Below, in pieces: positions 1-64,000 of a DNA stretch of 64,000 nt; the first letter of the stretch is position 1; every line of letters begins with the position of its first letter. The notes beneath the pieces were generated by a model. The model did not search any database. It worked only from the letters and a program-made list of their open reading frames with translations, and was not told the DNA's origin. The DNA is from Anaerolineae bacterium (GTDB lineage Bacteria; Chloroflexota; Anaerolineae; Aggregatilineales; Phototrophicaceae). Where the stretch lies: NCBI GenBank assembly GCA_022824365.1, contig JAJEAA010000011.1, positions 1 to 64,000 of the forward strand. Direction: 5' to 3'. A program made the position numbers and the translations under genes.

Positions 1-2
1 TC

Positions 3-131
3 ATCGAGGTAGTCTACAATCAGCAACGTCCCCACAGCGCATTGGACTACCAAACGCCGGCAGAATTTGAGGCAGCCTGGTTTCAACTCAACTCCCTCAA
101 ATTTCCCGAGATTTTGTGTCCAATAATTTAG
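3..131 (+). CDS. IS3-family transposase (OrfB/integrase), C-terminal fragment cut by window start
   Basis: The open frame from base 3 reads IEVVYNQQRPHSALDYQTP and stops at 129-131. The YNxxRPHSALxYxTPAEF signature is the usual end of the DDE integrase domain of IS3-family transposases, which cut and join DNA ends during insertion. Only about 42 residues lie in the window, so completeness of the gene cannot be judged. The frame runs to within about 10 bp of the likely element end, as is normal for IS3 elements. What is seen is the motif and the stop; the family assignment rests on that motif alone. Confidence 0.85.
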   Translation: MEVVYNQQRPHSALDYQTPAEFEAAWFQLNSLKFPEILCPII

Positions 132-141
132 GACCACTACA
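116..141. repeat. Probable right terminal inverted repeat of the IS3-family element
   Basis: Just after the transposase stop the sequence GTGTCCAATAATTTAGGACC runs on to CACTACA at base 141. This kind of end, read inward as TGTAGTGGTCC, ending in the dinucleotide TG/CA, is common for IS3 elements. The left end lies outside the window, so the repeat cannot be confirmed by pairing. Confidence 0.5.
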
Positions 142-270
142 ATAGCGCAAGCAAGTCTCCCCCATTGCAATGGGGGAGATTTAGAGGGGGTTAAATTTGC
201 ATGATTTACTTGTACTTACTGAGATTTTTTCGTTTGCATGAGTCCATGATATTAGACTGAGGGAAGAGCC

Positions 271-783
271 ATGCCAGAGAACACGCCGGTTGAAATGCAC
301 GCGGAGTTGCCGCTGTTCAACACCGAGACCTGGATGTACGAGGACTTTGAGCTGGGGGCGAAGATCAAGTCGATACGGCGGACGCTTTCCGAGGGCGAGT
401 GCATGATTTTCAACGCTATTGTGCTGGATATGCACCCTTATGTGGCGGATGAGATTTTCGCCCGGGACGAGGGGATTTTCGACAAGCGGCTGGTGGCCGG
501 CTCGATGGTGTTCAGCATCGGCCTGGGTTTGATGGCGCATAACAACGTGCATACTTTCAGTTATGGTTATGACAGGCTGCGCTTCATCAAGCCGGTATTC
601 ATCGGCGATACGATTTACACTGTGCGGACGCACTTGAGCAAGGAGCCGAAGTACAAGGAGATGGGTTTGGTGAAGGTGAGTTACGAGGTTTACAAGAATG
701 AAGGGGTGCTGGCTTTATACTGCGAGCACTTGCAGACGGTGAAGTATCGGGAGCCGGGGAAGTTCAATATCAGTTCTGATTAA
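271..783 (+). CDS. MaoC-like hotdog-fold dehydratase family protein
   Basis: A 170-residue protein of the MaoC/R-hydratase hotdog type. The helix segment after residue 40 ([20 protein letters not shown]), then DEIFA and a glycine-rich turn ([15 protein letters not shown], about 74-88), follow the MaoC pattern; the C-terminal half has [13 protein letters not shown] typical of the second conserved strand. Family members hydrate or dehydrate acyl-CoA or acyl-ACP thioesters. In canonical enzymes the catalytic pair is D-x4-H; here D53 is followed by M-H-P-Y-V, so the position of the catalytic His holds Val58 and a His sits two residues after the Asp. Substrate and activity are therefore uncertain. 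The start has a GGAAGAG ribosome binding site. It is followed by the mutarotase gene on the same strand about 240 bp on. Confidence 0.75.
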
Positions 784-1013
784 GTCGTTGAAAGCAAGTA
801 ATGAAAACACGGAGATGTCGCTTTTCTACCCCACCCCCCGGCCCCTTTCTCGCCATCTCTATGGCGAGCATCCGAGGCATCAGGGAGGGGGAGCGCCAAT
901 AGCGAGATTTTCTTGTTAAATCAAAACTGCCGACTAGGCGCAAGTCTCCACCATTTCTATGGTGAGAGGCAGATTAGAGGCGTTGATTTTCACGACTAAC
1001 GTTGGAATTATTA
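784..1013. repeat. Intergenic region with dispersed CCCC-rich / GGGGGAG repeat; no gene seen
   Basis: Between the MaoC and mutarotase genes lies a copy of a dispersed element of the form CTACCCCACCCCCCGGCCCC followed by a short palindrome and an AGGGAGGGGG block. Similar pieces occur near 155-190, 1365, 3220, 5520, 7643, 8080, 14982, 20942, 30184 and 32288. Nothing in it codes. Confidence 0.6.
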
Positions 1014-1025
1014 AGGAGAGCAGCG

Positions 1026-1349
1026 ATGCAACGATTTGGGCAGGTGATTGGATTGAGGGCGGAGGACGCGGCTGAGTATATTCGTTTGCACGCGGATGTT
1101 TGGCCGGGCGTGCTCAAGAAGATCGAGGAGTGCAATATCCGCAATTACTCGATTTATCGTTATGGCGATCTGCTATTCGCTTACATGGAGTATCACGGGG
1201 ATGACTTCGAGGCGGATATGGCGGCGATGGCGGCGGACGAGATGACGCAGAAGTGGTGGGATCTTTGCATGCCGATGCAGAAGCCGGTGGCGGAGCGGGC
1301 TGAAGGCGAGTGGTGGCATACTATCGAGGAAGTTTTCCACATGGATTAG
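1026..1349 (+). CDS. rhaM: L-rhamnose mutarotase
   Basis: A 107-residue protein matching the L-rhamnose mutarotase family over its whole usual length. It interconverts the alpha and beta anomers of L-rhamnopyranose. The family active-site residues known from E. coli RhaM fall at the same numbers: Tyr18, His22 (YIRLH) and Tyr41 (NIRNYSIY); the WW pair at 77-78 and the ending GEWWHTIEEVFHMD are characteristic. The ATG at 1026 is chosen over an upstream in-frame TTG because AAGGAG lies seven bases before it. The enolase-superfamily gene that follows on the other strand may act in the same sugar or sugar-acid route, but no other rhamnose gene is in the window. Confidence 0.93.
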   Translation: MQRFGQVIGLRAEDAAEYIRLHADVWPGVLKKIEECNIRNYSIYRYGDLLFAYMEYHGDDFEADMAAMAADEMTQKWWDLCMPMQKPVAERAEGEWWHTIEEVFHMD

Positions 1350-1387
1350 GGGTTTGCCCCGTTCCCTCTCCGAAGCATCAGTTGAGG

Positions 1388-1461
1388 ACTGGGCAGTTTT
1401 CAGCGAGCAGAATATCGTCGTATATCTTGTATTTTTCGGGCGACCCAAGGGTCGCCCCTAC
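1388..1461. repeat. Dispersed element ending in a GGGCGACCC/GGGTCGCCC palindrome
   Basis: The stretch with CAGTTTTCAGCGA, ATATCGTCGTATATCTTGTA and then GGGCGACCCAAGGGTCGCCC-CTAC (1438-1461) is repeated at about 8127-8205 with small changes. The terminal palindrome has a nine-base-pair stem and a two-base loop. It is the longest version of the palindrome family found throughout the window's intergenic regions. Confidence 0.75.
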
Positions 1462-1950
1462 GGTTTGCGTTTTGCGGGGTTGGCGGAGGAGCAGCGATTT
1501 GACTGGCGGACGGCGCGAGTGCCGTCCATGTAAGAATTTATTTGTGTTGCGGGCGGCATGGCGATCGCCCCTACGGTTCGCGTTTTGCGGGGTTGGCGGA
1601 GGAGCGGCGATTTGACCAGCGGGCGGCGCGAGTGCCGTCCATGTAAGAATTTATTTGTGTTGCGGGCGGCATGGCGATCGCCCATACGGTTTGCGTTTTG
1701 CGGGGTTGGCGGAGGAGCGGCGATTTGACTGGCGGGCGGCGCGAGTGCCGTCCATGTGAGAATTTATTTGTGTTGCGGGCGGCATGGCGATCGCCCATAC
1801 GGTTTGCGTTTTGTGGGGTTGGCGGAGGAGCGGCGATTTGACCGGCGGGCGGCGCGAGTGTCGTCCATGTGAGAATTTATTTGTGTTGCGGGCGGCATGG
1901 TGATCACCCATACAGTTCGCGTTTTGTGGGGTTGGCGGGCGGCATGGCAG
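1461..1950. repeat. 113-bp tandem repeat, four full copies plus a partial fifth
   Basis: The landmark CGGTTTGCGTTTTG or its close variant begins at 1461, 1574, 1687, 1800 and 1913, an exact spacing of 113 bp each time. Each unit contains GCGGGGTTGGCGGAGGAGC, a GGCACTCGCGCC-type imperfect palindrome, AAGAATTTATTTGTGTTGCG and a GGGCGGCATGGCGATCGCCC palindrome. The copies differ by a few substitutions and no visible indels. The array abuts the stop codon of the dehydratase gene (1958). Open frames inside it are repeat artefacts. Confidence 0.95.
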
Positions 1951-1957
1951 GTCGGCC

Positions 1958-3076
1958 TTACAGCAGGGCGACGGTGGCGTCGTCGATGAAGTCCCAGTCC
2001 CATTCGATGCCGGTTCCTGGTCCTTGGGGCGGGCGGGCGTAGCCGTCGGCGTCGATTTGGATGGGGTTTTTGATGCCGAGTTTCATGAGCGAGCCGGGGT
2101 AGAGGGCTTCGAAGAATTCGCAGTTGGCGATGGCGCAGCAGCAGTGCAGGTTGACGATTTCCAGCGCCGGGTAGATGGCGGTGTGGATTTCGCAGCGCAT
2201 GCCGAAGGCTTCGGCCAGGTGGGCGGTCTTCATCACCGCGGTGACGCCGCCTTTCCAGGAGACATCGCTGCGGACGATATCGACCACCCCGCCGGCGATG
2301 CATTCAGCGGTTGAATAATGCGAGCCGGCCAGGACTTCGGCACCGCAGATTGGAATATCCAGGTCGCGGGTCAGCTTGCGCAAGCCATTGAAGTCGACAT
2401 CGTAGAGGGGCTCCTCAAACCAGTAGTAGTCCAGTTTTTCCAGTTCGCGGCCCATGCGCAGCGCTTCTTCGTAATAGGTGTGGGCGGTGACGGGGTCGGC
2501 CATGAGCTTGAATTTGGGGTCAGCGCCGACCGCTTCCCGGCAGAGGCGGTAGGCTTCGAGCGCTTCGTGATAGTCGCTGGGGGGATGCAGTTTGTAGCCG
2601 TGGAAACCTTGCTGCTTGAAAGCCAATGCCTGCTCGGCGTAATCGCGCGGGGAATCGAGAAAGAGGGAGCTGACGTAGGTCGGGGCTTTGTCGCGATAAT
2701 GCCCGAGCAGTTGGTAGAGGGGCAGGTCGGCGAGTTTGCCGGCGATATCCCAAAGGGCGATATCGAAGGGGCCGTAGGCGTATATGGGAGTGAGATGCCA
2801 GACGCGGTCATAGCGCCGGAAGTCATGCCAGTGTTTTTCGCGGGCGAGGGGGTCTTTGCCGAGGAAGAAGGGTTTGAGGGAGCCGGCGGCGATGGCGCCC
2901 GCCATTTCCGCGCCCATGCCGGCGAAGCCCATGCTGATGCCGTCGATGCCGGCGTCGGTCTTGAGGGCGATGATGAGGAAGTGCATATCGGATTTTTGAG
3001 TGTCGCGGAGTTCGGTGGCGGACATGATTTCTTCCTGGTGCTTGCAGAGGCGGATTTCGATATCGGTGATTTTCAT
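1958..3076 (-). CDS. Mandelate racemase / muconate lactonizing enzyme family protein (enolase superfamily), probable sugar-acid dehydratase
   Basis: A 372-residue enolase-superfamily enzyme, the normal length for the mandelate racemase group. These enzymes take a proton alpha to a carboxylate with Mg2+ help; many dehydrate aldonic acids such as galactonate, rhamnonate or fuconate. Visible residues, numbered from the chosen ATG: YKLHPP with Lys162 and His164, metal ligands Asp194 (LMADPV), Glu221/222 (FEEPL) and Glu247 (GAEVLAGS), and the general base His298 (EIHTA). The second member of the usual K-x-K motif is His here. The start MKITDIEIRL at 3076 is preferred over an upstream ATG because AAAGGGA precedes it. 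Its proximity to rhamnose mutarotase hints at deoxy-sugar catabolism, but the substrate is not fixed by sequence. Confidence 0.85.
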   Translation of the reverse strand: MKITDIEIRLCKHQEEIMSATELRDTQKSDMHFLIIALKTDAGIDGISMGFAGMGAEMAGAIAAGSLKPFFLGKDPLAREKHWHDFRRYDRVWHLTPIYAYGPFDIALWDIAGKLADLPLYQLLGHYRDKAPTYVSSLFLDSPRDYAEQALAFKQQGFHGYKLHPPSDYHEALEAYRLCREAVGADPKFKLMADPVTAHTYYEEALRMGRELEKLDYYWFEEPLYDVDFNGLRKLTRDLDIPICGAEVLAGSHYSTAECIAGGVVDIVRSDVSWKGGVTAVMKTAHLAEAFGMRCEIHTAIYPALEIVNLHCCCAIANCEFFEALYPGSLMKLGIKNPIQIDADGYARPPQGPGTGIEWDWDFIDDATVALL

Positions 3077-3163
3077 GGTTGGATTCCCTTTGAGATGAGC
3101 ATTCATGGATTTTACCACCGAGGACAGCGAGTTTTGTCGAGGGCGGCGAGGGTTGGCGCAGGC

Positions 3164-3187
3164 GGGCGGCTCGATGGCTCGCCCCTA
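3164..3187. repeat. Palindromic intergenic repeat copy (GGGCGGC...GCTCGCCCCTAC)
   Basis: Copy of the window's dispersed palindrome, here GGGCGGCTCGATGGCTCGCC followed by CCTAC. It lies between the dehydratase and the secreted protease gene, followed by a CCCCCC-rich piece and the palindrome CCCCCATATCAATGGGGGG near 3224. Confidence 0.7.
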
Positions 3188-3397
3188 CGGATCGCGTTTT
3201 GCGTTTGGTCTACCCCCCTCAGTCCCCCCATATCAATGGGGGGAAGCAGTCCCAAATGAATCCTCTTGGGATTCTTAACGATACCAGTACCGTACAAGCC
3301 TTACGGTCGGATTTCTGCGATTGACCTACGATGTTCGCGCGGATGGCGCATATTTGATATTGTTGCCGTTGGAATATGGTTATGTCGGGAGGTTTGT

Positions 3398-5476
3398 ATG
3401 CGAAGGTTATTTTGCATTGTCGCGTTAATGCTATGCTTGCCGGCGCTGGCGCAGGACGGGGAGTACCCGACGTTGGCGGCTTTGGCGAATATGAGGGTCC
3501 CGGCTTTCGATTATGTCGATATGGTGGATCGCATGTCGCCGATGAATACGGATCACAGTCCGCCGGCGGAGCGGCCGCAATACGAGATCGGCGATCGCGA
3601 GCAGTTTCGTTTGTCGATAGGGGAAGAGGGCAACAGCGAGCAGGTTGAGATGGAGTTGCGGGGGCAGACGAAGCGGGTATTGATCTGGGTGCAGGCGTCG
3701 GTGGATTACCCGAACTGGCGAGCCAACTCGCTGGCGCAAGTCCTGGAAACGCAGGTGCTGAACCCGATGCAGGCTTTGTTCAAAACAAGCGAGCCGCCCG
3801 GCGTGGACGGCGATGACCGCATGATCGTCGCGATGATGCATGACCCGGAAGGCAACCGATTGGGTTATTTCTCGTCCGCGCATACGCGCCCCCGTCAGGT
3901 TTATTCGAGGAGCAATCAACGGGAGATGGTGGTCGTCAACCTGGCTTTGGACGACAAATACGATTTTTTTGACAAGGTGCTTTTGGATGTCATCGCCCAC
4001 GAGTACCAGCACGTCCTGCATCACCACAGCGATACGGGCGAAGAGCTCTGGCTGGATGAAGCGTTGGCCACTTACGCCGGTCATGTAACGGCGGAAAAGC
4101 GCTTTGAGATTCATGGCACGCACAGCGTAGCGGACAGCTTCCTGGAAGCGCCGAACACCGGCTTGACGCAATGGCAGGCGACGGAGGAGACAGGACCGAA
4201 GTATGGGGCGGGCGGGCTCTTCATGATCCACCTGGCGCGGGAGTTTGGGGAAGACATCGCGGCGCAGTTGCTGGCGGAGCCGAGCAATGGCTGGCGGGCG
4301 GTATCGAAGGTGCTGCGCGAACAGCACGGGGCGTCGGCTGACGAGGTCTTCGCCGATTGGGTGCTGGCGAATTATTATCTGGACGCGCGGCGCGGTTATG
4401 GTTATCGCGAGTTGGATGCTGAATTAAATCCGCCGGGAGCGGCGGCCGCGCTGAACAGTTTCCCCGCCACGTATGAAGGCGAGCTGCCGCAATACAGCAC
4501 GGATTACATCACGGTGGACGCGCGCGGGGGGGATAAACTTTTGGCGCGTTTATGGCAGGCGCCGGAAGCGCGCTTTGTGGCTGAGGGGGCGCCTGAAGGG
4601 GAGCATTTCGCTTACGCGGTCACATCGGATTTCAGCAACAGCCGGCTGACGCGGGAGATTTTGCTGAGCGCGCCGCGGCAAGCGTGGCTTACGTTCCGCA
4701 TCTGGTACGACCTCGTGCCGGAACTCGAGTATGGCTACATCACGATCAGCGATGACGCGGGCCAATCCTGGCAGACGCTGCGGGGCCGCTACACCGATTG
4801 GTCGGAAGTTTACGATGAGTTTTACACTCATGGCTATACCGGCGATTCGCGAGGCTGGAAGTACGAGCGGATTGACCTCAGCCCGTATACGCCGGGTCAT
4901 GTGCTGATTCGATTCGAGGTGGTATCGAATCTCGCCACCTCTTATCGGGGCATGGCGATCGACGACTTGCGGATTCAAGCGCTGAACTTGCACGAGGATT
5001 TTGAGACGCCGGACGATGTCTGGGAATATGAAGGCTGGATCCGCAGCGACAACCGCCTGCCGAACAAGACCTGGCTGCAGGTCGTGCAGGATACGGGGGA
5101 CAAGTTGCATGTCAGCCGGGAGTTGGTGACTGGCAATGGGGAGTTGGCTGTGGAGCTTTTGCCGGGCGTGAGCCAGGCCTTGGTGGCGGTGTCGCCGATC
5201 GCGCCGGTGACAAGTTTGCCAACTGAATATGAGTTGGAGGCTTATCTGCTGAATGAGAACGGGGAGGTCATGGTCGTAAGCCGGGAATGCTCGGTGACGA
5301 CTACGGATCCGCTGAACTTCCGGGCGACGCCGAACGGCAGCAAGATCGGGCTGTTGCCGAAGGGAACGGTCGTCGACGCGCTGGACAAGGACGGCGATTG
5401 GTTTCAGGTGGATTACAACAATCGGCTGGGCTGGGTGCATGGGGATTATGTGAACACGGCGGGGGAATGTCCGTGA
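3398..5476 (+). CDS. Secreted zinc metalloprotease with immune-inhibitor-A/MAM-like and C-terminal SH3 domains
   Basis: A 692-residue exported protein. The start MRRLFCIVALMLCLPALAQ gives a clean signal peptide and has GGGAGG just before it; an upstream ATG at 3266 would add 44 residues of non-secretory sequence through repeat DNA and is rejected. The catalytic motif is H201-E-Y-Q-H205 with the candidate third zinc ligand Glu221 in ELWLDEALATYAG, which resembles M30/M6-type peptidases. Residues around 450-570 form a beta-sandwich domain (YGYITISDDAGQSW, VLIRFEVVSN, MAIDDLRI) like that of immune inhibitor A proteases. From about 626 on there is a bacterial SH3 domain (LNFRATPNGSKIG, GWVHGDYV). 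It probably acts on proteins outside the cell. Confidence 0.85.
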   Translation: MRRLFCIVALMLCLPALAQDGEYPTLAALANMRVPAFDYVDMVDRMSPMNTDHSPPAERPQYEIGDREQFRLSIGEEGNSEQVEMELRGQTKRVLIWVQASVDYPNWRANSLAQVLETQVLNPMQALFKTSEPPGVDGDDRMIVAMMHDPEGNRLGYFSSAHTRPRQVYSRSNQREMVVVNLALDDKYDFFDKVLLDVIAHEYQHVLHHHSDTGEELWLDEALATYAGHVTAEKRFEIHGTHSVADSFLEAPNTGLTQWQATEETGPKYGAGGLFMIHLAREFGEDIAAQLLAEPSNGWRAVSKVLREQHGASADEVFADWVLANYYLDARRGYGYRELDAELNPPGAAAALNSFPATYEGELPQYSTDYITVDARGGDKLLARLWQAPEARFVAEGAPEGEHFAYAVTSDFSNSRLTREILLSAPRQAWLTFRIWYDLVPELEYGYITISDDAGQSWQTLRGRYTDWSEVYDEFYTHGYTGDSRGWKYERIDLSPYTPGHVLIRFEVVSNLATSYRGMAIDDLRIQALNLHEDFETPDDVWEYEGWIRSDNRLPNKTWLQVVQDTGDKLHVSRELVTGNGELAVELLPGVSQALVAVSPIAPVTSLPTEYELEAYLLNENGEVMVVSRECSVTTTDPLNFRATPNGSKIGLLPKGTVVDALDKDGDWFQVDYNNRLGWVHGDYVNTAGECP

Positions 5477-5578
5477 GGTTGGGGACAGGGCGGGTTTGAA
5501 AGTCGCGCGTATTTCAAAGTCTACCCCACCCCCACCCCCCGAAGCATCATGGAGCGGGAGTTTTCGGATGAGTAAGGC

Positions 5579-5602
5579 GGGCGACCCAAGGGTCGCCCCT
5601 AC
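5579..5602. repeat. Palindromic intergenic repeat copy
   Basis: GGGCGACCCAAGGGTCGCCC followed by CTAC, identical to the copy at 1438-1461. It is followed by a short imperfect direct repeat (GATCGTATGTGTTGCGGGG / GTTCGTATGTGTTGTGAGG) at about 5620-5660. No gene is seen in 5477-5717. Confidence 0.75.
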
Positions 5603-5717
5603 AGATCGTATATATTATGAGGATCGTATGTGTTGCGGGGTTCGTATGTGTTGTGAGGTAAGACATCGGGCGGGGAAACTCATCATAGAGATTGATTGAG
5701 GGTCGGTTGTCGGGCTG

Positions 5718-6347
5718 ATGGAATTACGTTTTCGTTTTATCGTGCTTGCGCTGGTGGGTTTGGTCGCGGTGGCGGTTTGGACGTTTCCCGCCTGGCGGCT
5801 TTACTTCCGCGATCGCGGGGGAGACGCGCCATTCCCCGGCTTGGAGCTTGAGTTGCAAGACGACTTTTTGGCTTTGCCGCGGGCGCGGCGGGAGAGGCTG
5901 CTGGAAGAGTATGAGCGGGACGCGGCTGTGGCTTTGGAGATGGCGCTGGCGGCGATAGATGTGGATCGGCCGGCGCCGCCGGATGACATCGCCGATCAAC
6001 TGGAGGGGGCGCGAGCCTTGTTCAGCGGCGAGTTTCAAGAGTTGAACGCGCTGCATTGGGGAGCGGGCCGGGCAACCATTTATGAGTTGGCGGACGGGCG
6101 GCGGATATTGCGTTTTGCCGATTTCGCGTCGGCGCTTTGCCGGGAGGTGCGGGTGTATCTGGCGCGGGATCCGCAGCCTTTAAGCGCCTTGCAGTTGGAG
6201 GGCGCGCTGGATTTGGGGCGGCTGAAAGGCAATATCGGCGATCAGTATTATTTCTTGCCGGCTGATCATGACTTGAGCGTTTATGAATCGGCGGTGGTCT
6301 ATTGTCAGCAATTTGAGACGGTGCTGACGGTGGCGCGTTTGCGCTGA
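5718..6347 (+). CDS. DM13 domain-containing membrane-anchored protein
   Basis: A 209-residue protein with one N-terminal membrane segment (about residues 7-22) and a DM13 domain at about 103-209. DM13 hallmarks visible are GEFQELNALHWGAGRATIYE, a VYLARD strand, the LGRLKGNIGDQYYFLP segment and the VVYCQQF strand with Cys196, the nearly invariant cysteine of the family. DM13 domains have been proposed to be extracytoplasmic redox or electron-transfer domains; that is not shown here. The usual PD before the VYL strand is replaced by CRE, giving a second cysteine (Cys141) that could pair with Cys196. It lies just ahead of a TPR protein on the same strand, possibly co-transcribed. Confidence 0.8.
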   Translation: MELRFRFIVLALVGLVAVAVWTFPAWRLYFRDRGGDAPFPGLELELQDDFLALPRARRERLLEEYERDAAVALEMALAAIDVDRPAPPDDIADQLEGARALFSGEFQELNALHWGAGRATIYELADGRRILRFADFASALCREVRVYLARDPQPLSALQLEGALDLGRLKGNIGDQYYFLPADHDLSVYESAVVYCQQFETVLTVARLR

Positions 6348-6358
6348 GCGAGCGATAG

Positions 6359-6390
6359 ACACAAAGATTCGCCACAGAGTACGCAGAGTT
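6359..6390. repeat. Dispersed 'CACAGAG..CGCAGAG' repeat copy
   Basis: Short copy of a second dispersed family with the consensus ACCACAGAGAACACAGAGGG plus CACAGAG. Other copies are near 20449-20475, 20898-20923 (reverse), 40370-40402, 44670-44702, 54438-54476 and 54498-54522 (reverse). All lie between genes. Confidence 0.65.
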
Positions 6391-6392
6391 AA

Positions 6393-7556
6393 ATGAGAAA
6401 ATCGCTGGCATCAAAACGAAGGTTGATGGGCGTTGCGTTTTGCGCGCTGTTTGCGCTGTGCTTGCCGCTGGTCCCGACGCCGAGCCTGGCGATCGGCAAA
6501 GCGACGCCGACGCCGGCGGCGACAGCCTTCCCCGAGGTTTTGGATGTGGAGGAGGCGCTGGAGAGCGCGCTGGCGCTATTGCAAGAGCAAGCTTATGACG
6601 AGGCTTTGAGGCTGGCCGAGAGGATCTTGCAGGAGGACGAGGAGGCTTGGCGGGCTTATTATTATCGCGGCTTCGCGCAGGTTCAACTGGAGGACCTTGC
6701 GGCGGGCATCGAGGATTATACGGCGGTGCTGGAATTGCGGCCTTGGGACAGCTTGTTTTGGCGCTTGCGCGGCGAATTGCAGTTGCGAGATCGCAATCCG
6801 CGGGGGGCGCGAGGGGATTACAAGCGGGCGCTCTTTTATAATCCGCGCTCGGCGCAGGCTTATCAGAGGCTGGCGGAATTGCATGATCGGGATGTGGACA
6901 AGCGTTTGCATGACCTGTACCGGACAATCGTCGAGGCGCGGGGAGCGGATTCGCGGGGAGCGAGCAACCGGGCGCTGGACTTGCTGACCGAGGCGATTGA
7001 CGATTTTGACCGGGGCAGCGTCCGGGAGGAGTTGGGTTATGCGTATTTCGCGCGGGCGAATATCTGGGCGGCGCAGGCGCGCTGGGACGAGGCGCTGGCG
7101 GACTTGGACGAGGCGCTGGAATTGCAGCCGGCGATGCAGGATTATTACCTGGCGCGGGGATTTGTGTACGCGGAGACGGAGCGTCTGGCGCTGGCGGGGC
7201 GGGACTTTTACCAGCGTATGATTTTGCTTGAGCGCGAATCTTATGAGGCGACGCTGGAGGCGGGGCGGAGCGTCACGGTGGAGATGGAGCAGGGATTGAT
7301 GGCGCGGTTGCGCTTCGAGGGCGGGGTCGGCCAGCGGGTGACAATCGCGGCGCGGGATACTCTGGGCGCGGGGGTTGATCCGCTGCTCGCGCTGCTGGAT
7401 ATTGAGGGGGCGCCGTTGCTGGGGGATGACGATGGCGGCGGCGAGTTGGACGCGTTGATCAGCGATTATGAATTGCCGGCGGACGGGATGTATACGGCGG
7501 TCGTGAGTCATGCGAACGGGGGCTACGAGGGGAAGATACGGGTGAGCTTGCGTTGA
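6393..7556 (+). CDS. Exported TPR-repeat protein with C-terminal PPC-like beta domain
   Basis: A 387-residue protein. Residues 1-33 form a signal sequence (hydrophobic core GVAFCALFALCLPL, ending PSLA). About 55-270 contain tetratricopeptide repeats, for example AWRAYYYRGFAQVQLEDLAA and ARWDEALADLDEALELQPAM, which serve protein-protein contact. Residues from about 285 form a beta-rich domain with QRVTIAARDTLGAGVDPLLA, LLGDDDGGGELDA and DGMYTAVVSH, the pattern of bacterial pre-peptidase C-terminal (PPC) domains. No enzymatic motif is visible. Its role is probably scaffolding outside the membrane; the specific partner is unknown. It sits about 45 bp after the DM13 gene. Confidence 0.75.
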   Translation: MRKSLASKRRLMGVAFCALFALCLPLVPTPSLAIGKATPTPAATAFPEVLDVEEALESALALLQEQAYDEALRLAERILQEDEEAWRAYYYRGFAQVQLEDLAAGIEDYTAVLELRPWDSLFWRLRGELQLRDRNPRGARGDYKRALFYNPRSAQAYQRLAELHDRDVDKRLHDLYRTIVEARGADSRGASNRALDLLTEAIDDFDRGSVREELGYAYFARANIWAAQARWDEALADLDEALELQPAMQDYYLARGFVYAETERLALAGRDFYQRMILLERESYEATLEAGRSVTVEMEQGLMARLRFEGGVGQRVTIAARDTLGAGVDPLLALLDIEGAPLLGDDDGGGELDALISDYELPADGMYTAVVSHANGGYEGKIRVSLR

Positions 7557-7837
7557 TTGGGCGGCGTTGTGATAGTTTTTTATCAATGAGGACACAGAAG
7601 TGGTTCCAAGAAAGTAATTGAAAATAAGGAGATGCCGCTATTCCACCCCATCCCCGGCCCTTCCCCATTGCAATGGGGAAGGGTGACTAGTCAATGCACA
7701 TGGGAAGGCTAGTAGAATTTGCATGGCTTACTTGCACTTACTGAGGCACGGAGAAAAGCTAATATCCCGATTATGTCAGCGAGTTGGGATTCAGTTGCGT
7801 TTAATGGGGCACAGGAAAGGCAGCGTTCCGCCGGGAA
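7557..7837. other. Gene-poor region with dispersed repeats
   Basis: After the TPR gene there is a CCCCATCCCCGGCCCTTCCC repeat with the palindrome CCCCATTGCAATGGGG (about 7643-7682). A 60-codon frame from 7719 has no recognisable features and overlaps the SRP RNA on the other strand, so it is not called. Confidence 0.5.
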
Positions 7838-7941
7838 GATGAGCCAGGATACCACAAGACACCCAGATGTTTTCCTTAGTGCTGCTGCCGTTAAGCCCTG
7901 ACACGGTTCGGAATTTTCTGCCGCAAGGGTCCCGGCTCATC
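7838..7941 (-). ncRNA. ffs: Signal recognition particle RNA, small bacterial (4.5S) type
   Basis: The minus strand reads the domain IV core of SRP RNA: GAACC, GTCAGG, then the apical hairpin and AGCAGC-ACTAAG, the internal-loop bases bound by Ffh. The flanks close a long hairpin: GATGAGCC at the 5' end pairs perfectly with GGCTCATC at the 3' end, giving a 104-nt RNA of the usual small size. The apical loop is C-U-[UAAC]-G-G instead of the common GGAA loop; URRC loops are a known minority form. The RNA works with Ffh and FtsY in cotranslational targeting of membrane and secreted proteins. A near-consensus promoter lies seven bases upstream. Seen: core motif, stem, loop. Inferred: exact ends. 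Confidence 0.9.
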
Positions 7942-7947
7942 ATGGCG

Positions 7948-7976
7948 AGTATAGTCGGCGGGGGGCGGGGCGTCAA
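7948..7976 (-). promoter_or_regulatory. Sigma-70-type promoter of the SRP RNA gene
   Basis: On the minus strand TTGACG (7971-7976) and TATACT (7948-7953) are separated by exactly 17 bases. Transcription would begin about seven bases after the -10 box, at about 7941, which is the first base of the predicted RNA. The match is one of the strongest in the window. Confidence 0.85.
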
Positions 7977-8126
7977 TATCGCTGGCGGCGAAGGCGCGGC
8001 AATCGTCTTAAATTATTTCAGCACGAGGGCAAGAAAGTAGGTCCAGGAAAGTCGTGCGAATCGGGAATTGCCGTTTTCTACCCCTCACCCCCGGCCCCCT
8101 CTCCCATAAAGCTGAGGGCAGGACAG

Positions 8127-8289
8127 TTTTTCAGCGAACGGAATATTGTCGTATATCTTGTAATTTCATGGGCTTTTTCGGGCGACCCAATGGCTCGCCC
8201 CTACATCTAAGTAAAACCAAGTTAGTCATGCGACAAATGAAATGTAGTGGATGTTGTAAGCGGGCGACTCACAGAGTCGCCCCTACAAT
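8127..8289. repeat. Two palindromic intergenic repeat copies
   Basis: The first copy (8127-8205) repeats the long form seen at 1388-1461 and ends in GGGCGACCCAATGGCTCGCC-CCTACA. The second (8262-8287) is GGGCGACTCACAGAGTCGCC-CCTACA. They lie between the SRP RNA promoter and the ABC permease gene, a region without genes. Confidence 0.75.
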
Positions 8290-8428
8290 GATTTCGGTTT
8301 TTGCCATTCGCTTTACCTTGCAATATTTTCTCATTACTTTGTTGGTTCTACTTAGTATTCCCGAGTCAGGATAATTGGTTGCCATGTCCGTGAAATTCGC
8401 CACTCCGGCGCGAGCGGTAAAAACATCA

Positions 8429-8455
8429 AAGCCCCGCAGAGTTCAGGCGGGGCTT
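8429..8455 (-). terminator. Intrinsic terminator after the ABC permease gene
   Basis: Perfect stem AAGCCCCGC/GCGGGGCTT with a nine-base loop. On the minus strand it is followed by TGATGTTTTT, on the plus strand by ATTGTTG, so it ends the minus-strand drug-export operon and may work weakly in the other direction. Confidence 0.85.
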
Positions 8456-8482
8456 ATTGTTGTCGCGTTATTGTCAAGCGAG

Positions 8483-9325
8483 TTAGCGCGAGGCCACCTT
8501 GGCGTATTGCCAGACCGCCAGCGGCATGAAGACGACGAAGATGCCGATGATCCAGAGCAGGGCGATGGCGATCTCGTCAGGATTGACCGTACCGGTCATC
8601 AAATCGCGCACGGCATTGGCGACCACGCTGACCGGCTGATTCTCGGCGAAGACGCGCAGCCAATCGGGCATGGTCATAGTGGGGACGAAGATGGAGCTGG
8701 CGAAGGTGAGGGGGAACATCCAGATGAAGCCGGCCACCTGAGCCGCTTCGGGGTCTTTGACATAGAGGCCGATGGCAGCGCCGATCCAGGTGAATGAGTG
8801 GCCGAAGGCGATTGCCAGGAGGATGCCGAGCAAGCCTATGCCCCAATCTTCAAAGCGGAAACCGATAACGTAACCCGCGATCATCATGATGGTGATGGTG
8901 ATCGTTCCACGGACGGTATCGGCGACAGTGCGCCCGGCAAGCACGGCTGCCCGGGACATGGGCAGGGAACGGAAGCGGTCAATCATCCCCTTTGACAGAT
9001 CCACCGACAAGCCGATGGTGGTATTGGTGGAGGCGAAGATGATCGTTTGAATGATGACGCCGGGCAGGAGGAAGCTGATGTAATCCCCGCCGGTGGCAAA
9101 GCGGATCGCGCCGCCGAAGACGTATGTGAAGAGCAGCAGGAACATGACGGGTTGTATCGTGGCGAATATCACCAACTGCGGTTGACGAAAGAGCTGTTTG
9201 AGGTTGCGGCGCATCACGATCCAGGTGTCGGTGAAATTCCACAGGAAGCGCCGCAGAGCGCTGGCATTTTCGGCGGCGTGAATGAAGGGAGTCGGAGAAA
9301 TGGGCTTCAGGGTGTGCTCGGTCAT
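8483..9325 (-). CDS. ABC-2 type transporter permease, DrrB-like drug exporter
   Basis: A 280-residue integral membrane protein with about six hydrophobic segments and the ABC-2 permease pattern of the DrrB/daunorubicin-resistance type: NLKQLFRQPQLVIFATIQPV before the first membrane helix, then SKGMIDRFRSLPMSRAAVL in the cytoplasmic loop, and the NQPVSVVANAVRDLMTG segment near the end. It should form the membrane channel of an exporter for drugs or lipids with the ATPase gene immediately upstream (44 bp). The two genes and the MarR regulator ahead of them form one minus-strand operon ending in a strong terminator. Confidence 0.88.
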   Translation of the reverse strand: MTEHTLKPISPTPFIHAAENASALRRFLWNFTDTWIVMRRNLKQLFRQPQLVIFATIQPVMFLLLFTYVFGGAIRFATGGDYISFLLPGVIIQTIIFASTNTTIGLSVDLSKGMIDRFRSLPMSRAAVLAGRTVADTVRGTITITIMMIAGYVIGFRFEDWGIGLLGILLAIAFGHSFTWIGAAIGLYVKDPEAAQVAGFIWMFPLTFASSIFVPTMTMPDWLRVFAENQPVSVVANAVRDLMTGTVNPDEIAIALLWIIGIFVVFMPLAVWQYAKVASR

Positions 9326-9368
9326 ATTGGTTTGAATCCTTGTCGATTATGTTGATTGGGCTGAGCGC

Positions 9369-10367
9369 TTAAGCGCTGCGCCGGCGGAAGGGTCCGCGGC
9401 GTTTCGGCTTGGTTTCTTCTTCGTCAATCGTCTCGCCGGTTATGCTGAGGAATACATCGTTAAGCGTCGGTCGGCGGAGGTTCAGTTCGGCGATATGGAT
9501 ATCCTCATTGTCGAGCACGCGCACGACCTCAGCGATGGATTGCGCGCCATTCTCAACTGCAAGGACGACATGACCTCGCAGATCGTCGGTCTGCGGCGTC
9601 TCGGTGGTAAGCCGCTGCAGCAGCGAAGAGGCCTGAGCGGTCTGCTGGGGATTGGCGACGGTGATATCGATGAAGTCAGCGGCCATGTTGGCTTTGAGTT
9701 CATCGGCCGTGCCTTCGGCGATGACATGCCCGTGATCGATGACGACGATCTTGTCCGCCAGTTCGTCCGCTTCTTCCAGATACTGGGTGGTGAGCAGGAG
9801 TGTCGTGCCATCCGAGACCAGTTCACGAATGGTGTCCCACATGGCGATGCGGGCGCGGGCGTCCAAGCCGGTGGTGGGTTCATCGAGAAAGAGGATGTTG
9901 GGGCGGGCAACGATGCTGGCGGCGAGGTCAAGGCGGCGGCGCATCCCGCCGGAGTAGGTCTTGACCGAGCGATCGGCGGCGTCGGTGAGGGAAAACTGTT
10001 CGAGCAGTTCCTGGGCGCGCTGCCTGGCGGCGGAACCCGCCATGTGGTAGAGGCGTCCGACCATGACCAGATTTTCGCGCCCGGTGAGGATTTCGTCGAC
10101 GGCGGCGTTCTGGCCAGCCAAGCCGATTATTTCGCGGACGCGCTGTTTCTGCCGCAGGACATCGAGGCCGCCGACGCGCACAACCCCGCTATCGGGTTTG
10201 AGCAAGGTGGTGAGGATGCGGACGAGGGTGGTTTTGCCGGCGCCGTTGGGACCGAGCAAGCCCAGCACCTTCCCCTGCTCCGCCGCGAGGGATACGCCGT
10301 CCAGGGCTTTGACATCACCGAAATGCTTGTAGACTTCGTCGGCGATGATGGCGTTGTTATTGGGCAT
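9369..10367 (-). CDS. ABC transporter ATP-binding protein, DrrA-like
   Basis: A 332-residue ATPase. Walker A is GLLGPNGAGKTT, the ABC signature is YSGGMRRRLDLAASIVARP and Walker B is NILFLDEPTTGLD, followed by the LLLTTQYLEEADELADK switch region. The extension after the nucleotide-binding domain is typical of DrrA-type exporters. The start MPNNNAI at 10367 is chosen because GAGAGGAC lies just before it; the upstream in-frame ATG (10415) nearly touches the MarR gene and adds 16 residues not seen in the family. It powers the permease encoded next. Confidence 0.9.
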   Translation of the reverse strand: MPNNNAIIADEVYKHFGDVKALDGVSLAAEQGKVLGLLGPNGAGKTTLVRILTTLLKPDSGVVRVGGLDVLRQKQRVREIIGLAGQNAAVDEILTGRENLVMVGRLYHMAGSAARQRAQELLEQFSLTDAADRSVKTYSGGMRRRLDLAASIVARPNILFLDEPTTGLDARARIAMWDTIRELVSDGTTLLLTTQYLEEADELADKIVVIDHGHVIAEGTADELKANMAADFIDITVANPQQTAQASSLLQRLTTETPQTDDLRGHVVLAVENGAQSIAEVVRVLDNEDIHIAELNLRRPTLNDVFLSITGETIDEEETKPKRRGPFRRRSA

Positions 10368-10424
10368 TAGAGTTGTCCTCTCTGATAGTTTGATGAAACT
10401 GATAGAAATGAACAAGGCTTGAAG

Positions 10425-10931
10425 TCAGCAACTGCATGGGCCGGCCTCGTCCGAATCGTTTTCAAACAGAGACAGCACGCGTTCAAAGGTCGAAAGCGCG
10501 GCGATACGCTCTGACTCGCTCAAGGGCGCCAGCAACTCGCGCGCCAGCTGCATGTGGCTCGCTTCGGCATGATGCATGCGTTCCACGCCGGCGTCGGTTA
10601 ATTCCACCAGGACGCTGCGCCGATCGCGCGGGTTGCTGATTCTATAAACCAGTCCTTCCGCTTCGAGCCGGTCGATCATCTGCGAGGCGTTGGAGCGATT
10701 GGAGTAGACGCCGTCGGCAAAAAAGCTGATGGGCTGAGGCGCGCCGGCATCATAGAGCCGTTTGAGAAACCACAACTGCGGTGGCGACAGCATGCCTGAG
10801 GCTTTGATCTGTTCAGCATGCTGCACCAGTTGGCGGCAAATGCGCGACAAGAGCGTGAAGAAGCGGTTCTCGAAAGTCTCGTCCAGCGCAGCCGATTCGG
10901 CGCAGGCTTGATTCATATCTGAATTATCCAT
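10425..10931 (-). CDS. MarR family transcriptional regulator
   Basis: A 168-residue winged-helix regulator. The centre has the MarR pattern: LSPPQLWFLKRLYDAG, recognition helix SNRSNASQMIDRLEAEGLV, and the wing RISNPRDRRSVLVELTDAG. MarR dimers usually bind palindromes at their own promoter and are released by small aromatic compounds or drugs. Here the gene is first in an operon with a DrrAB-type exporter and has a 25-bp near-palindrome across its start codon, so control of drug efflux is likely. The C-terminus ends GPCSC, a cysteine pair that could be redox- or metal-sensitive; this is speculation. Confidence 0.9.
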   Translation of the reverse strand: MDNSDMNQACAESAALDETFENRFFTLLSRICRQLVQHAEQIKASGMLSPPQLWFLKRLYDAGAPQPISFFADGVYSNRSNASQMIDRLEAEGLVYRISNPRDRRSVLVELTDAGVERMHHAEASHMQLARELLAPLSESERIAALSTFERVLSLFENDSDEAGPCSC

Positions 10932-10965
10932 ATATGTAGCATATACGGATTTTCCAGCTTGTCTA
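10926..10965 (-). promoter_or_regulatory. marR promoter with overlapping palindromic operator; possibly leaderless mRNA
   Basis: Minus strand: TAGACA (10960-10965), 16-base spacer, TATGCT (10938-10943), then six bases and the ATG at 10931. The spacing places the transcription start at or next to the ATG, so the mRNA may be leaderless. A 25-bp near-palindrome (10926-10950) with half sites ATCC-x-TATATG and CATATA-x-GGAT covers the -10 box and start codon, a fitting MarR autoregulatory site. Confidence 0.7.
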
Positions 10966-11011
10966 TATGAACTTTGTTAGAACTGCCAACTCGCGATCGT
11001 CGCAGCAGGGG

Positions 11012-11803
11012 CTATTGTTCCCGGAACACCACTTCAAAGATCTTGTTCCATTTCTTGCCGGTGATGAAGAAGGTTTCGCTTTCGGGATTGTAAGCGATGC
11101 CATTGAGGACGCTGCCGGAATCAAGCTCAGCGCGTTCGTCAGCGGAGAGGAGGGCGGAGGCGTCAATGATGGCGGTGATCTCGCCCGTAAATTTGTCAAT
11201 GCGGAAGATATAGTCGGTATTCCAGGCGTTGGCGTAGATATGCTCGCCGACGCATTCCAGTTCATTGAGGAGTTGGGGCGGGATGATCTGCCCGTCCAGG
11301 GTAACGGCGCCGCGGAAGATAAGTTCAAATGAAATGGGATCGCGGACAGACAAGAAGGATGTGCTATCGCTCATGAAGAGATAGCGGTCGTCATAGCAGA
11401 GTCCCCAGCCTTCGCCTTCGTAATCGATGCTGTTGAGGAGTTCGAAAGTCTCGAAGTCGTATACAAAAGCTTCGCCAGCGCGCCAGGTCAGTTGAATGAG
11501 CTGGTCGCCGACGCGTTCGAGGCCTTCGGCGAAGTAGGTATCATCAAGCGGGACGATTTGTTGCGGGTTGCCGCTTTCGATGTCCACGCGGCGCAAGCTG
11601 GAGCCGCCCCACAAGCCGGTAGATTCATAGAGATAGCCGGCGTCCCAGATCAACCCTTGGGTGAAGGCCTTGGCGTCATGCGGGTAAACATTGATGACTT
11701 CCGGGACGAGGAGGAGCGCTGATGGCGACTGCGCTTGCAGCGGGAGCAGCAAGAAGATGAAGCAAGCTATGAGGGCGATGCCTTTCAAACGGGGGTTCCT
11801 CAC
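11012..11803 (-). CDS. Glutaminyl-peptide cyclotransferase (plant/bacterial-type beta-propeller)
   Basis: A 264-residue exported protein of the type I glutaminyl cyclase family, which turns N-terminal Gln of peptides into pyroglutamate. Family landmarks in order are HDAKAFTQGLIW, YESTGLWGGSSLRRVD, YFAEGLE, QLTWRAGEA, YEGEGWGLCYD, LLNELECV, the NAWNTDYIFRID strand, VLNGIAYNP and FITGKKWNKIFEV; together these are the five-bladed propeller. The GTG at 11803 is chosen: AGGA precedes it and it gives the signal peptide KGIALIACFIFLLLPLQAQ. A longer ATG frame to 11896 would put 31 non-signal residues in front. No co-transcribed partner is visible. Confidence 0.85.
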   Translation of the reverse strand: MRNPRLKGIALIACFIFLLLPLQAQSPSALLLVPEVINVYPHDAKAFTQGLIWDAGYLYESTGLWGGSSLRRVDIESGNPQQIVPLDDTYFAEGLERVGDQLIQLTWRAGEAFVYDFETFELLNSIDYEGEGWGLCYDDRYLFMSDSTSFLSVRDPISFELIFRGAVTLDGQIIPPQLLNELECVGEHIYANAWNTDYIFRIDKFTGEITAIIDASALLSADERAELDSGSVLNGIAYNPESETFFITGKKWNKIFEVVFREQ

Positions 11804-12078
11804 AATTGATCCTGTTGCAGGATTTAATGCTAACAGCGATACAAGCGGGATGGCTAGCCCGAAATCGCATTGCAAGTCGGCGCGGCAGAAGCGCAAGCGG
11901 TATGCGGGAGTGAAAACTGCGAAGCCAGTTCGAAGTCAAGGCAGGGTCTGGTATTTAGTGAAACCTCACAGAAAAATCGGCGCAATTTCCATAAGTTTCG
12001 CTGTGGATGTTGTAAGAATCGTCCAATACAATGGCGCTGTTTACTCTATGGATAGCTCTAGCATAAGGATGGATAGAA

Positions 12079-13512
12079 ATGGCAAGCCTTGTCCCCCCCG
12101 CTTCCGCGATGGAGTCGCCCGGCGCTTTGTTGGCTTGGGCAAATGACAATGACATCGCCGAGATAGACTTACGATTTGTCGATATCCGCGGGATACCGCA
12201 GCACTTCAGCATGCCGATACAGTCGGTAGATGAAGGCGCTTTTGAAGATGGTTTCGGCTTCGATGGCTCGAGCATTCAAGGTTTCCAGGCGATCAACGAA
12301 TCGGACATGATTTTGCTGGCGGATCTGAGCACGGCTTATATCGACCCCTTCTTCAGCCTGCCGACCCTGGCGATGTATTGCGACGCGCACGACCCGATCA
12401 GCCGCGAGCCCTACGCCCTGGACGCGCGCGGCGTGACGAAGCGGGCCGAAGCCTATTTGAAGGAACATTCGGATTTGGCCGATATCGCTTATTTTGGTCC
12501 GGAAGCCGAGTTCTTCATGTTCGACAATGTGCAGTACAGCACATCGGAGAACAGCAGCTTTTACCGCGTCGATTCCTTCGAGGGCGATTGGAACAGCGGC
12601 AACGAAGACCCGGCGCAGGGTCACATGAATCGGATCAAGATGGGTTACTTCCCCTTGCCGCCGCTGGACAAGACGCATGACGTGCGCGCCGAGATGGTGC
12701 AGCGCTTGATCGACGTCGGCATGGAGGTCGAGGTGCATCACCACGAAGTCGGCGGCGCGGGCCAAGCGGAGATCGACTTGAAATACGCGCCCCTGCTCGA
12801 GATGGCGGACATGATGGTGACGTACAAGTATGTCGTGAAGAATGTGGCGGCGGAGAATGGCTTGCACGCGACCTTTATGCCCAAGCCGCTCTTTGAAGAA
12901 AACGGCTCCGGCATGCACGTGCATATGTCGCTTTGGAAAGACGGACAACCGCTTTTCGGCGGCGATCAGTACGCGGGTTTGAGCCAGATGGCGCTGTGGT
13001 ACATCGGCGGCTTGATCAAGCATGCGCCGGCCTGCGCCGCCTTCACCAATCCAATCACGAACAGCTATCGGCGTTTGGTGCCGGGTTATGAAGCGCCGGT
13101 GAACCTGGTGTATTCGGCGCGGAACCGCTCGGCGGGCATCCGCATCCCGATGTACAGCAACAATCCCAAAGCCAAGCGGGTTGAGGCGCGCTGGCCCGAT
13201 CCGGCGGCCAATCCTTATTTGGCGATGCCGGCGCTGCTGATGGCGGGCATTGACGGCATCAAGAACCAGATTGATCCGGGCGCGTCTTCGGAAGCTGACT
13301 TGTACGAGGGCGATCATGAGACGCCGGTCATGCCTGGCACCTTGGGCGAAGCCTTGCGCGAGTTGGAAGCGAACCATGACTTCTTGCTCGAGGGCGGGGT
13401 CTTCAACGATCAGTTCATCCAGAATTACATCGACTACAAGCAGGTGGAGGATCAGGACGCGGTGGCGATGCGGCCGCATCCTTACGAGTTCGAGTTGTAC
13501 TTCAGCATTTAG
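12079..13512 (+). CDS. glnA: Glutamine synthetase, type I
   Basis: A 477-residue cytosolic enzyme that makes glutamine from glutamate, ammonia and ATP. Signatures are complete: FEDGFGFDGSSIQGFQ in the N-terminal beta-grasp domain, FGPEAEFFMFD metal ligands, VEVHHHEVGGAGQAEID, GSGMHVHMSLWKDG, the NPITNSYRRLVPGYEAPV loop and YSARNRSAGIRIP. The C-terminal DLYEGDHE resembles the adenylylation loop of the I-beta subgroup (Tyr of NLYDL), so covalent control is possible. It ends in a strong terminator and appears monocistronic. A 45-bp near-identical copy of its last codons occurs 1.4 kb downstream. Confidence 0.97.
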   Translation: MASLVPPASAMESPGALLAWANDNDIAEIDLRFVDIRGIPQHFSMPIQSVDEGAFEDGFGFDGSSIQGFQAINESDMILLADLSTAYIDPFFSLPTLAMYCDAHDPISREPYALDARGVTKRAEAYLKEHSDLADIAYFGPEAEFFMFDNVQYSTSENSSFYRVDSFEGDWNSGNEDPAQGHMNRIKMGYFPLPPLDKTHDVRAEMVQRLIDVGMEVEVHHHEVGGAGQAEIDLKYAPLLEMADMMVTYKYVVKNVAAENGLHATFMPKPLFEENGSGMHVHMSLWKDGQPLFGGDQYAGLSQMALWYIGGLIKHAPACAAFTNPITNSYRRLVPGYEAPVNLVYSARNRSAGIRIPMYSNNPKAKRVEARWPDPAANPYLAMPALLMAGIDGIKNQIDPGASSEADLYEGDHETPVMPGTLGEALRELEANHDFLLEGGVFNDQFIQNYIDYKQVEDQDAVAMRPHPYEFELYFSI

Positions 13513-13532
13513 GCGCAAAGCTTACACAATGG

Positions 13533-13559
13533 AAAGCCACCTCAAGCAGGTGGCTTTTT
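13533..13559 (+). terminator. Intrinsic terminator of glnA
   Basis: Perfect ten-base stem AAAGCCACCT/AGGTGGCTTT with a five-base loop (CAAGC), running into TTTTT. It begins 21 bases after the glnA stop. Confidence 0.93.
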
Positions 13560-13733
13560 GCATACAAGTTTCTGTGATTTGGGCAAATCGCGGCTTATGA
13601 GGTTACACTCGGGTCAAGAAAGCAAAGCACGATTTCTCAAAATGCACTTAAATGCGTCCGATGGATAGTCAATTCTTCAGCAACAATTCTGCTGGATGTC
13701 CTGTATCTTCACTATAATATTCTTCGCCCAAGC

Positions 13734-14831
13734 CTAGCCGGCATCGGCGTTGTCGTCCAAGAGAGAGCGATAACCAGCGTATTCGGCAATGACGTCATAG
13801 GTGTCAGTCTCCCAAATCACGATTCGCCCGTCACTGCTCATTGCAGCGAGCTTGCTTCCATCGGGACTCCATTCTATGCCCTTGTACACCGGCGATCTTC
13901 TTAAGTTAAACACATCCGGCAAAACTGTAATGGTATCCGAGGGCAGATCCCAAATGAGTGCACCGGACTTAGAAAGATTCAGTCCTGTTTCGTCATAGCG
14001 ATTAATGATAAACGCCAGTTTTGTCGAATCAGTGTGCCAGCTTAAACCAAATAATGAGTATGAATCGTTAGAATCAATATCAAGCCTATGTATCTGCTCC
14101 CCTCCAATTTCTCTATCCGAGTCAACCTGCGCATTCGGAATCACTTTCCAGACAGTAACAGGCCCCCTACCGGCGGCGAACATGTTTCCATCAGGACTCC
14201 AACGCGCCGGCCAGTTGGCGCCGTCCGAGGTCCAGTATTTCCAGATAAAATCAACGAGAAGACCCGTGTAGGGGCTCCAGAACGCGAAGCCGTTCATTGT
14301 GTCAAACAGTAATTCACCTCCTTGCGGTCGCCAGTCAATTTGCGGCGCCTCGACATATACATTCCATAGGGTTATCAGTTCTCGCATTTCTTGCGTATAA
14401 ACGTTCCAGACTGCAATCTGCTTCCAGCGTCCAGCTGCAAGGTATTTGTCAGATGGCGACCACACAATGCTCTGCGCAATACTGTCGCGCATTTCGACAG
14501 TACTCGATGGTCTATATAGACTTGGAAACGTCAGATACCTTTCGCTGCCAGATTCCAGGTTGTGCATCACAATCCGTGGCTCTCCGCTCTTGCTATAAGC
14601 AATCTTATGTCCGCGATTGCTCCAGACTGCTGTAATTATGTGATCGTCGCCCAAGACTGAATATAAAGAGAGATCGTCACTATGACGAATGTGAACTCCG
14701 CGGGATGTGGCGACAGCGATGTATTGCCCATCGGCACTCCAATCCAAGCCCAGAGTCCATGGAAGATTTTCATCATCTGCATTTGCTTGACAAACGCATA
14801 GGATGAGCAGGGCTATGCTCAGTAGTCTCAT
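13734..14831 (-). CDS. Secreted WD40-like beta-propeller protein
   Basis: A 365-residue protein with signal peptide MRLLSIALLILCVCQANAD. The rest is a chain of WD40/TolB-like blades: LGLDWSADGQYIAVATS, AVWSNRGHKIAYS, SIVWSPSDKYLAAGRWKQIA, IDWRPQGGELLFD, ARWSPDGNMFAAG, LSWHTDSTKLAFI and IEWSPDGSKLAAMSSDGRIV. This should fold as a seven-bladed propeller used for binding; no catalytic site is visible. It is visibly richer in A and T than its neighbours, which suggests a different history from the flanking genes. It stands alone on the minus strand between glnA and a glnA remnant. Confidence 0.8.
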   Translation of the reverse strand: MRLLSIALLILCVCQANADDENLPWTLGLDWSADGQYIAVATSRGVHIRHSDDLSLYSVLGDDHIITAVWSNRGHKIAYSKSGEPRIVMHNLESGSERYLTFPSLYRPSSTVEMRDSIAQSIVWSPSDKYLAAGRWKQIAVWNVYTQEMRELITLWNVYVEAPQIDWRPQGGELLFDTMNGFAFWSPYTGLLVDFIWKYWTSDGANWPARWSPDGNMFAAGRGPVTVWKVIPNAQVDSDREIGGEQIHRLDIDSNDSYSLFGLSWHTDSTKLAFIINRYDETGLNLSKSGALIWDLPSDTITVLPDVFNLRRSPVYKGIEWSPDGSKLAAMSSDGRIVIWETDTYDVIAEYAGYRSLLDDNADAG

Positions 14832-14935
14832 TTCGCCGCTCCCAATGCCCTTGTGCCCATTCTACGGAACAAAAAAGGGATGCGGTCATACGATATCCCT
14901 ACGCAATATGAGGTGGGGGATTCTGAGCTGGAAGA

Positions 14936-14980
14936 ATGCGGCCGCATCCCTACGAGTTCGAGTTGTACTTCAGTATTTAG
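14936..14980 (+). pseudogene. Remnant copy of the glnA 3' end
   Basis: These 45 bases match the last 45 of glnA (13468-13512, encoding MRPHPYEFELYFSI and stop) at 43 positions. Just upstream, frame-shifted by one base, QYEVGDSELE loosely follows the glnA segment YKQVEDQDAVA, so the remnant may extend to about 14900. No other part of a glutamine synthetase is found there. It is followed by a CCCCCACCCCC repeat and a palindromic repeat (15028-15054). Confidence 0.75.
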
Positions 14981-15027
14981 CCCCCACCCCCAAAATGAGG
15001 GAGGGGCTTCAACGAGTTGTATAGTTC

Positions 15028-15054
15028 GGGCGGCCCAATGGGTCGCCCTTACAT
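15028..15054. repeat. Palindromic intergenic repeat copy
   Basis: GGGCGGCCCAATGGGTCGCC followed by CTTACAT. Member of the same dispersed palindrome family as 1438-1461. Confidence 0.7.
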
Positions 15055-15118
15055 TTTCTATGGTTGGCGGGGTTGGGATGCCCCGCAATATTGCCGGATG
15101 GCCGGCGGGCGCAAGAAA

Positions 15119-15799
15119 CTACTCGCCTTTCGAGCGCGCAAAGGACGGCGGGTCCGTATGACGTATTTCCGTGATATGGATCCAGTCTTGCGAATGCTCC
15201 TCGACCAGGTAAATGCCCGGGATTGATATGATGCCGAAGATCAGGCGGACGATGGTCGTGCCGATGAAAGCCGCCACCATGTCATCAGTCGACATCGAGC
15301 CGGCGAAAGCCAACAGCAAGAACAGAATGCGATCGAGGGGGATGCCGATGGCATTGCTGACGAGGACGCGGCCCCATTGATGCCCGCCGCCGAAGCGCTC
15401 TACCCAGCGGGTATAGACTTCGGTATCGACCAACTGCGAGATCACTGTGGCGACCACCGCCGCCATCTGAACGCGCCAGTTCAGTGTAAGCAAGGAACCC
15501 AGCGCGACGCTTTCGTCCGGCGTCATCGCAGGCTGGAGATTGGAGATGATGAAGAAGAAAGCTTGTACGATCAGGTAGATGACGGCGGCGGCGATGATAA
15601 GCGTTCGGGCGATATGGGGGCCAGCAAGTTTGTGCGCCATGTCGCGCAGGGTATAGGTCAAGGGGTAGGCAATGGAAAAGGCGCTGACGTTAATGCCGAC
15701 AATGGTTAGATTGCGCAAATCTGATATATCGGCGACCATCTGCGCGGCCACGTATGCGACCCCCACCAAGATGAGAATATGAAGATTTCGGATGGACAT
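15119..15799 (-). CDS. VUT family (YhhQ-like) transporter, probable queuosine precursor uptake
   Basis: A 226-residue protein with about six membrane helices. The VUT/YhhQ family signatures are VGINVSAFSIAYPLTYTLRD near the start, an internal SQLVDTEVYTRW segment and the RVLVSNAIGIPLDRILFLLLA helix. Family members import queuosine precursors (preQ0/preQ1 or queuine) for tRNA modification. The ATG at 15799 has AGGAG seven bases before it; longer frames run into the promoter. The leader is about 25 nt, so there is no room for a preQ1 riboswitch. Function is known for the family and inferred here. Confidence 0.82.
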   Translation of the reverse strand: MSIRNLHILILVGVAYVAAQMVADISDLRNLTIVGINVSAFSIAYPLTYTLRDMAHKLAGPHIARTLIIAAAVIYLIVQAFFFIISNLQPAMTPDESVALGSLLTLNWRVQMAAVVATVISQLVDTEVYTRWVERFGGGHQWGRVLVSNAIGIPLDRILFLLLAFAGSMSTDDMVAAFIGTTIVRLIFGIISIPGIYLVEEHSQDWIHITEIRHTDPPSFARSKGE

Positions 15800-15829
15800 A
15801 TCGTCACTCCTATAAGTTGATTTAGTTAC

Positions 15830-15859
15830 ATAGTATCCCCAAGCGGCGGATTTAGTCAA
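15830..15859 (-). promoter_or_regulatory. Promoter of the VUT family transporter gene
   Basis: Minus strand TTGACT (15854-15859), 18-base spacer, TACTAT (15830-15835). The start would lie about 25 bases before the ATG at 15799. Confidence 0.7.
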
Positions 15860-15958
15860 CACAGGCGGGCCGGAAGTATCATAAAAGACATAGTCGCCCG
15901 TATGCGATTGCTGGATTGGGACAGCGGGCATACACATCAGCGGGAAGCGGAGGCGCGA

Positions 15959-16816
15959 TCAAAGGCTGTCGCCCGTCTCTTTGTAGGCTTGCTCGCGGGC
16001 CAGGAGGGCGCGCTTGCGTTCGATGCCCCAGCGATAGCCGCCCAGGCTTTTGTCTTTGCGGATGATGCGATGGCAGGGGATGACGAGGGCGGCTGGATTC
16101 TTGGCGCAAGCATTGGCTACGGCGCGGATGGCGGTCGGCTGCCCGATGGCGGCGGCGATTTCGCTGTAATTCCGCGTCTCGCCCACCGGTATCTTTTGCA
16201 GTTGCTGCCAGACCTTGACTTGAAAAGCGGTCGCGCGCAGGTCAAGCGGCAGATGCAGGTCCGGCTGCCAGCCTTCCAGATAGGCGATGATCCGCTGCGT
16301 CCAGAAGCCGACGCCGTCGTCATCTCGTATACGTTCAGCGGCGGCAAATTCCGCCTCCAGGCGGGCTATCAGTTCGGCGGGGCTATCGCCCAAGCTGATC
16401 TTGCAGATGCCGCGGTCGGTGGCTGCGACGAGAAGAAAGCCGAGCGGGCAAGCGACAACGCTGTAGAAGATGGTCGCGCCGGCGCCGCGTCGCTTGTAGG
16501 TCGAAGGGGTCATGCCGAGGTTTTCATCGCTGCGCTCGTAGAGGCGGCTGGAGGAGCCGTAGCCGACCGCGTGAATCGCGTCGGTGATACGCTGGCCGCG
16601 GCGGACCAGCGTCTTGAAGTCTTCTATGCGCAGCTTGTCGGAGAATTGGCGCGGCGTGATCCCGGTAGCGGCTTTGAAGGTGCGCTGGAGATGAAAGGGG
16701 CTTATGTGAAATCGGGCGCCCAATTCTTCCAGGCTGACGCTCTCGGGGTGGATTTGCTGCAAGTACGTACATATATCCGCGACCAAATCGGCACGTTCAC
16801 TGCTTTCTCGTGCCAT
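15959..16816 (-). CDS. Ada-like bifunctional regulator / O6-methylguanine-DNA methyltransferase, lacking the N-terminal Zn domain
   Basis: A 285-residue fusion. Residues about 8-108 are an AraC-type DNA-binding domain (SVSLEELGARFHISPFHLQR, then HAVGYGSSSRLYER). Residues about 115-275 are a methyltransferase domain with active-site Cys248 in VIPCHRII and the DNA-binding helix QPTAIRAVANACAKNP. The protein removes alkyl groups from O6-methylguanine by suicide transfer to the cysteine. Full Ada proteins start with a Cys4-zinc domain that senses methylphosphotriesters; it is absent here, so regulation by that route is not expected. The arrangement is known from many bacteria. Confidence 0.9.
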   Translation of the reverse strand: MARESSERADLVADICTYLQQIHPESVSLEELGARFHISPFHLQRTFKAATGITPRQFSDKLRIEDFKTLVRRGQRITDAIHAVGYGSSSRLYERSDENLGMTPSTYKRRGAGATIFYSVVACPLGFLLVAATDRGICKISLGDSPAELIARLEAEFAAAERIRDDDGVGFWTQRIIAYLEGWQPDLHLPLDLRATAFQVKVWQQLQKIPVGETRNYSEIAAAIGQPTAIRAVANACAKNPAALVIPCHRIIRKDKSLGGYRWGIERKRALLAREQAYKETGDSL

Positions 16817-16980
16817 GCTGCTCCTCCGCGCTCTTTTACAGCCAAATCTTAGAGGAAAGTTCCGCCGGCGACACTCTGATTCTTGTGCTATTGGGGCTGA
16901 AGAGCGGAGGTTAAAGCGGGGCGATGACGAGCGGCTGCGGTGAAACGGTCAATGCGGGGCAGTCGCTCGGCGGGAGGAGT

Positions 16981-17340
16981 TTATGAATTCAGAATGCTAG
17001 CGATCGAATCCACTAATTGTACAGGTCTTTCGTCGCTATCTTCACAGCAGAAGACAAAGGGCGACAGCTTCTCGTATTCGGGATTAAGCCCCAACACATA
17101 TAGCGGTCCTTGCCGCGGATGCGGCGTGCGGTGGATAGCGGCGAGGTGTCGCAAAGCGCCGTCGGGCACTGCATACGATTCACTCATGTCCAATACAATC
17201 GGCACCTGGCTGTCCACGGACTTGATCATCCGGTGCCAGGACCTACGCGCTTCAATTAACTGCTCAATGGTCCAAGGATCTTGAAAGCGGCATTGAATCA
17301 GCGTTTTGGATTCGTCCACCCAATCTGCGGTTATCGGCAT
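16981..17340 (-). CDS. Small STAS-like domain protein of unknown function
   Basis: A 119-residue protein without signal or membrane segments. The layout, a beta strand ending in WTIEQLIEARRSWHRMIKS, then VPIVLDMSESYAVPDGALRH and PRQGPLYVLGLNPEYEKL, fits an alpha/beta fold like the STAS/SpoIIAA group, with the DMS sequence where anti-sigma-factor antagonists carry a phosphorylated Ser. No specific family is recognised with certainty. It stands alone; the 300 bases before the next gene show no coding signal. Confidence 0.55.
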   Translation of the reverse strand: MPITADWVDESKTLIQCRFQDPWTIEQLIEARRSWHRMIKSVDSQVPIVLDMSESYAVPDGALRHLAAIHRTPHPRQGPLYVLGLNPEYEKLSPFVFCCEDSDERPVQLVDSIASILNS

Positions 17341-17642
17341 GTTATTTCTCGACGGTCACACTTGCGACTAAGGTCGAAGAGTGGATGTTGAAGGGTATGA
17401 TTCATTATGTATATAAACATTTATAAAATGCAATATTATCTTTTGGGAAGTTTTGTGCAAATTGACGGTTTTGCTTTGGGCGCAGGGAAGAGTGGAGCAT
17501 ATTAAACGCGAATGCTGGCGAATTTCCCAGAAGCGCGGTCAATATCCGCTCAGCGCTCGTCAAAAAACGAGGCTTGCGATCTATGCGCTTTGCCGGAATT
17601 AGGTTGGAAGCTGGTAACAAAAAGCGCGTCAGCCTAGTGGCT
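17341..17642. other. Intergenic region, AT-rich on the left; no gene recognised
   Basis: About 300 bases between two minus-strand genes. The left half is AT-rich (ATGTATATAAACATTTATAA near 17408) and could hold the promoter of the STAS-like gene. An open frame on the minus strand up to 17758 overlaps the selenoprotein gene in another frame and looks like chance. Confidence 0.4.
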
Positions 17643-18221
17643 TCAGCCTTCGCCCCAGGAGTGGATGAATTCTTCGCGCTCGACGCCCAGAGCATCGGCG
17701 ACGCGATTGATGTAATTAAAGAAGCTGATAACTTGCGTCGCGTCATGGATGGCGACATCGTCCAAGCCCGCCGAGCGCAGCGCCAAGATATCGCTTTCGC
17801 GCATTTCCGCCGGCGTACGCGTCAGTTTTTCGGCGTAGACGCAGAGCGCCCGGTCGATCTCATTCAAGGGGGCGGCGCGCCAATCGCGGGCGATGGCATG
17901 GACGAAGGCGTCTGCTTCTTCGTCGTTTGCGAATCCGGCGACCTCAGCCCGGAGGTCATGCGCGTGGGATTGTATTCAGTAGACGCAGTGATTGGCTTTG
18001 CTGACGACCACCGCCAGCATCTCGCGCTGTTGCCGCGACAGGGGCGATTCGGCGAACATCGTCGCGCCGTACATCTCCATCGCGGATTTCATCGCGCGGG
18101 CGTTGAGGGACATGATCTGGACGATATTCCAGACGCGGCCGGCGCGGGCGACCGCTTTTTCCAGTTCGCGTTTGAGCAGGCCGGTGGCTTGGTCGATGGT
18201 GATCTGTTTGATGTAGGGCAT
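17643..18221 (-). CDS. AhpD-like / peroxidase-related selenoprotein (in-frame UGA as selenocysteine)
   Basis: Read through one TGA at 17976-17978, the frame gives a 192-residue protein of the uncharacterised peroxidase-related (carboxymuconolactone decarboxylase/AhpD-like) family. The first part is MPYIKQITIDQATGLLKREL; the last is DATQVISFFNYINRVADALG with the usual ending HSWGEG. The TGA falls on the second catalytic position of the AhpD motif: N-H-C79-V-Y-U82-I-Q-S-H86, that is CxxUxxxH. Coding quality and family match continue on both sides in the same frame. A SECIS-like hairpin begins 18 bases after the UGA, and tRNA-Sec is encoded in this window. The protein probably reduces peroxides or thiols. 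ATG 18221 has GAGG before it. A nonsense mutation is the alternative. Confidence 0.88.
17940..17957 (-). promoter_or_regulatory. Bacterial SECIS-like hairpin downstream of the UGA codon
   Basis: In the mRNA a perfect six-pair stem GACCUC/GAGGUC encloses the loop CGGGCU (a seventh U-G pair can be added). The loop begins 24 nt after the UGA and has G at its second position, which fits the general bacterial SECIS rules for SelB recognition (loop 16-37 nt after the UGA, G among the first two loop bases). Confidence 0.75.
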
Positions 18222-18309
18222 GGCGTGTGCCTCGTAAATATTGGCTTGGGATCCCGACGATATTGGCGTAGCGCTACCGCCTGATTTTAACGCAACGCAG
18301 CGCTCAAAC

Positions 18310-18337
18310 AAAAGGAGCGCGCCTTTGCGACGCGCCC
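18310..18337 (-). terminator. Intrinsic terminator after the oligopeptide-type permease gene
   Basis: Minus strand stem GGGCGCG/CGCGCTC (one G-T pair) with a nine-base loop, then CTTTTGTTT. It lies between the DppC-like gene and the selenoprotein gene, so the latter is probably transcribed separately. Confidence 0.8.
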
Positions 18338-18364
18338 AACATGATCGAGGTTGGCAATCCAAAC

Positions 18365-19294
18365 CTATTTGCGCAGGCGCGGATCAAGGGCGTCGCGCAG
18401 GCCGTCGCCGATGAAGTTGACGCAGAGCACCGTCATCGAGATCAACATGCCGGGCCAGAAGACCAGCGTCCAGGTGATGGTCAGATAATCCTTGCCGTCA
18501 AAGAGCAGGCGGCCCCAGGTGGGAAAGTCGGGCGGGAAGCCCAAGCCGAGAAAGGACAACGCTGATTCGGTGATGATGGCGGCAGCCACGCTAAAGGTGG
18601 CGGCGACGATGACCGGGCTCATCACGTTGGGCAAGATGTGGCTGGCGAGGATACGACCATCGCGGGAGCCGACGGCGGTGGCGGCGGTGATGAACTCACG
18701 CGATTTCACCGTCAGCACTTCGCCGCGGACGAGGCGCGCGGTCGGCATCCATTGCAGGCCGCCGATGACGGAGACCATCAGGATGAAGACGCCGCCCTCG
18801 ACGCCGAAGGAGGCTTTCAGGGGTTCGCGGAAGAGCATCATGAGGACCAGCAGCAGCGGCAGTTGCGGCAGGGCGATGAAGATATCGGTGATACGCATGA
18901 GCGGGTTATCGAGCCGGCTGAAGTAACCGGAGAGCAGACCGATGACCGTGCCGATGCTGATCGAGACGAACATGGCGGAGATGCCGATCATCAGAGATAC
19001 GCGGCCGCCTTGCAGGGCGCGAGCGAGGGTGTCCCGCCCGAGGCTGTCCGTGCCCCAGGGATGCTCCGGCGAAGAAAGCTGATAAGCGGCGACGATATCG
19101 ATATAGGTGGGGTCAATAGTCCAAAAAGCGGGACCGATCACGACGCCAAGAACGATCACAGCCAGCACAGCGACCGCGACCAGCGCCAGTTTGTGTTTGC
19201 GGAATTGACGCCAGGCGTCGCCGACGAAGGTACGGGCTTCCAGCTGTTCCGCCGAGTCCAGGTTCTTCGGTTTCGTATTCGCTATGGTAGTCAT
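18365..19294 (-). CDS. ABC transporter permease, dipeptide/oligopeptide type (DppC-like)
   Basis: A 309-residue inner-membrane protein. It has the N-terminal cytoplasmic stretch and first helix of DppC/OppC proteins (AWRQFRKHKLALVAVAVLAV), the HPWGTDSLGRDTLARALQGG motif that is a hallmark of this group, and the EAA loop ATAVGSRDGRILASHILPNV that docks the ATPases. The end FNIGDGLRDALDP-type sequence reads VNFIGDGLRDALDPRLRK. Together with the DppB-like gene 109 bp upstream it forms the channel. ATPase genes (DppD/F) are not in the window, so they must come from elsewhere. Confidence 0.93.
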   Translation of the reverse strand: MTTIANTKPKNLDSAEQLEARTFVGDAWRQFRKHKLALVAVAVLAVIVLGVVIGPAFWTIDPTYIDIVAAYQLSSPEHPWGTDSLGRDTLARALQGGRVSLMIGISAMFVSISIGTVIGLLSGYFSRLDNPLMRITDIFIALPQLPLLLVLMMLFREPLKASFGVEGGVFILMVSVIGGLQWMPTARLVRGEVLTVKSREFITAATAVGSRDGRILASHILPNVMSPVIVAATFSVAAAIITESALSFLGLGFPPDFPTWGRLLFDGKDYLTITWTLVFWPGMLISMTVLCVNFIGDGLRDALDPRLRK

Positions 19295-19403
19295 TGATTC
19301 AGCCTATCACATCGTCAACTTATATGAACTGCATTTTGCGATAGCCAGGCGAGTTCGCGCTTCTGCTCTTCACGCGCGAGCCCATGTCACTACCGCCGAG
19401 CGG

Positions 19404-20417
19404 CTAAGTGTAGGTCACGCGCGGATCGAGAATGCCGTAGAGCACATCGGCAACGATATTGAACAAGACCACCAGCACCGCGAAGATGAAAGTGACCGTC
19501 TGCACGGTTGGCAGGTCGCCGCCTTGAATAGCGATGATGAGGTACTGGCCGATGCCGTTGACGCGGAAGATTTGCTCGGTAATCAGGGCGCCGGCGAAGA
19601 TGCCGGGGATGCCGAGGGCGATGAGCGTGACGACCGGGATCAGGCTGTTGCGCACGGCGTGGGTCGTCACCACGACGCGTTCCGTCAAGCCTTTGGAGCG
19701 GGCGGTGCGGATGTAATCTTGCTGCAAGTTTTCCAGCGTCGAGGCGCGAGTATAGCGGCTCATCTGGGCTGTGGTGTATAGCGTCAGCACGGTGACGGGC
19801 ATGAACATCTGCCGCAGTTGCAGTTGCAGCGTCTCGATATCCGTGACGACAAGGGTGGTGTCATACACCGATGGGAACCATTTCAAGTTGACGCTGAAGA
19901 TGATGATGAACATCAAGCCGGTGAAGAAGGTCGGCACGGAAAAGCCCACCATCATCAGGAAGGTGCCGACCTGGTCAAAGATGGAGTATTGCCGGTAGGC
20001 GGAAAAGACCCCGACCGGCACGGCGATGAGGACGCCGAGGATGTAGGAAGAACCAACCACCCAAAGCGTCTGCGGCAGGCGTTCGGCGATGATGTCGATG
20101 ACGGGACCGCGGGTGGCCCAGGAGATGACGCGGACGCGATCTTCCGAGCCGGGGAAGGTGACGCCGAAGGAGGTTTCGATGAGATTCAGGGGTTCGGAGA
20201 TGAAGAATTGCTGCAGCCACTTGACGTATTTGACGGCGAAGGGATCATCGGCGCCCAATGCCTCGCGAATTTTTTGCCGCACTTCCGGCGGGATGGTCAG
20301 TGGAAGGTTGCCGGTGGGATCGCTGGGGGATAAATCAACAATAGCAAAGATAATGAAACTAATAACAAGAATGGTTGGAATTGCGGTCAGGAGCCTTCGT
20401 ACGATGTATTTACCCAT
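19404..20417 (-). CDS. ABC transporter permease, dipeptide/oligopeptide type (DppB-like)
   Basis: A 337-residue inner-membrane protein with the DppB/OppB plan: MGKYIVRRLLTAIPTILVIS at the start, a long periplasmic loop, about five further helices, the EAA motif in YIRTARSKGLTERVVVTTHA and the ending VLYGILDPRVTYT. GAGGAG precedes the ATG. It is the first permease of the pair and lies downstream of a family 5 binding-protein gene on the same strand, separated from it by a 560-bp stretch with a gene remnant and repeats, so separate transcription is possible. The likely cargo is a peptide or oligosaccharide. Confidence 0.93.
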   Translation of the reverse strand: MGKYIVRRLLTAIPTILVISFIIFAIVDLSPSDPTGNLPLTIPPEVRQKIREALGADDPFAVKYVKWLQQFFISEPLNLIETSFGVTFPGSEDRVRVISWATRGPVIDIIAERLPQTLWVVGSSYILGVLIAVPVGVFSAYRQYSIFDQVGTFLMMVGFSVPTFFTGLMFIIIFSVNLKWFPSVYDTTLVVTDIETLQLQLRQMFMPVTVLTLYTTAQMSRYTRASTLENLQQDYIRTARSKGLTERVVVTTHAVRNSLIPVVTLIALGIPGIFAGALITEQIFRVNGIGQYLIIAIQGGDLPTVQTVTFIFAVLVVLFNIVADVLYGILDPRVTYT

Positions 20418-20448
20418 GATTCACTCCTCAGGACTAAAAGATTAAAAC

Positions 20449-20475
20449 CACAGAGAACACAGAGGGCACAGAGAA
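20449..20475. repeat. Dispersed 'CCACAGAGAACACAGAGGGCACAGAG' family copy
   Basis: Full copy of the second dispersed repeat family, directly upstream of the GxxExxY remnant's stop; a reverse copy is at about 20898-20923. Confidence 0.7.
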
Positions 20476-20481
20476 AATATT

Positions 20482-20699
20482 TTAGATGACGAATCGCTTG
20501 ATGCCGTTCTTTAACATCTTAACGTTAAAATTGATGAGAAGACCGCGCCTCATCTTTGTCGCCTTCAAGTAAGAAAGTATCTGTGCCGTATCGACATCGG
20601 TCAGTTCCTTTGCGGCTTTCAGTTCAACAATTACTTGCCCGTCTACCAAGATGTCCGCTTTCAGATTTCCTATGCGGCGCCAATGATCTTGAAGGTCAT
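20482..20699 (-). pseudogene. GxxExxY family protein, gene remnant with internal deletion
   Basis: The minus strand from 20699 reads M-T-F-K-I-I-G-A-A and then hits TAG; the next codons in a shifted frame resume with GNLKADILVDGQVIVELKAA, KELTDVDTAQILSYLKAT and GLLINFN, which is the C-terminal half of GxxExxY proteins. The conserved middle, including the GxxExxY motif that names the family, is missing, as if about 40 codons had been deleted. Intact members are about 125 residues. The gene should be non-functional. Confidence 0.75.
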
Positions 20700-20771
20700 G
20701 GGATCCTGCCGCTCGACTTCGGTCAAATCTCAGTAAACGCAAACAAGTAATGCAACAATCAGAAGGATAGT

Positions 20772-20842
20772 GTAGGGGCGAGTCTTGAGTCGCCCAAATG
20801 CAAAATGGCGGTGTAACGGGCGATCCAAGGATCGCCCCTACA
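20772..20842. repeat. Two palindromic intergenic repeat copies, one in each orientation
   Basis: TGTAGGGGCGAGTCTTGAGT-CGCCC (20771-20795) in reverse orientation and GGGCGATCCAAGGATCGCCC-CTACA (20818-20842) in forward orientation. They sit between the GxxExxY remnant and the binding-protein gene. Confidence 0.7.
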
Positions 20843-20941
20843 GATTTCGAAAATGAGAATCGCCGTCCTTTTTTGCATGACTTACTTTCACTTACTTCTG
20901 TGTCCTCTGTGATCTCTGTGGTTCAAAAAGAAAATGAGAAT

Positions 20942-20972
20942 GGACCCCCTCCTCGAATCAAGGAGGGGGTGT
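20942..20972 (-). terminator. Hairpin after the family 5 solute-binding protein gene
   Basis: Stem ACCCCCTCCT/AGGAGGGGGT with a seven-base loop, just after the binding-protein stop on the minus strand. The following bases (CCATTCTCATTTTC) are only moderately T-rich; the stem is made of one of the dispersed repeat motifs. It may end or stabilise the transcript. Confidence 0.5.
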
Positions 20973-20984
20973 AGAGAGGTTGCG

Positions 20985-22691
20985 TTACATACGCGTCCAA
21001 TCGGCGATATTCCAGAGTTCGGAATCCCAGGCGTTCATGGCGACGCCGTGTACGCTGTTGTGATGGGCTGAGACGCTGCCGCGATAGACCAGCGGAATGA
21101 TTGCTCCGGTTTGCACGAGCATGTCATTCATCTGGATGGCCAGGGAAGCGCGTTCTTCAAGCACAGCCGTGACGGCCATTTGATCGAGAAGGGCGTCATA
21201 GTCTTCGTTATACCAGCGCACGACGTTGTTGCCATTCCAACTGTTGTCGGGATGGGTGATTTGGTCGCTGCGCCAACCGCTCATGTAGGTCTCGGGATCG
21301 GTACCGCTCGCGCCGTTGGTGTACATCTCGATGTCGGTATAGAACTTCGAGTAGGTATCCGGGCTGGCGATATCGCCGCCGAAGAAGACGGCCGCGTCGA
21401 TATTGCGCAGTTCGGTCTCGATGCCGATCTCACTCCACCATTGCTTGATCAGGGCCTGCGTGTTCTGGCGAACGGCGTTGGTCGAGGTCTGGTAGGAGAC
21501 CTTGAGCGGGGTGCCCATGTATTCGCGGATGCCATCGCCGTCGCTGTCCATGACGCCGGCTTCGTCGAGCATGGCGTTGGCCGCGTCGATATCCTGCGGG
21601 CAAGGACCATTGTTCGGCGAGGCGTAGATGGGGGGACCGGGCAGGATGTTGCAGGTGCCGACGCCGCCGGCGCCGTAGAGCTGGCTGGCGATCAGGTCGC
21701 GGTCAATAGCTTTCGACATGGCCATCCAAACCGCGTCGACTTGCAGGAAGGGGTGGCCGTTGGAGCCATCCGCCATCCAGACCGAGCGGTTCTCGCCCAG
21801 GGCGGGATCGGGATTGGTGTGGTTGAGCAGCAGGCGCTCGACATTGGTGCTGAAACCGACGATCACGGTGCCTTGTCCAGCGGCTTCCATGGCGTTGAGG
21901 ACGGCCGGGGAAATCTGCAGGTTCCAGGCATAATCGGCTTCACCGGTTTCCAATACAGCGCGCGCGGCTGATTCCGCATCGCCGCCGCCCTTGAAGACAG
22001 CGCGGGAGAAGGCCGGCTGACCTTCGACGCGGTAGTTGGGGTTGGCGGTGTAGGTGACCACGTCATTGGTGCGGAAGTCTTCCACGACGAAGGGGCCGGT
22101 GCCGATGGGCGCGAAGTTTTGCTCGTTGCAGCCCAGGGCGGCCGCGCCGATGCAGTCTTCGAATTGCGCCTTCTGAATAATCGGGGTCAGGTAGCCGACG
22201 AAGGGACCGTAGGGGAAGGGCTTGGCCACATCAAAGTTGATGCGAACGGTGCCGTCATCAACGGCTTCGATCGATTCAACATTGGCGAATTGATCGAGGA
22301 CGGTGCAGCCGGTATCCGAATCCATGCAGAATTCGCCGCTGAACACGACATCATGAGCGGTCAGCGGGCTGCCATCCGACCAGGTGACGCCGTCGCTGAG
22401 CGTCCAGGTGATGGAGGTCAAGTCCTCGGAGACGCCGCCGTTGGCGACAGTGGGAATTTCGTCCACCAGCCAGGGCACCATGATGCCATCCGGATCGTAG
22501 CGCGCCAGAGGTTCAAGCACGAGCGCGGCCGCCTCAAATTCCTTGGTGCCATTGCCGAGGTAAGGGTTAAGGTGCGAAGCCGCCTGCCAAAACAGGATAT
22601 TCACGGTATCTTCGCTTTGGGCTATGGCGGCTCCCCCGAAGGACGACAAAACCATAACCGCGATCAATAAAAGGGTGAGCTTAGTCTTCAT
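20985..22691 (-). CDS. ABC transporter substrate-binding protein, family 5 (peptide/oligosaccharide type)
   Basis: A 568-residue exported binding protein. The signal peptide is MKTKLTLLLIAVMVLSSFGG up to AIAQ; there is no lipobox cysteine, as in many monoderms and Chloroflexota. Family 5 features are VSEDLTSITWTLSDGVTWSD, GSPLTAHDVVF, the GTGPF turn and WTRM-type tryptophan-rich ending. The protein shares long stretches with the second family 5 protein at 26574-28280, including KGGGDAESAARAVLETGEAD, so they are paralogs of the same length. It should deliver peptides or sugars to the permeases encoded downstream. A TATAAT-bearing promoter precedes it. Confidence 0.93.
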   Translation of the reverse strand: MKTKLTLLLIAVMVLSSFGGAAIAQSEDTVNILFWQAASHLNPYLGNGTKEFEAAALVLEPLARYDPDGIMVPWLVDEIPTVANGGVSEDLTSITWTLSDGVTWSDGSPLTAHDVVFSGEFCMDSDTGCTVLDQFANVESIEAVDDGTVRINFDVAKPFPYGPFVGYLTPIIQKAQFEDCIGAAALGCNEQNFAPIGTGPFVVEDFRTNDVVTYTANPNYRVEGQPAFSRAVFKGGGDAESAARAVLETGEADYAWNLQISPAVLNAMEAAGQGTVIVGFSTNVERLLLNHTNPDPALGENRSVWMADGSNGHPFLQVDAVWMAMSKAIDRDLIASQLYGAGGVGTCNILPGPPIYASPNNGPCPQDIDAANAMLDEAGVMDSDGDGIREYMGTPLKVSYQTSTNAVRQNTQALIKQWWSEIGIETELRNIDAAVFFGGDIASPDTYSKFYTDIEMYTNGASGTDPETYMSGWRSDQITHPDNSWNGNNVVRWYNEDYDALLDQMAVTAVLEERASLAIQMNDMLVQTGAIIPLVYRGSVSAHHNSVHGVAMNAWDSELWNIADWTRM

Positions 22692-22741
22692 GTTTTCCTC
22701 GCTGAATTGAATAGATCGTCTGAGATTGTAAAGCAGAGGCG

Positions 22742-22771
22742 ATTATACCGAAAAATGCGACAATTCCGCAA
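22742..22771 (-). promoter_or_regulatory. Promoter of the first family 5 binding-protein gene
   Basis: Minus strand TTGCGG (22766-22771), 18-base spacer, TATAAT (22742-22747) followed by CGCCTCTGC. The other family 5 gene has TATAATCGCTCTGC at the same place, so the two promoters are likely duplicated along with the genes. Confidence 0.7.
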
Positions 22772-22860
22772 ATATCAGAAATCGGCGTTGGAATCGGCAG
22801 CGCAGCGCAGGATGACGCTCGCTTCTCCGATTGCGCTTTTGTCGATGGCGGCAGTCCGAA

Positions 22861-23877
22861 TCAGCCTTTGGAGCCGGAGATGACGACGCCTTGCATGAAG
22901 ATTCGTTGGCTGAAGAAGAAAAGCAGGATGGGCGGTATCACCATCACGACCGAGGCGGCCATGATGAGATGGGTGTTGACGGCATACAAGCCGTTGAATT
23001 GCTGCAAACCAACCGCCATGGTCCAATTGTGACGGCTGTGCAAGAAGATCAGCGGTTCGTAGAAGTCGTTCCAGGCGTAGAGAAAATGGAAGATAGCGAC
23101 CGTGACGACCGCCGCTCTGGATTGCGGCAGGATAATGTAGAGCAGCCGCTGCAATGAGTTGGCGCCGTCTATCTGCGCCGCTTCGTCTTGTTCGAGCGAG
23201 ATGGTCATGAAGAACTGGCGCAGCAAAAACACATCAAAGGCATTGGCGAAGAACAGGGGGACGATCAAAGGCAGCAGGGTATCGATCCAGCCGATCTTCT
23301 GAAAGATGACGTAGAGCGGGATCAGCCGGACCTGGCGCGGCAGCATGATTGTGGATAGAAGCGCGAGGAAAAGCAGATTGAGGCCTGGCGCCCGAAAGCG
23401 TGAGAAACCGTAGGCGACGAGAGAACAGGAGAAGAGCATCCCGACCATGCCGGCAAAGGTGACGATCAGGGTATTCAGCAGGTAGCGATCGAAGGGCACG
23501 ATCGTCAGAGCTTCGTCGAAGTTCCGCCAATGGATATCAAGGACGCGCACGGGGGTCTGCTGATTGCGGGGCAACTCGATGATTTCTTCCGGTTTGGCGG
23601 GGTCGACAAATTTGCCTTTGCCGCCGGGGGCATTTTTGATCAGCGCCATTTGCAGCGTACGCCCATCCAACTCGACCTCGTACAGCGGCTCCCGCTTGCC
23701 AGCGACCTCCACATGCACATGTGTCATCGGTATGGGATTGAGCAGGTTTTGCCGCACCTGCGCCTTGCTTTTCAGGGCAGTGCCCAGCATGTAAACCAGC
23801 GGCAGCAGGATGACAACCGCGCCGGCGCCAAGAATCAGCGTCGTGCCGGCTTTGACCAGGGTCTCTTGCCCGCGCAA
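22861..23877 (-). CDS. Carbohydrate ABC transporter permease, MalG-like
   Basis: A permease of about 339 residues from the TTG at 23877. It has the MalG plan: first helix AGTTLILGAGAVVILLPLVY, a periplasmic insertion of about 75 residues, then helices with NTLIVTFAGMVGMLFSCSLV, the EAA loop EAAQIDGANSLQRLLYIILP and the ending QRIFMQGVVISGSKG. The start is unclear. The coding frame continues to 23913, overlapping the MalF stop, and GGGGGAGG sits just before CTG-ATC-ATT there, but no ATG, GTG or TTG is available until 23877. The gene is the last of the sugar-transport operon. Confidence 0.88.
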   Translation of the reverse strand: MRGQETLVKAGTTLILGAGAVVILLPLVYMLGTALKSKAQVRQNLLNPIPMTHVHVEVAGKREPLYEVELDGRTLQMALIKNAPGGKGKFVDPAKPEEIIELPRNQQTPVRVLDIHWRNFDEALTIVPFDRYLLNTLIVTFAGMVGMLFSCSLVAYGFSRFRAPGLNLLFLALLSTIMLPRQVRLIPLYVIFQKIGWIDTLLPLIVPLFFANAFDVFLLRQFFMTISLEQDEAAQIDGANSLQRLLYIILPQSRAAVVTVAIFHFLYAWNDFYEPLIFLHSRHNWTMAVGLQQFNGLYAVNTHLIMAASVVMVIPPILLFFFSQRIFMQGVVISGSKG

Positions 23878-23909
23878 TCCCAGATGCCAGCGCCCTTGTC
23901 GAAAAATGA

Positions 23910-24851
23910 TCAGGACCTCCCCCGCAGTTCGCCTTCGTAATGCACCCACATAGGGGATGATTTGAAGACCAGAATCGTCAAAACAAGGATGATGACAAAG
24001 AGGACCCAAGCCAGCGCCGAGGCATAGCCCATCTCGAAGAACTTGAAGCCGCTTTGGTAGAGATAGATGTTGTAGAAGAGGGTCGAGCGGACGGGCCCGC
24101 CGACTTCGTCGCCGACCGATGACGAGGCGATATAGGCTTGGGTGAAGTATTGGAAAGTGGCGATCAAGCCGATGATGAGATTATAGAAGATGACTGGCGA
24201 CATCATCGGCAGGGTGATATTGAAGAAGCGCCGCGGCCTGTTGGCGCCGTCAACTTTGGCGGCGTCGTAGAGTTCGGTAGGCACGCCTTGCAAGCCGGCC
24301 AGGTAGATGATCATCGACTGCCCGACGCCCCAGAGGCTCATGATCACAAGGGAGACAAGAGCCCAATCGGGATCGTGCAGCCAGCCGGGTCCCTTGATGC
24401 CGACGAGCTTCAAGGCGTTGTTGATGACACCGATCTGTGGGTTGAAGATGACCACCCAGAGCAGGACAACCGCGACGCCCGTCAACACCGAAGGCAGAAA
24501 ATACAAGGTGCGCCAGAGCTTCACGAAGGGGATATCCTGGTTGAGCAGAATCGCCAGAAACAAGCCGAAGACCAGCGTGGCCGGCAGTGACAGGACGGCG
24601 AATGTCAGCGTGACTTTGAGCGATTGCCAGAAGCTGGCGTCATAGATAAGGTCGCCATAATTCTTCAGCCCGACCCAGACCGGCGTATCGATGATGTTGT
24701 AGTCGGTGAAGGAGAAATAGAGCGACCCGGCCATGGGGATGAGCGTGAAGAGGAAGAAGCCGATGATCCAGGGCGAGATGTACATGTAAGCGGCGGCTGA
24801 TTCTCGCTTCTGCAAGCTCCAGTCGCTGATGCCAAGCAATCGTCCGATCAA
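23910..24851 (-). CDS. Carbohydrate ABC transporter permease, MalF/UgpA-like
   Basis: A permease of about 313 residues with six helices. Landmarks are YMYISPWIIGFFLFTLIPMA, the LWRTLYFLPSVLTGVAVVLL helix pair, the EAA loop ELYDAAKVDGANRPRRFFNI and the ending MWVHYEGELRGRS. TTG at 24851 is chosen because GGAG lies eight bases before it; another TTG at 24878 has no good ribosome site. It pairs with the MalG-like protein encoded next to form the sugar channel. The ATPase (MsmK/UgpC type) is not in the window. Confidence 0.9.
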   Translation of the reverse strand: MIGRLLGISDWSLQKRESAAAYMYISPWIIGFFLFTLIPMAGSLYFSFTDYNIIDTPVWVGLKNYGDLIYDASFWQSLKVTLTFAVLSLPATLVFGLFLAILLNQDIPFVKLWRTLYFLPSVLTGVAVVLLWVVIFNPQIGVINNALKLVGIKGPGWLHDPDWALVSLVIMSLWGVGQSMIIYLAGLQGVPTELYDAAKVDGANRPRRFFNITLPMMSPVIFYNLIIGLIATFQYFTQAYIASSSVGDEVGGPVRSTLFYNIYLYQSGFKFFEMGYASALAWVLFVIILVLTILVFKSSPMWVHYEGELRGRS

Positions 24852-24958
24852 GGGCGCATCTCCAATATCGCTCGGCAAAGGCGTATGTGAATATCAGGCT
24901 TTCGCATTGTCAGGAGCGCGTGGAGCTCAAAAGCGATTTGGCGCATGGCGCAAGCGGA

Positions 24959-24994
24959 AACAGGGCATGAGATTCGGGGAATCTCGTACCCTGT
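24959..24994 (-). terminator. Long hairpin between binding-protein and permease genes
   Basis: Minus strand stem AACAGGG-TAC-GAGATT, loop CCCCG, AATCTC-ATG-CCCTGTTT. Such hairpins after a binding-protein gene commonly protect its mRNA and reduce read-through so that binding protein exceeds permease. No T-run follows beyond TTT, so partial termination is the better guess. Confidence 0.7.
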
Positions 24995-25024
24995 TAGAGT
25001 TACCATATTGGCTGGCCTACCGGA

Positions 25025-26398
25025 CTATTGGCTGGCCCAATACTCGTCCAGGAGAGCCTGAATCGTCGCATTGGCTTCGTCCAGGACAGCCTGGGCGTCG
25101 GTGTTTTCACCGGTGATGACCTTGCTTTCGGCCAGCGCCATCGCGTCTTCCATCCGGCCCCATTGCGGCGTCCAGGATTCGTGATTGGGGTCGTCGAGAT
25201 AGTTGATGGACTCGAAGATGACATCGTAGTTAATATCGGGGAAGCGCGCCTCCAGCTCCGCCCGGAAGTCATCCGCCACTGAAATGCGCGATGGGATGCA
25301 GCCGTAAATCAGGCAGACATCGATGATCTGCTCGGGCGATGTCAGCCATTTCATGACTTCCCAAGCGGCTTCTTTATTGGCCGAGGAATCGGGGATGGTG
25401 AAGTTATCGGCGTGCATCGTCGCGACGCGCGTCCCGGCCGGATTGAAGGGCACCGGCGCGATCTCGACATCAAAGTCGATGCCATCGAAGCCAAGCTCGG
25501 TCAGGTACCAGGTGTGGCTGTGGAACATGGCGATCAAGCCGCCGTCCAGCGGCGTGCCGATGCCAGCCGCTTCATAAGCAGCGATACCGTCAATGCCAGG
25601 GATGAAGCGGTCGACATGGATGCCGTCGCTGAACCATTGCAGACCACGGACCCAATGTTCGTTGTTGGCGATAGCGACGGTGTAGTCTTCGTTGGTCGGG
25701 CTGCCGACGCGCGGCGAGCCCCAGGGCGCGATCTTCTCGCGGGCGCTGGTCCAGGAGTCGTCATAGCCCCACTGGACGATGTTATCGGCGTCGAAGTCGG
25801 GCGAAGCGGCGTTGTTGCCGTCGGCATCCAGCGTAAGCAGCATTGCCCGTTCTCGGACTGCATCATAGGTCCAACTGGTATCCATGAAGTCGGCGGGCGG
25901 ATATTCGACGCCTTCGGCATCAAAGAGGTCGACATTGTAGAAGACGAACGACGGGAATAGGCCCAGCGGCAAGCCCGTATTCACGTGAGGATAGGCGTTG
26001 AGCCCCAGTGAGGTGGGATAGAAGTCGCTGGTATCGAACTGGTCGGCCTCGATGAAGGGAGTAATATCAGCCCAGTTATCGAGGAAGAGGGCGATGGTGC
26101 TGATGCCGTTGGGACCCACCAGGTCCGGCGGATTGCCGCCCGCGATCATGGTCGTCAATTGATCTTCGGAGGTGTCGTGGGGGACGATCATGAATTCGAT
26201 CTGGATATCGTCGTGTTCGGCATTGAAGCGCTCTTGCAGGTCCATTTGCGGTTGAAGTTGTTCGGGCGAAGTCCCGGTGCCCAAGCCGACAAAAATGGTC
26301 ACGGTGACTGGATCCTGGGCGATGGCCGGGGAGACCAATAGCGCCAGGACAAACAGAACGGTTGCGAATTTAAGTTGACTCTTCGTTAGTATTAACAT
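25025..26398 (-). CDS. Sugar ABC transporter substrate-binding protein (extracellular family 1)
   Basis: A 457-residue exported protein. The signal peptide is SQLKFATVLFVLALLVSPAIAQ. Family 1 features are QMDLQERFNAEHDDIQIEFM, TTMIAGGNPPDLVGPNG, then the hinge segments AMFHSHTWYLTELGF and SANKEAAWEVMKWLTSPEQI. AAGGATA-type ribosome site lies before the ATG. It is first in an operon with the MalF- and MalG-like permeases. The sugar is not predictable; the cysteine pair CLIYGC near residue 370 may be a disulfide. Confidence 0.93.
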   Translation of the reverse strand: MLILTKSQLKFATVLFVLALLVSPAIAQDPVTVTIFVGLGTGTSPEQLQPQMDLQERFNAEHDDIQIEFMIVPHDTSEDQLTTMIAGGNPPDLVGPNGISTIALFLDNWADITPFIEADQFDTSDFYPTSLGLNAYPHVNTGLPLGLFPSFVFYNVDLFDAEGVEYPPADFMDTSWTYDAVRERAMLLTLDADGNNAASPDFDADNIVQWGYDDSWTSAREKIAPWGSPRVGSPTNEDYTVAIANNEHWVRGLQWFSDGIHVDRFIPGIDGIAAYEAAGIGTPLDGGLIAMFHSHTWYLTELGFDGIDFDVEIAPVPFNPAGTRVATMHADNFTIPDSSANKEAAWEVMKWLTSPEQIIDVCLIYGCIPSRISVADDFRAELEARFPDINYDVIFESINYLDDPNHESWTPQWGRMEDAMALAESKVITGENTDAQAVLDEANATIQALLDEYWASQ

Positions 26399-26458
26399 CG
26401 GTCGATTATCCTTAAATCTAACAGGAGCAAAAGTTTCGCTGCATTCTCAATCTACCGT

Positions 26459-26485
26459 ATTTTAGCGCAATAGGCAAACAGTCAA
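26459..26485 (-). promoter_or_regulatory. Promoter of the sugar ABC operon
   Basis: Minus strand TTGACT (26480-26485) and TAAAAT (26459-26464), 15-base spacer; AAATAC two bases on gives 17. Leader of about 55 bases before the ATG. Confidence 0.5.
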
Positions 26486-26520
26486 CAAACAGTCTGGTTC
26501 TGCGACAAGCGGCGCAATCA

Positions 26521-26546
26521 AAAAGGGGCGCGCCGAAGCGCACCCC
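26521..26546 (-). terminator. Intrinsic terminator of the second family 5 binding-protein gene
   Basis: Minus strand stem GGGGTGCGC/GCGCGCCCC with a stable TTCG tetraloop, followed by TTTTTGATTG. It separates this gene from the sugar ABC operon. Confidence 0.92.
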
Positions 26547-26573
26547 CAAAACTCGACTATAGAATCGAGCTGT

Positions 26574-28280
26574 TTACATATCGGCGCGGTACCAATCCTG
26601 GACGTTCCACATTTCGGAATCCCAGCCGTTCATATCCACGCCGCCCAGGGAATTGTTGTGGGCGGAGACGCTGCCGCGGAAGACCAGCGGGATCAAGGCG
26701 CCGCCTTCAATCAGCAGGTCATTCATCTGCCGGACGATTACGGCGCGGGCTTCCACGCCACCGGTTTTCGTCAGTTCTTCGTAGAGCGCATCGTAGGCGG
26801 GATTGCAGTGCCGCGGCACATTGCGCCCCAGCCAGCCGTTATCGGGGTTGGGGTCGGCGCCGCAGATCCAGCGCACCATGAATGTCTCGGCATCGGGACC
26901 GCTGGTGCCGCTGGTGAACATCTGTACATCGCTGTAGAACTTCTGGTAGGTATCGGGGCTGGCGGGGTCGCCACCGAAGAAGACAGCGGCGTCAATGTTG
27001 CGCAGTTCCGTCTCGATACCGATCTCGCTCCACCACTGCTTAATGAGCGCCTGGGTATTCTGGCGCACGGCGTTGGTCGAGGTCTGGTATTGGACGCGCA
27101 AGGGAACGCCATTGGCTTCGCGGATGCCATCGCCGTCGCTGTCCAGGATTCCGGCTTCGTCGAGGATGGCATTGGCGGCGTCGATGTCCTGCGAGCAGCC
27201 CAAGTAGGTTTCGGAGACATTGATCGGCGGACCGTTGACGATATTGCAGGCGGCCTGACCACCGGCGCCGTAGAGCTGCCCAGCGATGATATCGCGATCA
27301 ATCGCCAGGGACATGGCATCAGCGACTTCCGGAATTGTCAGGAAGGGATGCGGATTTTCGCCATCCATAACAATCGAGCGATTGGGGTTGTCAGGGCTGA
27401 CGTCGGCTTGATTGAGCATCAGGCGCTCGACCGAGGAGGCGAAAGCGACGACCACGGTACCGTTGCCAGCCGCTTCCATGCCGCTCAGTACAGCCGGGGA
27501 AATCTGCAAGTTCCAAGCGTAGTCGGCTTCACCGGTTTCCAATACGGCGCGCGCGGCCGATTCGGCATCACCGCCGCCCTTGAAGACGACGCGATCGAAG
27601 TGGGGCTTGCCCTCTTCGCGGTAGTTGGGGTTGGCGACATAGGTGACCACATCGTTGGGACGGAACTCATCGACCATGAAGGGACCAGTGCCGATGGGGG
27701 CGAAGTTCTGGTCGGTGCAGGCCGACATCATGGCGCCCATGCAATCGGCGAATTGGGCCTGCTGCAATACTGGCGCGTTCTGCGTGACGAAGGGATCGTA
27801 AGGATAGGGCTTGGGAACGCCGAAGGTGATCTTGATCTGGTTGCCGCCGATATCTTCCATGCTGACCACATCATTGTAGAAATGCTTGGTCGAGCAGCCA
27901 CCCTCTTCGTGGGTGCAATATTGCCAGGTGAAGATCAAGTCATCAACTGTAAGCGGCGAACCATCGGACCAGACCACGCCATCCTTGAGCTTCCAGGTGA
28001 TCGTTGTCAAGTCTTCGGATACGCCTCCGTTTTCAAGCGTCGGAATAAATTCCGCCAGGTCGGGCACCATGATGCCGTCGGGGGCAATGCTGGCGAGCGG
28101 CTCGAGGATTAGCGCGGCCGCATCGAAATCTTTAGTGCCGCCGGAAAGATACGGATTCAAAATTGAAACCGCCTGCCAATAGAGAATGGTTACTTCGCTT
28201 GTGTCTTGCGCGACAGCAGCGCCACCGAAAAGGGTGCTGATGATGAACAAGACAGCCAATACAGAAAGTTTGAGACGCAT
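26574..28280 (-). CDS. ABC transporter substrate-binding protein, family 5, paralog
   Basis: A 568-residue exported binding protein, the same length as the one at 20985-22691 and clearly its paralog (shared segments such as YQTSTNAVRQNTQALIKQWW and the KGGGDAESAARAVLETGEAD block). Signal peptide MRLKLSVLAVLFIISTLFGG up to AVAQ, again without a lipobox. It has its own promoter and terminator and no permease next to it, so it probably uses the DppBC-like channel encoded 6 kb away. Different residues in the pocket region suggest a different but related ligand. Confidence 0.93.
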   Translation of the reverse strand: MRLKLSVLAVLFIISTLFGGAAVAQDTSEVTILYWQAVSILNPYLSGGTKDFDAAALILEPLASIAPDGIMVPDLAEFIPTLENGGVSEDLTTITWKLKDGVVWSDGSPLTVDDLIFTWQYCTHEEGGCSTKHFYNDVVSMEDIGGNQIKITFGVPKPYPYDPFVTQNAPVLQQAQFADCMGAMMSACTDQNFAPIGTGPFMVDEFRPNDVVTYVANPNYREEGKPHFDRVVFKGGGDAESAARAVLETGEADYAWNLQISPAVLSGMEAAGNGTVVVAFASSVERLMLNQADVSPDNPNRSIVMDGENPHPFLTIPEVADAMSLAIDRDIIAGQLYGAGGQAACNIVNGPPINVSETYLGCSQDIDAANAILDEAGILDSDGDGIREANGVPLRVQYQTSTNAVRQNTQALIKQWWSEIGIETELRNIDAAVFFGGDPASPDTYQKFYSDVQMFTSGTSGPDAETFMVRWICGADPNPDNGWLGRNVPRHCNPAYDALYEELTKTGGVEARAVIVRQMNDLLIEGGALIPLVFRGSVSAHNNSLGGVDMNGWDSEMWNVQDWYRADM

Positions 28281-28333
28281 AATGTTCCCTCACTGATAGA
28301 GAATCAAAGGCGAATAGTCGAATTCGCAGAGCG

Positions 28334-28363
28334 ATTATACCCGTCGAAGAGGGGGATTGACAA
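28334..28363 (-). promoter_or_regulatory. Promoter of the second family 5 binding-protein gene
   Basis: Minus strand TTGTCA (28358-28363), 18-base spacer, TATAAT (28334-28339), then CGCTCTGC as at the paralog's promoter. Leader about 47 bases. Confidence 0.8.
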
Positions 28364-28413
28364 ATCTAATCTGCGTTTGATTTATTGGTGCGACTCGGAA
28401 TTGGGGTCGCGGC

Positions 28414-29136
28414 TCATTCTCTGGGGGGCTGCGCCTGCGGTTTGCGTCGCAGCAGATTAATCAAGATGGCGAGGATTACCTTTATCATGTAATAGACTGA
28501 GCGGATGGGGGTGATGGACGACTGCCCATGCCGGCGCGGGATCATCTTGACGGGAACTTCAATTTGTCGCAGGCCGCTGCGATGCAGAATGACGATGGCT
28601 TCCGGCTCGGGGTAGTCATGCGGGTAGAAGCGGGCGAGCAGTTGTATCGCCTTGCGATTGTAAGCGGAGCAGCCGGAGGTCGGATCCGTGACGCGCTGGT
28701 TGGTGATCGCGGATAGCAAACGGGCCAGGATGCCGCTGCCCAACCGCCGCAGCAGGGGCGTGCCGTAATCGCCGCGGGCGCTGATAAAACGCGAGCCGAT
28801 GACCACATCGACAGCGTGAGCTTCCAAGCAGCGCAGCAATTCGAGGTTGTTTTCAGGGGCATGCTGGCCATCGCCATCGTTGCGCAGCGCGATATGGTAG
28901 TCCTTGGCGGCGGCATATTGGAAGCCGGCTTGCACAGCCGCGCCGATACCGACGTTGAAGGGCAACTCAAGCACATGAGCGCCGGCGGCCCGCGCTTCGG
29001 CGGCGGTATCGTCGGCGGAGCCGTCGTTCACGACCAGGACATCAACCGCGGGCAATTGGGCGCGGATATCCCGCACCGTTCGGGCGATATTGAGCCCTTC
29101 GTTATAAGCGGGCAGAATGACCAGGATTGATTTCAA
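28414..29136 (-). CDS. Glycosyltransferase family 2, polyprenyl-phosphate sugar synthase type
   Basis: A 240-residue GT-A enzyme. The N-terminal LVILPAYNEGLNIARTVRDI, VDVLVVNDGSADDTAAEAR, PFNVGIGAAVQAGFQYA, and RNDGDGQHAPENNLELLRCL with the DxD-like D-G-D metal site are typical of DPM1/polyprenol-phosphate mannosyl- or glucosyltransferases. A hydrophobic helix near the C-terminus (YYMIKVILAILINLLRRK) anchors it. It would transfer a sugar from a nucleotide to a lipid carrier, supplying the PMT-like membrane proteins found elsewhere in the window. It stands alone. Confidence 0.85.
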   Translation of the reverse strand: MKSILVILPAYNEGLNIARTVRDIRAQLPAVDVLVVNDGSADDTAAEARAAGAHVLELPFNVGIGAAVQAGFQYAAAKDYHIALRNDGDGQHAPENNLELLRCLEAHAVDVVIGSRFISARGDYGTPLLRRLGSGILARLLSAITNQRVTDPTSGCSAYNRKAIQLLARFYPHDYPEPEAIVILHRSGLRQIEVPVKMIPRRHGQSSITPIRSVYYMIKVILAILINLLRRKPQAQPPRE

Positions 29137-29359
29137 GGTTCGCTGAGCTCCTTGCCGGCGATAGTAATTGATGAGCGCGCAAGTGGAAAGATGAAGCTGG
29201 CGGCTTATGCGCGGAGGGGGGATAACAGCGCGGCGGCGACCGTTATTATTGATTTATGAGCCAATACTAGTGTAACATGTTATATAAGAGGCGGTTGCTT
29301 GCCGTGATGTCTATGTCGCGCATAAATCCAAGGCGCGTCCGAGCAGAGCCAGTAGAAAG
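29137..29359. other. Divergent intergenic region; no gene seen
   Basis: About 220 bases between the divergent glycosyltransferase and isomerase genes. It must hold both promoters; candidates are AT-rich motifs such as ATGTTATATAAG at about 29277-29288. No repeat or RNA is recognised. Confidence 0.4.
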
Positions 29360-30172
29360 ATGAGTATGAGCAATCAGGTAGCCTTAAGCGCGGGAACAGG
29401 CAATTTTTACGAGTGCGTCGCCTTGGCTTGTGAGCGCGGATTGGGCATCGAAATCACGGCGTTTTCCGTGCCGCAGGTGCTGGACGGCGATTGGCGCGTC
29501 CTCGACAAGCAATACAAAACCGCGCTGGCCGATGTGCCGGGACCGCTGACGATGCACGGACCCTTTATGGATTTGGTCTCGGGCAGCCCGGATGAACGCA
29601 TTAATATGGTAACTTACGGGCGTTATGAGCATGTCATCCGAATCGCCGCGGGCTTGGGCGTCCAGCAGGTGGTATTCCACGCCAACTATATCGGTTTGCT
29701 GCACAACGACTTTTATCGCCAGGGCTGGCATCAACGCAACGTCGACTTTTGGGGTCCGTTGGGGGATTACGCGAAAGCCTACGATGTCTTGGTGGCTATT
29801 GAGAATATGTGGGAATTCGATCCGACCATCATCAGCGATCTGTTAAATGAATTGGGCCACCCTTATTTGAGAGCTTGCATTGATGTGGGGCACGCCAATC
29901 TCTTCTCCGACCCTGACATCAGCATTGACGACTGGCTGGAGAAGATGGGTCCCTGGATCATCGAGTTTCATTTGAACAACAACAACGGCATCATGGACGA
30001 GCACTATGGCTTCGACTGGGAGCAGGGCGTGCTCGATTATGCTGAAATCTTGCCGAAGCTGCGCGCCTTGCCCAGCGATCCGGTGATGGTGCTGGAGATG
30101 GACCGGCTGGCGGATATGAAAAGCAGCCTGCGCTACTTCGAGCTGGGTGGCGGCGATACAGCCGAGGCGTGA
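29360..30172 (+). CDS. Xylose isomerase-like TIM-barrel protein (sugar phosphate isomerase/epimerase family)
   Basis: A 270-residue soluble TIM barrel of the AP endonuclease 2/sugar isomerase superfamily. Strand ends carry probable metal ligands: TMHGPFMDL, VVFHANYIG, VAIENMWE with a Glu, ACIDVGHANLF with Asp and His, and the HLNNNNGIMDEH segment. Such enzymes isomerise or epimerise free or phosphorylated sugars with a divalent metal. The substrate cannot be told from sequence and no pathway genes adjoin it. The double start MSMS leaves six bases of uncertainty. Confidence 0.75.
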   Translation: MSMSNQVALSAGTGNFYECVALACERGLGIEITAFSVPQVLDGDWRVLDKQYKTALADVPGPLTMHGPFMDLVSGSPDERINMVTYGRYEHVIRIAAGLGVQQVVFHANYIGLLHNDFYRQGWHQRNVDFWGPLGDYAKAYDVLVAIENMWEFDPTIISDLLNELGHPYLRACIDVGHANLFSDPDISIDDWLEKMGPWIIEFHLNNNNGIMDEHYGFDWEQGVLDYAEILPKLRALPSDPVMVLEMDRLADMKSSLRYFELGGGDTAEA

Positions 30173-30183
30173 ACGGACACAGC

Positions 30184-30247
30184 ATACCCCATCCCCAGCC
30201 CTTCCCCAATGAATTGGGGAAGGATGACTTTTCAATGCAGATGGGGG
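30184..30247. repeat. Dispersed CCCCATCCCC / palindrome repeat
   Basis: CCCCATCCCCAGCCCTTCCC followed by the palindrome CCCCAATGAATTGGGG, one of the third family of dispersed elements (compare 7643-7682). Confidence 0.65.
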
Positions 30248-30315
30248 GAATTAGTGTTATTCCATAACCTGTCGACAATCACTTCTGTCTTCCGCCAAGA
30301 GCTTAGCGCGCTGGA

Positions 30316-31572
30316 TCAAGCGTCGCCGGCCGCTTCGGCCGCGGCCCGCCCGGCAAATGTCGGGTCGCACTGCGGGATGACCGTTTCGATATCGGCGGCA
30401 AATTGAATATAGTCGCCCTGGACGGCGAGGCGCAGACCGGGTTCCAGATAGGCGAGGGCGCGCGAGCAGTTGCCGAGCAAGATCTGTGAGAAACCAGCCC
30501 AATAATAGTGTTGCGGGTTGAGGCTGCCCAGTTCAATCGCCTTCTCGAATGAGAGGGATGCGTCTTCTATCGAGCCGAGTTTGTTCTGCATGTAACCGAG
30601 CCAGAACTGGCAATTGAGGTTTTCGGGATTGAAATCGACGCAATCTTGCAAGTAGCGCTGCGCTTGCGCCGGATTGCCATAAGCGCCCCAATGGCCTTTG
30701 CCGGTGAGCAGCAGGGCCGTTTCATTTCTGGGGTTGGCTTCGAGCACATCGTTGAGGAAATCCAGCGCGATCTCATAATTGCGCAGGTTGCTTTCGAGGA
30801 TGGCGATATCCACCGCGAAAAGATTCATGTTGTCCGCCAGGCTGTAAGCGGTCTGGAAGTCTTCGCGGGCGCCGTTGTAGTCATAGCGATATTCCTGGCG
30901 GATTAGCCCGCGGGCGCGATAGGCTTCAGGGCTATCGGGATGGTCTTCCAGCAGGGCTTCGACCAGCGCTTCGCCGCGTTCGGCTTGATCCAGGCTGAGA
31001 TAGATTTCGGCGAGGTAGGCTTGCGCCTGGCTATGATCGGGATCGAGCTCGAGGGCGTGCAAAGCGCTGGCCAGCGCATCTTTGGAGCGCAGGTCCCAAT
31101 CCAGCGCCCAGGCGTGAATCGCCCAGCCATCGGGGCTGAAGGGGTCGGCGTTGATGGCGCGTTCGGCGAAGCGGGTCGCCTCGTCATAGCGGCTGCTGTT
31201 GATCAAGCCGAGGGCGATGCGGCGGAAGATCTCGACCGAATTGGGCAGGGACGGGGCCACCTCCCGGTAGAGTTCAGTCGCCGTGCCCAGCGCGCCCTGA
31301 CGCCAATAATTATCAGCTTCGACGAGTTGATTTCGCGGATCGATGGTCGGCGTGGGCTCGGGCACGGACATGGTCGCGGCGCGGTCTTCGAGTTGTTGGA
31401 TGACATCGTAGAGAGCCTCCTGCACGACCGGCGCGAAGACTTCCTGATTGATCAAGATGCCGATGCCAGCGGCGATCAGCGCGATGATCAGCAAGTAAAA
31501 GGCGAGGCGACGGCAACTGATGATGCTGCGCCTTTGTACGCCACGATACTTTTTGGGCGTGCGGATCTGCAC
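30316..31572 (-). CDS. Membrane-anchored TPR-repeat protein
   Basis: A 418-residue protein with a basic N-terminus and one membrane helix (LAFYLLIIALIAAGIGILI, about residues 24-42), leaving the bulk outside. From about 85 to 390 it carries around eight tetratricopeptide repeats, such as SRYDEATRFAERAINADPFS, SKDALASALHALELDPDHSQ and EDASLSFEKAIELGSLNPQH. It is probably a scaffold; no catalytic motif is visible. The end is alanine-rich (FAGRAAAEAAGDA). The HAD phosphatase gene ends 33 bp upstream on the same strand, so the two may share a transcript. Confidence 0.8.
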   Translation of the reverse strand: MQIRTPKKYRGVQRRSIISCRRLAFYLLIIALIAAGIGILINQEVFAPVVQEALYDVIQQLEDRAATMSVPEPTPTIDPRNQLVEADNYWRQGALGTATELYREVAPSLPNSVEIFRRIALGLINSSRYDEATRFAERAINADPFSPDGWAIHAWALDWDLRSKDALASALHALELDPDHSQAQAYLAEIYLSLDQAERGEALVEALLEDHPDSPEAYRARGLIRQEYRYDYNGAREDFQTAYSLADNMNLFAVDIAILESNLRNYEIALDFLNDVLEANPRNETALLLTGKGHWGAYGNPAQAQRYLQDCVDFNPENLNCQFWLGYMQNKLGSIEDASLSFEKAIELGSLNPQHYYWAGFSQILLGNCSRALAYLEPGLRLAVQGDYIQFAADIETVIPQCDPTFAGRAAAEAAGDA

Positions 31573-31605
31573 GAGCCGCCTCCGCTCTAGTCGCCTATGT
31601 TCAGC

Positions 31606-32286
31606 TTAGCCCAGAACAAGTTGCTGGAAGTTGCCGAGATCGGCGAGCAAGAAATCCGGCTGGCTGTCGATCAAGCTGTCGCGCTCGGCATAACCGGTGC
31701 AGACAGCCACGGCGACGGCGTCAATGGCGCGAGCCGCCTCGATATCGGCCGGGGTATCGCCAATCACGATGATCTCGGTTCCGTTGAGCCGACGCCCGAG
31801 ATGGTCGTTGGCTCTTCTCCGCGCGAGCCGCGTCAGATCGGCGCGATCATGGGACTCATTGCCGAAGGCGCCGATGGGGAACCAGTCGGGGTCGAAGCCA
31901 GCCATTTCCAGCTTGATCGCGGCCGTTTTGGAGGTGTTGCCGGTGACCAATCCGATGAGGGCGTCGCCGCGCCGGCGCAAGTCATGCAGCAATTCCAGGG
32001 CATGGGCGAGGGGCTCGGCAGTGTAGGCGGCGCTAATCGCGCGCATGTGCCGGGCCATGACGGCCTCGTAGGCGTCTATTTCGCGGCCGATATCGGACTT
32101 GCTGTAGCCGTGGGGCGCGAGCAAATCAGCCAGGATGCCCCAGTCGGTTTTGCCGCCGAAGACATGGCTGTCCAGGTCGCCGGTCCGGCCGAAGCATTCC
32201 AGCATGGCGCGGCGTTTGGCTTCGCGCCCGATGCCGCGGCTGACCAGCAAGGTGCCGTCAATATCAAAGAGGACGACGTGTTTCAT
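31606..32286 (-). CDS. HAD-superfamily hydrolase (phosphoglycolate phosphatase-like)
   Basis: A 226-residue phosphatase. Motif I is LFDIDGTLL with the nucleophile Asp and the general acid Asp two residues on; motif II is GLVTGN; motif III lysine lies in the region AAIKLEM; motif IV is VIGDTPADIEAAR. The helical cap between residues about 15 and 85 gives the Gph/PgmB type. It hydrolyses a small phosphorylated metabolite; the substrate is not known. It is read from the minus strand ahead of the TPR protein. Confidence 0.88.
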   Translation of the reverse strand: MKHVVLFDIDGTLLVSRGIGREAKRRAMLECFGRTGDLDSHVFGGKTDWGILADLLAPHGYSKSDIGREIDAYEAVMARHMRAISAAYTAEPLAHALELLHDLRRRGDALIGLVTGNTSKTAAIKLEMAGFDPDWFPIGAFGNESHDRADLTRLARRRANDHLGRRLNGTEIIVIGDTPADIEAARAIDAVAVAVCTGYAERDSLIDSQPDFLLADLGNFQQLVLG

Positions 32287-32409
32287 GCCCCCACCCCCAA
32301 ACCCTCTCCCCCATAAAGAAGGAGGGGGCTTAAATCAGGCAAGCCTTTTGTCTTTCGCTCAACTTCCCAACAATTGCAGGAGGTATTTCTGAACATCGCC
32401 ATGATAAAC

Positions 32410-32700
32410 TCACTCCAAGCCTTCCATGACGATGAAGGAGGCATCGGCAGCGCCGGCGCGGACCTTGATGGCGGCTTGGTATTCGTCTGACTCGTACATT
32501 CGGCGGGCGGCCTCGATGCTATCGAACTTGACCATGACGACGCGCTCGGGGGCGTCGGGCCCTTCGAGGACAAGTTTTTCGCCGCCGCGGATGATGAATT
32601 TGCCGCCGTATTGCTCGAGGATGGCGGGCGTGAGCTTCATGTATTGCTGGTACTGCGCCATGTCGGTGACGTTGGCGCGGACGATGAGGTAGGCAGGCAT
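32410..32700 (-). CDS. DUF1330 domain protein
   Basis: A 96-residue protein that matches the DUF1330 family over its full length: MPAYLIVRANVTDMAQYQQY, the ILEQYGGKFIIRGGEKLVLE core with RGG, VVMVKFDSIEAARRMYESDE, and YQAAIKVRAGAADASFIVME. The fold is a dimeric alpha/beta barrel (ferredoxin-like); function is not established for the family. AAGGAGAAGCCT-type ribosome site precedes the ATG. It lies back to back with the tRNA-Sec gene. Confidence 0.88.
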   Translation of the reverse strand: MPAYLIVRANVTDMAQYQQYMKLTPAILEQYGGKFIIRGGEKLVLEGPDAPERVVMVKFDSIEAARRMYESDEYQAAIKVRAGAADASFIVMEGLE

Positions 32701-32768
32701 AGGCTTCTCCTTGGCTAGGCTGGCTATTATAGCGGAAAGGGGCGGCGGCAGGTATAGTAGGCGGACTG

Positions 32769-32864
32769 GGGGGTGGATGTGTCCCGGTGGATGCCCCGGT
32801 CTTCAAAATCGGTGAGCGGTTGCGCAGAGCAGGCGCTGGTGGGTTCGACTCCCATGCACTCCCG
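32769..32864 (+). tRNA. selC: tRNA-Sec (anticodon UCA)
   Basis: The 96-nt sequence folds as a selenocysteine tRNA. Acceptor GGGGGTG(G) pairs with (G)CACTCCC through G-C, G-U and A-U pairs, with the eighth pair a G-G mismatch. The D arm is a long six-pair stem GTGTCC/GGATGC with a four-base loop CGGT, as expected for tRNA-Sec. The anticodon arm CCGGT-CTTCAAA-ATCGG puts TCA at 32803-32805, reading UGA. The variable arm is long (AGCG-g-TTGC-gcaga-GCAG-g-CGCT) and the T arm is GTGGG-TTCGACT-CCCAT. Discriminator G; CCA is not encoded. It is charged by SerRS, converted by SelA and delivered by SelB; none of those genes is in the window. A TATAGT box lies at 32753-32758. Confidence 0.95.
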
Positions 32865-32962
32865 TAGAGTTTGACGTTTCCCTATATTTGTGATCGAATA
32901 GTGAGGTGAGCGCGAGAGGGTGTTCTCGCGAGTTTTTGGATCTGACAGAAAGGAATACGCAA

Positions 32963-34882
32963 ATGTCGAGTATTCGCGGTCATGTCGAAGTCGAGACCTG
33001 GTTTGTTGAAGACTTGATAGCTGCAACAACCAAAGAGATCTATAGCAAAAAAGAAATCACGGTTCCTAAATTTCAACGGGGACTAGTTTGGAACAAAAAG
33101 AAACAGGAGGGGCTGATAGATTCTATCAAGAAGGGGTATCCGATCGGTACTTTGCTGCTCTACGAGGTCGCAGTGAAGACCAATGACGGGACAGATGCTG
33201 TACGGTCTTATAATCTCATAGACGGACTGCAACGCTCTCACGCTCTCAAAGAGTATTCAAAGAACCCGAACAACTTCTTTACGAAAGACGATATTGAAGA
33301 TGTATTTGTAGAGGCGCTTGCAGTTGAGTTAGACATCAAGTCGGACGTCGACCAGGACAAGATTCGAGACAAAATTACTGAATGGGTTAAGGGCGTGGTT
33401 GACTTTACTCAAGCAGCGGGATGGGAGTCCGCAGACCTAATGAAACATCTTGTCAAGGAAGTTCTGGAAATACCCGAAGACAGCAATGGCTACTATCCAG
33501 CAGTAGGCAAGATTCTAAGCAACTCAAGGGTAAGCGAATTAGTTGCGAGATTCCTGGACTCAATAAAGGATCAATCTGATATTAGCAAAGTCAAGATACC
33601 TGTAATTGTCTTTACTGGCGGGGAGGAACATCTGCCAACAGTATTTGCTTTGTTAAACACAAAAGGCACGGTTCTCAGTCGATATGAAGTGTTCGCTGCA
33701 AAGTGGGGGAAAGAGACTGAACAACGTATAAGCAACAAGCGTATACGCGATGAGATATGGAAGAAATACGAGGCACTGGAAGACGAAAGTTTCACCTCGG
33801 ACGACTCCGAGGACACCCTCAATGAAAGCTCGAAGAAGAACCGCGAGTACACGCTATTCGAATACCTATTTGGACTAGGGCAGTTCTTGTCAGACCGTTT
33901 CCCCCGGCTCTTTGAGGAAAAAGAAAACAACAGACCAAGTTCTGCGGGGTTCAATCTCCTGACTTCTTGCGTTGGCTTGCGCATAGCTGACATGAAGGAA
34001 CTACCAGAGAGATTACGCGGAGTCGACCGCAATCAACTAGAAAATCAGATTTTGGAAGCGGCACAATTCGTCGACGACTCCCTGTTTCCCGTATTGTCTG
34101 TCAAACAGCATGGTCGTAAGAAAACGTCAATATATCACACAGAGTATCAGATCGTTTCAATGATTGCTGTGGCATTTCAGGCGCGATATAAGCTCAAATG
34201 TGCTTCTGAAACTGATGGTTGGAAGTACTCTTGGGACACGCTCCGCAAGAACATTTTGATGTACTATCTTTACGATGTCCTTCGGGAATATTGGCGCGGA
34301 TCCGGTGACTCGAAGCTGTGGGATTATATGGAGAGCAAGAGATACTTGACCACGCCTATTCATCACGGCGCTTGGAGCAACGCACTTGACTCTTGGTTTG
34401 TTAACAATCAGAGACCCATGCTCCACAAAGGACGACACATAAAGGACGACCGATCTGAAATCCTGTTTCTCAAGTACATTTATGCCCAAAAGCTAAGTGT
34501 GATGAAGAATTCCCGTCCTTACCATGTAGAGCATATTGTACCCGTTAATCAGCTAAAAAAGTTGAAGGCGCAGGATGAGAGACTTCCAATTAACATAGTG
34601 GGCAATCTAGCGTTACTTGAACCAAAGAAAAACTTGATGAAAGGCGACCTTACGTTTGTAGAATTCCTCAATAAGCAGTTGCGCAATGATAAAATATCTG
34701 AGAAATGTTACTTTGACAGCTTGAAGGAGTTTGAGGAACAATTGCTCTGCAAGCATGACATGCCACCATCCGATCTAACCAAAAGCTCGTATGATGATTT
34801 CCTGACTGCGCGATTTGACCATCTCAAGAAGATTTTTCTTAAGGAGTGGCGCGACCACATTCCAGCCGACCCGCAAACCTAA
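32963..34882 (+). CDS. DUF262/DUF1524 (GmrSD-type) nuclease, probable phage-defence protein
   Basis: A 639-residue protein. The N-terminal DUF262 domain has VPKFQRGLVW and LIDGLQRSHAL, the ParB-like nucleotide-binding motif (DGQQR in most members). The C-terminal DUF1524 part has the HNH-type nuclease motif Y-H-V-E-H-I-V-P-V-N, then INIVGNLALLEPKKNLMKGD. Proteins with this pair cut modified phage DNA (GmrSD type IV restriction) or act in related defence systems. The start at 32963 has AAAGGAA before it. The gene is clearly AT-rich beside its neighbours and begins about 100 bp after tRNA-Sec, which suggests horizontal arrival at a tRNA site. It overlaps the next gene tail to tail by four bases. 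Confidence 0.88.
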   Translation: MSSIRGHVEVETWFVEDLIAATTKEIYSKKEITVPKFQRGLVWNKKKQEGLIDSIKKGYPIGTLLLYEVAVKTNDGTDAVRSYNLIDGLQRSHALKEYSKNPNNFFTKDDIEDVFVEALAVELDIKSDVDQDKIRDKITEWVKGVVDFTQAAGWESADLMKHLVKEVLEIPEDSNGYYPAVGKILSNSRVSELVARFLDSIKDQSDISKVKIPVIVFTGGEEHLPTVFALLNTKGTVLSRYEVFAAKWGKETEQRISNKRIRDEIWKKYEALEDESFTSDDSEDTLNESSKKNREYTLFEYLFGLGQFLSDRFPRLFEEKENNRPSSAGFNLLTSCVGLRIADMKELPERLRGVDRNQLENQILEAAQFVDDSLFPVLSVKQHGRKKTSIYHTEYQIVSMIAVAFQARYKLKCASETDGWKYSWDTLRKNILMYYLYDVLREYWRGSGDSKLWDYMESKRYLTTPIHHGAWSNALDSWFVNNQRPMLHKGRHIKDDRSEILFLKYIYAQKLSVMKNSRPYHVEHIVPVNQLKKLKAQDERLPINIVGNLALLEPKKNLMKGDLTFVEFLNKQLRNDKISEKCYFDSLKEFEEQLLCKHDMPPSDLTKSSYDDFLTARFDHLKKIFLKEWRDHIPADPQT

Positions 34883-35490
34883 GCCCGCCTGCCCCATCTT
34901 GGAATCAGCCGCCACAGGAGCCGCTGGACGCGCAGGATGAGCAGGTAGCCCTGCGTCTCGCTGTGGTTGTCGTATTCGCGTCCGCCGCCGCTGCGGAGGT
35001 AGGCGCTTAGATCGGCGATAGCGTCGTCAAATTTGAACTGGGCCGCGCGGATGCGGCCGCGCGCTTCGTAAGCCGCCTTCAACTCCGGATTCAGCTTGAG
35101 GGCGCGCGTCAAGTCGGCCTCGGCTTCAGCATAGCGGCGCCGCGCCTCGTAAGCCAGGGCGCGGTTGAAGTGGGCCTCGTCATATTCCGGCTCGATATGA
35201 ATCGCCATCGTGTAGTCGTTGATCGCCAGGTCATTATCCCGGCGGGCGCGCCGAATGTTGCCCCGTTCGTTGTAGGCGGCCGCCAGGTAGGGCTCGATAG
35301 CCAGGGCGCTGTTTATGCTGTCCTCAGCCTCATCCCAGCGGCCGAGGGACAGCAAAGCTTCTGACCGGCAGAGATAGATCGCCGCCAGATCGCCCAAGCC
35401 CAGCTTGATCGCGCTATCGAACATAGCGAGGGCGTCTTGAAATTCCTCCGCTTCCAGCAAGGCTAGACCTTGCTCAAAGTAATTGTTCAC
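34879..35490 (-). CDS. TPR-repeat protein
   Basis: A 203-residue cytosolic protein made of about five tetratricopeptide repeats, among them YFEQGLALLEAEEFQDALAM, GRWDEAEDSINSALAIEPYL, RRDNDLAINDYTMAIHIEPE and RYAEAEADLTRALKLNPELK. It should serve protein contacts; no partner can be named. Its last codons overlap the DUF262 gene on the opposite strand by four bases. It is GC-rich like the chromosome, so the boundary of the imported DNA seems to lie right at its stop. Confidence 0.78.
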   Translation of the reverse strand: MNNYFEQGLALLEAEEFQDALAMFDSAIKLGLGDLAAIYLCRSEALLSLGRWDEAEDSINSALAIEPYLAAAYNERGNIRRARRDNDLAINDYTMAIHIEPEYDEAHFNRALAYEARRRYAEAEADLTRALKLNPELKAAYEARGRIRAAQFKFDDAIADLSAYLRSGGGREYDNHSETQGYLLILRVQRLLWRLIPRWGRRA

Positions 35491-35665
35491 AGCCTTGGCT
35501 AACGCTCCGCCTCTATCGGCCGCGGCGCGGCTCTCCCTTACTGTAGCCGAGTTGACAAGCGCCGTTCAAGCGTGGACGCTTCAACTTGTCCCGCCGCCTA
35601 TTTCAAGAAAACCGCCTGTCTGATAGGATGTTGCCCAAGCCGAGCAATTAGTCCGGAGTTGGCTC

Positions 35666-37093
35666 TTGGCGCGCCGCCTGCTTATCGTTCTAGTCCTCTT
35701 TCAAGTTCTGACTCACCTGTTTTGGCTGTCGCCCTCGGTTCATTCGGGGCAGGTGGCGATCCCCTGGCTGATGAACAATGGCATGCGCCTCTTCGACGAC
35801 ATCCTGGAGCAGCACGCGCCCGGCAGTTCATTGCTAGGCGCGGCGGCGCAGCGCCTGCCCTTGGACCCGGCGCATTCAATCAAGCTGCTTAACATGCTTC
35901 TTGTTGTCCTGTTCACCCTGCTGATTTATCTCTTGGCGAAGCGGCTGGCAGGCTCGGCGACAGCGGGTATCCTGGCGGCGCTGGTTTGGGCTTGGCAGGC
36001 GCCGGTGTATGGCAACGTCATGCTGTATTTTGACACGCTCCTGGCCTTCTGCGTTTTGGCGGCCATGCTCCTGTATTACGGCAAATCAGAAGGTCCTTCG
36101 CCGCGGCAAGTCATCATGATCGGGCTGCTGATGGGCGGCGCCACTTTGTTCAAGCAGCAGGCCTGGCTGGCGCTGGGCGTCATGCTGCTTTGGCTCGCGC
36201 TCAATGATGGCGGCTGGAAGAGCGCGCTTGCCTTTGCCGGGGCGGCGCTGCTGCTCCCGCTGATTCAGTGGGCGCTGCTTTTGGCGGGGGGGACGTTGCC
36301 GGGTTATATCTATTGGAACTGGACATTTAATCTGAGCGGCTTGATGGATGGCGCGCCGCTGGATGGCGATCTGTTTCGCAAGCTCCTGTTGAGCAATGTG
36401 CTGGTATTCCCCTTCGCCCTTCTCGCCTGGCGTGAAGGGGACCGGCGGCGGTTTCTGCTCGTATTGATGTGGCTGGCGAGCTTGAGCGTACTGTATCCGC
36501 GCTTTGGCGAGATCCACGCGATGGGACATCTGGCGCTTGCTTCGGTGATGTCCGGCATCGTTCTGGCGAAGGTCGTTCCCGCGCTTGCCAAGCCCCGCGA
36601 CTGGGATGTGACGCGAACGACGCTGGCGGGCATGGGCTTCGGCATCGGCTTGGGCTGGCTCTGGATGGGCGCGGCGAGCTACCTGCCTACTCCGCTGGGA
36701 CCAGGCGCGACGCTCGGCTACGATGAATTCGCGGAAGTGGCGGCGGTCCTAAACGAGCGGGCGGAAGCCGGCGATACCCTCTTCGTACTGCCCGAGACGG
36801 ATAGCAGTCCTCAACTTCATCCGCTGACGAAGATGCCCCCGCCCGGCGTCTGGGTCAAAGGCTGGCACTGGTATTTCCGGGCAGAAGGCGTCCTGGACAG
36901 ATTGAAAGACGAATGGGCGGAAGAAGCGCCGACCTGGATCGTGGTATTTCCGGATTTGATTCTGCCAAGCGAACCGGCGATTCTCGAGTTGGTCGCCATC
37001 GCCGAAGAACGCTACCGAAAGATGGCTGAAGTCGATGGCGTCTATGGGCATGGACGAGCCGAGATCTACAAGTTGAAATCCGGCGGCGAATGA
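35666..37093 (+). CDS. Integral membrane glycosyltransferase-like protein (GT-C/PMT type)
   Basis: A 475-residue protein with about ten membrane helices. The first loop after helix 1 has NNGMRLFDDILEQHAPGSSL, where the acidic pair (FDDI) matches the position of the catalytic Asp in GT-C enzymes such as PMT and ArnT, and YGKSEGPSPRQ lies in a cytoplasmic loop. These enzymes move sugars from a lipid carrier to acceptors outside the membrane. The soluble tail (about 345-475) contains DTLFVLPETDSSPQLHPL. TTG start with GGAG eight bases before. It overlaps the next gene by ATGA, so the two are translationally coupled. Confidence 0.7.
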   Translation: MARRLLIVLVLFQVLTHLFWLSPSVHSGQVAIPWLMNNGMRLFDDILEQHAPGSSLLGAAAQRLPLDPAHSIKLLNMLLVVLFTLLIYLLAKRLAGSATAGILAALVWAWQAPVYGNVMLYFDTLLAFCVLAAMLLYYGKSEGPSPRQVIMIGLLMGGATLFKQQAWLALGVMLLWLALNDGGWKSALAFAGAALLLPLIQWALLLAGGTLPGYIYWNWTFNLSGLMDGAPLDGDLFRKLLLSNVLVFPFALLAWREGDRRRFLLVLMWLASLSVLYPRFGEIHAMGHLALASVMSGIVLAKVVPALAKPRDWDVTRTTLAGMGFGIGLGWLWMGAASYLPTPLGPGATLGYDEFAEVAAVLNERAEAGDTLFVLPETDSSPQLHPLTKMPPPGVWVKGWHWYFRAEGVLDRLKDEWAEEAPTWIVVFPDLILPSEPAILELVAIAEERYRKMAEVDGVYGHGRAEIYKLKSGGE

Positions 37094-38328
37094 CAGGCGT
37101 CATGATTCAGCTTTCGCCGCGCGGCAAGATTATCTACCAATTCTTGAGTCTGACCGTCTTTCTGCTTCTGCTCTATGGCGTCGGCTTCACCTTATCCGCG
37201 CTGAGTCTGCTGCCCGAGCCTCCGCTGGCAGATGCGATTTCCGCCGCTGCCACTGAGCAATTCAGCGCGCGAGTATTCAATCTTCTCTGCCTGACCGGTT
37301 TCATTTCCGCGGGCCTTATGATGGCGGGTGAATCCCTGAGCGATAGGGAGGCGGCCCGCGTCCTCCGCGCCTGGTATGCGCTTGTCGCGCTTGCAGCGGT
37401 ATTAAGTCCCTTCGAGTTCGGTCTGCTGCTGGATGGAGTCACGGCGCTCGCGCTGCTGATAATTCTGCTGAAGAGCGGGGGAGCTGCCGGTTCAAGCTTC
37501 AAGCGTATCTGGCGGCTGAGCCTGCTGCTTATCGCGGCGTCGCTGCCGGCGGCGCATATCGCCCCAAGCGCTATGGGACCGGCGCTGGTCGCGTTTCAGC
37601 GGCAGGCAGCCTTCGCGCTAGGCGCCTTGAGCATCGTCTTCTGGCTGATGCCGCGTTACAGCGCGGTCGGGCGCGAAAAGGCGCTGGAGAGCTTGCCCAT
37701 CGCGGCGTTGCTTCTCTTGCTTGGCGGCAGCCTGATCAGCCTGGGACGCATACCCTTGCCCGCGCTCATTGGGCTGGGCGCGACGCCGCTGATCATCTTG
37801 TCTTACATCATCCTGGCAAACCACCTGGCGCGGTCGCTGCGAGATCGCCATGAGAACGCATCGCTGGCGACGCATTGGATCGCGCTGGCGGCGCTGTGCT
37901 GGCTGGCGGGGGCAGGCGTTTTGGGCGCGCTCCTCATCCAAAGCGACATCGGCGGAGCGCTGGCGGATACGGACATCAGCGCGGCGCAAGACTGGCTGGG
38001 CGATTGGTGCATTGCAGCCGTCGTGCTGGCCTTCATCAACGAGACGGCTACATCTCTGCGCGGGGACAATCGACGGGTGACCGGCTATGTCCCGCTCTGG
38101 TTGATCGCTTTCGGGGTCGGCTCGTCCTTCATCGCCCAGCTTTGCCGCGGCGTCGCCCAATTCTACCTGCGCGAATTTGGAGCTGACGCGCCCCTCAGCG
38201 AAGCGGAGTTGCTGCTGCCGATCACGGTCGTCTGGCTCATTGGTCTGCTCGTCGTGGCGACGGGGATCGTCGTCTACGCGCTGGGTTATTTCGCGCGGCG
38301 TCCGAAAATCCGTGTTGTCGAGCGCTAG
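37090..38328 (+). CDS. Polytopic membrane protein of unknown function
   Basis: A 412-residue protein, nearly all hydrophobic, with about eleven membrane helices. It begins FLSLTVFLLLLYGVGFTLSA and ends with VVWLIGLLVVATGIVVYALG. No conserved charged motif or known family is recognised. The start overlaps the stop of the glycosyltransferase-like gene (ATGA at 37090), so the products probably work together at the cell surface. Confidence 0.65.
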   Translation: MTGVMIQLSPRGKIIYQFLSLTVFLLLLYGVGFTLSALSLLPEPPLADAISAAATEQFSARVFNLLCLTGFISAGLMMAGESLSDREAARVLRAWYALVALAAVLSPFEFGLLLDGVTALALLIILLKSGGAAGSSFKRIWRLSLLLIAASLPAAHIAPSAMGPALVAFQRQAAFALGALSIVFWLMPRYSAVGREKALESLPIAALLLLLGGSLISLGRIPLPALIGLGATPLIILSYIILANHLARSLRDRHENASLATHWIALAALCWLAGAGVLGALLIQSDIGGALADTDISAAQDWLGDWCIAAVVLAFINETATSLRGDNRRVTGYVPLWLIAFGVGSSFIAQLCRGVAQFYLREFGADAPLSEAELLLPITVVWLIGLLVVATGIVVYALGYFARRPKIRVVER

Positions 38329-38702
38329 TCATCCGCGCCGGGCACAAAGGCCGCCAGCAGCACGCCGGCATTAGCGATGAGCAGCCAGGCGCCGAAGCTG
38401 CCCGCGGCCTCAGCCGGCATATTGGGGAAGACCAGCTCGAAGCTCGCCGTGACAAACGAGTCCAGCACCATGCCGGAGATTAGAAGGAGCGCGGCGGCTT
38501 CAAAGCGTTGCGAGCGCGACAGCTTTTGCCAGCGAAACAGGGCATGCGCCAGCGCAAGCATCGCCGCAAATGTCAGCGGCCACAGATAGCGCAAGAACGC
38601 GCCTTCCTCATACAAGAAAAATGTGTGACCGAAGGCGCGAATGACTATCGTCGCCAATAGCCAGATGGCAAAACCGATGCCGAAGAATAGTCGCCGATTC
38701 AT
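38325..38702 (-). CDS. Small polytopic membrane protein of unknown function
   Basis: A 125-residue protein with four membrane helices (FFGIGFAIWLLATIVIRAFG, LRYLWPLTFAAMLALAHALF, FEAAALLLISGMVLDSFVTA, SFGAWLLIANAGVLLAAFVP). No family is recognised. It ends tail to tail with the preceding plus-strand gene, overlapping by four bases, which supports both stop codons. Confidence 0.6.
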   Translation of the reverse strand: MNRRLFFGIGFAIWLLATIVIRAFGHTFFLYEEGAFLRYLWPLTFAAMLALAHALFRWQKLSRSQRFEAAALLLISGMVLDSFVTASFELVFPNMPAEAAGSFGAWLLIANAGVLLAAFVPGADD

Positions 38703-38803
38703 TTAAGTTTCCCTCGTAACTTCACAAGCACTCTTTCAACAGACTGGTATATCGACTGTAAAGCCCGCGTCGCTGTTGTGCTGCCCAGCCTGTGACGTCG
38801 ATG

Positions 38804-39457
38804 TCAGCAGGTGTACGGATAGTAGAATCTAAACTTATAATGGGTGCGAAATTTCGGATGACCATGCTCATAATCAATCTCGTCGCTTGGCCTCCAGATA
38901 AGCTCGATAGACGATCTCGGAACGATTCTTTCGGGGTAGTATTTCGCGTCGAATCGGACGTATTCCTTAAACGCGCTATCGTGATGCGCAGGCTCGCGAT
39001 CTTGTGACTCCTGATGCTCCCAATCTTTTTCGTGTGCCCAGCTTTCAATCCGTCCAACTACATCACCGAAGCTGTGATCGGTACCCATCAACACCACGTA
39101 AAAGCCATAGACACAATGCCAAAGAGTTAGTTCGTCTACGCCAACCTCGTCCCGAATCGTCTCGATGACCACACTGCCTTCCAGAAGCGTGGCTAACTCT
39201 TCTTTGTAGGCATCGAATGCGACTTCGGCGCGAGGCAAATACTCGTACTTTTCTTCAGGGATTTTTCTGTCTGGATCGAGACCGTAGCGAATCATCGCTC
39301 GCCTTCTTTCATGATCGCCTATCTGCCAGAGCAGATAAAATAAGCAAATCGTAGCGATCACAAAGACGGCGCCGAGAACAGTCGAAATCACAAGCATCAC
39401 TCTGAGCCATTTTTTCCGTCTGATCCCAGAGGGGGAGCGTTTCCGCTTCATTTGCAA
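38804..39457 (-). CDS. Single-pass membrane protein of unknown function
   Basis: A 217-residue protein with a basic start (MKRKRSPSGIRRKKWLRVML) and one membrane helix at about 19-43, followed by a charged soluble domain with many His, Trp and Tyr residues (ESWAHEKDWEHQESQDREPA, HPKFRTHYKFRFYYPYTC). No known domain is recognised. It is more AT-rich than its neighbours and ends in cysteine. The inside frames on other strands look like shadows. Confidence 0.6.
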   Translation of the reverse strand: MQMKRKRSPSGIRRKKWLRVMLVISTVLGAVFVIATICLFYLLWQIGDHERRRAMIRYGLDPDRKIPEEKYEYLPRAEVAFDAYKEELATLLEGSVVIETIRDEVGVDELTLWHCVYGFYVVLMGTDHSFGDVVGRIESWAHEKDWEHQESQDREPAHHDSAFKEYVRFDAKYYPERIVPRSSIELIWRPSDEIDYEHGHPKFRTHYKFRFYYPYTC

Positions 39458-39476
39458 TTCCTCGGCAGCCAGTGAC

Positions 39477-40253
39477 CTAAGCCGGCCCTAGCAAGCGCCC
39501 GCGGATCCAATCCAGGCGCGGATAGCCCAGGGCATCCCAGCCCCGCAGGGTCGCCTCCACATCGTAGGGCACGGTCCGCAATTCCGCTTCCAGCGCGCCC
39601 TCGCGCCATTCCAGCAGCGCCCACTCCGCCAAGCCCGGGTTGCCGGCGGATAGTCCAATGCTGCCCGGATTGATGACGCGCCAGCGGCGGATTTCGCGAT
39701 CCATCGCCAGGTGCGTATGCCCGCAAAGCGCCAGCCGACCCTGCCGATCGAGCAGAGCGTCAGCCGCTTCTTCTTCGCTGGTATCGGGGCGCAGGGACAT
39801 CGCCTCATCATCGCCGGGGACGGCGTGGAAGGCGATCACCGTGCCGTAGCTTGCCACCTTGTGACGCAGTTCGCGGCCGATGATCTTGCTCAGCAACTGA
39901 AAATCGTCCCAGGTCAACCGCGCCATATTCCATTCGTAAACGGCGCTCATGTCCAGGAGGTTGTCGCGGTAGGCGGCGTATTCCGCTTCTTCCTTTGGCG
40001 GCGTCATGGGGAAGCGCTCGCCGGTGACCAGATAGCGGTCGGTATTGCCGCCGATGAGGGCGAATTTATCTTCGCCGAGCTGGTCGCGCAGAGCCAGCAG
40101 GCGCTCGATACACTGGCGCGGCTGTCCGCCGAGAGCGGCCAAATCGCCCAGGCACCAGATCAGGTCAAAGGGGCCGGCGCGCTGGATGTCCGCGAGCGCG
40201 GCTTCCAAAGCGGGCAAGTTGCCGTGGATATCACCGAATACCGCCAGTCTCAT
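39477..40253 (-). CDS. Metallophosphoesterase, YfcE-like
   Basis: A 258-residue calcineurin-like phosphoesterase. Metal-binding motifs in order are AVFGDIHGNLPALEAAL (D-x-H), LIWCLGDLAALGG (G-D), IGGNTDR (G-N-x-D/H type), VIAFHAVPGD (H), and ALCGHTHLAMDREI (G-H-T-H). Start MRLAVFGD at 40253 has GAGGAG before it; an upstream ATG adds 21 residues not found in the family. It hydrolyses phosphodiesters or phosphomonoesters with two metal ions; the physiological substrate is unknown. Confidence 0.9.
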   Translation of the reverse strand: MRLAVFGDIHGNLPALEAALADIQRAGPFDLIWCLGDLAALGGQPRQCIERLLALRDQLGEDKFALIGGNTDRYLVTGERFPMTPPKEEAEYAAYRDNLLDMSAVYEWNMARLTWDDFQLLSKIIGRELRHKVASYGTVIAFHAVPGDDEAMSLRPDTSEEEAADALLDRQGRLALCGHTHLAMDREIRRWRVINPGSIGLSAGNPGLAEWALLEWREGALEAELRTVPYDVEATLRGWDALGYPRLDWIRGRLLGPA

Positions 40254-40528
40254 AGTTCGACTCCTCGCCTCGGTGTATGATGATGCACGAGTGTAACATG
40301 GATGAGCCCTCGTCACACTTCGCCTTTAGCGAGGGGAGTGATGAATTTGAGGGCATATTGATGTGTTCACCGCAAAGACACGAAGACGCAAAGGGCACAA
40401 AGATATATACTATGCCAAGTAAAGTCAGCGATAATTATCATTCACTCTTTGACTTGCGAGGCAAGAGCGGCCCGCATCGCGAACGCTATTGTCTGCAACA
40501 GCAAAACCGTACAAAGCGAGGGGTCCTA
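40254..40528. other. Intergenic region with dispersed repeat; no gene
   Basis: Contains a CGCAAAGACACGAAGACGCA / AAGGGCACAAAG repeat copy at 40370-40402. An in-frame ATG extension of the following gene would run through it, which is why a later start is chosen. Confidence 0.55.
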
Positions 40529-42721
40529 TTGAGCATTAACAAGGCTTGGCGAACTCTGCCCTATCACTGGCTTTTGCCTGTGGCTTTCTTCTGTGTCGGG
40601 CTAGTCTATCTGTACGCGTCACCTCATTTCGAAGCGTCCGACAACGTTGAGCATGCGGGCATGATCAAGTGGGTCGCTGATTATAGTGAGCTGCCGGTCC
40701 AAACGACTGGTCATGATGAGGTTTATGGCCAGGAAGCCAGCCAGCCACCGCTCTACTATTTTCTGATGGCGCCTATTTGGTCTTTCTTCGACACCTCTGA
40801 TTTTGACGAATCCATCCAGCGTAATCCGCTTGTTTACATCGGTTATCCATTGCGCCGGGGCAATAAAAATCTTGTCTTCTATCAACAGCCGTATCCGCCC
40901 GATCTGCAGGGCGCGTCGCTTGCTTTATACGTGATACGCGTCTTGACGCTGGCAATGGGCGCGGTGGCGGTTGCTGCGGTTTATCAATCGGCACGGACTA
41001 TTATGCCAAACAATATCGGCTTTGCAGTCCTGGCTACATCACTTACAGCCTTTAATCCCATGTTTGTCTTTACCGCCGCCTCTGTAAGCAATGACAATTT
41101 GGTAACCATGCTAGCAGCCCTAATCGCCTGGGGAATGCTGGTTATGCTGCGCGATGGATTCTACGCGAGAAGCAGCTTGGTATTGGCATTGCTCATCGCC
41201 TTGGCCTCGCTTGCCAAACTTAGCGGGCTGGTGACCGGCTTCGTAGTCGGGCTGGCTGCCATCTGGGTCGTTATTCGCTCGCGGGACTGGCGCGGGTTTG
41301 TCGTCTTGGGCGCTTCCCTGCTGGTTGTGTGGCTGATAATCGCCGGTTGGTGGTATCTGCGTAACCTCATTCTCTACGGCGAACTCTTCGGAACCGGCGC
41401 GATGCTCGACAATTTTGGCAGGCGGGAAATAACCTTGCCACGACTCTTGCTGGAAGAGTTCGAGGGATTGCGCATCAGCTATTGGGCTCTATTTGGCGTC
41501 TTCAACACCCTGGCGCACAAGGTTTTCTATGTGGTCGTCGATGGGCTGAGTCTGGCAGGCGCTGCCGGGCTAATCGTTTTTCTGGTCAAGAGCCGCCGGA
41601 ATGAATTTATGCTTTCGACCATCAGCTTTCTCGGCATTCTGCTCGCCATTGGAAGCATCATGCTTATTTGGTGGAGCCTGCAAACACCTGCTAGCATAGG
41701 ACGCTTGCTTTTTCCTTTCAGTACATCCATCAGCGTTTTGCTGGCGCTGGGCTTGTATGCACTGCGGATTCCCACGCCAATCGTCGCCGCGCCGCTGTTT
41801 CTCTTCGCGCTTCTTTGTCCCTTTCTATACATCATGCCGCAATATGATCACCCGCCGACAGTCGTAAAAATTCCGGAATCCGCAACCGGGACCTTTGCCC
41901 GCTGGGACGATATCACATTGATCGGCTACGAGATTCCGACGCCGCGCCGTTGGTCGGCCGGAGACGAGATTCCGTTCACGTTGTATTGGCAGCCGCTGGC
42001 GCAATCATCCGAGCCGCAAGCGCTCTTCCTGACGCTGATAGACGCGGATGGAATGGCAGTGACGACGATCGATACTTTTCCCGGCTGGGGCACGCTGCCC
42101 ACGACCTGGTGGGAGCCGGGCGCAATCTATCGCGACGACTACATCCTGCAGATCCCGAAAGATGTCGAAGGCTTCTCTTCTGTACAGCTGCACATCGGCT
42201 GGTCCGATTTGGCCGACCGGATAGACATAATGCCAGTGTTGGAGACGGGCGAGGAAACCGCCGCCTTCATCCTGCCCATCGGCGCGCTTGTCGCGGGCGA
42301 TAAGGAGCGCGAACTTGGAAGCGAAGCGACGGCGGAAGGCACGGTCTTCGGCGAGGCGCTCAAGCTGAATCGCTATCGCTTCCGCGCCGGGCGCATCCTG
42401 GAACTGGAGTGGCGGGTTCTGCGCGAGCTGAGCGGGGACTGGCGCGCCTTCGCCATCGTCCTGGACAAGCCCTATCAGGACGGGGTCGACTTCGAGGTGA
42501 TATTCCAGAATGACCAGTCGGCGCCGGTTCCGCTCGATTTTCTCAAGGTCGACGAGACTTTCATCACGCGGCATAATTTTCAGTTACCGGCCGGTTATCA
42601 AGCGCGGCATGGCATATACGTCGGCTGGTACAACGAGACGCTTGGAATACGTCTGGAAGCGCCCCAGCCGCAGAATATGCTGGAGCTAAGGGACTTCGAC
42701 TTCAGCGCTGCCAGCGCCTGA
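40529..42721 (+). CDS. Large membrane glycosyltransferase-like protein (GT39/DUF2142-like) with soluble C-terminal domain
   Basis: About 730 residues from the TTG at 40529 (GAGGGG five bases before). The first half has about ten membrane helices with the GT-C layout: helix 1 WLLPVAFFCVGLVYLYASPH, then a first outer loop with ASDNVEHAGMIKWVADYSEL and the PPLYYFLMAPIW segment common to PMT-like proteins of this group. The second half (from about 430) is an all-beta outer domain (FTLYWQPLAQSSEPQALFLT, GWSDLADRIDIMPVLE). It probably glycosylates surface polymers or proteins; the substrate is unknown. Confidence 0.75.
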   Translation: MSINKAWRTLPYHWLLPVAFFCVGLVYLYASPHFEASDNVEHAGMIKWVADYSELPVQTTGHDEVYGQEASQPPLYYFLMAPIWSFFDTSDFDESIQRNPLVYIGYPLRRGNKNLVFYQQPYPPDLQGASLALYVIRVLTLAMGAVAVAAVYQSARTIMPNNIGFAVLATSLTAFNPMFVFTAASVSNDNLVTMLAALIAWGMLVMLRDGFYARSSLVLALLIALASLAKLSGLVTGFVVGLAAIWVVIRSRDWRGFVVLGASLLVVWLIIAGWWYLRNLILYGELFGTGAMLDNFGRREITLPRLLLEEFEGLRISYWALFGVFNTLAHKVFYVVVDGLSLAGAAGLIVFLVKSRRNEFMLSTISFLGILLAIGSIMLIWWSLQTPASIGRLLFPFSTSISVLLALGLYALRIPTPIVAAPLFLFALLCPFLYIMPQYDHPPTVVKIPESATGTFARWDDITLIGYEIPTPRRWSAGDEIPFTLYWQPLAQSSEPQALFLTLIDADGMAVTTIDTFPGWGTLPTTWWEPGAIYRDDYILQIPKDVEGFSSVQLHIGWSDLADRIDIMPVLETGEETAAFILPIGALVAGDKERELGSEATAEGTVFGEALKLNRYRFRAGRILELEWRVLRELSGDWRAFAIVLDKPYQDGVDFEVIFQNDQSAPVPLDFLKVDETFITRHNFQLPAGYQARHGIYVGWYNETLGIRLEAPQPQNMLELRDFDFSAASA

Positions 42722-42765
42722 GCGGTAAGAAGGCGATTTGTCAGATCGTCTACATCGTGGCGATG

Positions 42766-42794
42766 TTGACAGATCCCGCGCGCATTGTTATTCT
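42766..42794 (+). promoter_or_regulatory. Consensus-like promoter of the cysteine synthase gene
   Basis: TTGACA (42766-42771), exactly 17 bases, TATTCT (42789-42794). Transcription should start near 42801, giving a leader of about 210 nt before the gene. Confidence 0.85.
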
Positions 42795-42820
42795 CGCGGG
42801 AAGCAGGTCAAATAGGGATC

Positions 42821-42880
42821 ATGATGTCATATCATCTTTGTTGTTGCTGTTGCCAGACGACGGGAGCTTCGTCCGCCTGA
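42821..42880 (+). CDS. Leader peptide with five consecutive cysteine codons
   Basis: A 19-codon frame MMSYHLCCCCCQTTGASSA. The five cysteine codons TGT-TGT-TGC-TGT-TGC run from 42839 to 42853. AGGG lies five bases before the second ATG (42824), which is the likelier start. It lies 20 nt after the expected transcription start and is followed by an intrinsic terminator and then the cysteine synthase gene. This is the arrangement of an amino-acid attenuator, where ribosome stalling on scarce charged tRNA-Cys would decide whether the terminator forms. Translation is inferred, not shown. Confidence 0.82.
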   Translation: MMSYHLCCCCCQTTGASSA

Positions 42881-42911
42881 GATAACAGCCAAAGATCCAA
42901 GACTGATTATC

Positions 42912-42988
42912 AAAGTCAACTGGCAAAGGCGCGAGGCTCCGACAAGCGGAAGCCGAGGCGGAGCGCCCCTGAGCAAGTTGACTTTTTT
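42912..42988 (+). terminator. Attenuator terminator in the cysteine synthase leader
   Basis: A ten-pair perfect stem AAAGTCAACT (42912-42921) / AGTTGACTTT (42976-42985) runs into TTTTTT (42983-42988). Inside it lies a further GC-rich stem (GGCT-CCG / CGG-a-AGCC). Candidate competing pairs are TCCGCCT (42872-42878, at the leader stop codon) with AGGCGGA (42956-42962), and TTGCCAG (42850-42856) with CTGGCAA (42920-42926). It ends 24 bases before the ATG at 43013, whose ribosome site GGTGGAG lies after it. Confidence 0.85.
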
Positions 42989-43012
42989 GTTGGAGAACCC
43001 GGTGGAGCCGGC

Positions 43013-43978
<966 letters not shown>

Positions 43979-44137
43979 TTACATCACACCCAGCCACCCG
44001 CAAGTCGTCACACAGCGGACCAAACTAGAACAGTATGTGCAGGGGCGACCGTCGCCTGAACGCGCGATCATAATGAATACGGGCGACCTGATAGGTCGCT
44101 CCTACAACGATCGATGATTGGATGCGCTTGTCAAACC
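43979..44137. repeat. Intergenic region with palindromic repeat (44081-44106)
   Basis: GGGCGACCTGATAGGTCGCT followed by CCTACAA is another member of the main palindrome family, with a half copy AGGGGCGACCGTCGCCTGAA at 44041. No gene is seen. Confidence 0.65.
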
Positions 44138-44566
44138 TTACACCGCATCCCGATCATAATTCTCAATCTTATCCCACTCATCCGCCGTCGAGCGCGCCAC
44201 GAAAGCCACCACCGGCTCGCTGTCGCTCAGGTTGAAGACTTCGTGCGGGATGCCCGGCTCAATGAAGATGAAGTCGCCGGCGGTATTGTCCACCACCTGC
44301 TTGCAGCCTTCGCCGTACTCATGCCGCACATCGCCCTCGAGGATGTAGAGCATCACCTCGAAGCCGACATGGATATGAGCATAGGCGACGCCGCCCGGCG
44401 GTATCGTGGCGACATTGATCGACAGTTCTTTGGCGTTGACATTCTTGCTCGACAAGCCGGTCTTGTAGTGGATGCCGTTCCAATCGCGCTTTTTGCCGCC
44501 GCCGCGCAAGACGCTGATGCCGTCATCGCCTTCGACCAACGCTCGCAAGTCTTGATGTTCGCTCAT
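44138..44566 (-). CDS. Cupin-domain protein
   Basis: A 142-residue single cupin. Motif 1 is PPGGVAYAHIHVGFEVMLYI with two His and a Glu as metal ligands, and motif 2 is GDFIFIEPGIPHEVFNLS with the last His. Such small cupins are often metal-dependent isomerases, dioxygenases or sensors; the function here is not determined. ATG 44566 is chosen over one 21 bases upstream because GGAG lies eight bases before it. It is divergent from the MogA gene. Confidence 0.85.
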   Translation of the reverse strand: MSEHQDLRALVEGDDGISVLRGGGKKRDWNGIHYKTGLSSKNVNAKELSINVATIPPGGVAYAHIHVGFEVMLYILEGDVRHEYGEGCKQVVDNTAGDFIFIEPGIPHEVFNLSDSEPVVAFVARSTADEWDKIENYDRDAV

Positions 44567-44669
44567 TGTTTCCGCTCCGCCTCCCATTGCCTAATCCGCG
44601 CCAGTATAGCTAAGATAGGGTCTGCATTCCATACGAAAGGGCAGCGCGAAAGGCTTGGCGCCTTTCTTT

Positions 44670-44702
44670 TGGAACCACAGAAAACACAGAGGGCACAGAG
44701 GA
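44670..44702. repeat. Dispersed 'CCACAGAAAACACAGAGGGCACAGAG' copy
   Basis: Copy of the second dispersed family directly upstream of the mogA-like start, so it forms part of that gene's leader. Confidence 0.65.
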
Positions 44703-44709
44703 CAACCAC

Positions 44710-45240
44710 ATGCGCGCAAAAATCGGTATTTTGACTGTCTCCGACCGCGCCTACCGCGGCGTCTACGAAGACCTCGGCGGACCGGCTATCCGCGACTACT
44801 TGAGCGAGGTGCTGACCAACGATTGGGAGGCCGTGCCGCTGATCGTGCCGGATGAATTCGAGCGGATCAAAGCGGCGTTGATCGAGATGGTGGACGAAGT
44901 CGGCTGCAGTTTGGCAGTCACCACGGGCGGCACCGGACCGGCCGCGCGCGATATCACACCCGATGCCACCGAAGCCGTCTGCCAGAAGATGATGCCCGGC
45001 TTCGGCGAGTTGATGCGGACGGTCTCGCTGCAGTATGTGCCGACCGCCATCCTCTCGCGGCAGACCGCCGGGATACGCGGGGCGGCGCTGATCGTCAATC
45101 TGCCGGGCAAACCCAGCGCCATCCGCGACTGCCTGGACGCGGTCATGCCAGCCATACCTTATTGCATCGACCTGATTGAAGGCGCTTATCTGACCACAGA
45201 CGAGAGCAAGGTTGTGGCTTTCCGGCCGAAGCCTAAGTAG
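44710..45240 (+). CDS. mogA: Molybdopterin adenylyltransferase (MogA/MoaB-like)
   Basis: A 176-residue protein of the MogA/MoaB family that adenylylates molybdopterin ahead of metal insertion. KIGILTVSDRAYRGVYEDLG, then the nucleotide loop AVTTGGTGPAARDITPDATE, and the LIVNLPGKPSAIRDCLDAVM motif are all present. It stands alone; other molybdenum-cofactor genes are not in the window. The cofactor would be needed by the CoxL-type hydroxylase at 61.3-63.6 kb. Confidence 0.9.
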   Translation: MRAKIGILTVSDRAYRGVYEDLGGPAIRDYLSEVLTNDWEAVPLIVPDEFERIKAALIEMVDEVGCSLAVTTGGTGPAARDITPDATEAVCQKMMPGFGELMRTVSLQYVPTAILSRQTAGIRGAALIVNLPGKPSAIRDCLDAVMPAIPYCIDLIEGAYLTTDESKVVAFRPKPK

Positions 45241-45327
45241 CTCTTCGCAATTCGATTAGAGAGTCTTCAGGTCGTCGTTCCGGCGAGGTTTTGCCGCCAG
45301 GCGGGATTGACAGGCTTGCGGGAACTG

Positions 45328-46275
45328 TCAGGCGCGGGCGAAGATGCCGACGGTGGGGCGATGATCGGTGAGATCGTCGAAGGGGATGGCGCTTTGGATA
45401 TGGCAGGAGATGACTTCGAATTGTTCGGCGGGGTCGTGCAGCAGGATGTGGTCGATCAGGACGCGATGCTGCTGATGCGTCCATAATTCGCTCGGATCAT
45501 TCTCCGGCGGCAGCAGGCGGAAGTATCGTTGCAGCATCTCCATCTCCGGCGCGGCCGGTTGAGCATTGAAGTCGCCGGCCAGCAGGATGGCGCGCTGCGG
45601 GCTTTCATTGTCTTGGTCGGCTCGCTTCAATTCGTCGACGACGCAAAGAATCTCGTTGACCTGAGCTTGCCGCATTTGCGAAGCCGTGCGGGAGCGTTCA
45701 TAGGTCATATCGCGGCGGTCTTCGCCGATGAGGACGCCCAGATGCGTATTGAGGAAATACAGGGGGATGCCGCGGTAATTCAGCGACGCGACCATCAAGT
45801 TGCGCGGCTGCGTATCCCGGTTGCCGCTGCTGTACAAGGTGGCGCGGCTGATGATGGTATGCCTGGCCCAAGCGCCGCTCATGTTGCAATCGTCGTAATC
45901 CGGGTAGCTGCCCCAGGACCACTCCTCGATTGGCAAGTTGGTGATGATGGCATTGCCCTCGGCGGCGTCGGTCATATTGCGATAGGCGGGGCGATCCCAC
46001 AAGTTTGGATGCGGATGGTCGCACATGGTGACTTCGGGCGCGAAGGCGTCGACGAATTCCGAACCGAGGAGGCTGGCCATCTTTCGGCTGACGTTTTTGA
46101 GGCTGTCGTTGTGGAAGGCCAGGCCGGATTCTTGCAAGGCGATGATGGTTGGCTGACGCGGGTTGATCACCTGTTGCAAGGTGCTGTAGGTATCGACCGC
46201 CAGTTTCTCATGGTCGTGCGGCGCTGGTCGCATCCCGCGCGCGCCGCCGATATTGAAACTTACCACCTGGAGCAT
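45328..46275 (-). CDS. Endonuclease/exonuclease/phosphatase family protein
   Basis: A 315-residue protein of the Mg2+-dependent EEP (DNase I-like) superfamily. Catalytic motifs are VVSFNIGGARG (Asn), TIIALQESG (Glu), YFLNTHLGVL, LAGDFNAQP (Asp, Asn), VLIDHILLH and the closing TDHRPTVGIFA (Asp-His). Members cut nucleic acids, phosphoinositides or sphingomyelin; no signal peptide is seen. ATG 46275 is used because a promoter with TATAAT lies between it and the upstream in-frame ATG (46329), which would then be outside the transcript. Confidence 0.85.
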   Translation of the reverse strand: MLQVVSFNIGGARGMRPAPHDHEKLAVDTYSTLQQVINPRQPTIIALQESGLAFHNDSLKNVSRKMASLLGSEFVDAFAPEVTMCDHPHPNLWDRPAYRNMTDAAEGNAIITNLPIEEWSWGSYPDYDDCNMSGAWARHTIISRATLYSSGNRDTQPRNLMVASLNYRGIPLYFLNTHLGVLIGEDRRDMTYERSRTASQMRQAQVNEILCVVDELKRADQDNESPQRAILLAGDFNAQPAAPEMEMLQRYFRLLPPENDPSELWTHQQHRVLIDHILLHDPAEQFEVISCHIQSAIPFDDLTDHRPTVGIFARA

Positions 46276-46306
46276 GAAAATGTCCCGGTCCTCGAAGATT
46301 CGCCGC

Positions 46307-46334
46307 ATTATATCATAGGGATCGGTCAATCCAA
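46307..46334 (-). promoter_or_regulatory. Promoter of the endonuclease/phosphatase gene
   Basis: Minus strand TTGGAT (46329-46334), 16-base spacer, TATAAT (46307-46312). The start would lie near 46300, about 25 bases before the ATG at 46275. Confidence 0.6.
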
Positions 46335-46452
46335 GAGCGTGAAAGCTTCTTAATCAAGCGCTGAACCCGCTCGCATCGGCACAGAGCTACCCTCTACAAG
46401 TCAGTCGCCCCGACGTATCATGGCGCGCAGGGACGCGGAAAGGACAGAAGCG

Positions 46453-47013
46453 ATGGCGGCAATCGGCGAAAAGACGGCGCTAATCATCATTGATGTGCAG
46501 GAAGGCTTGGATGATCCGCGCTTGGGGCGGCGCAACAACCCGGAGGCCGAGCGCAATATGGCGCGGCTGCTGGGGCGCTGGCGCGAGCTGGGGCGGCCGA
46601 TCTTTCACGTGCAGCATATGTCCATCGAGCCGGGGTCGCCGCTGCGGCCCGAGCTGCCCGGCAACGCGATCAAGACCATCGTGGCGCCGGTTGGCGATGA
46701 GCCGGTCATTCAGAAACAAGTCAACAGCGCCTTCATCGGCACGGACCTGGAAGCGCGACTGCGGGCTGCCGGCATTAAATCGCTGGTGATCGTCGGTTTG
46801 ACGACCGACCACTGCGTTTCGTCCTCAGTTCGCATGGCGGGCGATCTGGGCTTTCGCGCGGCAGTCATCGCCGATGCGACAGCGGCGCACGAACATCGCA
46901 GTTACGATGGACAGCATTATTCGGCCGAAACGGTGCATAGCGTGGCGCTGGCGAACTTGAACGGCGAATTCGCGGCGGTGCTGACCACCGATGAAGCGCT
47001 GGCGGCGGATTAA
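46453..47013 (+). CDS. Isochorismatase-family cysteine hydrolase
   Basis: A 186-residue protein of the cysteine hydrolase fold. The catalytic triad is visible as Asp in ALIIIDVQEG, Lys in IQKQVNSAFIGTDL and Cys in GLTTDHCVSSSVRMAGDLGF. Family members hydrolyse isochorismate, nicotinamide, N-carbamoyl compounds or similar amides. ATG 46453 is taken for its closer ribosome site (AAGGACAGAAGCG). Three bases after its stop the GNAT gene begins, so the two are co-transcribed. Confidence 0.87.
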   Translation: MAAIGEKTALIIIDVQEGLDDPRLGRRNNPEAERNMARLLGRWRELGRPIFHVQHMSIEPGSPLRPELPGNAIKTIVAPVGDEPVIQKQVNSAFIGTDLEARLRAAGIKSLVIVGLTTDHCVSSSVRMAGDLGFRAAVIADATAAHEHRSYDGQHYSAETVHSVALANLNGEFAAVLTTDEALAAD

Positions 47014-47016
47014 ATC

Positions 47017-47466
47017 GTGGACGTCACTATCCGATTTGCCGCGCCGGAAGAGGCTGAGCGACTGACTCATATCGCCTGCGCCTCCAAAGCGCACTGGGAT
47101 TATAGCGCCGCGCAAATCGATTGCTGGCGGGCTGCCTTTCTCACAGTGACGGCCAACTATATCCGGGCGCATTCGGTCTGGGTGGCGCTGGACGCGCACG
47201 GGGAGGCGATTGCTTTCGCCGCGCTTGAGCGGCACGAGACCGGCGCAGTTCTGGAACATCTATGGGTGCTGCCCGCCTATATCGGCCGGGGCATCGGCAA
47301 GCGGCTGTTTGAGCGAGTCGCTTCCGAGGCAGCCGAATTTAGCTTCACCTCCGATCCGCATGCCGATGGTTTCTATCGCAAGCTGGGCGCGCGGAAGATT
47401 GGCGATGCCCCATCGGCTCACCAAGGACATTGCTTGAGTCGATTCCGTTTTCGGGCGCTCGCTTGA
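47017..47466 (+). CDS. GNAT family N-acetyltransferase
   Basis: A 149-residue acetyltransferase starting with GTG. The fold is recognised from FAAPEEAERLTHIACASK, AIAFAALERHETGAVLEHLW and the acetyl-CoA loop VLPAYIGRGIGKRLFERVAS (Q/R-x-x-G-x-G/A pattern), then FTSDPHADGFYRKLGARKIG. It moves an acetyl group from acetyl-CoA to an amine; the acceptor is unknown. The start is four bases after the isochorismatase stop. Confidence 0.88.
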   Translation: MDVTIRFAAPEEAERLTHIACASKAHWDYSAAQIDCWRAAFLTVTANYIRAHSVWVALDAHGEAIAFAALERHETGAVLEHLWVLPAYIGRGIGKRLFERVASEAAEFSFTSDPHADGFYRKLGARKIGDAPSAHQGHCLSRFRFRALA

Positions 47467-47524
47467 ATCTGCGCTATGCTAGTGTTGTGCTGGTTTCCGT
47501 TTGACGCCGGGTGAGCGTAGGGCG

Positions 47525-48499
47525 ATGTCGGTAGCGATCATCTCTTCCTTATATCGCTGTGAGGAACATTTGCCGGCCTTTGCGGCGGCGGTCTTCGGTT
47601 TCGCCAAGCGGGTCAACGAACGCGGCATCGCCGTCCACTATTTGCCGATTGTCAATGACGCGACCCGCGGCGAAGTCGAGCAGATCGATCAACTGGCGCG
47701 GGAAATCAACTCGAACTACTACGGTCGCATGACGCCGCAATATGTCCCGCGCGAGACCTTGTACGCCTCGTGGAATCGCGGGCTTGCCTTGGCGCAGTCG
47801 CACTATTTCGCGCCCTGGAACGCCGATGACATCCGCAGAGCCGAGGCGTTCATCGAGGGCTATCAAGCTTTAGACGAGGGCGCGGAGTTGGTGGACTTTG
47901 ACTTCACGCGTGTTATGCTGGACAGGCGATTTGGGCTATGGGCACGGGAACGGCGGACGGACGTCCCCTGCCTCTATGATCCGACGCGCTTCACAAGGCG
48001 CAATGGGCTGGGTCCCTTTTTTATGGCGAGCCGGGCGCTGGTCCAAAAGCTGGGTCCTTTTGACCCGCGCTTTCGAGTAGCAGGCGACATGGAATGGGCT
48101 AGCCGAGCCCATTCAGCCGCGCGCTTTCAACCCGGGCGAGCGAATGGCGGCGACTTCATGGTGCACGGCGGCAACCTGAGCAATACCGGCGGCGAGATGG
48201 AAGAGATCGAAGTCGATATCATTTTCCTGCGGCGGGGCGATTGGAAGCAGTTGCGTCCGGCGGATCCGCGCGCGCTGCGCGAAGCCTGGGAAAGCTGGGG
48301 CAATTCGGGAGGTATAGCTTTGCCGGCCGACGCAGCGGACTTCTTATGGGGTCCCGAGGCGGAGGCGCGTTGGCGACGTTACCGGCGGGAGCGGCAGCAA
48401 CCCGCGAGTTTGCGGCGGCTGCGGCTGGCGCTGGCGTCGCGCGGCTGGTTCTACAGCGAGGAATGGGCGATGGCGCAGCGAAGCCGGGAACTGCAATGA
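47525..48499 (+). CDS. Glycosyltransferase family 2-like protein
   Basis: A protein of about 324 residues with a GT-A-like domain: VAIISSLYRCEEHLPAFAAA at the start, LPIVNDATRGEVEQIDQLAR, then the NRGLALAQSHYFAPWNADDI segment with N-A-D-D where family 2 enzymes bind the metal-nucleotide, and FFMASRALVQKLGPFDPRFR later on. It is soluble, without membrane helices. A TTG at 47501 would add eight residues. Its stop overlaps the YfhO gene start (ATGA), so both probably act on the same surface glycan. Confidence 0.78.
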   Translation: MSVAIISSLYRCEEHLPAFAAAVFGFAKRVNERGIAVHYLPIVNDATRGEVEQIDQLAREINSNYYGRMTPQYVPRETLYASWNRGLALAQSHYFAPWNADDIRRAEAFIEGYQALDEGAELVDFDFTRVMLDRRFGLWARERRTDVPCLYDPTRFTRRNGLGPFFMASRALVQKLGPFDPRFRVAGDMEWASRAHSAARFQPGRANGGDFMVHGGNLSNTGGEMEEIEVDIIFLRRGDWKQLRPADPRALREAWESWGNSGGIALPADAADFLWGPEAEARWRRYRRERQQPASLRRLRLALASRGWFYSEEWAMAQRSRELQ

Positions 48500-51177
48500 A
48501 CCGAAAGGCATGGCGACGCCTGCTGCCCATCAGCTGTATGCTTGTCCTGACGCTGCTATTTTTTCATCAGTTGGCTTTCAGCGGCAAGATCCTGGCGCGG
48601 GGCGACACCTACCAATATTTCTATCCGTATTGGGATGCGCGCAACGAAGCCTTTCGCGCCGGCGCTTTGCCGCTGTGGACGCCGGATTTATTCACGGGCG
48701 CGCCGCTATTGGCGAATCCGCAACTGGGCGCGTATTACCCTCTCAACTGGCTGACCGCGCCATTCCGCGCCCCGACCGCCATCGCCATCAGCATTGTTTT
48801 GCATGTGACGCTGGCGGGAGCCGGGACAATTTTTCTCTACTGGCAAGTCATCGGCAAGCGCTGGCTGCCAGCCTTCGTCGCCGGCGTCGCTTTCGCCTTT
48901 GGCGGGGTCCTGAGTTCGCATGTCGAGCAGATTAATCAGCTGCAAGGTTTGGCTTGGATGCCAATTCTCTTCGCGCTGTATCATCGCGTCCTGGCGGGGG
49001 AGCGAGCGCGGCGGGACGGTTTGCTGCTGGCGCTGGCTTGGGCGCTGCAGATTTTCAGCGGGCATACGCAAACGGTCTTCATCAGCGGCGTCGGACTGGC
49101 TGTCTATGGTTTGGGATTCAGGGCATTTGACGGCGGAGGGCGGCGACCGTTATGGCGATTGACGCGACCGCTGCTGCCATTGGCATTTGTATTTTGCCTG
49201 GCGCTGTTGCTGGCGCTGCCACAATTGCTGCCGAGCCTGGAGTTGATGCGTTTATCCAACCGGGGCGGCGGATTCAGCACGCAAGCCTCAACCGCGTTTT
49301 CGCTGCCGCCGACGCAGCTTGGGCGCGCCTTGCTGCCGAGCTACGATGGCCAGCTCTTCGGCGAATATGTGGCGACCTTGGGCATTGTCGGGCTGGGTCT
49401 GGCGCTATGGGGCTTTGCCTGCTTCCGCGATAATGAGCGGGGGCGTCGTCTTTGGCTGGCGCTGGCGATAATTGGATTTGCGCTGGCTCTGGGCCGTTAC
49501 AATCCCTTCTATTTGCTGCTGGCGGAATTGCCGGGCTTCAATCTGTTTCGCGTGCCGGCGCGTTTCCTGGCGCTGTTCAGCCTGGCGCTGGCGTTGCTGG
49601 CGGGCATGGGAACCCAAGCGCTTTCGCAGCCGCTGCGTCGTCCGCGTCCGCTGGTGCTTATCGCGCTCGCAATAGCGCTTCTGATTCTTGTCACCCGTTT
49701 CCTGCTGCCCGGGGATCCGGCGCTCATCTTCGGCGGCGCGGAGATCAGCGACCGTTCGCTGGCGTTTTGGGTCGGCGCCTGGCTCCTGCTCATGGCGCTG
49801 CTCGTGATTCGACATCGCTGGGTTAAGTTAAGCGCTCTGGCTCTTGTCACGCTTGAGCTTTTCCTGGCCGGGCAGAAGCTGCCATACAATGACCTGTCGC
49901 CGCCCGATGTTTACCTGGGCGAGCGGCCTACGATCAGCCAATTGGGCGCGCTGCAAGAAGACTTAGTCGCGCCCGGGCGGACGCTGTCGGCGAGTCAGAT
50001 TTATTTCGATCCGCTCGACATCGGCGATCTGCGACGCCGATACGACGGTCTGGGCATGGACTACAAAGCGCAATTCCACGCGCTGGACGCGGTCAAAATG
50101 CAAGAAACCTTGTACCCGAACCTGGCTTTGACCTGGGGCATTCCTTCGACTGACGGCTTTGGCGGCGGCATCACGCCGAGCCGCGCTTACTCGCTGTACG
50201 CGTCGCTGCTGCTGCCGGCGGACGAGCCGCTGCCGGTGGACGGCCGACTGGGCGAGCGCATGGCCGTGCCCGAATGTTGGGGCGCTTGCCTGCCTGCGCG
50301 GCGCTGGCTGGAAGCGACCGACACGCGCTATATCATCACCGACAAAGTGTATGACATCTGGCATGAGGATATCGCTTATGATACCGCGCTATCGAGCTAT
50401 TGGGCGGAAGCCGCCTCCGCGCCGGGCCTGCCCGATTTCGCCGACGAAGCGCGGATATTGCACCGCGTCCCGCTAGATGCTGACCGGCCGGCGCTCAAGC
50501 TGGAGCATGACCTGCTGCTCACGATAATCGACGGCGCGGACCTGGATGCCTTCATGATCCACGCGGGCGACTTCCTCGCGGTCACAGCCGTGGACAGCCA
50601 GCAGCCAGCGCAGTTTCAGGAGCTTCAGCCACCGCCTTTCGAGCGGGTCTTTTCAGGCGCGGTCAAGATTTTTAAGCTGCCAGCGAGCGGGCAACGGGCT
50701 TTCCTGGCGACGGAGACGCAGTCGGTAGCGGAGGACCCGGCCGGCGATGAATCGGCGCTAGAACTGCTGCGAGCGGGCGCGCCGGTGGTGATACACGGCG
50801 ATCTTGATCCGCTGAGCGCAGCCCTGGACGGGAGCGAGAGAGTCGAGATCATCGACTATAAAGACAATCGCGTTACGCTGGTCTTGTCCGCCCCGGCTGA
50901 TGCGCTGCTCCTGCTTGCCGATGCCTGGCACCCGGCCTGGCGGGCAACGGTGAATGGCGAGCCAGCGCCGATTTATCGCGCGAATCTGATCTTTCGCGCT
51001 GTGCCCGTGCCGGCCGGGGACAGCACGGTCAGCTTCGAGTTTGCGCCCGGACACTGGCGCGCCGCACTTGTCATCGGCATCGGCTTGTGGTTCATTATGC
51101 TACTGATGGTGTTTGTCTCAAATCGCCCGGAGATTGAGCGCTGGCGGCAAAGACGGCGCATGGAGGAGAAGCTCTGA
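48496..51177 (+). CDS. YfhO family membrane protein
   Basis: An 893-residue protein with about thirteen membrane helices in the first 450 residues and a large soluble tail. The YfhO pattern is clear: LARGDTYQYFYPYWDARNEA, LPLWTPDLFTGAPLLANPQL, GAYYPLNWL, FHVEQ-type SSHVEQINQLQGLAWMPILF, then FRVPARFLALFSLALALLAG, and at the end ADAWHPAWRATVNGEPAPIY. In Gram-positives YfhO is a GT-C enzyme that glycosylates lipoteichoic acid; a surface-glycan role is likely here. The start overlaps the GT2 stop and the end overlaps the VOC gene start (TGATG). Confidence 0.9.
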   Translation: MNRKAWRRLLPISCMLVLTLLFFHQLAFSGKILARGDTYQYFYPYWDARNEAFRAGALPLWTPDLFTGAPLLANPQLGAYYPLNWLTAPFRAPTAIAISIVLHVTLAGAGTIFLYWQVIGKRWLPAFVAGVAFAFGGVLSSHVEQINQLQGLAWMPILFALYHRVLAGERARRDGLLLALAWALQIFSGHTQTVFISGVGLAVYGLGFRAFDGGGRRPLWRLTRPLLPLAFVFCLALLLALPQLLPSLELMRLSNRGGGFSTQASTAFSLPPTQLGRALLPSYDGQLFGEYVATLGIVGLGLALWGFACFRDNERGRRLWLALAIIGFALALGRYNPFYLLLAELPGFNLFRVPARFLALFSLALALLAGMGTQALSQPLRRPRPLVLIALAIALLILVTRFLLPGDPALIFGGAEISDRSLAFWVGAWLLLMALLVIRHRWVKLSALALVTLELFLAGQKLPYNDLSPPDVYLGERPTISQLGALQEDLVAPGRTLSASQIYFDPLDIGDLRRRYDGLGMDYKAQFHALDAVKMQETLYPNLALTWGIPSTDGFGGGITPSRAYSLYASLLLPADEPLPVDGRLGERMAVPECWGACLPARRWLEATDTRYIITDKVYDIWHEDIAYDTALSSYWAEAASAPGLPDFADEARILHRVPLDADRPALKLEHDLLLTIIDGADLDAFMIHAGDFLAVTAVDSQQPAQFQELQPPPFERVFSGAVKIFKLPASGQRAFLATETQSVAEDPAGDESALELLRAGAPVVIHGDLDPLSAALDGSERVEIIDYKDNRVTLVLSAPADALLLLADAWHPAWRATVNGEPAPIYRANLIFRAVPVPAGDSTVSFEFAPGHWRAALVIGIGLWFIMLLMVFVSNRPEIERWRQRRRMEEKL

Positions 51178-51863
51178 TGAGATTAGGGAGTTATGTCGAG
51201 ATTCTGAATTATGTCGATGATACCGTCGCGGCCGGCGCGTATTACGAGAAGCTGGGACTTGCAGCGCTGGGGGATGATGTTTACACCGATGGGCGTTATC
51301 ACTTGCATCTGGTTCGCGGCAGCGGTCCCAACCCGAGCCTGCGCTATTTTGGCTGCGATCTTAACGGGCTGCGGGCGGGCGGGCTGGATGTCGGCGATGG
51401 GACGCTGGTCAGCCCGGCCGGGATTCATATCCTGCTCAGCGCTGATGCGCCGCCGCGAGACCTGCCACACGACAATGTGGCGCGGGCGCAGGACATTACC
51501 CGCCTGGGCAAATTCGGCGAGCTTTCCGCCATGATCCCGGATCTGGAGGTGGAATGCGCCTTTTGGGAGGCGGCCGGTTATGACGTGCTGGGCAAGTACA
51601 GCATGCCAAAGCCTTGGGGGATCTGGTGCGACAATCTTTTTCTGATCGGCTTGCACCAAGACGATGTCGACGAACCATTCGCCATCTGTCATTTCGCGCC
51701 CGATATGAAAGAGGTCAACGCGCAACTGCTGGCCGAGGGCTTTGACTTGAAGCCTTTCGAAAGCGGCGATATTCCGGCTGACCTGACTTATCAAAGGCTG
51801 ATGACGCCCTACGGCATCTTGTTCTACTTGTTCACTGGCGATATTTCCGAGGCGAAGCCCTAG
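51177..51863 (+). CDS. VOC superfamily (glyoxalase-like) protein
   Basis: A 228-residue protein made of two betaalphabetabetabeta modules. LGSYVEILNYVDDTVAAGAY and YYEKLGLAALGDDVYTDGRY open the first module; LSAMIPDLEVECAFWEAAGY and AICHFAPDMKEVNAQLLAEG belong to the second. VOC proteins bind metals for dioxygenase, lyase or resistance functions; the canonical His/Glu ligands are not obvious here, so it may be non-catalytic. Its start overlaps the YfhO stop by one base. Confidence 0.72.
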   Translation: MRLGSYVEILNYVDDTVAAGAYYEKLGLAALGDDVYTDGRYHLHLVRGSGPNPSLRYFGCDLNGLRAGGLDVGDGTLVSPAGIHILLSADAPPRDLPHDNVARAQDITRLGKFGELSAMIPDLEVECAFWEAAGYDVLGKYSMPKPWGIWCDNLFLIGLHQDDVDEPFAICHFAPDMKEVNAQLLAEGFDLKPFESGDIPADLTYQRLMTPYGILFYLFTGDISEAKP

Positions 51864-51920
51864 CCGCCGATCGAGAATCCAAAGATTCGCTGCGCCGCCC
51901 GCCCAAGCGAGGATACAACG

Positions 51921-52949
51921 TTGAGCGACGACGGCATCACCAAAATCGCGGACGATATCATTCAGGTGCAGATCCCCCTGCCCTATGTCTTGAACATCGT
52001 CAATTGCTATCTCTTGCGCGGCGCCGAGGGCTGGACGCTGGTCGATACCGGCTTGAACACCTCGGCTGCCCGCTCGCAATGGAAAAGCGCGCTGGCAAGC
52101 TTGGGCATCGAGCCAGCCGATATTGAGAAAATCGTGCTGACGCATATGCACCCGGATCACTTCGGCATGGCCGGCTGGTGGCAGCGGCAGACCGAGACGC
52201 CGATCCCGCTTTACCTGCCGGAGCGCGAGCAGCGCCAGATGCGGATATTCTACCAGCCCCGCAATACGCCCATGTATCATCAGTGGCTGCTGGATTGCGG
52301 CATGGACGAAGCATCGGCCGACAACCTGGAAGGCGCGCTCTATAACACACGGGACTTGACCCAGCCGCATCCAAGACAGCAGAAATTCTTGACGGCGGGC
52401 GCAATTGCGCGACTGGGCGCGCGGGAATTTCAGACGATTCATGCGCCGGGCCACAGCGATGGCCAGATGATTTTCTACGACGCGGACGATAAGCTGATGA
52501 TCTGCGGCGATCATGTGCTGATGCGCATCACGCCCAATATCGGCGTCTGGCCGCATAGCGAGCCGGATCCGCTGGGTCGCTTTTTGGATTCGCTGGGGGA
52601 GCTGGCAAAGCTGGATGCGCGGTTGGCGCTGCCGGGGCACAAATGGCTGATCAGCGATTGGCGCGGGCGAATCGAAGAATTGATCGCGCACCATGAGGCG
52701 CGCCTGGAACGAACTGAGGAAGCGCTGGCTGAAGGCGCGCGGACCGTGCTGGAGGTCGCGGCGCAGTTATTCGATCTGGAGCGACTGACGCCACATGAAT
52801 GGCGTTTCGCGCTGGCGGAGACCCTGGCTCACCTCGAATATTTGCGCGCGCGGGAGCGAGCGGTCAGCCAGGACGGGAGACAAAACGGGGGGCAGCGCTG
52901 GATTCTCGCTGACGCCCCCGCTAGCGAATCGGATGTGGCAGACGCTTAG
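51921..52949 (+). CDS. MBL-fold metallo-hydrolase
   Basis: A 342-residue metallo-beta-lactamase fold protein with TTG start. The metal motif is VLTHMHPDHFG (H-x-H-x-D-H), the third His is in IHAPGHSDGQMIFYDADD, the bridging Asp in LMICGDHVLM and the last His in ALPGHKWL. The C-terminal 90 residues form a helical extension (ERTEEALAEGARTVLEVAAQ) like that of glyoxalase II-type and lactonase-type relatives. The substrate is unknown. Its stop overlaps the opposite gene by four bases. Confidence 0.88.
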   Translation: MSDDGITKIADDIIQVQIPLPYVLNIVNCYLLRGAEGWTLVDTGLNTSAARSQWKSALASLGIEPADIEKIVLTHMHPDHFGMAGWWQRQTETPIPLYLPEREQRQMRIFYQPRNTPMYHQWLLDCGMDEASADNLEGALYNTRDLTQPHPRQQKFLTAGAIARLGAREFQTIHAPGHSDGQMIFYDADDKLMICGDHVLMRITPNIGVWPHSEPDPLGRFLDSLGELAKLDARLALPGHKWLISDWRGRIEELIAHHEARLERTEEALAEGARTVLEVAAQLFDLERLTPHEWRFALAETLAHLEYLRARERAVSQDGRQNGGQRWILADAPASESDVADA

Positions 52950-54322
52950 CGCTGCAATTGCGCGATGGTCTCGCAGGCCGGGCAACTGCCATCGCGCCGG
53001 ATGATGGCGTAACCGGCTTGCGGGTCGGCATCGTAGGTGTCGAAATCGATATTCCAGATGACAGCCAACTCTACCGGCATGTCTTGATAGTTGGACATAA
53101 TCAGCAACGCTTCCGCGATCCAGGCGGCTTGCTCGGTCACTGAGGTCGTCGAAGCCCAGGCGAAACCCGCCGGCAGCGGACCGTAGCCCTCGGGCGAGAG
53201 ATAGCCGACCTCGGTCATGCACATCGGGATATCGGTATTGCGGAAGGCCCAGTCGACGCGGCGCAGCATCGGCAAGAGATAGCGCGTTGGGTGTTCGCTG
53301 CGCCGGTCGCCCCCCTGCGCGGCGGGCGGCAGGATGCCTTCGTTGTAATGGACGCCGATGCAATCCGCGTAGTTGGCGGCGCCGGCATTAGCCATCTGGT
53401 ACATGAATACGTTGTCATCGCAGCCGCCAACGCCGCAACTGTCGCCGAAAAAACCGGTTGGCGCGGGCGCGCCGCTGATGACCAGGGTATCCGGATTGAC
53501 GGCTTTAATCGCCTCGTAAGCCGCCGCCAGCATACGCGTGTATTGGGCGCCATTGATACGGCCGCGGGGCCACTCGCGGTCAATGTTAGGCTCATTCCAG
53601 ACTTCGATGGCGTCCGCGCCCAATTCCGCCAGGTAGGCGACGTATTCCGCGAAGTTCGCGATATAGCCATCGAAATCGGCCGCCAGTTGGTTTTTGTCGC
53701 CTTTCGCGCCCAGCAGAACCTTGTAGCCTTTGGCATGGGCTTCTTCAATGAGGTCTTTGCCATCCGAGATGCCGAATTGCACCTGTTTCTTGACCCAAGT
53801 CAGGCCAGCCGCATTCATGGCGGCTTGGGCTTCCTCGTCAAAGCTCGATACATGCCCGCCTACTGGCAGGGGCAGCCGGTTCTCGATGAAAGCGGCGGGG
53901 GCCGCTGGCGCGCCAATGACTTGGACCGGCTCGGTGTTGACGAGCTCGCCATCGTTGTTGACGGCGATGGGCGCCAGGGTGTAATAGAGGCTCTCCTGAT
54001 CGCTGTTGACAGCGTGCAGCCGAATCTGATAGAAGCCGTCGTTCAGGATGCTCGTATTCCATGTGCCGAGCGAGCCGTTGACAACCGGAGACATTTGGAA
54101 GCTCACGATTGGCGTCCAGGCCGCATCCGCGCCAGCGATATAGGGCGCGGCTTCCACGAAGAACCACTGTTGACCGGGGATGTTGGCGCTGCCTCTGAGT
54201 TCCACCGTTCCGCGGACGGTGTTGTAGACGGGATTCCAGTCCAGCATCAACTCGTCGGTCTGCGCGCTGACGCCCTCGGCCAACCCGATAATCATCGCCA
54301 ATACAATATAAAGATGTCGCAT
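52946..54322 (-). CDS. Secreted glycoside hydrolase-like protein (clan GH-A, GH39/GH5-like)
   Basis: A 458-residue exported protein. Signal peptide MRHLYIVLAMIIGLAEGVSA. Residues about 25-140 form an N-terminal beta domain (VRGTVELRGSANIPGQQWFF), the rest a TIM barrel with LTWVKKQVQF, KGYKVLLGAKGDKNQ, the acid/base Glu in ADAIEVWNEPNID, VISGAPAPTGF, CIGVHYNEGI, and the probable nucleophile Glu in MCMTEVGYLSPEG. It should hydrolyse a glycosidic bond in an external polysaccharide. ATG 54322 is taken because it gives the signal peptide; the upstream ATG does not. Confidence 0.83.
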   Translation of the reverse strand: MRHLYIVLAMIIGLAEGVSAQTDELMLDWNPVYNTVRGTVELRGSANIPGQQWFFVEAAPYIAGADAAWTPIVSFQMSPVVNGSLGTWNTSILNDGFYQIRLHAVNSDQESLYYTLAPIAVNNDGELVNTEPVQVIGAPAAPAAFIENRLPLPVGGHVSSFDEEAQAAMNAAGLTWVKKQVQFGISDGKDLIEEAHAKGYKVLLGAKGDKNQLAADFDGYIANFAEYVAYLAELGADAIEVWNEPNIDREWPRGRINGAQYTRMLAAAYEAIKAVNPDTLVISGAPAPTGFFGDSCGVGGCDDNVFMYQMANAGAANYADCIGVHYNEGILPPAAQGGDRRSEHPTRYLLPMLRRVDWAFRNTDIPMCMTEVGYLSPEGYGPLPAGFAWASTTSVTEQAAWIAEALLIMSNYQDMPVELAVIWNIDFDTYDADPQAGYAIIRRDGSCPACETIAQLQR

Positions 54323-54697
54323 TTCCGCTCCGATACACAGGTGAATATCACCTCGATTATAGAACAGGCGGCTTGCCGTGACTATCGGGGAAAACGAAAA
54401 GATGGCTAGTGTATCCATTTCGGTTGAAACAAAAGTACTTAAGCACCGAGAACACAGAGAGCGCAGAGGATAATACTAAAGTATTGTTGCTCTTTGAGTC
54501 CTTGCGTCTTTGTGGTGAATTGAGCAATTTGAATTTCAATCGACTTTGATACGCTACCAAAAGATGCCGGAGCGTAGGGAAGCGGGAGCCGGAGGACGCC
54601 GCGCCGCATGGTTATAAGTTGTGGACAAAGGCGCCGGCGGATTACAATTCGGGTTTGTGCGAGACAAAAGAAATCCGCGGGATGCGGAGGAAAGCGA
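54323..54697. repeat. Intergenic region with two copies of the CACAGAG repeat in opposite orientation
   Basis: AGCACCGAGAACACAGAGAG plus CGCAGAG lies at about 54438-54476, and the reverse form GAGTCCTTGCGTCTTTGTGG at 54498-54520. Otherwise no gene or RNA is seen. Confidence 0.6.
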
Positions 54698-56098
54698 CTT
54701 GGCGCGATGGTGATGATACGCGATGCTGCAAGGGTCGAAGACGAGATTCTCTCTCGCTATCGCGCGCGGACGGGCGTGTCGCGAGCGCGGCATGAGGAGG
54801 CGCGGACGTTCATGCCGGCCGGCGATACACGGGCGGCCACCTATTTCGCCCCTTATCCGACTTATATGGCGGCGGGGGAAGGCGCTTGGCTCAACGACTG
54901 CGATGGCAACCGCTATCTCGACTTTCTGAATAACTTCACATCGCTGGCGCACGGGCATGCGCAGCCGGGCATCGTTGAATTGGCGGCCGACCAATTGACG
55001 CGGGGGACTGTCTTCGGGACGGCAGCCGAGCCGCAGGTGGCGCTGGCCAAGCTGCTGGTCGAACGAGTGCCGAGCTTCGACATGCTGCGCTTCACCAATT
55101 CCGGCACGGAAGCGACGATGATGATGATGCGGGCGGCGCGCGCTTTCAGCGGACGCGACATCATTGTCAAGATGGACGGCGGCTATCATGGTTCGCATGA
55201 CTTCGTGGAAGTCAGCGTCAGCGCCGGTATGGGGACGGATGGTCCGCTGATGCCACGCCTGGAGGGACGGGGGGTGCCGCAGGCGGTGTTGAACGCGGTC
55301 ATGGTCGCGCCATTCAACGATCTGGCCGCGATGGAAGCTTTGCTGCGGCAGCATCACGAGCGCATCGCCGGGATCATCATCGAGCCGATGCCAAACTCCG
55401 GGGGCATGGTGCCGCCGGCGTCGGGTTACTTGCGCGGTTTGCGCCAACTGGCTGATGAATTCGATGTCCTGCTGCTCTTCGATGAGATCGTGACGCTTCG
55501 GCTGAGCAGCGGCGGTTATCAGCAGATCGAAGATGTCCGGCCGGATATGACGGCGGTCGGCAAGATCATCGGCGGAGGCTTCCCGGTCGGCGCATTCGGC
55601 GGGCGGGCGGCAATCATGCAGCTCTTCGACCCGGACGCGGATGCCGACTCTCTCTTCCACAGCGGCACCTTCAACGGCAACAACATGACGATGACGGCTG
55701 GATTGGAGGCGATGCGGCGGCTGGACGAGGCGGCGATAGCGCGCATCAACCGCTTGGGCGAGCGGCTTCAAGACGGGATGAACGCGATATTCAAGTCCCA
55801 GGGAATCCGGGCGCAATGCCTGGGTTACGGCTCGCTGCAGCAGATTCAATGGACCGATGAGCCGGTGGTCACGCTGACGGATGCGCGCCGGGCTGGCGAA
55901 GACATGAGCCGATTGCGCGAGCTGCTGCATCTGGAGTTGTTGAATCGCGGCTTGTATACCAGCAATCGAGGCATGTTCAGCATATCGACGCCGATGAGCG
56001 ACGGGGAGATCGAGTTGGCGCTGGCGGCGGTTGAGGGCGCGCTGGGTTGCTTGAAGCCGTATATGCGCGAGGCGGCGCCGCGTCTTCTGAGAGGATAA
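54698..56098 (+). CDS. Class III aminotransferase, glutamate-1-semialdehyde aminomutase-like
   Basis: A 466-residue PLP enzyme. FMPAGDTRAATYFAPYPTYM and the G-x-W-L-x-D-x-D-G-N-R-Y-L-D motif open it; the cofactor site is built from FTNSGTEATMMMMRAARAFS, MDGGYHGSHD, LLLFDEIVTLRLSSGGYQQI and the lysine in TAVGKIIGGGFPVGAFGG; SGTFNGNNMTMTAGL follows. It is close to HemL, but lone HemL-like genes of this type often act on other beta-amino or diamino compounds, and no heme genes adjoin. TTG 54698 has GGAGG eight bases before and is preferred over the nearby ATG (54707). Confidence 0.85.
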   Translation, partial: LGAMVMIRDAARVEDEILSRYRARTGVSRARHEEARTFMPAGDTRAATYFAPYPTYMAAGEGAWLNDCDGNRYLDFLNNFTSLAHGHAQPGIVELAADQLTRGTVFGTAAEPQVALAKLLVERVPSFDMLRFTNSGTEATMMMMRAARAFSGRDIIVKMDGGYHGSHDFVEVSVSAGMGTDGPLMPRLEGRGVPQAVLNAVMVAPFNDLAAMEALLRQHHERIAGIIIEPMPNSGGMVPPASGYLRGLRQLADEFDVLLLFDEIVTLRLSSGGYQQIEDVRPDMTAVGKIIGGGFPVGAFGGRAAIMQLFDPDADADSLFHSGTFNGNNMTMTAGLEAMRRLDEAAIARINRLGERLQDGMNAIFKSQGIRAQCLGYGSLQQIQWTDEPVVTLTDARRAGEDMSRLRELLHLELLNRGLYTSNRGMFSISTPMSDGEIELALAAVEGALGCLKPYMREAAPRLLRG

Positions 56099-56106
56099 GC
56101 GGCCGG

Positions 56107-56132
56107 CGGGCGGCTCAATCAAGGGTCGCCTT
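56107..56132. repeat. Degenerate palindromic intergenic repeat
   Basis: CGGGCGGCTCAATCAAGGGT followed by CGCC, a partial member of the main palindrome family between convergent genes. Confidence 0.5.
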
Positions 56133-56177
56133 TGAAATTACGGCTATCGTAATCTGATTCGCGCGGTCAACCGGCGA

Positions 56178-57023
56178 TCAGCCGATTCCGGCGGCTCGCA
56201 TGTGCGCCTGGATGAGATCAAAGAAGCGCTCTTCCGAGTTGTCTTGGGGCGCGTAGCCGATGACGCGACGGGCGTTGGCGATGCTCCAGATAGCATGCGG
56301 GTTGGCGCTGATGCCGTAGAAGATCTGGAAGGGCGCGCCGAGTTCGTCGCGGATATCCTCGGTTTCGATGCTCTTGATGAAGAGTTGGGACATGTCGCGC
56401 TGGCTGATGTAGACGGCGAGGGCGCGACGCATCCGGCGCAGGTCGCCCAGGGGCGCGTCGGCGACATCAGTCTCGCGGGGACCGCCGATGCGAATCTGCA
56501 CATTTTCCAGCGGACGGTCCTCGTGGGTGACGCCGCTGGCGAAAACTTGCCCGATCTGCTCAAAGGCGATCTTCGCCCAGCCGTACCAATTGTCAGAGGC
56601 GTTCATGTCCGGCGTGACCATCGGCGCGCGGCCGTCAAGGGCGTAATTCTCGTAGAAATCGGCGGCGTGGTTGGTGCTGGCGGCGACGAGGCGCCGGACC
56701 CGCTCTTCCCAGGCGACCTGGTAGACATTGTAAGCGAGTTGCAGGTTCGCCAGCTCGGAGGAGAAGTAGATGTCGTCGCCTTGATCGTGGATGCGGTAGT
56801 AGGCGCAATGCAAGACAGCGTCGGCGCTGGCGAAGTGATGGCGGTAGCGATCGCGGTCTTTGTTCATCAAGTCGGCGATCTGGACGCCTTCGACTTCTTT
56901 GCCATCCTGGTCGGTCGCGCGGGTATCGAGCAGGGTCAGGTCGTAGCGTTCGCGCAGGGCTGGCAGCAAGACGCCGGCGATCGTGCCGCTGGCGCCGGTG
57001 ACGACGACTTTTCGTTTGGGCAT
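56178..57023 (-). CDS. NAD(P)-dependent epimerase/dehydratase family protein
   Basis: A 281-residue extended short-chain dehydrogenase. The nucleotide loop is VVVTGASGTIAGVLLPAL (G-x-x-G-x-x-A/G), acidic D34-region LLDTRATDQ binds NAD, the catalytic Tyr and Lys are in NWYGWAKIAFEQ with Ser/Thr in VAASTNHAAD. It resembles uronate dehydrogenases and sugar-nucleotide epimerases. AGGAG lies before the ATG. The substrate is unknown. It is transcribed after the membrane protein gene on the same strand but with a 76-bp gap. Confidence 0.85.
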   Translation of the reverse strand: MPKRKVVVTGASGTIAGVLLPALRERYDLTLLDTRATDQDGKEVEGVQIADLMNKDRDRYRHHFASADAVLHCAYYRIHDQGDDIYFSSELANLQLAYNVYQVAWEERVRRLVAASTNHAADFYENYALDGRAPMVTPDMNASDNWYGWAKIAFEQIGQVFASGVTHEDRPLENVQIRIGGPRETDVADAPLGDLRRMRRALAVYISQRDMSQLFIKSIETEDIRDELGAPFQIFYGISANPHAIWSIANARRVIGYAPQDNSEERFFDLIQAHMRAAGIG

Positions 57024-57099
57024 TTGAGGAACTCCTGATCTGCATTAGCTGGCTGACGCAATTACTCTGGCTAAGAATACCGCGCGCGCCCAAAGTCGT

Positions 57100-58863
57100 C
57101 TACCGAGTGTCTTGGCTGCTTAGGACCTCGTAGACCTGGGCGTCCGCATACTCAAAAGCCAGTTTCAGGCGCAGATCCACTGGCGCTTCTATACCGGGGG
57201 CAACATATACAAAGTCGATCTCATCGGCGTCGTAATCCGCGCGAGTCAGGGCGTCCCACTCGAAATAGCGGACAGCGCGGAAGTCCGGCGCACGGCGTTC
57301 AGCGAAGACTGGCAGCCAGGCATTGCCGTCAGCGGCGAGGAGAAGGGCATCGGCCGGCGCGTTCTCGCGCAGCCAGTTCATCGCCGTCAGTTCGGCGGCG
57401 GTGATGCTTGCGGGCGGCAAATCGAGCAGGGGGCGAGCCAGATTCAGAAGCGGCTGAAAGCCGAGGCCAAGGAGCAGAATAAGCCCAGCCGTCAGAGCCA
57501 TCAAGCGATAGGCCAGCGGGCGCAGTCTCTGCTTGATAGCGGCGGCAACATGTTCGTCCCATAGATGCAATAGCGCGAGGCCGCCGAAAAAAGCGAAAGG
57601 CAAGATCGGTCCATGTCGCGCGAGATTGGGCGCGTTCGTCAGCGCGGCGATGGGAGGCAGCAAGGAGCCTAGCAGACCGAGCAGCGCCGCATCGACGACA
57701 AGCAGCAGCCAGAGGCTCATTAGCAACGATATGAGGCGCAGCGGACCGTCAATGCGCAGGCCGCGCCACAATCCATAGAGCGCCAGCGGCAGAATCAGGA
57801 AGCCTTGCGAGCGTGTCATGTACGTGAGGTTGGACAAGTTCGGCGCGAAGGGCGAGGGGCTGATGGGCAGCACCAAGGGCAAGTTGTTGACCAGCCAGGG
57901 GGCGATGCCGAGCAGGGCGACCAGGGGCAAGCCGACGGTAACGCCAAGGCGCGAGGACTTCGCGATCGCGCTGGGACGATGGAGCCAGGCGACGCCGAGC
58001 AGCGCCAGAAAGGCGAAGCACATGATGAGGCTCAGGCTGAGGCTGGTGTAGACAACCGCGCCCATCATCAGCCCGCCGGCGGCCAGGTCGGCAAGGCGGA
58101 AGCGACGCAGCAGACGGAGCGCGTAGAGCAGAAACGCCTCGGTGAAAAGCAGCGCCAGCAATTCGCTGAAGCGCCCGTCGATATAGCTGGTAAAGACGCC
58201 GAAGCTAAGGAGCAGCGCTACCGCCATGGCGCGGCCCAGGCGTTTGTCATGCAGTTCAGCGCCGAAGTCGTATGCCAGCCAGACCAGCAAGAAGACGACG
58301 ACGGCGGTCACGCTAAGCTGGATGAGGGGGATGGTGTGGTCAAGCTGGAGACTGAGGTAAGCGGAAAGGGCGTGGAAGCCGGGCGCGATGACCAGGTCGG
58401 ATTGCGCTGCAAAGGGCAGGAGGGACTTGAAGGATTCGCCTTCGCGGGTGGTCAGGCTATGGAAGGCGGTGACTTGCCCTTGCGCGCCCAGAGGGGCGGG
58501 AAGGTGCAAAAGCGGCAAGATGACGAAGAAAGCCGCTAGGGCGAAGAAAGCCAGATCCTCAGGACCGGGCCATCCTTGGTCGCGGTCTTCCAGTTGCTCG
58601 CCGCGGGCTTCGGCGCGAGCCTGCGCGGAGGAGAGCGTCCCGCCGAGCACGACGCCGGATAGCAGCGCGAAGAGCAGGTAGTCTATCACCAGCGTATCCC
58701 AGCCGAAGGCTTCGGTGTAGAAGACAGCGCCGCCGGTGACCAGAGCCAGGCATAAGGTCGAGGAAAGGGCGATGCGGGGTTGCGCGGTGCGCCAGGCGGG
58801 GGAGAGCATGGCGCCGGCGCCGAGCAGGACTGCCCCGAAAATGAAGACGACGAAGAGGCTCAT
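57100..58863 (-). CDS. Large polytopic membrane protein, GT-C-like
   Basis: A 587-residue protein with about thirteen membrane helices and a short soluble tail (SITAAELTAMNWLRENAPAD, PDFRAVRYFEWDALTRADYD). The tail wording (MNWLRENAPADALLLAADGN) is typical of PMT/GT39-like membrane proteins of Chloroflexota and resembles the tails of other membrane proteins in this window. No catalytic motif is certain: the loop after the third helix has LTTREGESFKSLLPFAAQSD. A role in surface glycan or lipid assembly is a guess. Confidence 0.65.
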   Translation of the reverse strand: MSLFVVFIFGAVLLGAGAMLSPAWRTAQPRIALSSTLCLALVTGGAVFYTEAFGWDTLVIDYLLFALLSGVVLGGTLSSAQARAEARGEQLEDRDQGWPGPEDLAFFALAAFFVILPLLHLPAPLGAQGQVTAFHSLTTREGESFKSLLPFAAQSDLVIAPGFHALSAYLSLQLDHTIPLIQLSVTAVVVFLLVWLAYDFGAELHDKRLGRAMAVALLLSFGVFTSYIDGRFSELLALLFTEAFLLYALRLLRRFRLADLAAGGLMMGAVVYTSLSLSLIMCFAFLALLGVAWLHRPSAIAKSSRLGVTVGLPLVALLGIAPWLVNNLPLVLPISPSPFAPNLSNLTYMTRSQGFLILPLALYGLWRGLRIDGPLRLISLLMSLWLLLVVDAALLGLLGSLLPPIAALTNAPNLARHGPILPFAFFGGLALLHLWDEHVAAAIKQRLRPLAYRLMALTAGLILLLGLGFQPLLNLARPLLDLPPASITAAELTAMNWLRENAPADALLLAADGNAWLPVFAERRAPDFRAVRYFEWDALTRADYDADEIDFVYVAPGIEAPVDLRLKLAFEYADAQVYEVLSSQDTR

Positions 58864-58877
58864 TGCAGAGGGGGAGG

Positions 58878-59267
58878 CTACCAGACGCGCTGAATGCCAT
58901 AGCTGTCAAAAGCGCGGTCGCTGGTAATGATTGGCAGGGCCTCAACGAGAGACTGTGCAATGAGCAGCCGGTCGAATGGGTCGCGGTGAATGTGAGGCAG
59001 ACTAGCGACCAGTTTTAGGTGCGCGACAGAAATATTCAGAACCTGGAATCGATCTGCTTTCAACTCTTCATCGACGAACTGATGAAACGGTCGAGGCAGA
59101 TCAAGTCCGCGATCGAGACTCGACTTTATCGCCAATTCCCAGATGCTCGCGAGGCTAAGGTAAACTTCGCTACTGGAATCCTCCAAACATTCCCTGGCGT
59201 TATCGCTTAGCTTGGTATTGCCAGTAACGAACCAAAGGTAAGCGGCCGTATCCAGGAGATAATTCAT
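58878..59267 (-). CDS. vapC: VapC-like toxin, PIN-domain ribonuclease
   Basis: A 129-residue PIN domain. The four acidic residues of the Mg2+ site are in YLLDTAAYLWF (Asp6), LASIWELAIK (Glu43), HRDPFDRLLIAQ (Asp97) and ITSDRAFDSYG (Asp). PIN toxins cut tRNA or rRNA when freed from the antitoxin. The start overlaps the antitoxin stop by four bases (59264-59267), the usual translational coupling. It forms a type II toxin-antitoxin pair with the upstream Phd-like gene. Confidence 0.92.
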   Translation of the reverse strand: MNYLLDTAAYLWFVTGNTKLSDNARECLEDSSSEVYLSLASIWELAIKSSLDRGLDLPRPFHQFVDEELKADRFQVLNISVAHLKLVASLPHIHRDPFDRLLIAQSLVEALPIITSDRAFDSYGIQRVW

Positions 59268-59494
59268 TCCGAGTAAGGTTCAAATTCAGGCAAGGGCTCA
59301 TAAAACTCATCAGTCATCTTGATCTTTCCCTTCAGACGACCGGCTTTTCGCGGACCCTTCTTGGGTGCGATTGTGGCGACGAGTTGGTAAGCTTGCTCAT
59401 CATCCGCAATGATGATGACGGTTCCGCCTTGTTTGGCATGTTCCAGTACTTCGTCGAGATTCTGCTTTGCTTCTTCGGTAGTGAATGTCTTCAT
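59264..59494 (-). CDS. Antitoxin, Phd/YefM family
   Basis: A 76-residue protein with the Phd/YefM N-terminal domain: MKTFTTEEAKQNLDEVLEHA, then GGTVIIIADDEQAYQLVATI. The C-terminal third (GRLKGKIKMTDEFYEPLPEF) is the toxin-wrapping tail. It neutralises the PIN toxin encoded next and represses the shared promoter, where a CTATCG/CGATAG inverted repeat flanks the -10 box. Confidence 0.9.
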   Translation of the reverse strand: MKTFTTEEAKQNLDEVLEHAKQGGTVIIIADDEQAYQLVATIAPKKGPRKAGRLKGKIKMTDEFYEPLPEFEPYSE

Positions 59495-59510
59495 TGCTGA
59501 ACTCCTGCGA

Positions 59511-59555
59511 CTATCGCATCAAGCCAGATTATACACGATAGCTATTGGAACTCAA
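59511..59555 (-). promoter_or_regulatory. Toxin-antitoxin promoter with flanking inverted repeat operator
   Basis: Minus strand TTGAGT (59550-59555), 16-base spacer, TATAAT (59528-59533). The hexamers CGATAG (59536-59541) and CTATCG (59511-59516) form an inverted repeat on either side of the -10 box, a likely binding site for the Phd-like antitoxin. Confidence 0.75.
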
Positions 59556-59575
59556 CAAGGCGCTCGCTCGCCGCG

Positions 59576-60565
59576 CTAGTAATTGCCGGGCAACCACCAC
59601 TGGAATTCTGGATTGTCAATGTTATCGAGCGTATGCTGATAGCTGTTGATCCAGAAACTGGGGGCGTTGATTGCTTTGAGCACTTCGATCTGCAGCGTCA
59701 GGCAGGCTTTTTCGCCGGGATAGCCGCCGGGTTGCAAGCCTTCGAGGTAGCGATGCGTGTGGCATGCCTCGTGGGAGAGCATGGCGGCCGTATTGCTGAT
59801 ATGCTCCCAGTGAGTGAAGCCCGGCGGATCCTCATTGATGTAGTCCAGGTAGAAAGTCTTGGCGCGCACATCCATACCCGGTATGTCCGATTCCAGGCGC
59901 TGGACGATCCGAGCCAGCCCGGCGATGGTGTAGTTGTACCAGTGCGGCGATCTATTCTTCAAGACGTCCAATGATTCTTCCATCTGGCGAATGAAGCCGT
60001 CGCCGCCAATGATGACCACGCCGTGTTTGTTGCCAAATTGGCCGGGGATGAGGCATTGCTGATTCTGGTAGGCGAAGTAGCCGTTTATCCAGTCTTGCTC
60101 GCCGCTGCAATGCCGGTCGATGTAGCAGCAGTTATCAACTTGCCCCGGCAGGTTGACCGCGGTTGTCGCTGTGGATTGATCCTGAGATGGCGCAGGCGCT
60201 CCGCACTGGTTGTTTTGATAAGCCCAGTAGCCGTCCACCCATTCCTGGTCGGTTCGACAGAGTCTGTCGACAAAGCAGCAATTGTCCACATCGGATGGCG
60301 CGCCGCCGCCGTTAATCCGGGTGTGATCGACCCATTCAGCCATCCAGACTTCTCGTCCGTTTCTATTGATTTTCAACCAGCGATCCAGGGAGCCGACGAC
60401 TTCCAGGGTTGTGCCGGATCGTACGGTAGTGACAATACGCGCCGACAGACTGCCGGAGGTCCGCAGGTTTGTGCGGTGCTCCGTGCGAATATGATAGCTC
60501 TGCGCCGATGCGAGGCTTATCAGACAGAAGAGCGAAATTGCTGCCGCAATATATTTTATTTTCAT
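59576..60565 (-). CDS. Secreted SH3-domain protein with cysteine-rich repeats and an HEACH metalloprotease-like motif
   Basis: A 329-residue exported protein. Signal peptide MKIKYIAAAISLFCLISLAS. Residues about 25-85 form a bacterial SH3 domain (NLRTSGSLSARIVTTVRSGT, VWMAEWVDHTRI). Two copies of a 30-residue module follow, VDNCCFVDRLCRTDQEWVDG / VDNCCYIDRHCSGEQDWING, each with four cysteines and ending Y-W/F-AYQNxQC. The last 150 residues contain AAMLSHEACHTHRYLEG, an H-E-x-x-H zinc motif. This suggests a peptidase active outside the cell, but the third ligand is not clear. Confidence 0.7.
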   Translation of the reverse strand: MKIKYIAAAISLFCLISLASAQSYHIRTEHRTNLRTSGSLSARIVTTVRSGTTLEVVGSLDRWLKINRNGREVWMAEWVDHTRINGGGAPSDVDNCCFVDRLCRTDQEWVDGYWAYQNNQCGAPAPSQDQSTATTAVNLPGQVDNCCYIDRHCSGEQDWINGYFAYQNQQCLIPGQFGNKHGVVIIGGDGFIRQMEESLDVLKNRSPHWYNYTIAGLARIVQRLESDIPGMDVRAKTFYLDYINEDPPGFTHWEHISNTAAMLSHEACHTHRYLEGLQPGGYPGEKACLTLQIEVLKAINAPSFWINSYQHTLDNIDNPEFQWWLPGNY

Positions 60566-60626
60566 ATGGGACTGCCTCCAAACAACTTGTACTGACGGCG
60601 CGCCAGATTATACTGCAAATTTGTTG

Positions 60627-61214
60627 TCAGGCGGGACGGCTGTACAACCACCAGAAGACCGACGGCGGGTATACAGGTTTCAAAGTCACGGACCATAAGA
60701 AGGCATCGGCGTACAAGAGCCGACGCAAGGCGATATCCGTCCGTTCTATGCCCGACATGAGTTCACCCTTGTCGTAGTCAAACTCGTCCATGGCCAGCAA
60801 GATTTCTTGGGCGATTGTACGGCGCAGCGCTTCCGCTGGATAGGCGGCGGCGCAGCCAGTCGGGTTCTCCTGGCAATCGCGGAAGAAGCCGCGCATCTGT
60901 GTCAAGCGGGCCGGGACTTCCTGTTTCAGTTTGTTTTCGTAATGCAGAGTCCACTCGCTTTGAACGGCATCGTGCCGCGCCAAAGCGCTATCCAGCCGGC
61001 CTTGCTGTTTCGGGTTCAAGGACGGGCGCAGGCGCAGCAGTCGACGCCGGCGCAAGAGCAATGCTCCGATGGTCAATTGCGGCGCTGTGGAGCGACGCGA
61101 ATAGCCGGCGGCCAACGGGAGATAGAGGCGGTCGCCCAGCACATAGTCAGCCAGTCTTTCCACCATATGCTCGAGTTCGGCAAGGTCGCGTTGGAGGGAG
61201 AGTTCTCGGGACAT
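60627..61214 (-). CDS. Protein of unknown function
   Basis: A 195-residue helical protein without signal or membrane segments. It is rich in charged residues with a basic stretch GALLLRRRRLLRLRPSLNPK around residue 50, followed by long helices and a Cys pair (FFRDCQENPTGCAAAYPAEA). It ends with aromatic residues (VYPPSVFWWLYSRPA). No family is recognised. It lies between a secreted SH3 protein and the CoxL-type gene, all on the minus strand, with repeats in the gap to the latter. Confidence 0.6.
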   Translation of the reverse strand: MSRELSLQRDLAELEHMVERLADYVLGDRLYLPLAAGYSRRSTAPQLTIGALLLRRRRLLRLRPSLNPKQQGRLDSALARHDAVQSEWTLHYENKLKQEVPARLTQMRGFFRDCQENPTGCAAAYPAEALRRTIAQEILLAMDEFDYDKGELMSGIERTDIALRRLLYADAFLWSVTLKPVYPPSVFWWLYSRPA

Positions 61215-61264
61215 GGGATTAGGCGGGATTCATGAAGGCAGCGACGTGTAGCGGGATTGAAAAC

Positions 61265-61290
61265 GGGCGACATGGTATGTCGTCCCTACA
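61265..61290. repeat. Palindromic intergenic repeat copy
   Basis: GGGCGACATGGTATGTCGTC followed by CCTACAA, between the unknown gene and the CoxL-type gene. The palindrome keeps base pairing although its inner bases differ from other copies. Confidence 0.7.
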
Positions 61291-61338
61291 ACTGATATTT
61301 TGGTTGGGACGGCAGAACAAGCTTAAATTCATCGTGGT

Positions 61339-63633
61339 TTAGTTGATCGCCTCCCAGATGCGGCGCGGCGTCAAAGGCATATCGAGATGGCGGAGACCGA
61401 ATGGCTTGAGCGCATCCATGACGGCGTTCACGACAGCCGGGGTCGAGCCGATAGTGGCGGCTTCGCCGATGCCTTTGGCGCCGAGCGGGTTGAGCGTGGT
61501 CTCGGTGACGGTTTTGTCGATGGTGAATGACGGGAAAGTATCGGCGCGGGGCATGGCATAATCCATCATCGAGCCGGTCAGCAGTTGGCCCTGCTCGTCG
61601 AAGACGATCTCTTCAAGCAAGGCTTGGCCGATGCCTTGAGCCAAGCCGCCGTGAATCTGCCCTTCCACCAGCAGAGGGCTGATGCGGGGACCGCAGTCAT
61701 CGACAGAATAGTATTCGCGCAGGTTTATGCAGCCGGTATCGCGCTCGATCTCGACGACGGCGATGTGCGTGCCGAAGGGATAGATAAAATCGGCCGGGCG
61801 GAAGAAATCGGTCGCTTCCAAGCCGGTGTCGATATCATCGGGCAGGCGGTCGCTGTAGGCGCGGGCGGCGATCTTGCTGAGTTGCAAGCTGCGCCCCGGC
61901 ACGCCTTTGACGCGGTATTCGCCATCAGCAAGTTCGATATCGCCAGGCGAAGCTTCCAGCATGTGCGCCGCGATCGAAATGGCTTTCTCGCGCACCTTGA
62001 TCGCGGAGCGGACGATGGCGGAACCGCCGATAGCGAGGCTGCGGCTGCCGAAGGTGCCGACGCCGACCGGCTGCGCGCCAGTATCGCCGTGCTTGACGAT
62101 GACGCTGTCGTAATCGGCGCCAATTTCATCGGCAACGATTTGGGCGAATGTAGTCTGCAAGCCTTGGCCGTGGGGCGATGTGCCGGTGTAGACGGTGACT
62201 GTGCCGCCGGGCTCTACGCGCACGACGCCGCTCTCGTAAGGTCCAAAGCCACACATTTCGACATAGGTGGCCATGCCGATGCCGAGCAAGGTATCGGAAT
62301 CGCCCCCGCGGCGGGCCGCTTGTTCGTCGCGCAGCGCGTTGTAATTCGCCGTTTGCAGGGCGGTATCGAGATTCTTCTCGTACTCGCCCGTATCATAAGT
62401 GGAGCCGGTCGGTGTTTTGTAAGGGAATTGCTCGGGTTTGACGTAATTGCGGCGGCGGACATCGGCGGGGTCCATATCCAGCTCGGCCGCGATCATGTCG
62501 ATGGCGCGCTCGATGTAATAGATGGCCTCGGGACGGCCCGCGCCGCGGTAAGCCGCCACCGCGATCGTATGGGTAAGGACGTTGCTCGCTTTGAAATGCA
62601 CGGCCGGGATATGGTAGTTGCCGGTGGCCATCAAGCCGGTGAGATGAGCGATATCGTAGAAAGGCGGGTAGGCGCCCAATTCGCCGATCACATGCAGGCG
62701 CAAGCCTAGCAGCGCGCCATCATCGTCAAAGGCGACCTCGACATCGGCGATCTGCGAGCGGCCATGCGTGGTCGAGACAAAGTGCTCGACGCGCGTCCCC
62801 GCCCATTTCAGCGGGATGCCGAATTGCTGCGCCAGCTTGGCGATGGCGATTTCTTCCGGATAGAGCTGGTTCTTGACGCCGAAGCCGCCGCCGACATTGG
62901 GCGCGATCACACGGAGCATATTCTCCGGCAGGCGCAGGGCGGTCGCCAGGGCGGCGCGCAGCCCATGCGGAATTTGCGTACTGGACCAGAGTGTGATGCC
63001 GCCGGTGACGGCATCAGGCGCGGCGGCAACAGCGCGCACTTCCATCGGCACGCCAGCGACGCGTTGACTGAGCATGCGTTGGCTTAGCGTACGAGGGGCA
63101 TCGGCGAAGACCTGGTCGACATCGTCAGTTTTCTTCTCGCCGGTATCAATGATGTTTCTCTCCAAGCCAGCAAAAACCGGTGGCGCGTCGCTGCCATAGG
63201 CGCTGAGCAAGTCGGCAGCGGCGGGTAATTCTTCCCAGTCAACCTCGACATCGTCGATAGCGTCTTCGGCAATTTCCGGCGTTGTGGCGATGACGGCGGC
63301 GACCACCTCGCCGACATGGCGAACGCGCTCGACTGACAGGGCAAGATGGCTGTATTTCTCCTGCGCAACATCTCCACCGGCAACCGGCACCGGCTCCCAC
63401 TCTCCGCGCATGTCTTCGCCGGTGATCACAGCCAGCACTCCAGCGCGGGCGGCAGCGGCAGCGGCGTCGATGCGGAGGATGTTGGCGTGGGCATAGGGAC
63501 TGCGGACAAAAGCGACGTGCCCCATGCCGGGCAGCTTGATATCACCGACATACTTGCCAGCGCCGGTGATCAGGCTGGGGTCTTCCTTGCGTTTGACGCT
63601 TGCGCCTACCATCGAGCGTAAAACCATCGCCAT
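61339..63633 (-). CDS. Xanthine dehydrogenase family large subunit, form II CoxL-like molybdopterin hydroxylase
   Basis: A protein of about 764 residues with the full molybdenum-hydroxylase large subunit plan. GASVKRKEDPSLITGAGKYV opens it; VGGGFGVKNQLYPEEIAIA and the active-site loop AAYRGAGRPEAIYYIERA follow. AYRGAGR marks form II CoxL-like enzymes, not true CO dehydrogenases (form I has AYRCSFR). The molybdenum-binding GTSPHGQGLQTTFAQIVADE and the GAKGIGEAATIGSTPAVVNA ending with the catalytic Glu are present. Substrate is unknown, probably an aldehyde or N-heterocycle. Medium (FAD) and small (2Fe-2S) subunit genes are not adjacent. Start: ATG 63633 or 63627, with AAGGAG just before. Confidence 0.9.
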   Translation of the reverse strand: MAMVLRSMVGASVKRKEDPSLITGAGKYVGDIKLPGMGHVAFVRSPYAHANILRIDAAAAAARAGVLAVITGEDMRGEWEPVPVAGGDVAQEKYSHLALSVERVRHVGEVVAAVIATTPEIAEDAIDDVEVDWEELPAAADLLSAYGSDAPPVFAGLERNIIDTGEKKTDDVDQVFADAPRTLSQRMLSQRVAGVPMEVRAVAAAPDAVTGGITLWSSTQIPHGLRAALATALRLPENMLRVIAPNVGGGFGVKNQLYPEEIAIAKLAQQFGIPLKWAGTRVEHFVSTTHGRSQIADVEVAFDDDGALLGLRLHVIGELGAYPPFYDIAHLTGLMATGNYHIPAVHFKASNVLTHTIAVAAYRGAGRPEAIYYIERAIDMIAAELDMDPADVRRRNYVKPEQFPYKTPTGSTYDTGEYEKNLDTALQTANYNALRDEQAARRGGDSDTLLGIGMATYVEMCGFGPYESGVVRVEPGGTVTVYTGTSPHGQGLQTTFAQIVADEIGADYDSVIVKHGDTGAQPVGVGTFGSRSLAIGGSAIVRSAIKVREKAISIAAHMLEASPGDIELADGEYRVKGVPGRSLQLSKIAARAYSDRLPDDIDTGLEATDFFRPADFIYPFGTHIAVVEIERDTGCINLREYYSVDDCGPRISPLLVEGQIHGGLAQGIGQALLEEIVFDEQGQLLTGSMMDYAMPRADTFPSFTIDKTVTETTLNPLGAKGIGEAATIGSTPAVVNAVMDALKPFGLRHLDMPLTPRRIWEAIN

Positions 63634-63671
63634 CAACTCCTTATTTTGATTGAGTTTATTATAGTGGACAG

Positions 63672-63727
63672 CGTAAGCGGACGACTCACAGGGTCTCGTA
63701 GACACTGATCGTCAGTCACCCCTACAA
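63672..63727. repeat. Degenerate palindromic repeat upstream of the CoxL-like gene
   Basis: CGGACGACTCACAGGGTCTC and TCGTCAGTCACCCCTACAAT resemble two damaged members of the main palindrome family. The region 63634-63807 has no gene. Confidence 0.5.
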
Positions 63728-63807
63728 TACTTTCGTTCCGTTGCTCGTTTCATTACTTTACTTCAATTTTTCATGTCTTTCTTGAAACCGCCTCGCCAGT
63801 TGGGAAA

Positions 63808-64000
63808 TTAGGAGGCATCTATAGTATCAACCTTATAGCCCTGCTGCAGCCAGCCTTTGGTGCCGTCCTCCAGGTTGTAGATCTCTTCGTAGCCCATGCT
63901 CGCCAGGAAGAGCGCCGCTTGCGACGAACGGACGCCGGTGTTGCAGACGAGTAGCACGGGCGCGTCTTCGCTGATTTCGTCGGCGCGCGCCATGAATTCG
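63808..64000 (-). CDS. Rhodanese-like domain protein, 5' end beyond window
   Basis: The last 64 residues of a rhodanese domain. The active-site loop is VLLVCNTGVRSSQAALFLAS with the catalytic Cys, followed by GYEEIYNLEDGTKGWLQQGY. Such proteins move sulfane sulfur between carriers. The first ATG in the window (63993) is probably internal: the frame continues to the edge with EFMARADEI, which aligns with rhodanese sequences, so the true start lies outside. Confidence 0.85.
   Translation of the reverse strand, partial: EFMARADEISEDAPVLLVCNTGVRSSQAALFLASMGYEEIYNLEDGTKGWLQQGYKVDTIDAS

Follow-up and report, generated by a model that had tools for sequence, protein, structure and literature searches.

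Predicted cysteine-sensing transcription attenuators upstream of cysM and, in tandem, upstream of cysH in Anaerolineae

Does the leader of a cysteine synthase gene in an Anaerolineae bacterium act as a transcription attenuator that senses cysteine? The question arises from a locus in the window, i.e. the whole stretch of 64,000 nt that was analysed (contig JAJEAA010000011.1), for which the original prediction had listed a TTGACA-N17-TATTCT promoter, a short upstream ORF (uORF) with five Cys codons in a row and a ten-pair terminator ending in six T, all ahead of a cysteine synthase gene. On re-reading the window we recovered every one of these elements. Promoter, uORF and hairpin with its T6 lie inside the intergenic leader, which extends from 42721 (the end of the preceding ORF) to the ATG of the synthase gene, here called cysM, at 43013:

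42766..42794, + strand: predicted sigma-70-type promoter, TTGACA (42766-42771), 17 nt, TATTCT (42789-42794), 10/12 consensus
42824..42880, + strand: leader peptide ORF, MSYHLCCCCCQTTGASSA and stop, with an extra in-frame ATG at 42821
42839..42853, + strand: five Cys codons (TGT TGT TGC TGT TGC), also arm 1 of the protector hairpin
43013..43978, + strand: cysteine synthase (O-acetylserine sulfhydrylase) of the CysM/CysK family, 321 aa, from NCBIfam matches

Read directly from the window, the uORF at 42821-42880 encodes MMSYHLCCCCCQTTGASSA. The second ATG (42824) is the likelier start, because the close ortholog L038 has that one alone, 5 nt past a GGAG. The uORF starts 29 nt past the -10 hexamer; no other ORF of 8-45 codons (ATG or GTG starts) on either strand of the window has 4 or more Cys within 7 residues. 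The downstream protein reaches 325.4 bits with the NCBIfam cysM model (cut-off 394.2) and 321 bits with cysKM (cut-off 344.15); it thus scores under both curated equivalog cut-offs, and the assignment is made at the level of the CysM/CysK family.

For the conservation of the uORF we took the best 80 cysM loci of a longer list and left out L064 and L107, so that each of the remaining 78 had at least 400 nt of upstream sequence. Within these 400 nt, 45 of the 78 loci have a short ORF in which Cys makes up at least 4 of 5 residues. Dinucleotide shuffles give 0.05 such loci per 78 and a control stretch gave 1 of 76, which agrees with the earlier claim that such a Cys run is unlikely to occur by chance. 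At a threshold of at least 3 Cys in 5 residues, and still among the best 80 matches, the uORF is present at all 25 close orthologs (at least 76% identity) and at 33 of 49 more distant loci (absent at 16). In a last group of four loci it occurs in L112-L114 (labelled Acidobacteriota, Blastocatellia and Acidobacteria) and is missing in L115. An automatic finder placed a terminator after the Cys uORF at 23/25 close, 28/49 distant and 3/4 last-group loci (means of 1.3, 1.8 and 0 loci in shuffles). The check that had been proposed, i.e. retention of Cys run and terminator at homologous loci, therefore came out in favour of the prediction, and the terminator stem is 93.3% paired (see below). In a second sample of 29 best-match cysM loci, partly from the same genomes (at least 3 Cys in 7 residues within 500 nt), the Cys uORF was found at 3/3 loci of the same genus, 6/9 of the same family and 3/6 of the same order, and at 0/11 loci elsewhere in the class (four genera, with eight loci from one genus). 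Within this 29-locus sample the cysM Cys uORF apparently stops at the order. The nearest named relatives of the cysM gene are Anaerolineae or Chloroflexota metagenome-assembled genomes. Several of the distant leader peptides (some of L062-L104) have a common LKRGR/EKRGR-like tail after the Cys run, perhaps reflecting pairing at the RNA level.

Downstream of the uORF the following elements belong to the terminator and to a protector hairpin:

42884..42889, + strand: anti-Cys-codon element AACAGC, pairs with GCTGTT of the Cys run (protector 1:2)
42912..42924, + strand: 5' arm of the terminator, AAAGTCAACTGGC (direct reading, alignment pairing)
42976..42988, + strand: 3' arm of the terminator, AGTTGACTTT, running into T6 at 42983-42988 (direct reading, alignment pairing)

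In the predicted terminator, AAAGTCAACT (42912-42921) forms 10 pairs with the 3' arm (42976-42985) around a large branched loop, and T6 follows. A standard terminator scan, limited to loops of at most 8, gave no match at the cysM leader, and the window leader as a whole does not fold into an unusually stable structure (z -0.86). Pairing was read from an alignment of 26 leaders (the window and L036-L060), each cut from TTGACA to T6. Both motifs were found in 26/26 leaders (L057 has TTGACA twice, and the first was used); the invariance of these columns is uninformative, since the leaders were cut at them. The TAT of the second promoter hexamer is also invariant. Over the 12 columns of the terminator stem, 93.3% of the cells are paired (slid controls: 9-49%). 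The variation in the stem is mostly one-sided, and its covariation score was matched by 110 of 500 column shuffles; as related sequences are not independent, shuffle counts of this kind are not probabilities. Pairing of the Cys run with a downstream AACAGC-type element is found in all 26 leaders (7-14 bp; summed 547, compared to 407, sd 15, in shuffles). In the window alone this protector shows no significance against shuffles (p 0.27), and the AACAGC element can alternatively pair with CTGATTATC just downstream.

An attenuator would further need an alternative structure that competes with the terminator. For the window the candidate segments are:

42865..42871, + strand: AGCTTCG, extends the window antiterminator by pairing with CGAGGCT (42932-42938); window and near kin only
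42874..42878, + strand: arm 2a, CGCCT, overlaps the uORF stop and forms a helix with AGGCG (42927-42931)
42888..42891, + strand: arm 2b, GCCA, forms a second helix with TGGC (42921-42924) in many relatives, weak in the window
42927..42938, + strand: arm 3, AGGCGCGAGGCT, partner of arm 2a and AGCTTCG

In the minimum-energy fold downstream of the Cys codons, the best antiterminator of the window consists of CGCCT:AGGCG plus AGCTTCG:CGAGGCT (12 pairs, -21.0 kcal/mol). The pairing probability of TGGC is 0.25-0.30, so GCCA:TGGC is weak there. This structure shares no bases with the outer 10-pair terminator stem and excludes the stem only by enclosing its 5' arm. A nested antiterminator of two 2:3 helices is possible in 24 of the 26 leaders, all except L041 and L058 (588, compared to 322, sd 49, maximum 432, in shuffles). 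In 14 of the 24 it is made up of CGCCT:AGGCG with GCC(A/G):TGGC; in L050 and L053-L055 GCAA:TTGC is combined with AGCG:CGCT, both arms differing, and both arms are changed in L056, too. Single contiguous antiterminator helices are mostly at chance level one by one (summed over 58 leaders: 849, compared to 785, sd 18, maximum 835). The cysM antiterminator is short and lineage-dependent. Upstream pairing of arm 3 has a mean probability over the 26 leaders of 0.54 with the Cys run masked and 0.17 with the Cys run free; with arm 2 shuffled it is still 0.45 (40 shuffle means, the highest being 0.50). A CCGCCT-type arm was found in 22 of the 26 leaders; in these, arm 2 lies 17-25 nt from the Cys run, and the distance between arm 2 and the uORF stop codon is -13 to +6 nt. 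Two alternative pairings had originally been suggested. The first, TCCGCCT:AGGCGGA, stands in its core, since most leaders retain CGCCT:AGGCG; the window has two copies of AGGCG, and the tested one is the nearer (42927-42931). The other, TTGCCAG:CTGGCAA, scores above letter shuffles (313 versus 242, sd 11). We rejected it for its lack of covariation (means: matched 12.04, mismatched 12.07); in L050 and L053-L056 no more than 3-5 bp of it are left.

Searching the genome for four consecutive Cys codons, we reached a second case on another contig, out of reach of the original prediction, which had only the window to go by:

contig C18, L170:2359-2764, outside the window: predicted tandem attenuators with Cys-rich uORFs, ahead of the cysH operon (uORFs, terminators, alignments)

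The operon contains cysH, a siroheme synthase N-terminal domain, a sirohydrochlorin-chelatase-like gene, a uroporphyrinogen-III methyltransferase and a NirA-like sulfite or nitrite reductase. Its leader begins with a predicted promoter; uORF A (MNRICCPACCCQALSAESRAE) and then uORF B (MNLRFQSCPCVCCCCAVPKWQGYPGLAERCSR) follow, each with a predicted terminator behind it, and cysH comes last. A search of the genus found cysH in 33 of 34 genomes (34 matches), and 30 loci were examined: both Cys uORFs are present at all 30, with at least 4 Cys in 7 residues in both at 28, the cluster of uORF B being thinner in L243 and L250. A regular expression finds terminator A in 29, terminator B in 28 and TTGACA in 28 of the 30 leaders; the missed terminators are variant hairpins (A in L202, B in L242 and L256), and several B leaders have a poor T tract (e.g. 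CTCGTTGC). Outside the genus, 7 of 26 cysH loci have a Cys-rich uORF within 700 nt, one of them (L210) two; these two lie upstream of cysH on the reverse strand of L210, in a second genus of the same family.

Attenuator B has an alternative pairing that is supported by compensatory changes. Its GYPGL-like codons (GGTTATCCGGGGC) pair over 13 bp with the terminator 5' arm and loop (GCTTCGGATAATC), with 95.9% of the cells paired (slid versions: at most 55%). Compensatory changes are seen as three pairs with double changes (reached in 1 of 500 shuffles) and four such cells (0 of 500); in L242, for instance, an A-U pair is now G-C, both sides having changed. A contiguous B helix of 10-14 bp is present in all 28 of the 30 leaders tested (794, compared to 425, sd 14), L242 and L256 having been missed by the motif. 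Pairing of the RNA, rather than a function of the protein, is thus a candidate explanation for the conserved GYPGL-like ending of the peptide. The last Cys codon lies 15-21 nt from the antiterminator arm in 30/30 leaders (18 nt in 26). The stop codon follows 17-20 nt past the arm in 26/30, so that a ribosome at the stop would occupy the antiterminator loop and not the arm; the consensus fold has a hairpin immediately ahead of the arm, and this hairpin could hold the arm after the ribosome has passed. For attenuator A, whose terminator is conserved, a contiguous antiterminator was rejected as being at chance level (377 versus 371, sd 12). A split antiterminator helix is possible; it is 92.9% paired, with almost no variation. 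In the protector of attenuator A, where the Cys codons face GGTGGxGC, double changes occur in 19 cells (0 of 500 shuffles), yet only 77.6% of its cells are paired, and the number of its pairs with double changes was matched by 410 of 500 shuffles.

Beyond these loci, the cysM homologs L112 and L113 have a MAMCCC(C) uORF, and a 14-bp helix joins its later codons to the terminator arm (for both, p 0.01, the lowest value that 100 shuffles allow). Judged from their sequences, these two leaders, two loci only, are the same design in another phylum (phylum as labelled). In the genome under study no Cys-rich uORF was found upstream of cysS, sat or a second cysK-like gene, and a search for cysE gave weak matches only (best 35.4 bits, cut-off 210.65). 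For other matches to the Cys-codon patterns (57/57 of the first pattern, 30/43 of the second), the screen took only the length of the ORF and its density of Cys into account. A short ORF with five Cys in seven residues, MRRCKCCCCSSCRGR, lies on contig C22 near 79.5 kb (L150:984). The two Rfam matches at gathering score in the window itself mark a selenocysteine tRNA gene (32769-32864, + strand) and a bacterial small SRP RNA (7839-7937, - strand).

Taken together, the elements, their conservation, the terminator pairing, the geometry and the covariation of the cysH B antiterminator form the basis on which we regard the cysM leader as very probably a ribosome-mediated, cysteine-sensing transcription attenuator, predicted to be on when cysteine is short. 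The mechanism originally proposed thus holds as the best reading, supported by Cys uORF conservation and terminator pairing. With enough Cys-tRNA, the ribosome would translate the Cys run, reach the stop that overlaps or abuts arm 2, and cover this arm; the terminator (42912-42985) would then form and transcription would end at 42983-42988. With Cys-tRNA in short supply, the ribosome would stall on 42839-42853 and arm 2, downstream at the distance given above in most leaders, would stay free to pair with arm 3 inside the terminator (in the window by CGCCT:AGGCG and AGCTTCG:CGAGGCT, in many relatives by CGCCT:AGGCG and GCCA:TGGC). The terminator could then not form properly, and cysM would be transcribed. 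If the uORF is not translated, the Cys run would pair with AACAGC and termination would be the default. The cysH operon of this genome would follow the same logic, with two attenuators in series. What we infer here is that the ribosome stalls, that the switch responds in this direction and that transcription does terminate in the cell.

Other explanations of the same elements have to be weighed. The Cys uORF might govern ribosome access to cysM in a mycobacteria-like manner, i.e. by translation attenuation, the hairpin being no transcription terminator. Actinobacterial Cys leader peptides are indeed described without obvious terminators in the available part of PMC1262725, and that of PMC13236596 cites translation attenuation for cysteine genes of M. 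smegmatis. At cysM, however, the conserved stem is followed by T6, and as T6 ends 24 nt 5' of the cysM ATG, the ribosome site falls outside the hairpin; the terminator hairpins found by regular expression in nearly all cysH leaders point in the same direction. We consider translation attenuation very unlikely. That a small-metabolite riboswitch or T-box operates here, with an incidental ORF, is suggested by the large branched hairpin with its partly conserved inner GGC/GCC segments, but the conserved parts include the Cys ORF and its complement. Rfam gave no match at the cysM leader, neither at gathering score nor up to E 1, and just two at the cysH leader, far under their gathering scores. 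In the absence of a covariance-model match at the cysM leader, T-box, SAM and other Rfam riboswitches were rejected, and we hold a reading of this kind to be extremely unlikely.

It is barely conceivable that another amino acid is sensed, the repeat being a run of Leu (TTG/CTG) or of Val/Ala codons in another frame. In fact, if read one base earlier, TGTTGTTGCTGTTGC gives a run of Leu codons, and short ORFs with Leu clusters occur in 21 of the 78 upstream regions (from the best 80 matches) at the threshold that finds Cys clusters in 45. Several cysH leaders, however, have interspersed Cys codons (for example TGT ACC TGT ACC in L243, L250 and L251), so that Cys is kept and Leu runs are broken, and the cysM and cysH gene sets both serve cysteine synthesis.

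With cysteine-sensing transcription attenuation as the preferred reading, the two loci probably belong to one cysteine attenuation regulon in Anaerolineae, in which cysM would have one attenuator and the cysH/siroheme/sulfite-reductase operon two complete ones for the same signal in series. Similar leaders, their 14-bp antiterminator encoded within the uORF, precede cysM homologs in Acidobacteriota. At cysH, RNA polymerase would have to pass two cysteine checkpoints. If this is true, the tandem attenuators should respond more steeply and leak less, at the costly step of sulfate reduction, than the single one at cysM. The tandem arrangement also raises the question of what is gained by cascading two leaky switches over one.

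Classical trp/his attenuators comprise a promoter, a short ORF rich in the end-product amino acid, alternative protector, antiterminator and terminator structures, and a biosynthetic gene downstream. The cysM and cysH leaders share the promoter, the short ORF, the predicted alternative hairpins and the downstream biosynthetic gene; they differ in that cysteine would be sensed, in the large branched terminator loop at cysM and in the tandem copies at cysH. As in that type, a run of codons for the pathway product lies in a short, conserved ORF, and an intrinsic terminator is found by sequence between ORF and structural gene at both cysM and cysH. Compensatory changes in the antiterminator are present for cysH attenuator B, and the antiterminator arm is placed just outside the footprint of a stalled ribosome (17-25 nt at cysM, 15-21 nt at cysH B).

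Runs of Cys codons in uORFs before cys or cbs genes are reported for Mycobacterium, Propionibacterium and Bifidobacterium (PMC1262725, PMC4633059, available parts), also by Canestrari 2020 (as cited in the available part of PMC13236596), and Shell et al. 2015 regarded the mycobacterial Cys uORFs as potential first examples of cysteine-directed attenuation in bacteria (PMC4633059, available part). The Cys-codon run is common to these leaders and ours. The difference lies in the terminators: the available part of PMC1262725 describes no conserved terminator hairpins at actinobacterial Cys leaders, and the mycobacterial polycysteine uORFs are leaderless and without terminator, whereas here the uORF starts well past the -10 hexamer and terminators are present at cysM and cysH. 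In the uORFC-8-2 motif of Rhodobacterales cysS, too, a uORF contains tandem Cys codons and an intrinsic terminator lies behind it; the motif differs in its two Cys codons, in its gene (cysteinyl-tRNA synthetase) and in belonging to Alphaproteobacteria, and no second attenuator is mentioned in the available part of the source (PMC8632094). Among the matches listed by a full-text literature search (at most 20 per list), with most subscription journals outside its reach, neither a Cys attenuator from Chloroflexota nor a pair of tandem attenuators for one and the same signal was seen. Cys leader-peptide attenuation is a known kind of regulation, and same-signal tandem attenuators look new. To the Cys leader peptides known earlier, from actinobacteria (no conserved terminators seen) and from one alphaproteobacterial cysS motif, our data add a case, built on comparison, for transcription attenuators at genes of cysteine synthesis and sulfate reduction in Chloroflexota, to which two similar leaders in Acidobacteriota can be joined. 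The leader of Salmonella mgtCBR has two uORF attenuators, but there mgtM and mgtP answer different signals, ATP and proline (PMC3641672, available part). In the cysH leader, by comparison, uORF A and uORF B are both rich in Cys and would read the same signal twice.
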